A stretch of 12,066 nt of DNA from an archaeon (GTDB lineage Archaea; Thermoproteota; Nitrososphaeria; Nitrososphaerales; CADDZS01), in the NCBI GenBank assembly GCA_021806865.1, contig JAKAPU010000072.1:1-12066 (forward strand), in the 5' to 3' direction. Position 1 is the first letter of the stretch. Each line of letters opens with the position of its first letter. Position numbers and translations under genes: made by a program. The notes beneath the pieces were generated by a model. It made no database searches. It worked only from the letters and a program-made list of their open reading frames with translations, and was not told the origin of the DNA. Below, piece by piece: positions 1 through 12,066 of this stretch.

Positions 1-120
1 CTGCAATGGATGCACGCTAGCGGGCAGGCCCTAGTCGTTTCCCAGAATACGAGAACAGGCTTGTTGTCGAAAGTCATTCACTTTTCACTACCAATTGACA
101 CTCACAAGATCTTCGAGGGC

Positions 121-1056
121 TCAATGCGTCCTCATGAGGACATCAGCCATTATTGCCAAAAATGCAAAGAGCAGATACGGGCTAGAGATCTTGAATACTG
201 TCCATGCCCTCTTGGCTGATGGTTTCAAAAGCAGCCAGATGTTTAGCGCAAGCATCAGAGCGCCCAATACCGACATCGTTCCAATATAAACCTTGTATAG
301 CTGAATCCAAGGAAGGAGCAAAGGAAGCATGCTGTAACCGACCATCATTATCGTTGTGATCGCAATTATCTGCACGGCTCTTTTTTCCGATACTATAACA
401 GGTAGCATCGGAATCTTTGCTTTGGAATAATCATCTCTGAATCTGATTGCAAGCGACCAGATGTGTTCCGGTATCCAGAAGAAAACTAGGAATCCGATGA
501 ATAGAGCTGTCGGGAGTGAAATCAGTGGATGCGGCACCGCAAAATACGCTACTAGTATCGGCATCACGCCAGAAAAGCCGCCGAGAATAATGTTGAGCCA
601 GCTCCTCCTCTTCAAAAGGTAACTGTAGACTATGGCATAGTCCACGAAACCGAAGAGCATCACGAGCGCACTTAGGCGGCCGATAAGAAAGTATGAGATC
701 GCCATGCTTACCGCAAGTAGTGCCAGCCCATATTCCGCGGCGTGGTTCGCCTGTATCTTTCCTGAAGGTATCGGGCGGAGGCATGTCCTTTTCATCAATG
801 CGTCGATGTCACGATCGAAGTAATTCCCCAATGTGTTTGCAGCGGCGGATCCAAGAAATACTGACGCGGAAACAAGCAAAAGCATCGGAACTGAGGAGCC
901 CCACCCAGCTGTCGCAACATAGGAAGCCGCCGCGGTGAACACCAGCAAGTAGACTACGCTAGGCTTGATCTCGCGGTAGTACTCCTGGACTTTGCGCTCG
1001 ATGTTTACGGATGGCAGTTGCAAATCTAATTCACTGAATAGACGTACTTGGTTCAT
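121..1056 (-). CDS. ctaB: Heme o synthase (protoheme IX farnesyltransferase)
   Basis: Integral-membrane UbiA-family prenyltransferase of 311 aa, normal family length. It transfers the farnesyl group of farnesyl diphosphate to heme b, making heme o for heme-copper oxidases. Seen in the sequence: the first Asp-rich motif NTLGNYFDRDIDALMKR followed by LRPIPSG; the second conserved block with YSYLLKRRSWLNIILGG and a G-x-x-P-x-L-x-AYFAVP stretch; and the block EHIWSLAIRFRDDYSKAKIP-MLPV, typical of CtaB rather than of other UbiA enzymes. Several hydrophobic membrane segments are evident. The ATG at 1056 is the natural start. It lies 23 nt after the stop of the Bat-type regulator, so the two probably form an operon; only a weak Shine-Dalgarno is visible. 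Heme o (or heme a made from it) implies an aerobic respiratory chain. No oxidase genes or ctaA are in the window. Confidence 0.95.
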   Translation of the reverse strand: MNQVRLFSELDLQLPSVNIERKVQEYYREIKPSVVYLLVFTAAASYVATAGWGSSVPMLLLVSASVFLGSAAANTLGNYFDRDIDALMKRTCLRPIPSGKIQANHAAEYGLALLAVSMAISYFLIGRLSALVMLFGFVDYAIVYSYLLKRRSWLNIILGGFSGVMPILVAYFAVPHPLISLPTALFIGFLVFFWIPEHIWSLAIRFRDDYSKAKIPMLPVIVSEKRAVQIIAITTIMMVGYSMLPLLLPWIQLYKVYIGTMSVLGALMLALNIWLLLKPSAKRAWTVFKISSPYLLFAFLAIMADVLMRTH

Positions 1057-1079
1057 AAGTCAAGAAAATTCCGTCGTAG

Positions 1080-1742
1080 CTACTCCTTCTCAGTGGTTCC
1101 GTTTGGCCCCCCAACGTGAGTTCTCATGATCTTGCCTTCCGCCCTACGAAGCATTTCGTCCAATGTTGATGGGGACGTTCCGAGGATCTCTGAAAGTTTC
1201 TTCAGCCCTATCTTGCGTGGAAACTGAAAGTAGCCTTCCTGGGTCGCTAACTTCACGGCTCTCTCCTGCTTGAAAGTTAGCAAGCCATTTCTTCGCACTT
1301 CTCCTTTATCCACGATGCTAGCTTTGAGACCTTCGGTCTCAAGCTTGGACAAGAGCTCTCCGGGCAACGTCTCTCCTGAGAGTATAACCTTCCATCTCGC
1401 GGTCTTCTTCCTATCGCTAGTCGAGGTCAGAAGGCAGTTTTTGCATATTCCATTCACTGAGGATATCAGCCTGCAAACGGGAGCGCGCTTTGTAATCACT
1501 ATGCCAGAGGCCCGAAACTTGTCGAATACTTGGAACTCGGAATAAAGAACATCTGGTTCAGCAGAAATCATATTGAGAATATCTTTGATAGATTCTCCGC
1601 TCAATATTTCTACAAATTCGAACAAGCCGCGAGAACCGTATGGTTTACAGCTCACAGTTCGTATCAGCACATTTGGTTGGCTAGAAATAGAATTGGCCCA
1701 ACTCTTGATGTTCTGAGTAGTTTCAAGTGTTATCTCGTGCAA
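1080..1742 (-). CDS. Bat-type HTH transcriptional regulator with four conserved cysteines
   Basis: Putative DNA-binding regulator of 220 aa. The C-terminal region (about residues 153-207, starting GLLTFKQERAVKLATQEGYF and continuing through PSTLDEMLRRAEGKI) is the HTH_10 domain of bacterio-opsin-activator-like proteins. The N-terminal part is unassigned and resembles a small ligand-binding or ACT-like fold. It carries Cys32 (TVSCKP) and Cys90, Cys100 and Cys103 (C-x9-C-x2-C). The plus-strand paralog at 2124 shares all four cysteines and about 60% identity over the HTH. The start is TTG at 1742: an in-frame stop lies two codons upstream, and the resulting N-terminus (LHEITLE) aligns with that of the paralog (LREMTVE). 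It is the first gene of a likely operon with ctaB. A 16-bp palindrome lies 57 nt before the start, so autoregulation is plausible. The effector is unknown; metal, heme or redox sensing is inference. Confidence 0.85.
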   Translation of the reverse strand: MHEITLETTQNIKSWANSISSQPNVLIRTVSCKPYGSRGLFEFVEILSGESIKDILNMISAEPDVLYSEFQVFDKFRASGIVITKRAPVCRLISSVNGICKNCLLTSTSDRKKTARWKVILSGETLPGELLSKLETEGLKASIVDKGEVRRNGLLTFKQERAVKLATQEGYFQFPRKIGLKKLSEILGTSPSTLDEMLRRAEGKIMRTHVGGPNGTTEKE

Positions 1743-1799
1743 TGCAGTCTACTTCAACATCCATGTCGTCACAAGAAGGCTCGTACTGAAAAGATGAAT

Positions 1800-1815
1800 C
1801 CCGAACAGGTTCGGG
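1800..1815 (-). promoter_or_regulatory. Candidate Bat-type operator (site 1, regulator-ctaB promoter)
   Basis: Perfect inverted repeat CCCGAACCTGTTCGGG (minus strand; 7-bp arms, 2-bp spacer), 57 nt upstream of the TTG start at 1742. The same element recurs before hemA (5288-5303) and in the molybdoenzyme promoter region (10650-10665). Immediately downstream is only a weak T-rich TATA-like stretch (about 1795-1785), as expected of an activator-dependent promoter. The repeat is seen directly; its function is inferred. Confidence 0.65.
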
Positions 1816-1846
1816 GTTCATGTGAGATTACTTCACGCATGACATG

Positions 1847-1869
1847 TTTGCAAAGACTTTCTTTGCAAA
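1847..1869. repeat. Double palindrome, candidate operator
   Basis: Perfect inverted repeat TTTGCAAAG-ACTTT-CTTTGCAAA (9-bp arms, 5-bp spacer). Each arm also contains the self-complementary 8-mer TTTGCAAA, giving two palindromes 15 bp apart centre to centre, about one and a half helical turns. It lies 105 bp upstream of the minus-strand regulator and 255 bp upstream of the plus-strand one. The layout suits a pair of dimeric protein sites, but a structured leader cannot be excluded. Confidence 0.5.
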
Positions 1870-2072
1870 AGAACACACACTGAAACTCATACAGAAGCTC
1901 TTTCAATAGACAAGAGCACAATGTGGCATACTGTCGCTCTCCCCCTCCGTACTCAATTTGATCTCACAATGCTAGGGGGCGCGTTGTCCGAGGCTCACAT
2001 TAGCTACTGGTAATTCTGCCTGGACAAAACGACCAATGGAGCTCGTTCCCACCAGTGATAATTGTCAATGGT

Positions 2073-2080
2073 CTTATAAT
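2073..2080 (+). promoter_or_regulatory. Probable TATA box for the plus-strand regulator
   Basis: The sequence CTTATAAT is centred near 2077. At the usual archaeal spacing, transcription would start near 2103 and leave a 20-30 nt leader before the TTG at 2124 or the ATG at 2133. No copy of the 16-bp shared palindrome is present; TTCCCGATAAGAT at 2091-2103 only loosely resembles a half-site. Confidence 0.5.
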
Positions 2081-2123
2081 CAACTTCCGGTTCCCGATAA
2101 GATCAGACCTGAGCTAAGTCAAA

Positions 2124-2789
2124 TTGAGAGAGATGACTGTCGAGATTGAAAAAGAACAGTTCCCACTTATTCTCGACGACCCCGATACCATCTTGAAGGT
2201 TGTCAGCTGTAGACCGCACGGTCCGGAAGGAATGACAATGTTCGTCGAGATAATCAGCAGCTCACCAGTAAGAGATATCTTGGATCGATTAACTGGAAAT
2301 CCGAATATATTTCACTCGAGTTTCAAGATCTTTGATGAATACAGGGCCTCAGGTATGATCACAACCCGTGACTCGCATATTTGCAGACTTCCTTCATTGG
2401 AAGGCGGGTTTTGCAAGGGCTGTCCTCTTGAGCTCAGCTCCACACAGCAAACCAAGGCAAGGTGGCGTGTAGTATTCGCAGATAGCCAATCCTCTAATGA
2501 ATTTCTGAAGAAGCTTGCGGAGAGCGGCATTAGTGCTGAGACCGCGGACGTCGGAGATCTTAGAGAGAATGGGCTACTCACATTGCGTGAAGAGCAGTCG
2601 ATAAGGCTCGCACAAGAACTGGGATATTTTCACTTTCCGAGAAAGACTAGTCTCAGGAAGCTTTCGACCATGATTGGGATATCGCCGTCAACTTTAGATG
2701 AGATACTTCGACGCGCCGAGGGCAAGATAATCAAAGGACACGTAAGAAACCCAAATGGAAACGGCTCTAAGAAATCCTCAAGAATTTGA
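2124..2789 (+). CDS. Bat-type HTH transcriptional regulator, paralog of the ctaB-linked one
   Basis: 221-aa paralog of the regulator at 1080-1742, in inverted orientation. The C-terminal HTH_10 domain (about residues 150-204) contains LLTLREEQSIRLAQELGYFH and ISPSTLDEILRRAEGKI. The N-terminal sensor-like region keeps Cys29 (VVSCRP) and Cys87, Cys97 and Cys100 (CRLPSLEGGFCKGC); in this copy the last Cys is followed by Pro. TTG at 2124 is preferred because its N-terminus aligns with the paralog, and an in-frame TAA lies three codons upstream; ATG at 2133 is the alternative. The basic, Ser/Lys-rich tail (NGNGSKKSSR) differs from the acidic tail of the other copy. It probably arose by duplication and divergence. 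Target genes cannot be read from the sequence. Confidence 0.85.
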   Translation: MREMTVEIEKEQFPLILDDPDTILKVVSCRPHGPEGMTMFVEIISSSPVRDILDRLTGNPNIFHSSFKIFDEYRASGMITTRDSHICRLPSLEGGFCKGCPLELSSTQQTKARWRVVFADSQSSNEFLKKLAESGISAETADVGDLRENGLLTLREEQSIRLAQELGYFHFPRKTSLRKLSTMIGISPSTLDEILRRAEGKIIKGHVRNPNGNGSKKSSRI

Positions 2790-2837
2790 TCTTCTACGAA
2801 AAGCTAATTGTATAGTCACTGAAATCTTGGGTTAACG

Positions 2838-2846
2838 TATTTTTTC
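2838..2846 (+). terminator. Poly-T tract after the regulator gene
   Basis: Run of six T residues (2840-2845) about 50 nt after the stop at 2789, fitting archaeal U-tract termination. No stable stem precedes it. Confidence 0.35.
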
Positions 2847-2875
2847 GTTTGGTTCTCGTAACTGTGAACAAGACC

Positions 2876-2893
2876 ATTATCATCATTGATAAT
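2876..2893. repeat. Inverted repeat before the zinc-ribbon gene
   Basis: Perfect 7-bp inverted repeat ATTATCA-TCAT-TGATAAT, ending 11 bp upstream of the presumed TATA box at 2905. The position suits a regulator site. With its 4-nt loop it could also be a small hairpin in read-through RNA from the upstream gene. Confidence 0.4.
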
Positions 2894-2904
2894 CCTCATC
2901 TGGG

Positions 2905-2912
2905 TTTAAGTT
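2905..2912 (+). promoter_or_regulatory. Probable TATA box for the zinc-ribbon gene
   Basis: TTTAAGTT is centred at about 2908, predicting transcription from about 2934. That gives a nearly leaderless mRNA beginning just before the ATG at 2940, which is one reason for choosing that start over the TTG at 2931. Confidence 0.45.
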
Positions 2913-2939
2913 AGACCATCTCATCTTCGATTGCCAGAA

Positions 2940-3119
2940 ATGAAGCTCATTACAAAAAGCAGAGACGCGGCTTTCACGCGTCAAAATACTCTAAATTATC
3001 ATCCACCAGCTGATTTTGAGTATTTGCCATGCCCACATTGTTTTAGGCATCCTTTCTATCCGAACACACTACCTGTAACACTGCATGAAAATGGCGTTTG
3101 CTTAGTCTGCAGAATCTAG
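2940..3119 (+). CDS. Small CPxC...CxxC zinc-ribbon protein
   Basis: 59-aa protein whose C-terminal half carries two cysteine knuckles, CPHC (residues 31-34) and CLVC (54-57), separated by 19 residues. This is the pattern of a rubredoxin-like or zinc-ribbon fold binding one metal ion. The N-terminal 20 residues are basic and polar. The chain ends two residues after the last Cys, so the protein is essentially one metal site with a tail. ATG at 2940 is chosen from the TATA position; TTG at 2931 would add three residues. Such mini-ribbons in archaea may bind nucleic acid or a protein partner, and the function here is unknown. It stands alone between a Bat-type regulator and a receiver-domain gene, both on the same strand. 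Confidence 0.65.
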   Translation: MKLITKSRDAAFTRQNTLNYHPPADFEYLPCPHCFRHPFYPNTLPVTLHENGVCLVCRI

Positions 3120-3132
3120 GAGAACGAAAATG

Positions 3133-3149
3133 TCGAACTGCGCGTTCGA
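3133..3149. repeat. Inverted repeat TCGAAC-N5-GTTCGA
   Basis: Perfect 6-bp arms (TCGAAC and GTTCGA) separated by TGCGC, 14 nt after the zinc-ribbon stop and 120 nt before the receiver-domain gene. The arms share CGAAC/GTTCG with the 16-bp operator, but the 5-bp rather than 2-bp spacer argues against the same protein. It may be a short hairpin at the end of the zinc-ribbon mRNA; no T-run follows. Confidence 0.3.
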
Positions 3150-3229
3150 ACCAAGGTTAAAGGCAGATATCTCTTTGCGCAACATCATTCGATCTAATTC
3201 AATTATCAACAGTGAAAATTGCCTTACGT

Positions 3230-3237
3230 GTTTTATC
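3230..3237 (+). promoter_or_regulatory. Probable TATA box for the receiver-domain gene
   Basis: GTTTTATC lies about 35 nt before the ATG at 3269, predicting a transcript start near 3260 and a leader of under 10 nt. Confidence 0.4.
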
Positions 3238-3268
3238 GCAATAATGGTACTCACTTCTTGATTAACTG

Positions 3269-3742
3269 ATGTTCCACTTATGGAAGTGGCAGAATGCAAC
3301 TGATCTCTCAGCGCAACAGAAACGTCGATCAGAAAGCGCTGGGTCTAGCAAAACCGATCGAACACTCGCACTAGTCACAACATATGGGATCGATGAGTCA
3401 CTAGCTGCACTACTCAACATTCTAGTTGCGACTGGATTTAGAACAAAGCTAGCTTTTAGTCCAAAAGACGCTCTTTCTATCTTCGTTAAACAGAGACCTA
3501 GTATTGTTCTAGTTGACTATGATCAATCTAGTTGGACTAAGAAATCCATGTGGCAAATACTCACATTCAAACCGCAGGCGAAAGTCATCATGCTGCTTGA
3601 AGGGCTAAGAATTGCTCCTGAAGCAGAGCGTTTAGGTGTTGAACTGGTTCTCAACAAGAGTGAAGATGCTGCAAAACTTGCGAAGATAATCAAAGCAATA
3701 TCGGAGCTTACAAGGGATAGTTGCTCTCTTGTTGAGCGGTAG
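3269..3742 (+). CDS. Stand-alone degenerate receiver-domain (CheY-like) protein
   Basis: 157 aa. Residues about 32-145 follow the alternating strand/helix pattern of a response-regulator receiver. PSIVLVDYD places the phospho-acceptor-type Asp at residue 83, and LVLNKSED gives the conserved Lys at 130. Two hallmarks are missing: the acidic pair after strand 1 (here LVTTYGID) and the Thr/Ser after strand 4 (here VIMLLEG). The usual Lys-Pro is Lys-Ser. There is no output domain, only a Ser/Arg/Lys-rich N-terminal tail of about 30 residues. It may act by protein contact, either with atypical phosphorylation or as a phosphorylation-independent pseudo-receiver. No histidine kinase is adjacent. ATG at 3269 fits the TATA spacing. 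It is convergent with hemA. Confidence 0.6.
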   Translation: MFHLWKWQNATDLSAQQKRRSESAGSSKTDRTLALVTTYGIDESLAALLNILVATGFRTKLAFSPKDALSIFVKQRPSIVLVDYDQSSWTKKSMWQILTFKPQAKVIMLLEGLRIAPEAERLGVELVLNKSEDAAKLAKIIKAISELTRDSCSLVER

Positions 3743-3803
3743 CTATGGTTAGAAATCGATCAACAGTTTAGTCTTAATACAAACAAGAAGTAAACTTGCA
3801 GAC

Positions 3804-3809
3804 CTTTTT
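3804..3809 (+). terminator. Possible T-tract terminator after the receiver-domain gene
   Basis: The tract CTTTTT lies about 65 nt after the stop, inside the 82-bp gap between convergent genes. It is short and has no preceding stem. Confidence 0.2.
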
Positions 3810-3824
3810 CTGCCTTAACCGGCA

Positions 3825-5231
3825 TCAATCTTTTAGAGAAAACAATTCTTGAATGGTCTCAAGATATACGCTACTGACTTCGTTGGACTCATTTCGTGCA
3901 ATTATCCGAAGTCTTTCAGTTGGAAGGCGCAGGATACGCCGCACCATTCTTTGCGACATTACTTCGAGGATCTTCTGGTCACTAGCAGAAAGGTCGGGCA
4001 TTCTTTCTAGTGCTGCATTAACTTCATCGCTTCGAATATCTTCGGCCGCATTGTAGAGCCTGGACAAGATATCATTCACACCTGAATCCTCTTCCTTTAT
4101 TGCTTGCAAACACTCGTAAGATCTGCGTCTAACCAGTTCTTCAGCGTGGGAAAGATAGGAAGATTGATTCGGTGATTCGATTGCTTCTCTTAAAACGTCC
4201 TTTCTTGCAAGATCGTCCAGATCGTACAGAGTCACATTTCGCATGTCTCTCACGGCTGGATCGACACTCCTGGGAAAAGACATGTCGACAATCAGGAGTG
4301 GCTTGCGACGATTACTAGCACTTTCTTTTTCGGTCTCATGAAAGCTCAGATGCTCAGGGTGAAGCACGTATCCATCAGATGAAATCGCGGAGATGATGAC
4401 GGCGACAGTATTCTTTCTGAGCTCTGGCGCTACTTCTTCCAAGCTAATGTTTGCATCTGCCCCAATGTCATTTGTTGGCAGTCTACGAGAGGCCAAAAGG
4501 ATCTTGCCAACTTTTTGACGATCGAGAGATTTAACAGCAAGCTTGGCCATCTTGCCCGAGCCGAGTACAAGAATATTGGGCTTGAAAGGTCCACCTATTT
4601 GTGACAGATCGTCATCCTTGCTGGACAATCCTCTTTCCAAGAATTTCGCTATCGAAAAACTCATAGAATTACGAGCTTCGTTAGCATAAGACGGATTTGC
4701 AATTCTTACTTCCCTTCCGGCTGCAACAGCTCTCTGAAAAACTAATGATAGTACAGGGCCGGCAAGAGAATACTGTTTTGCCTGCGCGAGAGCATCGTGA
4801 ACCTGGGAGACTATTTGTGCCTCTCCTTTTACTAGAGAATCCAGTCCCGCGGAGACAGAGAAGAGATGTTCTACTGCATCTCTTTCCCGAAAACTGAACA
4901 TCTCAAATTCTCTCGACTGCCCAGTCTCTTTTAGCAGTGAGAGTAGTGAAGCAGAAACTCGCTCTATCGCTTTGCACGCAAAGTAAATTTCCATACGATT
5001 ACACGTAGATAGGATGGCAAACTCGCAATCTCGCAGATTTTCATCTTTCTTCAACTTTTCCAGTTTTTCAAGTGTGATCTTTCTTGTCAGGTTCTCCCTC
5101 GTTGCTATGGGCGCGGTCTTGAAGGTCGCACCTATTACAGCCACGGTAATGGCCGAATGTTCACTAGAATCATTGGTGCTATCCAAAGTCAATCTCGACT
5201 CTAGGTCTTGCTCGGCCAGGGATGAGATCAA
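3825..5231 (-). CDS. hemA: Glutamyl-tRNA reductase
   Basis: NADPH-dependent reduction of glutamyl-tRNA(Glu) to glutamate-1-semialdehyde, the committed step of C5-pathway tetrapyrrole synthesis. 468 aa. Seen: catalytic Cys77 in ILSTCNRMEIY; the signature SAGLDSLVKGEAQIVSQV (about 127-144); NADPH-site LVLGSGKMA (221-229); VDMSFPRSVDP and LYDLDDL; and a C-terminal helical dimerisation domain. No in-frame ATG exists before the catalytic core, so the start is non-ATG. TTG at 5231, directly after an in-frame TAA, is chosen because it places the start 56 nt from the upstream palindrome, matching the regulator-ctaB gene. GTG at 5144 would remove about 29 Ser/acid-rich residues and give the usual family N-terminus. 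It is transcribed from its own promoter downstream of the molybdoenzyme operon. No other hem genes are in the window. Confidence 0.95.
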   Translation of the reverse strand: MISSLAEQDLESRLTLDSTNDSSEHSAITVAVIGATFKTAPIATRENLTRKITLEKLEKLKKDENLRDCEFAILSTCNRMEIYFACKAIERVSASLLSLLKETGQSREFEMFSFRERDAVEHLFSVSAGLDSLVKGEAQIVSQVHDALAQAKQYSLAGPVLSLVFQRAVAAGREVRIANPSYANEARNSMSFSIAKFLERGLSSKDDDLSQIGGPFKPNILVLGSGKMAKLAVKSLDRQKVGKILLASRRLPTNDIGADANISLEEVAPELRKNTVAVIISAISSDGYVLHPEHLSFHETEKESASNRRKPLLIVDMSFPRSVDPAVRDMRNVTLYDLDDLARKDVLREAIESPNQSSYLSHAEELVRRRSYECLQAIKEEDSGVNDILSRLYNAAEDIRSDEVNAALERMPDLSASDQKILEVMSQRMVRRILRLPTERLRIIARNESNEVSSVYLETIQELFSLKD

Positions 5232-5272
5232 TTATCGGCCACGATCGCTAGAAAATAGAGAAAGAATATCTG

Positions 5273-5280
5273 ATGCATAA
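5273..5280 (-). promoter_or_regulatory. Candidate TATA element for hemA
   Basis: Minus-strand TTATGCAT is a weak TATA match 7 bp downstream of the shared palindrome. It predicts transcription from about 5250 and a leader of about 20 nt to the TTG at 5231. Confidence 0.4.
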
Positions 5281-5287
5281 GAGAATT

Positions 5288-5303
5288 CCCGAATAGGTTG
5301 GGG
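5288..5303 (-). promoter_or_regulatory. Candidate Bat-type operator (site 2, hemA promoter)
   Basis: CCCCAACCTATTCGGG on the minus strand differs at two of 16 positions from site 1 (1800-1815). On the plus strand the identity extends on both sides, with a preceding T and a following GT. It lies 56 nt before the hemA TTG start and abuts the presumed TATA element. Confidence 0.6.
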
Positions 5304-5392
5304 GTCTTGTTACTCCCCTACGGCGCTACTTACTTTTTGAGTTGCACTGCTCTCTCAGATAGGTGGAAGTCTAATATCTACAGGTTCCGTAC

Positions 5393-5815
5393 TCATCGCG
5401 ACAAAGAGAGAGAACTCTTCTTCATATCGATTGTCATCTTGAAGTTTTTCAAGAATGAGCGCCCTATTATCATGTCGAATGGAACCAGACGAGGAATACC
5501 GAGCTCAATCAACACGGTGTCGACGTTCTCAGCAGCCATTCTACCGACTGAAACCTCCTTCAGTGTGAAGAGGATGCTACGCTCTATGCCTCGGAAATCA
5601 AGTATAAACGGGGCTTTGTCTGGATGAGTCTTCTGCCAATGTGAAGGTCGAAAGGAAGCTTCGGTATAGCCTAGAGCCAGAGCATCATTTGAAAACATAG
5701 CGCAATACTCTGAGTTGAAGTCGAGTATCGAAGTGAGTTCTCTGACCATACCATTGGTTCCCTTCACTCTACATATAGTCAGCATAGGATCTCGCAGTGC
5801 AACTCTCAAGATCAA
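5393..5815 (-). CDS. Retropepsin-like aspartic protease-fold protein, degenerate (copy 2)
   Basis: 140 aa, last gene of the molybdoenzyme operon. It has the single-lobe clan AA layout: an active-site loop at ILDFNSEYC (residues 30-38, Asp32 kept but DTG/DSG changed to DFN), then ALALGY, and a C-terminal FDMIIGRSFLKNFKMTID that matches the family's d-x-x-hG-x-x-x-L-x-x-f-x-hxhD block. TTG at 5815 overlaps the stop of the previous gene (TTGA) and is supported because the region from residue 7 aligns without gaps over 32 residues with the tandem copy upstream (both share RD, VR/MVRE and SEYC). An ATG at 5785 would cut into this alignment. Whether it has protease activity is doubtful. It may bind peptides, act in maturation of the exported enzyme, or pair with the upstream copy; these roles are inference. 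Confidence 0.65.
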   Translation of the reverse strand: MILRVALRDPMLTICRVKGTNGMVRELTSILDFNSEYCAMFSNDALALGYTEASFRPSHWQKTHPDKAPFILDFRGIERSILFTLKEVSVGRMAAENVDTVLIELGIPRLVPFDMIIGRSFLKNFKMTIDMKKSSLSLSR

Positions 5816-6228
5816 GCAGTCACCGCTTTTTCCAAAGTCATTTGATGCGACCCGTAATCTAGTTGAAGCTTGGTGTTTTGGAGCAGACTCTTTCCTATTA
5901 CTACGTCGAAACCTGCTGCCTGTAAGATGTCGACGGCGACAAACTCAACATCCTTGAACGTCGTACCAGCTATATCCACCTCGAGCATCTTAAGAGAGAC
6001 ACCTCTGGCGTACCCGCTGTAGCTTGCAAAGTGTAGCTGGTTTGGACTGAACGATCGCACGTCGCTGCCGCCAGCGACAGGATAACCTAGGGCGAAGGCA
6101 TCAACGGGCGGGATGATGCAGTATTCGCTTGTGGGAACGACCAACGCTTGATATTCTCTCACGACGCCGCTCAGTCCCTTTAGCCTCACGAATATAGTGG
6201 GAAAGTCCCGAAAGTTCTGCTGGATCAC
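5812..6228 (-). CDS. Retropepsin-like aspartic protease-fold protein, catalytic Asp absent (copy 1)
   Basis: 138 aa, tandem paralog of the following gene. The aligned active-site loop reads ALVVPTSEYC (28-37): Val31 sits where the other copy has Asp32, so the canonical D-T/S-G is gone. The rest of the fold is kept, including VDAFALGY and the C-terminal FDVVIGKSLLQNTKLQLDY. The start is GTG at 6228, overlapping the stop of the DUF5678-like gene (GTGA), so translation is probably coupled. No signal peptide or membrane segment is visible, so it should stay in the cytoplasm. Placement behind three molybdo-hydroxylase subunits suggests a link to that enzyme, but no direct function can be read. Confidence 0.65.
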   Translation of the reverse strand: MIQQNFRDFPTIFVRLKGLSGVVREYQALVVPTSEYCIIPPVDAFALGYPVAGGSDVRSFSPNQLHFASYSGYARGVSLKMLEVDIAGTTFKDVEFVAVDILQAAGFDVVIGKSLLQNTKLQLDYGSHQMTLEKAVTA

Positions 6229-6473
6229 AACATTAGATGATATGGCGAACCACCTGCGAATATTATGCAGATGTCTTGATAATTCGTGATGTGACTCCTT
6301 AGCCGGTAGCGGTCGACTTCGTCAGCCACCACTATTCCTCTGATCGGTTGCAGATTCTTATCCCTTGCAGTTACAGTTAACGCGACCCATCTGCCCGCGT
6401 ACTTTGTAGAAATCTCTTCGAGAGAGAGGTCTTCTGTTTTTTCGGGTTGCTGCGCTACTTCAGGCGGACTCAT
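6225..6473 (-). CDS. DUF5678-like small protein
   Basis: 82 aa from the ATG at 6473. The core STKYAGRWVAL (residues 22-32) followed by a short strand-rich stretch to IIFAGGSP resembles DUF5678, a small archaeal domain with the y-x-GkWVAl signature that I recall occurring near retropepsin-like genes. The N-terminal 20 residues are Pro/Glu-rich and probably disordered. ATG at 6473 is 23 nt after the FAD-subunit stop and has GAAGGG upstream. An earlier in-frame start at 6545 would overlap the FAD gene by 49 nt and add a basic, less family-like extension. The stop overlaps the GTG of the next gene. The DUF5678 assignment is from memory of the family pattern. Biochemical function is unknown. Confidence 0.6.
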   Translation of the reverse strand: MSPPEVAQQPEKTEDLSLEEISTKYAGRWVALTVTARDKNLQPIRGIVVADEVDRYRLRSHITNYQDICIIFAGGSPYHLML

Positions 6474-6496
6474 AGCATAGTATGCCCTTCTTTTTG

Positions 6497-7513
6497 CTAG
6501 GAGATGGCTCGAAGCGCGTTCTTGACGGCTCCCTTTGCCAGCCATACTCTAAATGAGTTCCCTGTTCCCTCTGTGAGAGGTGTGGCCCCGGAGAGAGCTG
6601 TATCCGCAGCTGACGAGATAACGGTATCGGAGAGAGTCTTCCCGTTCAGGTACTGTTCTGCTGAAGTAGCGCGTAGTGGTTTGTTTGCGACTGCACCTAG
6701 GACGAGGCTAATTGATGAAATTGTGCTTCCGCTGAACGTCGCGCGTACGGCAGCACTCGCAAGTGCGAAATCGAAAGTCCCACGATCTGTCACCTTGTAG
6801 AAAGCACTTTTTGTTCCTGAGGTAGGCACAGGAATGTGAAACTCTGTCAGCAACTCGTTGTAAGATAGGATGTTCTCCTTTACGCGACCGTCGACCACGC
6901 TTACGCCAGGAATCAATTGATCCATTGTCACCGTTCGTTGTCCTGAGGGTCCCGCGATAGTTGCTTCGGCGCTTAATGCGAAGAGAGCTGGAGCAATGTC
7001 TCCGGCATGAACGCCGTAGCAAAGATTGCCCCCGAAAATGCTGTGGTAGTATCGGTTGTCTCCTCCCTCGGCGGCGTAACACAAGTTCCCACCGTTACGC
7101 CAGCACGAAGGATATGCATTGCGCAAATACCAGCACCAGACTTCCTGAAGAACGTCTCCCGCAATTGTGGCTTGATTTCTGATATGAGGGGAAGCGACGG
7201 AGCCTGCGGCCTGTGAAAGAGCGGCGTAGTTCGAAATCACGTCCGAATTCTGTGCCACTGTATTGACTGCGGTGGTTGCGCCTATCCTCAACCCGTCACT
7301 CTGGCTGAAGTTAACGTAGTCCAGATTCAATGCAGAGATGTCTATCAAGTATTGCGGCGTAAGTGTTGAAACACCATTTTTCATCAAAGTCAGTACGTCC
7401 GTGGCTCCCCCGATTATCCTCGCCTGGTCTCCATATTTATTCAGCAGCGAGATCGCGTTGTTAACCGATGTTGCTTGCAGGTATCCGAATTTTGGAACTT
7501 CTGAAGTGCTCAT
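6497..7513 (-). CDS. Molybdenum hydroxylase FAD subunit with four-cysteine (probable 4Fe-4S) insert
   Basis: 338 aa, medium subunit of a xanthine-dehydrogenase-family enzyme; FAD carries electrons from the iron-sulfur clusters to the acceptor. Seen: FAD-binding ARIIGGATDVL (31-41), PHIRNQATIAGD (109-120), AGDIAPALFAL (170-180), and a CO-dehydrogenase flavoprotein-type C-terminal domain. Between the FAD motifs lies an insert with Cys127, Cys137, Cys145 and Cys165, starting CWYLRNAYPSC and ending GGNLCYGVHAGD. It closely matches the insert of E. coli PaoB (YagS), which holds an extra 4Fe-4S cluster; 4-hydroxybenzoyl-CoA reductase beta subunits have a related one. The start ATG at 7513 is preceded by a strong AAGGAG overlapping the stop of the large-subunit gene. 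No signal peptide, so export would be by hitch-hiking with the TAT subunit. Confidence 0.88.
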   Translation of the reverse strand: MSTSEVPKFGYLQATSVNNAISLLNKYGDQARIIGGATDVLTLMKNGVSTLTPQYLIDISALNLDYVNFSQSDGLRIGATTAVNTVAQNSDVISNYAALSQAAGSVASPHIRNQATIAGDVLQEVWCWYLRNAYPSCWRNGGNLCYAAEGGDNRYYHSIFGGNLCYGVHAGDIAPALFALSAEATIAGPSGQRTVTMDQLIPGVSVVDGRVKENILSYNELLTEFHIPVPTSGTKSAFYKVTDRGTFDFALASAAVRATFSGSTISSISLVLGAVANKPLRATSAEQYLNGKTLSDTVISSAADTALSGATPLTEGTGNSFRVWLAKGAVKNALRAIS

Positions 7514-7524
7514 ATTCTTTCACT

Positions 7525-7530
7525 CTCCTT
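7525..7530 (-). promoter_or_regulatory. Shine-Dalgarno for the FAD subunit
   Basis: AAGGAG on the minus strand overlaps the TAA stop of the large-subunit gene and lies 11 nt before the ATG at 7513. It supports that start and coupled translation. Confidence 0.7.
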
Positions 7531-9847
7531 ATAGCTTACCATTCTGCTGCATCCACTCAAGGGCCGCGACAATATCCTCACGTCTGATCGGAGTCTTAGA
7601 GAATCTGTATCCTCCAAGGGCATTGCTTAGGGCATTTGCGATTGCAGCACTTGTTGCGCAAAGGGAGGGTTCGCCCATTCCTTTTGCGCCAAATGGACCT
7701 GTAGGGTCTGGGACGGACTCATTTACAATCGGGGTGTGGTTGTCAGGAGTTTCCATGATTGTGGGAACCTTGTTATCATTGAAATTCGGATTGAGGTAGC
7801 CTCCAGACCATGGCAAGCCGGTTGTCGTATCATGGATAGTCTCCTCATACAGACCTGAACCGATACCAAGTCCGATGAAGCCGCCCTCGTTCTGTGCGTA
7901 CGCACCCTTGTACCATAGGATTCGCCCAACATCGATGGAGCTAACCGAATTCACAATATGCACATCGGCGGTTTCGGTGTCAACCTGTATCTCGACGAGT
8001 TTGGCGCCAGTAACGCGATGGGTATAGGCGAAACCGGCCAGCACCTCAGGAGTAGCGTTCGCAGACACCTTCAAAGGCTGAGTGAGTAATGCCGCCGCAT
8101 CTTTGAACGACATCGAATTGCTAGGGTTAGTCGTATCGTAGATGGTGTTATTGCCGAACGCCAGATTGCTCGCTTGCGTACCTGTTGCAAGTTTCGCGGC
8201 GACGATTGGAAACCATTGCTTGCCCAGTTCCTTGGCTGCTGCGATCATTGCCGTACCACCATTCCTGCTTCCCTGGCTACCTGCTGTAACGGAGGAATCG
8301 GTGTTGATCGATGTGTCACCGCAGTAGTACGTCATGTTGTCGAACGACGTAAGGCCCAGTGCTGAAACTCCTTCGATTGGAATGGTAGTAGTAGTGCCAG
8401 CTCCTTGGTCAACGTGACCACTGTATAGTATCACCGACCCATCAGGGTTAACCTGTATTTGCGCACTAGAGGGAGGAAACGCCGAGCCTTTGTTGCTGTT
8501 CAAGTAAGCTACTCCCACGCCGGTCAGCTTTGTGCCTTGCAGATTCACTTGTCCCCAACCTTTCCACTTGGCGCTCCAGTTGAAGGCGTCAACGGCCTGC
8601 TGGAAGGTCTGTGGCTCATTAATTTGAGCGTATGGCGTTCCAGCGACGGGATCCTTTGCACCTGGATTTGTTCGGATATTGTTCAACCTGAAAGTAACGG
8701 GGTCAATTCCTAGCTGTTGTGCAAGCTGATCGATGGCCGATTCCAAGATGAAATGAGCCTGACTCTCGCCGACATCCCTCATGTACATGCCGGCGCCATA
8801 AGAATTGGTGTTGGCTCCGTACACGTCCATCTGAAAGTTGGGAACTGCGTATCCAGTATAAAGGTCGTCGTCGCCATCGATTACACCTCCACGAGCGCCG
8901 CCATCGTAATACATTGTTGCCTGAATTGCCAAGAGTTTACCTGCCTTCGTGCCGCCCACCTTGATGTTTGCTTTTTCCGGGAAACGGGCGGTCGAGTTTA
9001 GGGCGTTGTCCAGCCGCCTGGCTACATACTTTACTGGAGCCCCTACCTTCTTTGCCATAGCAGCAGCAAGTATGTGATAATCCGCTCCAGTGGCGTTTCC
9101 GAACATGCCACCAGCCGCGGCGTTCGTGGTTCCTCCCATCGCCTCTCTCACAACCACATCAGAAACAGGTATTCCGAAGTACTGGGCTAAAGTAGACTGA
9201 TCTCCGAACACGTAGTTAGTTTTCTCCCAGATATACAACACGCCATTGTTCCAGTAAGCGGTGGTATTGACTGGCTCGAGCTCGAAGTGTTGGTGATAAC
9301 CTGCATATAGGTTGTCGATTTCGACTACTTGGTCAGATTGCGAAAAGCCTGTGCTGACATTTCCGAAGGAAATATTTATCGGAGGGGTAAACGAATTTCC
9401 ACCCGGGTAAAGCTGAGGAGCAGTGGACTTTAACGCGTCTTCTGGGTCAAAAACATATGGCAGAGCCTCGTACTCAACGTCTATAAGGTTTAGAGCATCA
9501 ACAACGCCATTTGGAGTTGGTGCGCCAACTACAGCTATTGGTTGACCCGCATAGATGACAGTGTCGCTAGTCACCGGAAGATACGAACGCGTGTACGAAA
9601 AGTAATCGTATGCTGGAAGGTCACTACCGACTAAAGTGACAAATCCAGCGGCCTGTGCCTTGCTAACGTCAAGTTTCGTGACCTTGGCTCGCGGATACGG
9701 CGCAGTAACCAAGCCCATGTAGATCATGCTACTGGCACCTATATCCTTAGCATAGATATCAGAAGCGTACAACCGCTGGCCCGTAATTCTAGCGTATATG
9801 TCCCTGTTCACAACGTTCGGGTTGTCTATCAGACCTGATTGTGACAT
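7529..9847 (-). CDS. Molybdenum hydroxylase molybdopterin-binding catalytic subunit
   Basis: 772 aa, large subunit of a xanthine-dehydrogenase/aldehyde-oxidoreductase-family enzyme carrying the molybdopterin cofactor. Seen: N-terminal domain with DIYARITGQRLYASDI and the substrate-channel region SDTVIYAGQPIAVV; H-x-x-LEP (187-192); the cofactor loop GGMFGN (246-251); MRDVGESQAHFILESAIDQL (356-375); SGHVDQGAG (476-484); TAGSQGSRNGGTA (521-533); and the C-terminal KGMGEPS with the catalytic-base Glu726. It lacks the AYxCSFR loop of form I CO dehydrogenase (here GAGMYMRDVGE), so CO oxidation is unlikely. An aldehyde or N-heterocycle substrate is more plausible but undetermined. The usual GGGFGGK loop is altered (GGTTNAAAGGMFGN). 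No signal peptide. ATG at 9847 is 6 nt after the small-subunit stop, with GGAGGTG upstream. Confidence 0.93.
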   Translation of the reverse strand: MSQSGLIDNPNVVNRDIYARITGQRLYASDIYAKDIGASSMIYMGLVTAPYPRAKVTKLDVSKAQAAGFVTLVGSDLPAYDYFSYTRSYLPVTSDTVIYAGQPIAVVGAPTPNGVVDALNLIDVEYEALPYVFDPEDALKSTAPQLYPGGNSFTPPINISFGNVSTGFSQSDQVVEIDNLYAGYHQHFELEPVNTTAYWNNGVLYIWEKTNYVFGDQSTLAQYFGIPVSDVVVREAMGGTTNAAAGGMFGNATGADYHILAAAMAKKVGAPVKYVARRLDNALNSTARFPEKANIKVGGTKAGKLLAIQATMYYDGGARGGVIDGDDDLYTGYAVPNFQMDVYGANTNSYGAGMYMRDVGESQAHFILESAIDQLAQQLGIDPVTFRLNNIRTNPGAKDPVAGTPYAQINEPQTFQQAVDAFNWSAKWKGWGQVNLQGTKLTGVGVAYLNSNKGSAFPPSSAQIQVNPDGSVILYSGHVDQGAGTTTTIPIEGVSALGLTSFDNMTYYCGDTSINTDSSVTAGSQGSRNGGTAMIAAAKELGKQWFPIVAAKLATGTQASNLAFGNNTIYDTTNPSNSMSFKDAAALLTQPLKVSANATPEVLAGFAYTHRVTGAKLVEIQVDTETADVHIVNSVSSIDVGRILWYKGAYAQNEGGFIGLGIGSGLYEETIHDTTTGLPWSGGYLNPNFNDNKVPTIMETPDNHTPIVNESVPDPTGPFGAKGMGEPSLCATSAAIANALSNALGGYRFSKTPIRREDIVAALEWMQQNGKL

Positions 9848-9853
9848 ACTTCA

Positions 9854-10600
9854 TCACGCACCTCCAAGGTTCTTTGCTGCAAGTTGTACTGACGCGATTA
9901 TGTTCGGATAGTCGCCGCACCTGCACAGATTGCCGGCCAGTGCCGCCTTAATTTCGTCCACGGTCGGATTCGGGTTCTGTTTCAGCAAAGCGGTGGCAGT
10001 CATTATCTCACCAGGAGAACAAAATCCGCACTGGCCACCATCGTCTTCTACGAATGCACTCTGTAGAGCTGCTACTATTGGATCTGGAGCTGGTGCTCCA
10101 GCGGCTGTACTGGCCACACCTGCTTCGGTTGTCAAGATCTTCTTTCCGATAGCCCTAAGTGCAATGTACTGGCATGAATTGTAAGGAACGCCGTCGATCA
10201 AAATCGAACAGCCTCCGCACTCCATTCTGTTGCAGGGGCGTTTGGTTCCGATTAATCCGATCTGTTCTCTGATTACGTTGACCAACATGTCACGAGGCTC
10301 GACTGTAACTGGATAGTCTACGCCATTTACGTTGAGAGTAATGTTCTGAGAAGCGAAAGGATCTGTTTGCTGGGTAGCTACTACCGTGCTCTGCGACGAA
10401 GCTAGTCGACTTTTTCCAATTACAGCACCAGAAACTCCCACGACAGCAGCCGCGGCCACGGTTCCTTTAAGGAACGTTCTTCTGCTGACCTTCTCCTTTC
10501 GTATGCCGTCGAAAACGCCGCTCGACACGCTCCCAGATTCTTTCGAATCGGTTGCCGCCACCATCTTTTCAGATTTTGCGGACTTTTTCTTCGAACTCAT
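9854..10600 (-). CDS. Molybdenum hydroxylase 2Fe-2S subunit with TAT signal
   Basis: 248 aa. A twin-arginine signal, VSRRTFLKG (RR at 40-41), is followed by an Ala/Val-rich hydrophobic stretch. Then comes a plant-type ferredoxin domain, Cys123-x4-Cys128-x2-Cys131-x11-Cys143 (RPCNRMECGGCSILIDG), and a helical domain with CGFC (191-194) and CRC (226-228), giving the two 2Fe-2S clusters of the family. The TAT signal predicts export of the folded three-subunit enzyme, as for E. coli PaoA. The n-region of about 39 Lys/Ser-rich residues is unusually long. ATG at 10600 is chosen because a BRE/TATA at 10643-10634 predicts a transcript start near 10610; an upstream in-frame start at 10672 would lie within the promoter. 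First gene of a six-gene operon (small, large, medium, DUF5678-like, two retropepsin-like). Confidence 0.92.
   Translation of the reverse strand: MSSKKKSAKSEKMVAATDSKESGSVSSGVFDGIRKEKVSRRTFLKGTVAAAAVVGVSGAVIGKSRLASSQSTVVATQQTDPFASQNITLNVNGVDYPVTVEPRDMLVNVIREQIGLIGTKRPCNRMECGGCSILIDGVPYNSCQYIALRAIGKKILTTEAGVASTAAGAPAPDPIVAALQSAFVEDDGGQCGFCSPGEIMTATALLKQNPNPTVDEIKAALAGNLCRCGDYPNIIASVQLAAKNLGGA
9859..9865 (-). promoter_or_regulatory. Shine-Dalgarno for the molybdopterin subunit
   Basis: GGAGGTG on the minus strand lies inside the last codons of the 2Fe-2S gene, 11 nt before the ATG at 9847. It supports coupled expression of the two subunits. Confidence 0.65.
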
Positions 10601-10633
10601 TTGAATAGCAACCTTACGATGTTGCGTTTCGCA

Positions 10634-10643
10634 ATTATATTTC
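10634..10643 (-). promoter_or_regulatory. BRE/TATA promoter of the molybdoenzyme operon
   Basis: GAAATATAAT on the minus strand is a good BRE plus TATA match. It predicts transcription from about 10610, a leader of about 10 nt to the ATG at 10600, and lies 6 bp from the shared palindrome at 10650-10665. Confidence 0.6.
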
Positions 10644-10649
10644 GAGTTA

Positions 10650-10665
10650 CCCGAACCTGTTTGGG
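10650..10665 (+). promoter_or_regulatory. Candidate Bat-type operator (site 3, divergent molybdoenzyme promoter)
   Basis: CCCGAACCTGTTTGGG on the plus strand differs at one of 16 positions from site 1. It sits between two divergent TATA boxes (minus 10634-10643, plus 10671-10679), 5-6 bp from each, and could therefore act on both the operon and the plus-strand gene. Confidence 0.6.
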
Positions 10666-10670
10666 TAGCC

Positions 10671-10679
10671 ACATATATC
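10671..10679 (+). promoter_or_regulatory. Probable TATA box of the plus-strand unknown gene
   Basis: ACATATATC, centred near 10675, predicts a transcript start near 10701. This supports a translation start at or after 10715 rather than the ATG at 10619. Confidence 0.45.
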
Positions 10680-10714
10680 GAACGAGGTTAAGAACAACTC
10701 AGGCGCAGAAGTAC

Positions 10715-11383
10715 TTGTCAATAGAACGGGAAGATAGGCGAAAGATTCTCATCGGATTTCTTCCCTATGTTGTGGACAAGTATCTTGAAGCGCGAAGAAT
10801 GATCGATCCGACATCAATAGCTCTTGGAATGGTTGACAAATACAATCAAAGAATAGAATATGAGCAGCAAGAATTGCAGACTGCATTCAGATATGTCGAA
10901 AATCTCAAACCTGAGTTTGAGAATGGGAAGCTATCATTGCGCATCGATAAGAGAACCACTTTAGTTACCATGGAAAATTATCTAAGGAAGAGATTTGCTG
11001 CAAAAGAGGCGGGAAGCACAGTTTCGCTTCGGTATCCCGAAGATACAGGCGGAAGCATGGAATACGACGCGGTCTTCCAGCTTCCAGAACGGAGCATATT
11101 TCTTAAGATTCTTCCGGATGGGTTGAAAGCTCTTGACTACGCAAACTCGCAAATGGAAAATGCCCGCCTTGTAAATCCCTCGGAGTTATGGCTGCTAACT
11201 GTTGCGCAAGAAGCATTGAATATCGATTTTGATCCCATCTTTATGGAAAACAAGATACTTCGAGGTGGCATAAGAACGCTAGAACTTACAGATGTGTTCA
11301 GAGAAGTAGTGGGAAAAGACTTTGACATATCCTTGTTGCGAGATGGAAGCGACGACTTCAAACTAATCGCAAGCAAGAAGTGA
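10715..11383 (+). CDS. Conserved-looking protein of unknown function, divergent to the molybdoenzyme operon
   Basis: I do not recognise this 222-aa protein. The first 50 residues after the proposed TTG start are helical and charged, with REDRRKILIGFLPYVVDKYL; the middle is a Glu/Lys-rich alpha/beta stretch. The C-terminal half has ILPDGLKALDYAN and LVNPSELWLLTVAQEALNIDF, ending LIASKK. No signal peptide, membrane helix, cysteine motif or known catalytic motif is visible, so it is probably a soluble cytoplasmic protein. The start is uncertain. TTG at 10715 fits the TATA box at 10675; ATG at 10799 would shorten it by 28 residues; the frame is open upstream to 10601, but that part overlaps the promoter. 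The shared divergent promoter with a common palindrome suggests co-regulation with the exported molybdoenzyme. Confidence 0.6.
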   Translation: MSIEREDRRKILIGFLPYVVDKYLEARRMIDPTSIALGMVDKYNQRIEYEQQELQTAFRYVENLKPEFENGKLSLRIDKRTTLVTMENYLRKRFAAKEAGSTVSLRYPEDTGGSMEYDAVFQLPERSIFLKILPDGLKALDYANSQMENARLVNPSELWLLTVAQEALNIDFDPIFMENKILRGGIRTLELTDVFREVVGKDFDISLLRDGSDDFKLIASKK

Positions 11384-11753
11384 GGAGAAAGGCCTCAAAG
11401 CTACTAGCATAATACGAAAGGCCGTTCTATTATACAGCTGACTAGTGAAGAATCCTGCCACTGTTCAATAATGGGTTAGACCAAAACCGCGCAATGAGAC
11501 TCTCCCTTTGTCCGTGCACCCGGCACAATTGAGGCAGCAGTGCCAGAATTGAGCCAAAGAACTTCAAACTTGTAGACTTCGCCCTAACTATGAAGATAGG
11601 AATTGATGAGCCCTACCGGAAGCTCAAAATCAAGGCCATCCCCACAGCCTGCCGAAGCTATCATATATTGCACCCTAACAAGGAAATACGAATATCTTGT
11701 GTTTGATTAACTGTTGCCTTCAGTGAATCGAATATAGATGGTCTCCTCTGGAC
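11384..11753. other. Intergenic region between convergent genes
   Basis: 370 bp between the plus-strand unknown gene and the metE-type gene. I see no tRNA, no strong hairpin-plus-T terminator and no convincing gene. An ATG frame at 11590-11706 encodes 38 residues (MKIGIDEPYRKLKIKAIPTA at its start, basic, with two Cys), but no clear TATA box or Shine-Dalgarno precedes it. Confidence 0.5.
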
Positions 11754-12066
11754 CTAGCCAGCAACGGCCTTTTTCAGGTCACTCGCTGCCGTTGCCATCG
11801 CGTGCAGTTTTGCGTATGCAGACTTTGCTGAGTTTAGCGGGGTCTCGGCAAAGGTGGCGAAGCCGCAATCGGGGTTGAGGTAAATACGAGACGGATCGAA
11901 ATACTTTGTCGCTGTTCTGACTCTAGTTGCGATCTGTTCCGGCGTCTCAACTACATCCGTACGGGGATTGACCACTCCGAGTCCCAGTTCCTTTTCACCA
12001 GACAGACCTTCCAAAACGGAGAGATTTCCAGCTCTTTCGGTAGCAAACTCCAACACTAACTGGTCA
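11754..12066 (-). CDS. metE: Cobalamin-independent methionine synthase, C-terminal part (gene runs off the window)
   Basis: The last 103 complete codons of a gene that begins beyond the right edge. It matches the C-terminal catalytic barrel of MetE-type enzymes, which transfer a methyl group to homocysteine. Seen: LEFATERAGNLSVL, GLGVVNPRTDVVETPEQIATRV, and YLNPDCGFATF with the zinc-ligand Cys; then the typical A-x-x-KLHAMATAA end. Archaea usually have a core-only MetE of about 340 aa whose methyl donor is often not a methyltetrahydrofolate, but the size cannot be judged here. The frame stays open to the window edge (DQLVLEF precedes the visible part), so no start is in the window. Stop TAG at 11754-11756. 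Confidence 0.88.
   Translation of the reverse strand, partial: DQLVLEFATERAGNLSVLEGLSGEKELGLGVVNPRTDVVETPEQIATRVRTATKYFDPSRIYLNPDCGFATFAETPLNSAKSAYAKLHAMATAASDLKKAVAG

Follow-up and report, generated by a model that had tools for sequence, protein, structure and literature searches.

Three 16-bp palindromes were found in the 12,066-nt window, the whole stretch of archaeal DNA that was analysed. We propose, on comparative grounds and with good confidence, that they are operators of a short Bat-type (HTH_10) regulator acting like NarO/DmsR, most likely Reg1 and perhaps also Reg2. All three palindromes are genuine, lie between genes and exceed chance expectation by far. An earlier sequence-only reading had placed them at the positions and at the distances from the proposed starts listed in Table 1, with the first two on the minus strand and the third on the plus strand, and direct check confirmed this. 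Its statement that the window holds no further copy also held, as the 16-bp consensus at ≤3 mismatches matched the three sites only (5 strand matches); 200 shuffled windows had a mean of 0.27 matches, and none reached 5. A looser pattern, CCCNAAYNNRTTNGGG, gave 3 exact window matches, whereas 2000 first-order Markov sequences averaged 0.003 matches; since this pattern and the consensus were both designed with the window sites in view, the window statistics are partly circular. The core CGAAY-N2-RTTYG is present at sites 1 and 3, and at site 2 one arm reads CCAAC. The sites had been described as abutting TATA-like elements, which was fully borne out at site 3 and not at sites 1 and 2, where the elements are weak.

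Table 1. Coordinates of the operators, promoter elements and genes in the window.
Feature	Positions	Strand	Remarks
Operator 1	1800-1815	-	CCCGAACCTGTTCGGG; 57 nt 5' of proposed reg1 start (TTG)
Operator 2	5288-5303	-	CCCCAACCTATTCGGG; 56 nt 5' of proposed hemA start (TTG)
Operator 3	10650-10665	strandless (.)	CCCGAACCTGTTTGGG; 49 nt from each of two divergent starts
TATA-like AAATATAA	10635-10642	-	7 nt beyond operator 3; serves molybdoenzyme operon; read from sequence
TATA-like ATATAT	10673-10678	+	7 nt beyond operator 3; serves divergent gene; read from sequence
CtaB, heme o synthase	121-1056	-	TIGR01473 above cut-off; 23 nt after reg1
Reg1, 220-aa regulator	1080-1742	-	C-terminal HTH_10 (PF04967); C32, C90, C100, C103 conserved
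Reg2, divergent Reg1 paralogue	2124-2789	+	44% identical to Reg1; HTH_10; same cysteines
HemA, glutamyl-tRNA reductase	3825-5231	-	TIGR01035 above cut-off, and Pfam
Three small genes (6225-6545, 5812-6228, 5393-5815)	5393-6545	-	Order after molybdoenzyme same in L001
FAD subunit, same molybdoenzyme	6497-7513	-	NCBIfam matches below cut-off
Molybdopterin (large) subunit	7529-9847	-	All NCBIfam matches far below cut-off
[2Fe-2S] subunit (CoxS-like), xanthine-oxidase-family molybdoenzyme	9854-10600	-	Tat signal
Uncharacterised gene divergent from molybdoenzyme	10715-11383	+	Homologue at same place in L001, 34.5%

Operator 3 is common to the molybdoenzyme operon on the minus strand and the divergent gene on the plus strand, and in Gagatemarchaeum a site (L001:3980) lies between genes arranged in the same divergent way. 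The CoxS-like ORF is open to 10672, with the ATG at 10600 as the preferred start. An assignment of the molybdoenzyme as aerobic CO dehydrogenase was rejected, its scores against the NCBIfam models for the large subunit of that enzyme being far too low (TIGR02416, 114 bits versus a cut-off of 991; NF040766, 142 versus 950). The three small genes are 48-54% identical to their counterparts in L001 and had no match in a Pfam search. ctaB is probably co-transcribed with reg1, and the region upstream of Reg2 (1816-2123) contains no good site, the best having 4 mismatches. An Rfam search of the window and L001 and a tRNA search of L001 gave no match.

An exact-match search with CCCNAAYNNRTTNGGG of 46 genomes from the Ca. 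Gagatemarchaeum family gave 41 sites versus 7 for the reversed pattern; the 41 include two Gagatemarchaeum sites to which the pattern had also been fitted. Of the 28 genomes in which a full-length HTH_10 regulator matched at E ≤ 1e-20, 18 had sites (38 in total), compared with 3 of the 18 others (3 sites; Fisher p = 0.0023), and arm position 4 was T in 3/26 half-sites of one genome group versus 33/48 of another (p = 2e-6); kinship, seen in the near-duplicate loci L053/L055, L070/L071, L107/L108 and L114-L116, inflates both p values. Regulator clades thus differ in the base found at this arm position. Called ORFs make up 90.7% of the loci but contain 15 of 43 sites, so that most sites lie outside them. 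A TATA-like hexamer lay 3-16 nt off the site edge in 8/43 cases versus 3.3% of random intergenic places. The AT fraction 10-12 nt beyond the site was 0.87 in 23 hand-picked rows, and 0.61 with all 43 sites and both sides pooled. When the pattern was widened to ≤1 mismatch in three genomes, most of the signal was lost (46 versus 28 controls). The strict palindrome CCCGAAYNNRTTCGGG was present in 8 of 151 genomes of the order and its control in 1, with G069, G099, G124 and G139 lying outside the family scan, and therefore we do not claim an order-wide regulon. That the palindromes arose by chance is hardly credible: the window has three sites only and the consensus was built from them, but the window shuffles, the Markov test, the avoidance of ORFs and the sites of the CoxS homologues described below all argue against it, and the family scan makes it very unlikely.

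Both regulators matched HTH_10 well above the cut-off of 23.1 bits (Reg1, 60.7; Reg2, 58.8). In the Pfam search at E ≤ 10, Reg1 had HTH-type matches only and Reg2 had HTH-type matches and one spurious 16-residue peptide model; PAS and GAF domains were detected in neither. Hence Reg1 and Reg2 were rejected as Bat proper, which has PAS and GAF, and they agree with short Bat proteins (no PAS/GAF, ~220 aa). In the Nitrososphaerota-side alignment C90, C100 and C103 were present in 18/18 and C32 in at least 90%. The structure of Reg1 predicted from 8 sequences had a mean pLDDT of 72, dropping under 50 next to the CxxC (residues 104-112), and the five PDB fold matches at E ≤ 0.001 had a TM of 0.24 on the query; because of these two results we make no claim of a metal site in Reg1. 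A PDB sequence search with Reg1 gave nothing at E ≤ 0.1. Among regulator homologues, 20 of 30 had a site within 250 nt upstream of their own gene at ≤2 mismatches (control 0/30), and 13 of 30 at ≤1 mismatch. The 10 without a site within 250 nt include the closest homologues, L003, L051 and L052, and in L003 a site was located 308 nt upstream. A Bat-family reader, with the 1080-1742 protein as the likeliest one, had been suggested from the window, and the HTH_10 domain of Reg1, the sites before regulator genes, the excess of sites in genomes with a regulator match and the arm-position-4 difference support both suggestions. Reg1 is probably autoregulated and appears to be the best candidate reader within the window.

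A single base separates the core of site 1, CGAACCTGTTCG, from CGAACATGTTCG, the nor/nos motif of haloarchaea. The proposed readers of that motif are short Bat proteins of the NarO/DmsR type. Promoters of nos and nor became significantly less active when the haloarchaeal denitrification promoter motif CGAAYATDKTYG was mutated. NarO is termed an oxygen sensor, and the NarO/DmsR-type proteins are described as lacking PAS and GAF and having about 220 aa, in PMC11218638. The reader of the motif in H. mediterranei itself is not proven, because a 2023 paper found no NarO homologue there and a later one proposes two other short bacterioopsin activators (PMC11218638). A tblastn search with Reg1 gave 254 plasmid records, the best 40 of the 254 at no more than 23-28% identity with E down to 6e-8. 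Relatives beside denitrification-type genes had E-values of 1e-7 (H3), 1e-4 (H2) and 2e-2 (H14), and the best E-values include proteins adjoining P-type ATPases. The haloarchaeal relatives in denitrification islands have the same core upstream. In 11 haloarchaeal loci, 35 of 68 sites (≤1 mismatch) were intergenic at an intergenic DNA share of 22%; 4 of the 11 had no intergenic site, and the reversed-pattern control (2, 1 intergenic) is weak, CG being common in such DNA. Another regulator such as an HTH_3-CBS protein might read the palindrome, with HTH_10 genes merely as targets. An HTH_3-CBS gene does adjoin a Gagatemarchaeum site in G001 (L035), and genomes without a strong HTH_10 regulator match but with sites, as well as regulator homologues lacking a nearby site, would fit such a reader. 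We regard it as quite improbable, since arm base 4 varies with the HTH_10 clade, sites recur upstream of HTH_10 genes, and the haloarchaeal motif also lies beside HTH_10 genes.

Close homologues of CoxS, the Fe-S subunit, had a site upstream in 9/10 at ≤2 mismatches (control 0/10), a test that covered these 10 only; the 20 distant ones among the 30 loci (L117-L136) had no site at ≤1 mismatch anywhere in the locus. Upstream of hemA relatives, sites were found in 4/24 at scattered positions, all with 2 mismatches and none better (control 0/24), and upstream of the best ctaB homologue in the family in 0/30 (control 2/30). An exact site precedes the second ctaB paralogue in G023 and in G024, the remaining copies of this paralogue being covered by the exact-pattern scan alone. 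Oxidase subunit II had a site at or near the start in G012 and G044. None of nar, nir, nor or nos, and no gene of DMSO respiration, was among the site neighbours scanned, which are a part of the total and many of which had no Pfam match. As judged from these relatives, the stable core of the regulon is regulator plus molybdoenzyme, to which some genomes add cytochrome b561 or oxidase subunit II. The three window sites could still form a true heme-supply regulon conserved as such, which would suit the sites before hemA and reg1-ctaB in the window, ctaB in two relatives and oxidase subunit II in two others. This is unlikely given the hemA and best ctaB counts and the molybdoenzyme as the conserved target, and on the same counts we rejected hemA and ctaB as a conserved core. 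The conserved heme theme of the sequence-only reading is thus not supported: sites upstream of hemA and the best ctaB homologue are not conserved, and those of the second ctaB paralogue are exact in two genomes only.

In the type-A molybdoenzyme operons, those of the window, Gagatemarchaeum L001 and G029 contig 20, the palindrome lies upstream of TATA. In the type-B operons it lies between TATA and the start; these are G029 contig 13, the homologues in G042, G021, G023, G030, G039 and G040, and less clearly G001 L033. Overall, many relatives have sites between TATA and the start, or at the start codon: several regulators, one coxS isoform and the ctaB of G023/G024. These placements suggest an activator position upstream of TATA and a repressor position between TATA and start. 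Sequence comparison shows the palindromes, how far they are conserved, that they go with the regulator and where they lie relative to TATA; from this we infer binding, direction of control and signal as follows. A dimer of the regulator would bind CCnAAn4TTnGG. At the window sites, upstream of the TATA region, it would help TBP/TFB and activate reg1 and ctaB, hemA, and both directions at site 3, namely the Tat-exported molybdoenzyme and the divergent gene. Where the site lies between TATA and start in relatives, it would repress, and the signal would probably be redox or oxygen, sensed via the conserved cysteines. The window regulator may instead be a repressor, for example by oxygen-dependent autorepression, consistent with the many relatives whose site is at the start codon or between it and TATA and with the unclear TATA box at window sites 1 and 2. 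We consider this somewhat unlikely, as the site is upstream of TATA at window site 3, L001:3980 and G029 contig 20, and mutation of the haloarchaeal motif reduces promoter activity. Both molybdoenzyme isoforms seem to be present in G029 and probably also in G001. We tentatively suggest an isoenzyme switch, in which one cysteine-bearing HTH_10 redox regulator would use the same palindrome, its placement turning one exported isoenzyme on and the other off.

The uncultured Nitrososphaerota concerned come from acidic soils and peat, and because it has been disputed whether they live in oxic or anoxic conditions (PMC10640624), a redox regulon would be a direct handle on lifestyle. The proposal extends a haloarchaeal regulatory code to this group, and a named regulator and operator allow the controlled enzymes to be predicted. 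Should CCnAAn4TTnGG truly be common to Bat, NarO and the regulators described here, operators could be matched to their regulators in different archaeal phyla, and the clade-dependent arm base would allow specificity to be tested. No report of the motif or regulator in Nitrososphaerota was found in the titles, abstracts and term counts of one open library.

Like NarO/DmsR, Reg1 and Reg2 have a C-terminal HTH_10 domain, no detected PAS/GAF and about 220 aa. As in those systems, the operator has the core CGAAC-N2-GTTCG, the regulator gene is among the site-bearing genes, respiratory and molybdenum enzymes are nearby, and the sites cluster in islands. The regulon earlier called a new candidate does share an operator, but it is not wholly new, its core being nearly the known haloarchaeal motif. 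It differs in belonging to another archaeal phylum, in an operator extended by CCC/GGG, in its targets (exported xanthine-oxidase-family enzyme, cytochrome b561, oxidase and heme genes) and in the opposite site placement at isoenzymes. The four conserved cysteines also set it apart, as their C-x9-C-x2-C part is absent from all 11 haloarchaeal proteins compared. NarO itself has a cysteine-rich N terminus. The Halobacterium bop UAS has the arms CC-N7-TTnGG near TATA. To that extent its claimed likeness to the window sites stands, with an HTH_10 reader, equal spacing and a site near TATA. PMC11218638 describes PAS, GAF and associated domains in Bat, none of which was detected in Reg1 or Reg2. The target genes differ as well. 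FNR-type regulators control alternative respiratory enzymes during anaerobic growth of bacteria, with the site position setting activation or repression. Although their protein family is unrelated and the promoter machinery different, the proposed system resembles them, by analogy only, in that one redox regulator would govern alternative enzymes and the position of its site would decide the direction.

The three palindromes that the sequence-only reading had described were all found in the window as described. They share the symmetry CCnAA-N4-TTnGG with CCC/GGG ends, and the features around them are collected in the table. Reg1 and Reg2 are 220-221 aa long, with HTH_10 as the sole significant Pfam domain, and have four cysteines in common (C32, C90, C100 and C103 in Reg1 numbering). 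In an 18-sequence alignment C90, C100 and C103 were invariant and C32 nearly so, and the pattern C-x(7-11)-C-x2-C was present in 25 of 30 regulator homologues. In the first protein search (7 proteins), both of those with an organism name were labelled Nitrososphaerota archaeon.

Features of the window and their coordinates (window numbering unless a locus is named)
Feature	Coordinates (strand)	Place	Basis or remark
Site 1	1800-1815 (-)	before the Reg1 gene	palindrome
Site 2	5288-5303 (-)	before hemA	palindrome
Site 3	10650-10665 (+)	between the molybdoenzyme operon and a divergent gene	palindrome
Reg1	1080-1742 (-)		
Reg2	2124-2789 (+)	divergent paralogue of Reg1	gene call
CtaB		behind the Reg1 gene	TIGR01473 above cut-off
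HemA		window	TIGR01035 above cut-off
Xanthine-oxidase-family molybdoenzyme, substrate unassigned		window	Tat signal on [2Fe-2S] subunit (CoxS)
Small ORF	3269-3742	between the regulators and hemA	weak response-regulator receiver domain match (E 0.04)
Three small proteins	5393-6545	order behind molybdoenzyme kept in Ca. Gagatemarchaeum locus L001	no Pfam match
MetE (methionine synthase) homologue	11754-12056; L001:10779-11945	near the cluster in both	

Upstream regions of homologues were compared with a control, in counts that include some near-duplicate loci. Within 250 nt of regulator homologues, a site was found in 20 of 30 at two or fewer mismatches and in 13 of 30 at one or fewer (controls 0 and 0). 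Within 350 nt, 9 of 10 close CoxS homologues had a site (3 exact, 6 with two mismatches; control 0), 4 of 24 HemA homologues had one, all with two mismatches and at scattered positions (control 0), and the best CtaB homologue had one in 0 of 30 cases (control 2). As judged from these putative sites, the regulator-molybdoenzyme link is conserved and the hemA link has so far been seen in the window alone; a conserved heme theme was not supported. Several regulator homologues had two sites 79-84 nt apart. At L053, L054, L055, L057, L059, L066 and L069, two palindromes, with mismatches in one or both, lie 82-84 nt apart upstream of the regulator, the second near the start, and looping or dual control is possible.

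Scanning genome contigs with the alignment of regulator proteins led to locus L001 of Ca. Gagatemarchaeum stordalenia (G001), which has the molybdoenzyme operon of the window, with 42-54% identity in the S, L and M subunits, followed by three small genes (48-54% identical). The homologue of the window's divergent gene, which has no assigned function, is 34.5% identical. The sites CCCTAATACGTTCGGG, between the divergent genes, and CCCGAACAGATTGGGG, 5' of the regulator, occupy places matching those in the window. The contig bears two more sites, one before a cytochrome b561 gene that is followed two genes later by a MobA-like gene, the other before a second molybdoenzyme operon; an additional G001 site stands upstream of a 2-hydroxyglutaryl-CoA dehydratase/BcrAD-type pair. 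Of the seven sites in G001, one falls within an ORF (L034). An HgdB/BcrC-type enzyme operon is preceded by a pair of sites at a spacing of 57 nt, of which the second has one mismatch (L036:4008 and G001:C29:19564). About 300 nt separate the site and TATA from the regulator start (L001:9693-10000); this segment had no match in Rfam or tRNA searches and may be an extended leader or an RNA not described before.

Among 46 genomes of the Ca. Gagatemarchaeum family, CCCNAAYNNRTTNGGG gave 41 exact sites in 21 genomes, against 7 for the reversed pattern; G001 had 7 against 0. Of the 28 genomes with a regulator match at E<=1e-20, 18 had a site, as did 3 of the 18 that lacked such a match. Of the 43 sites examined (40 non-duplicate and three from the window), 15 lay wholly within a mechanically called ORF, where ORFs cover 90.7% of the loci. 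Allowing one mismatch left a small excess (46 sites against 28 in three genomes). Adjoining genes include the regulator itself and the molybdoenzyme, cytochrome b561 (G001, G029), cytochrome oxidase subunit II (G012, G044 and, by eye in another frame, G045), ctaB (G023, G024), a zinc-uptake binding protein, SRPBCC-fold proteins and genes without Pfam match. In G069 and G099, of the same order and outside the family scan, an identical palindrome CCCGAACGTGTTCGGG (L202:1158-1173, L203:3824-3839) is followed by a GATATATC box and a class III aminotransferase gene.

One arm position varied with the regulator type. In the window, G001, G028 and G029, grouped by the STLDE-type recognition helix of their best regulator match, arm position 4 was T in 3 of 26 half-sites, compared with 33 of 48 in the remaining site-bearing genomes, mostly with KPSTLSE-type regulators (p = 2e-6, optimistic because the genomes are related). 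G023 and G024 were exceptions, with G arms although their best match is KPSTLSE-type, and G029 has additional regulator matches beside the STLDE-type one.

The AT fraction peaked at 0.87 at 10-12 nt past the site in 23 hand-picked promoter rows; for the 43 sites pooled on both sides it was 0.61 at that distance and about 0.47 farther away; therefore the operator often lies directly upstream of BRE/TATA. This is the place expected of an archaeal activator, and a single palindrome so placed could work on a divergent promoter pair, examples being 10650 and L001:3980. Elsewhere the site falls between TATA and start or on the start codon, as at regulator genes, for example in G012 and G035, at ctaB of G023 and G024, and at coxS of G042, G021, G023, G030, G039, G040 and G029 contig 13; G001 L033 is less clear, since its site follows a TATA-like box and the start comes 25 nt later. 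In a midpoint-rooted CoxS tree (12 rows, of which 10 differ; flags on two long branches, each from G001), the genes with an upstream site (window, G029 contig 20, G001 L001) split from the rest with support 96/94. G029, and probably also G001, has one CoxS of each placement. The simplest reading of site position alone, tentative and somewhat doubtful in our view, would be that a single regulator acts as activator for one isoenzyme and as repressor for its counterpart.

Reg1 has relatives on haloarchaeal plasmids, similar over most of its length, and a haloarchaeal relative used as second query gave loci adjacent to genes for DUF2249, halocyanin, multicopper oxidase, cbb3-type oxidase subunit I, NosL/NosD or NrfD. 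In 11 haloarchaeal loci, CGAAYNNRTTCG at one or fewer mismatches gave 68 sites, 35 of them intergenic (intergenic share of DNA 22%), 18 of these 37-43 nt before an annotated start; an intergenic site was absent from L183, L185, L190 and L191, and the reversed control, poorly suited to CG-rich DNA, gave 2. In a Natrononativus locus, CGAACCTGTTCG stands 1 nt ahead of the regulator's annotated start; this sequence is also the core of window site 1. One study reports that the Haloferax mediterranei nar, nir, nor and nos promoters have CGAAYATDKTYG in common, that its mutation significantly lowered nos and nor but not nir and nar promoter activity, that the motif occurs in 83 promoter regions, and that no homologue of H. 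volcanii NarO was found in this species (PMC10062603). In a later paper, two short bacterioopsin activators without PAS and GAF are candidate regulators, with the motif at one of their genes (PMC11218638). Reg1 and Reg2 carry a C-x9-C-x2-C set, unlike the 11 haloarchaeal proteins. Taken together, these comparisons make it probable that the palindromes mark a regulon in Nitrososphaerota like that of the short Bat-type regulators NarO and DmsR of haloarchaea, rather than a heme regulon.
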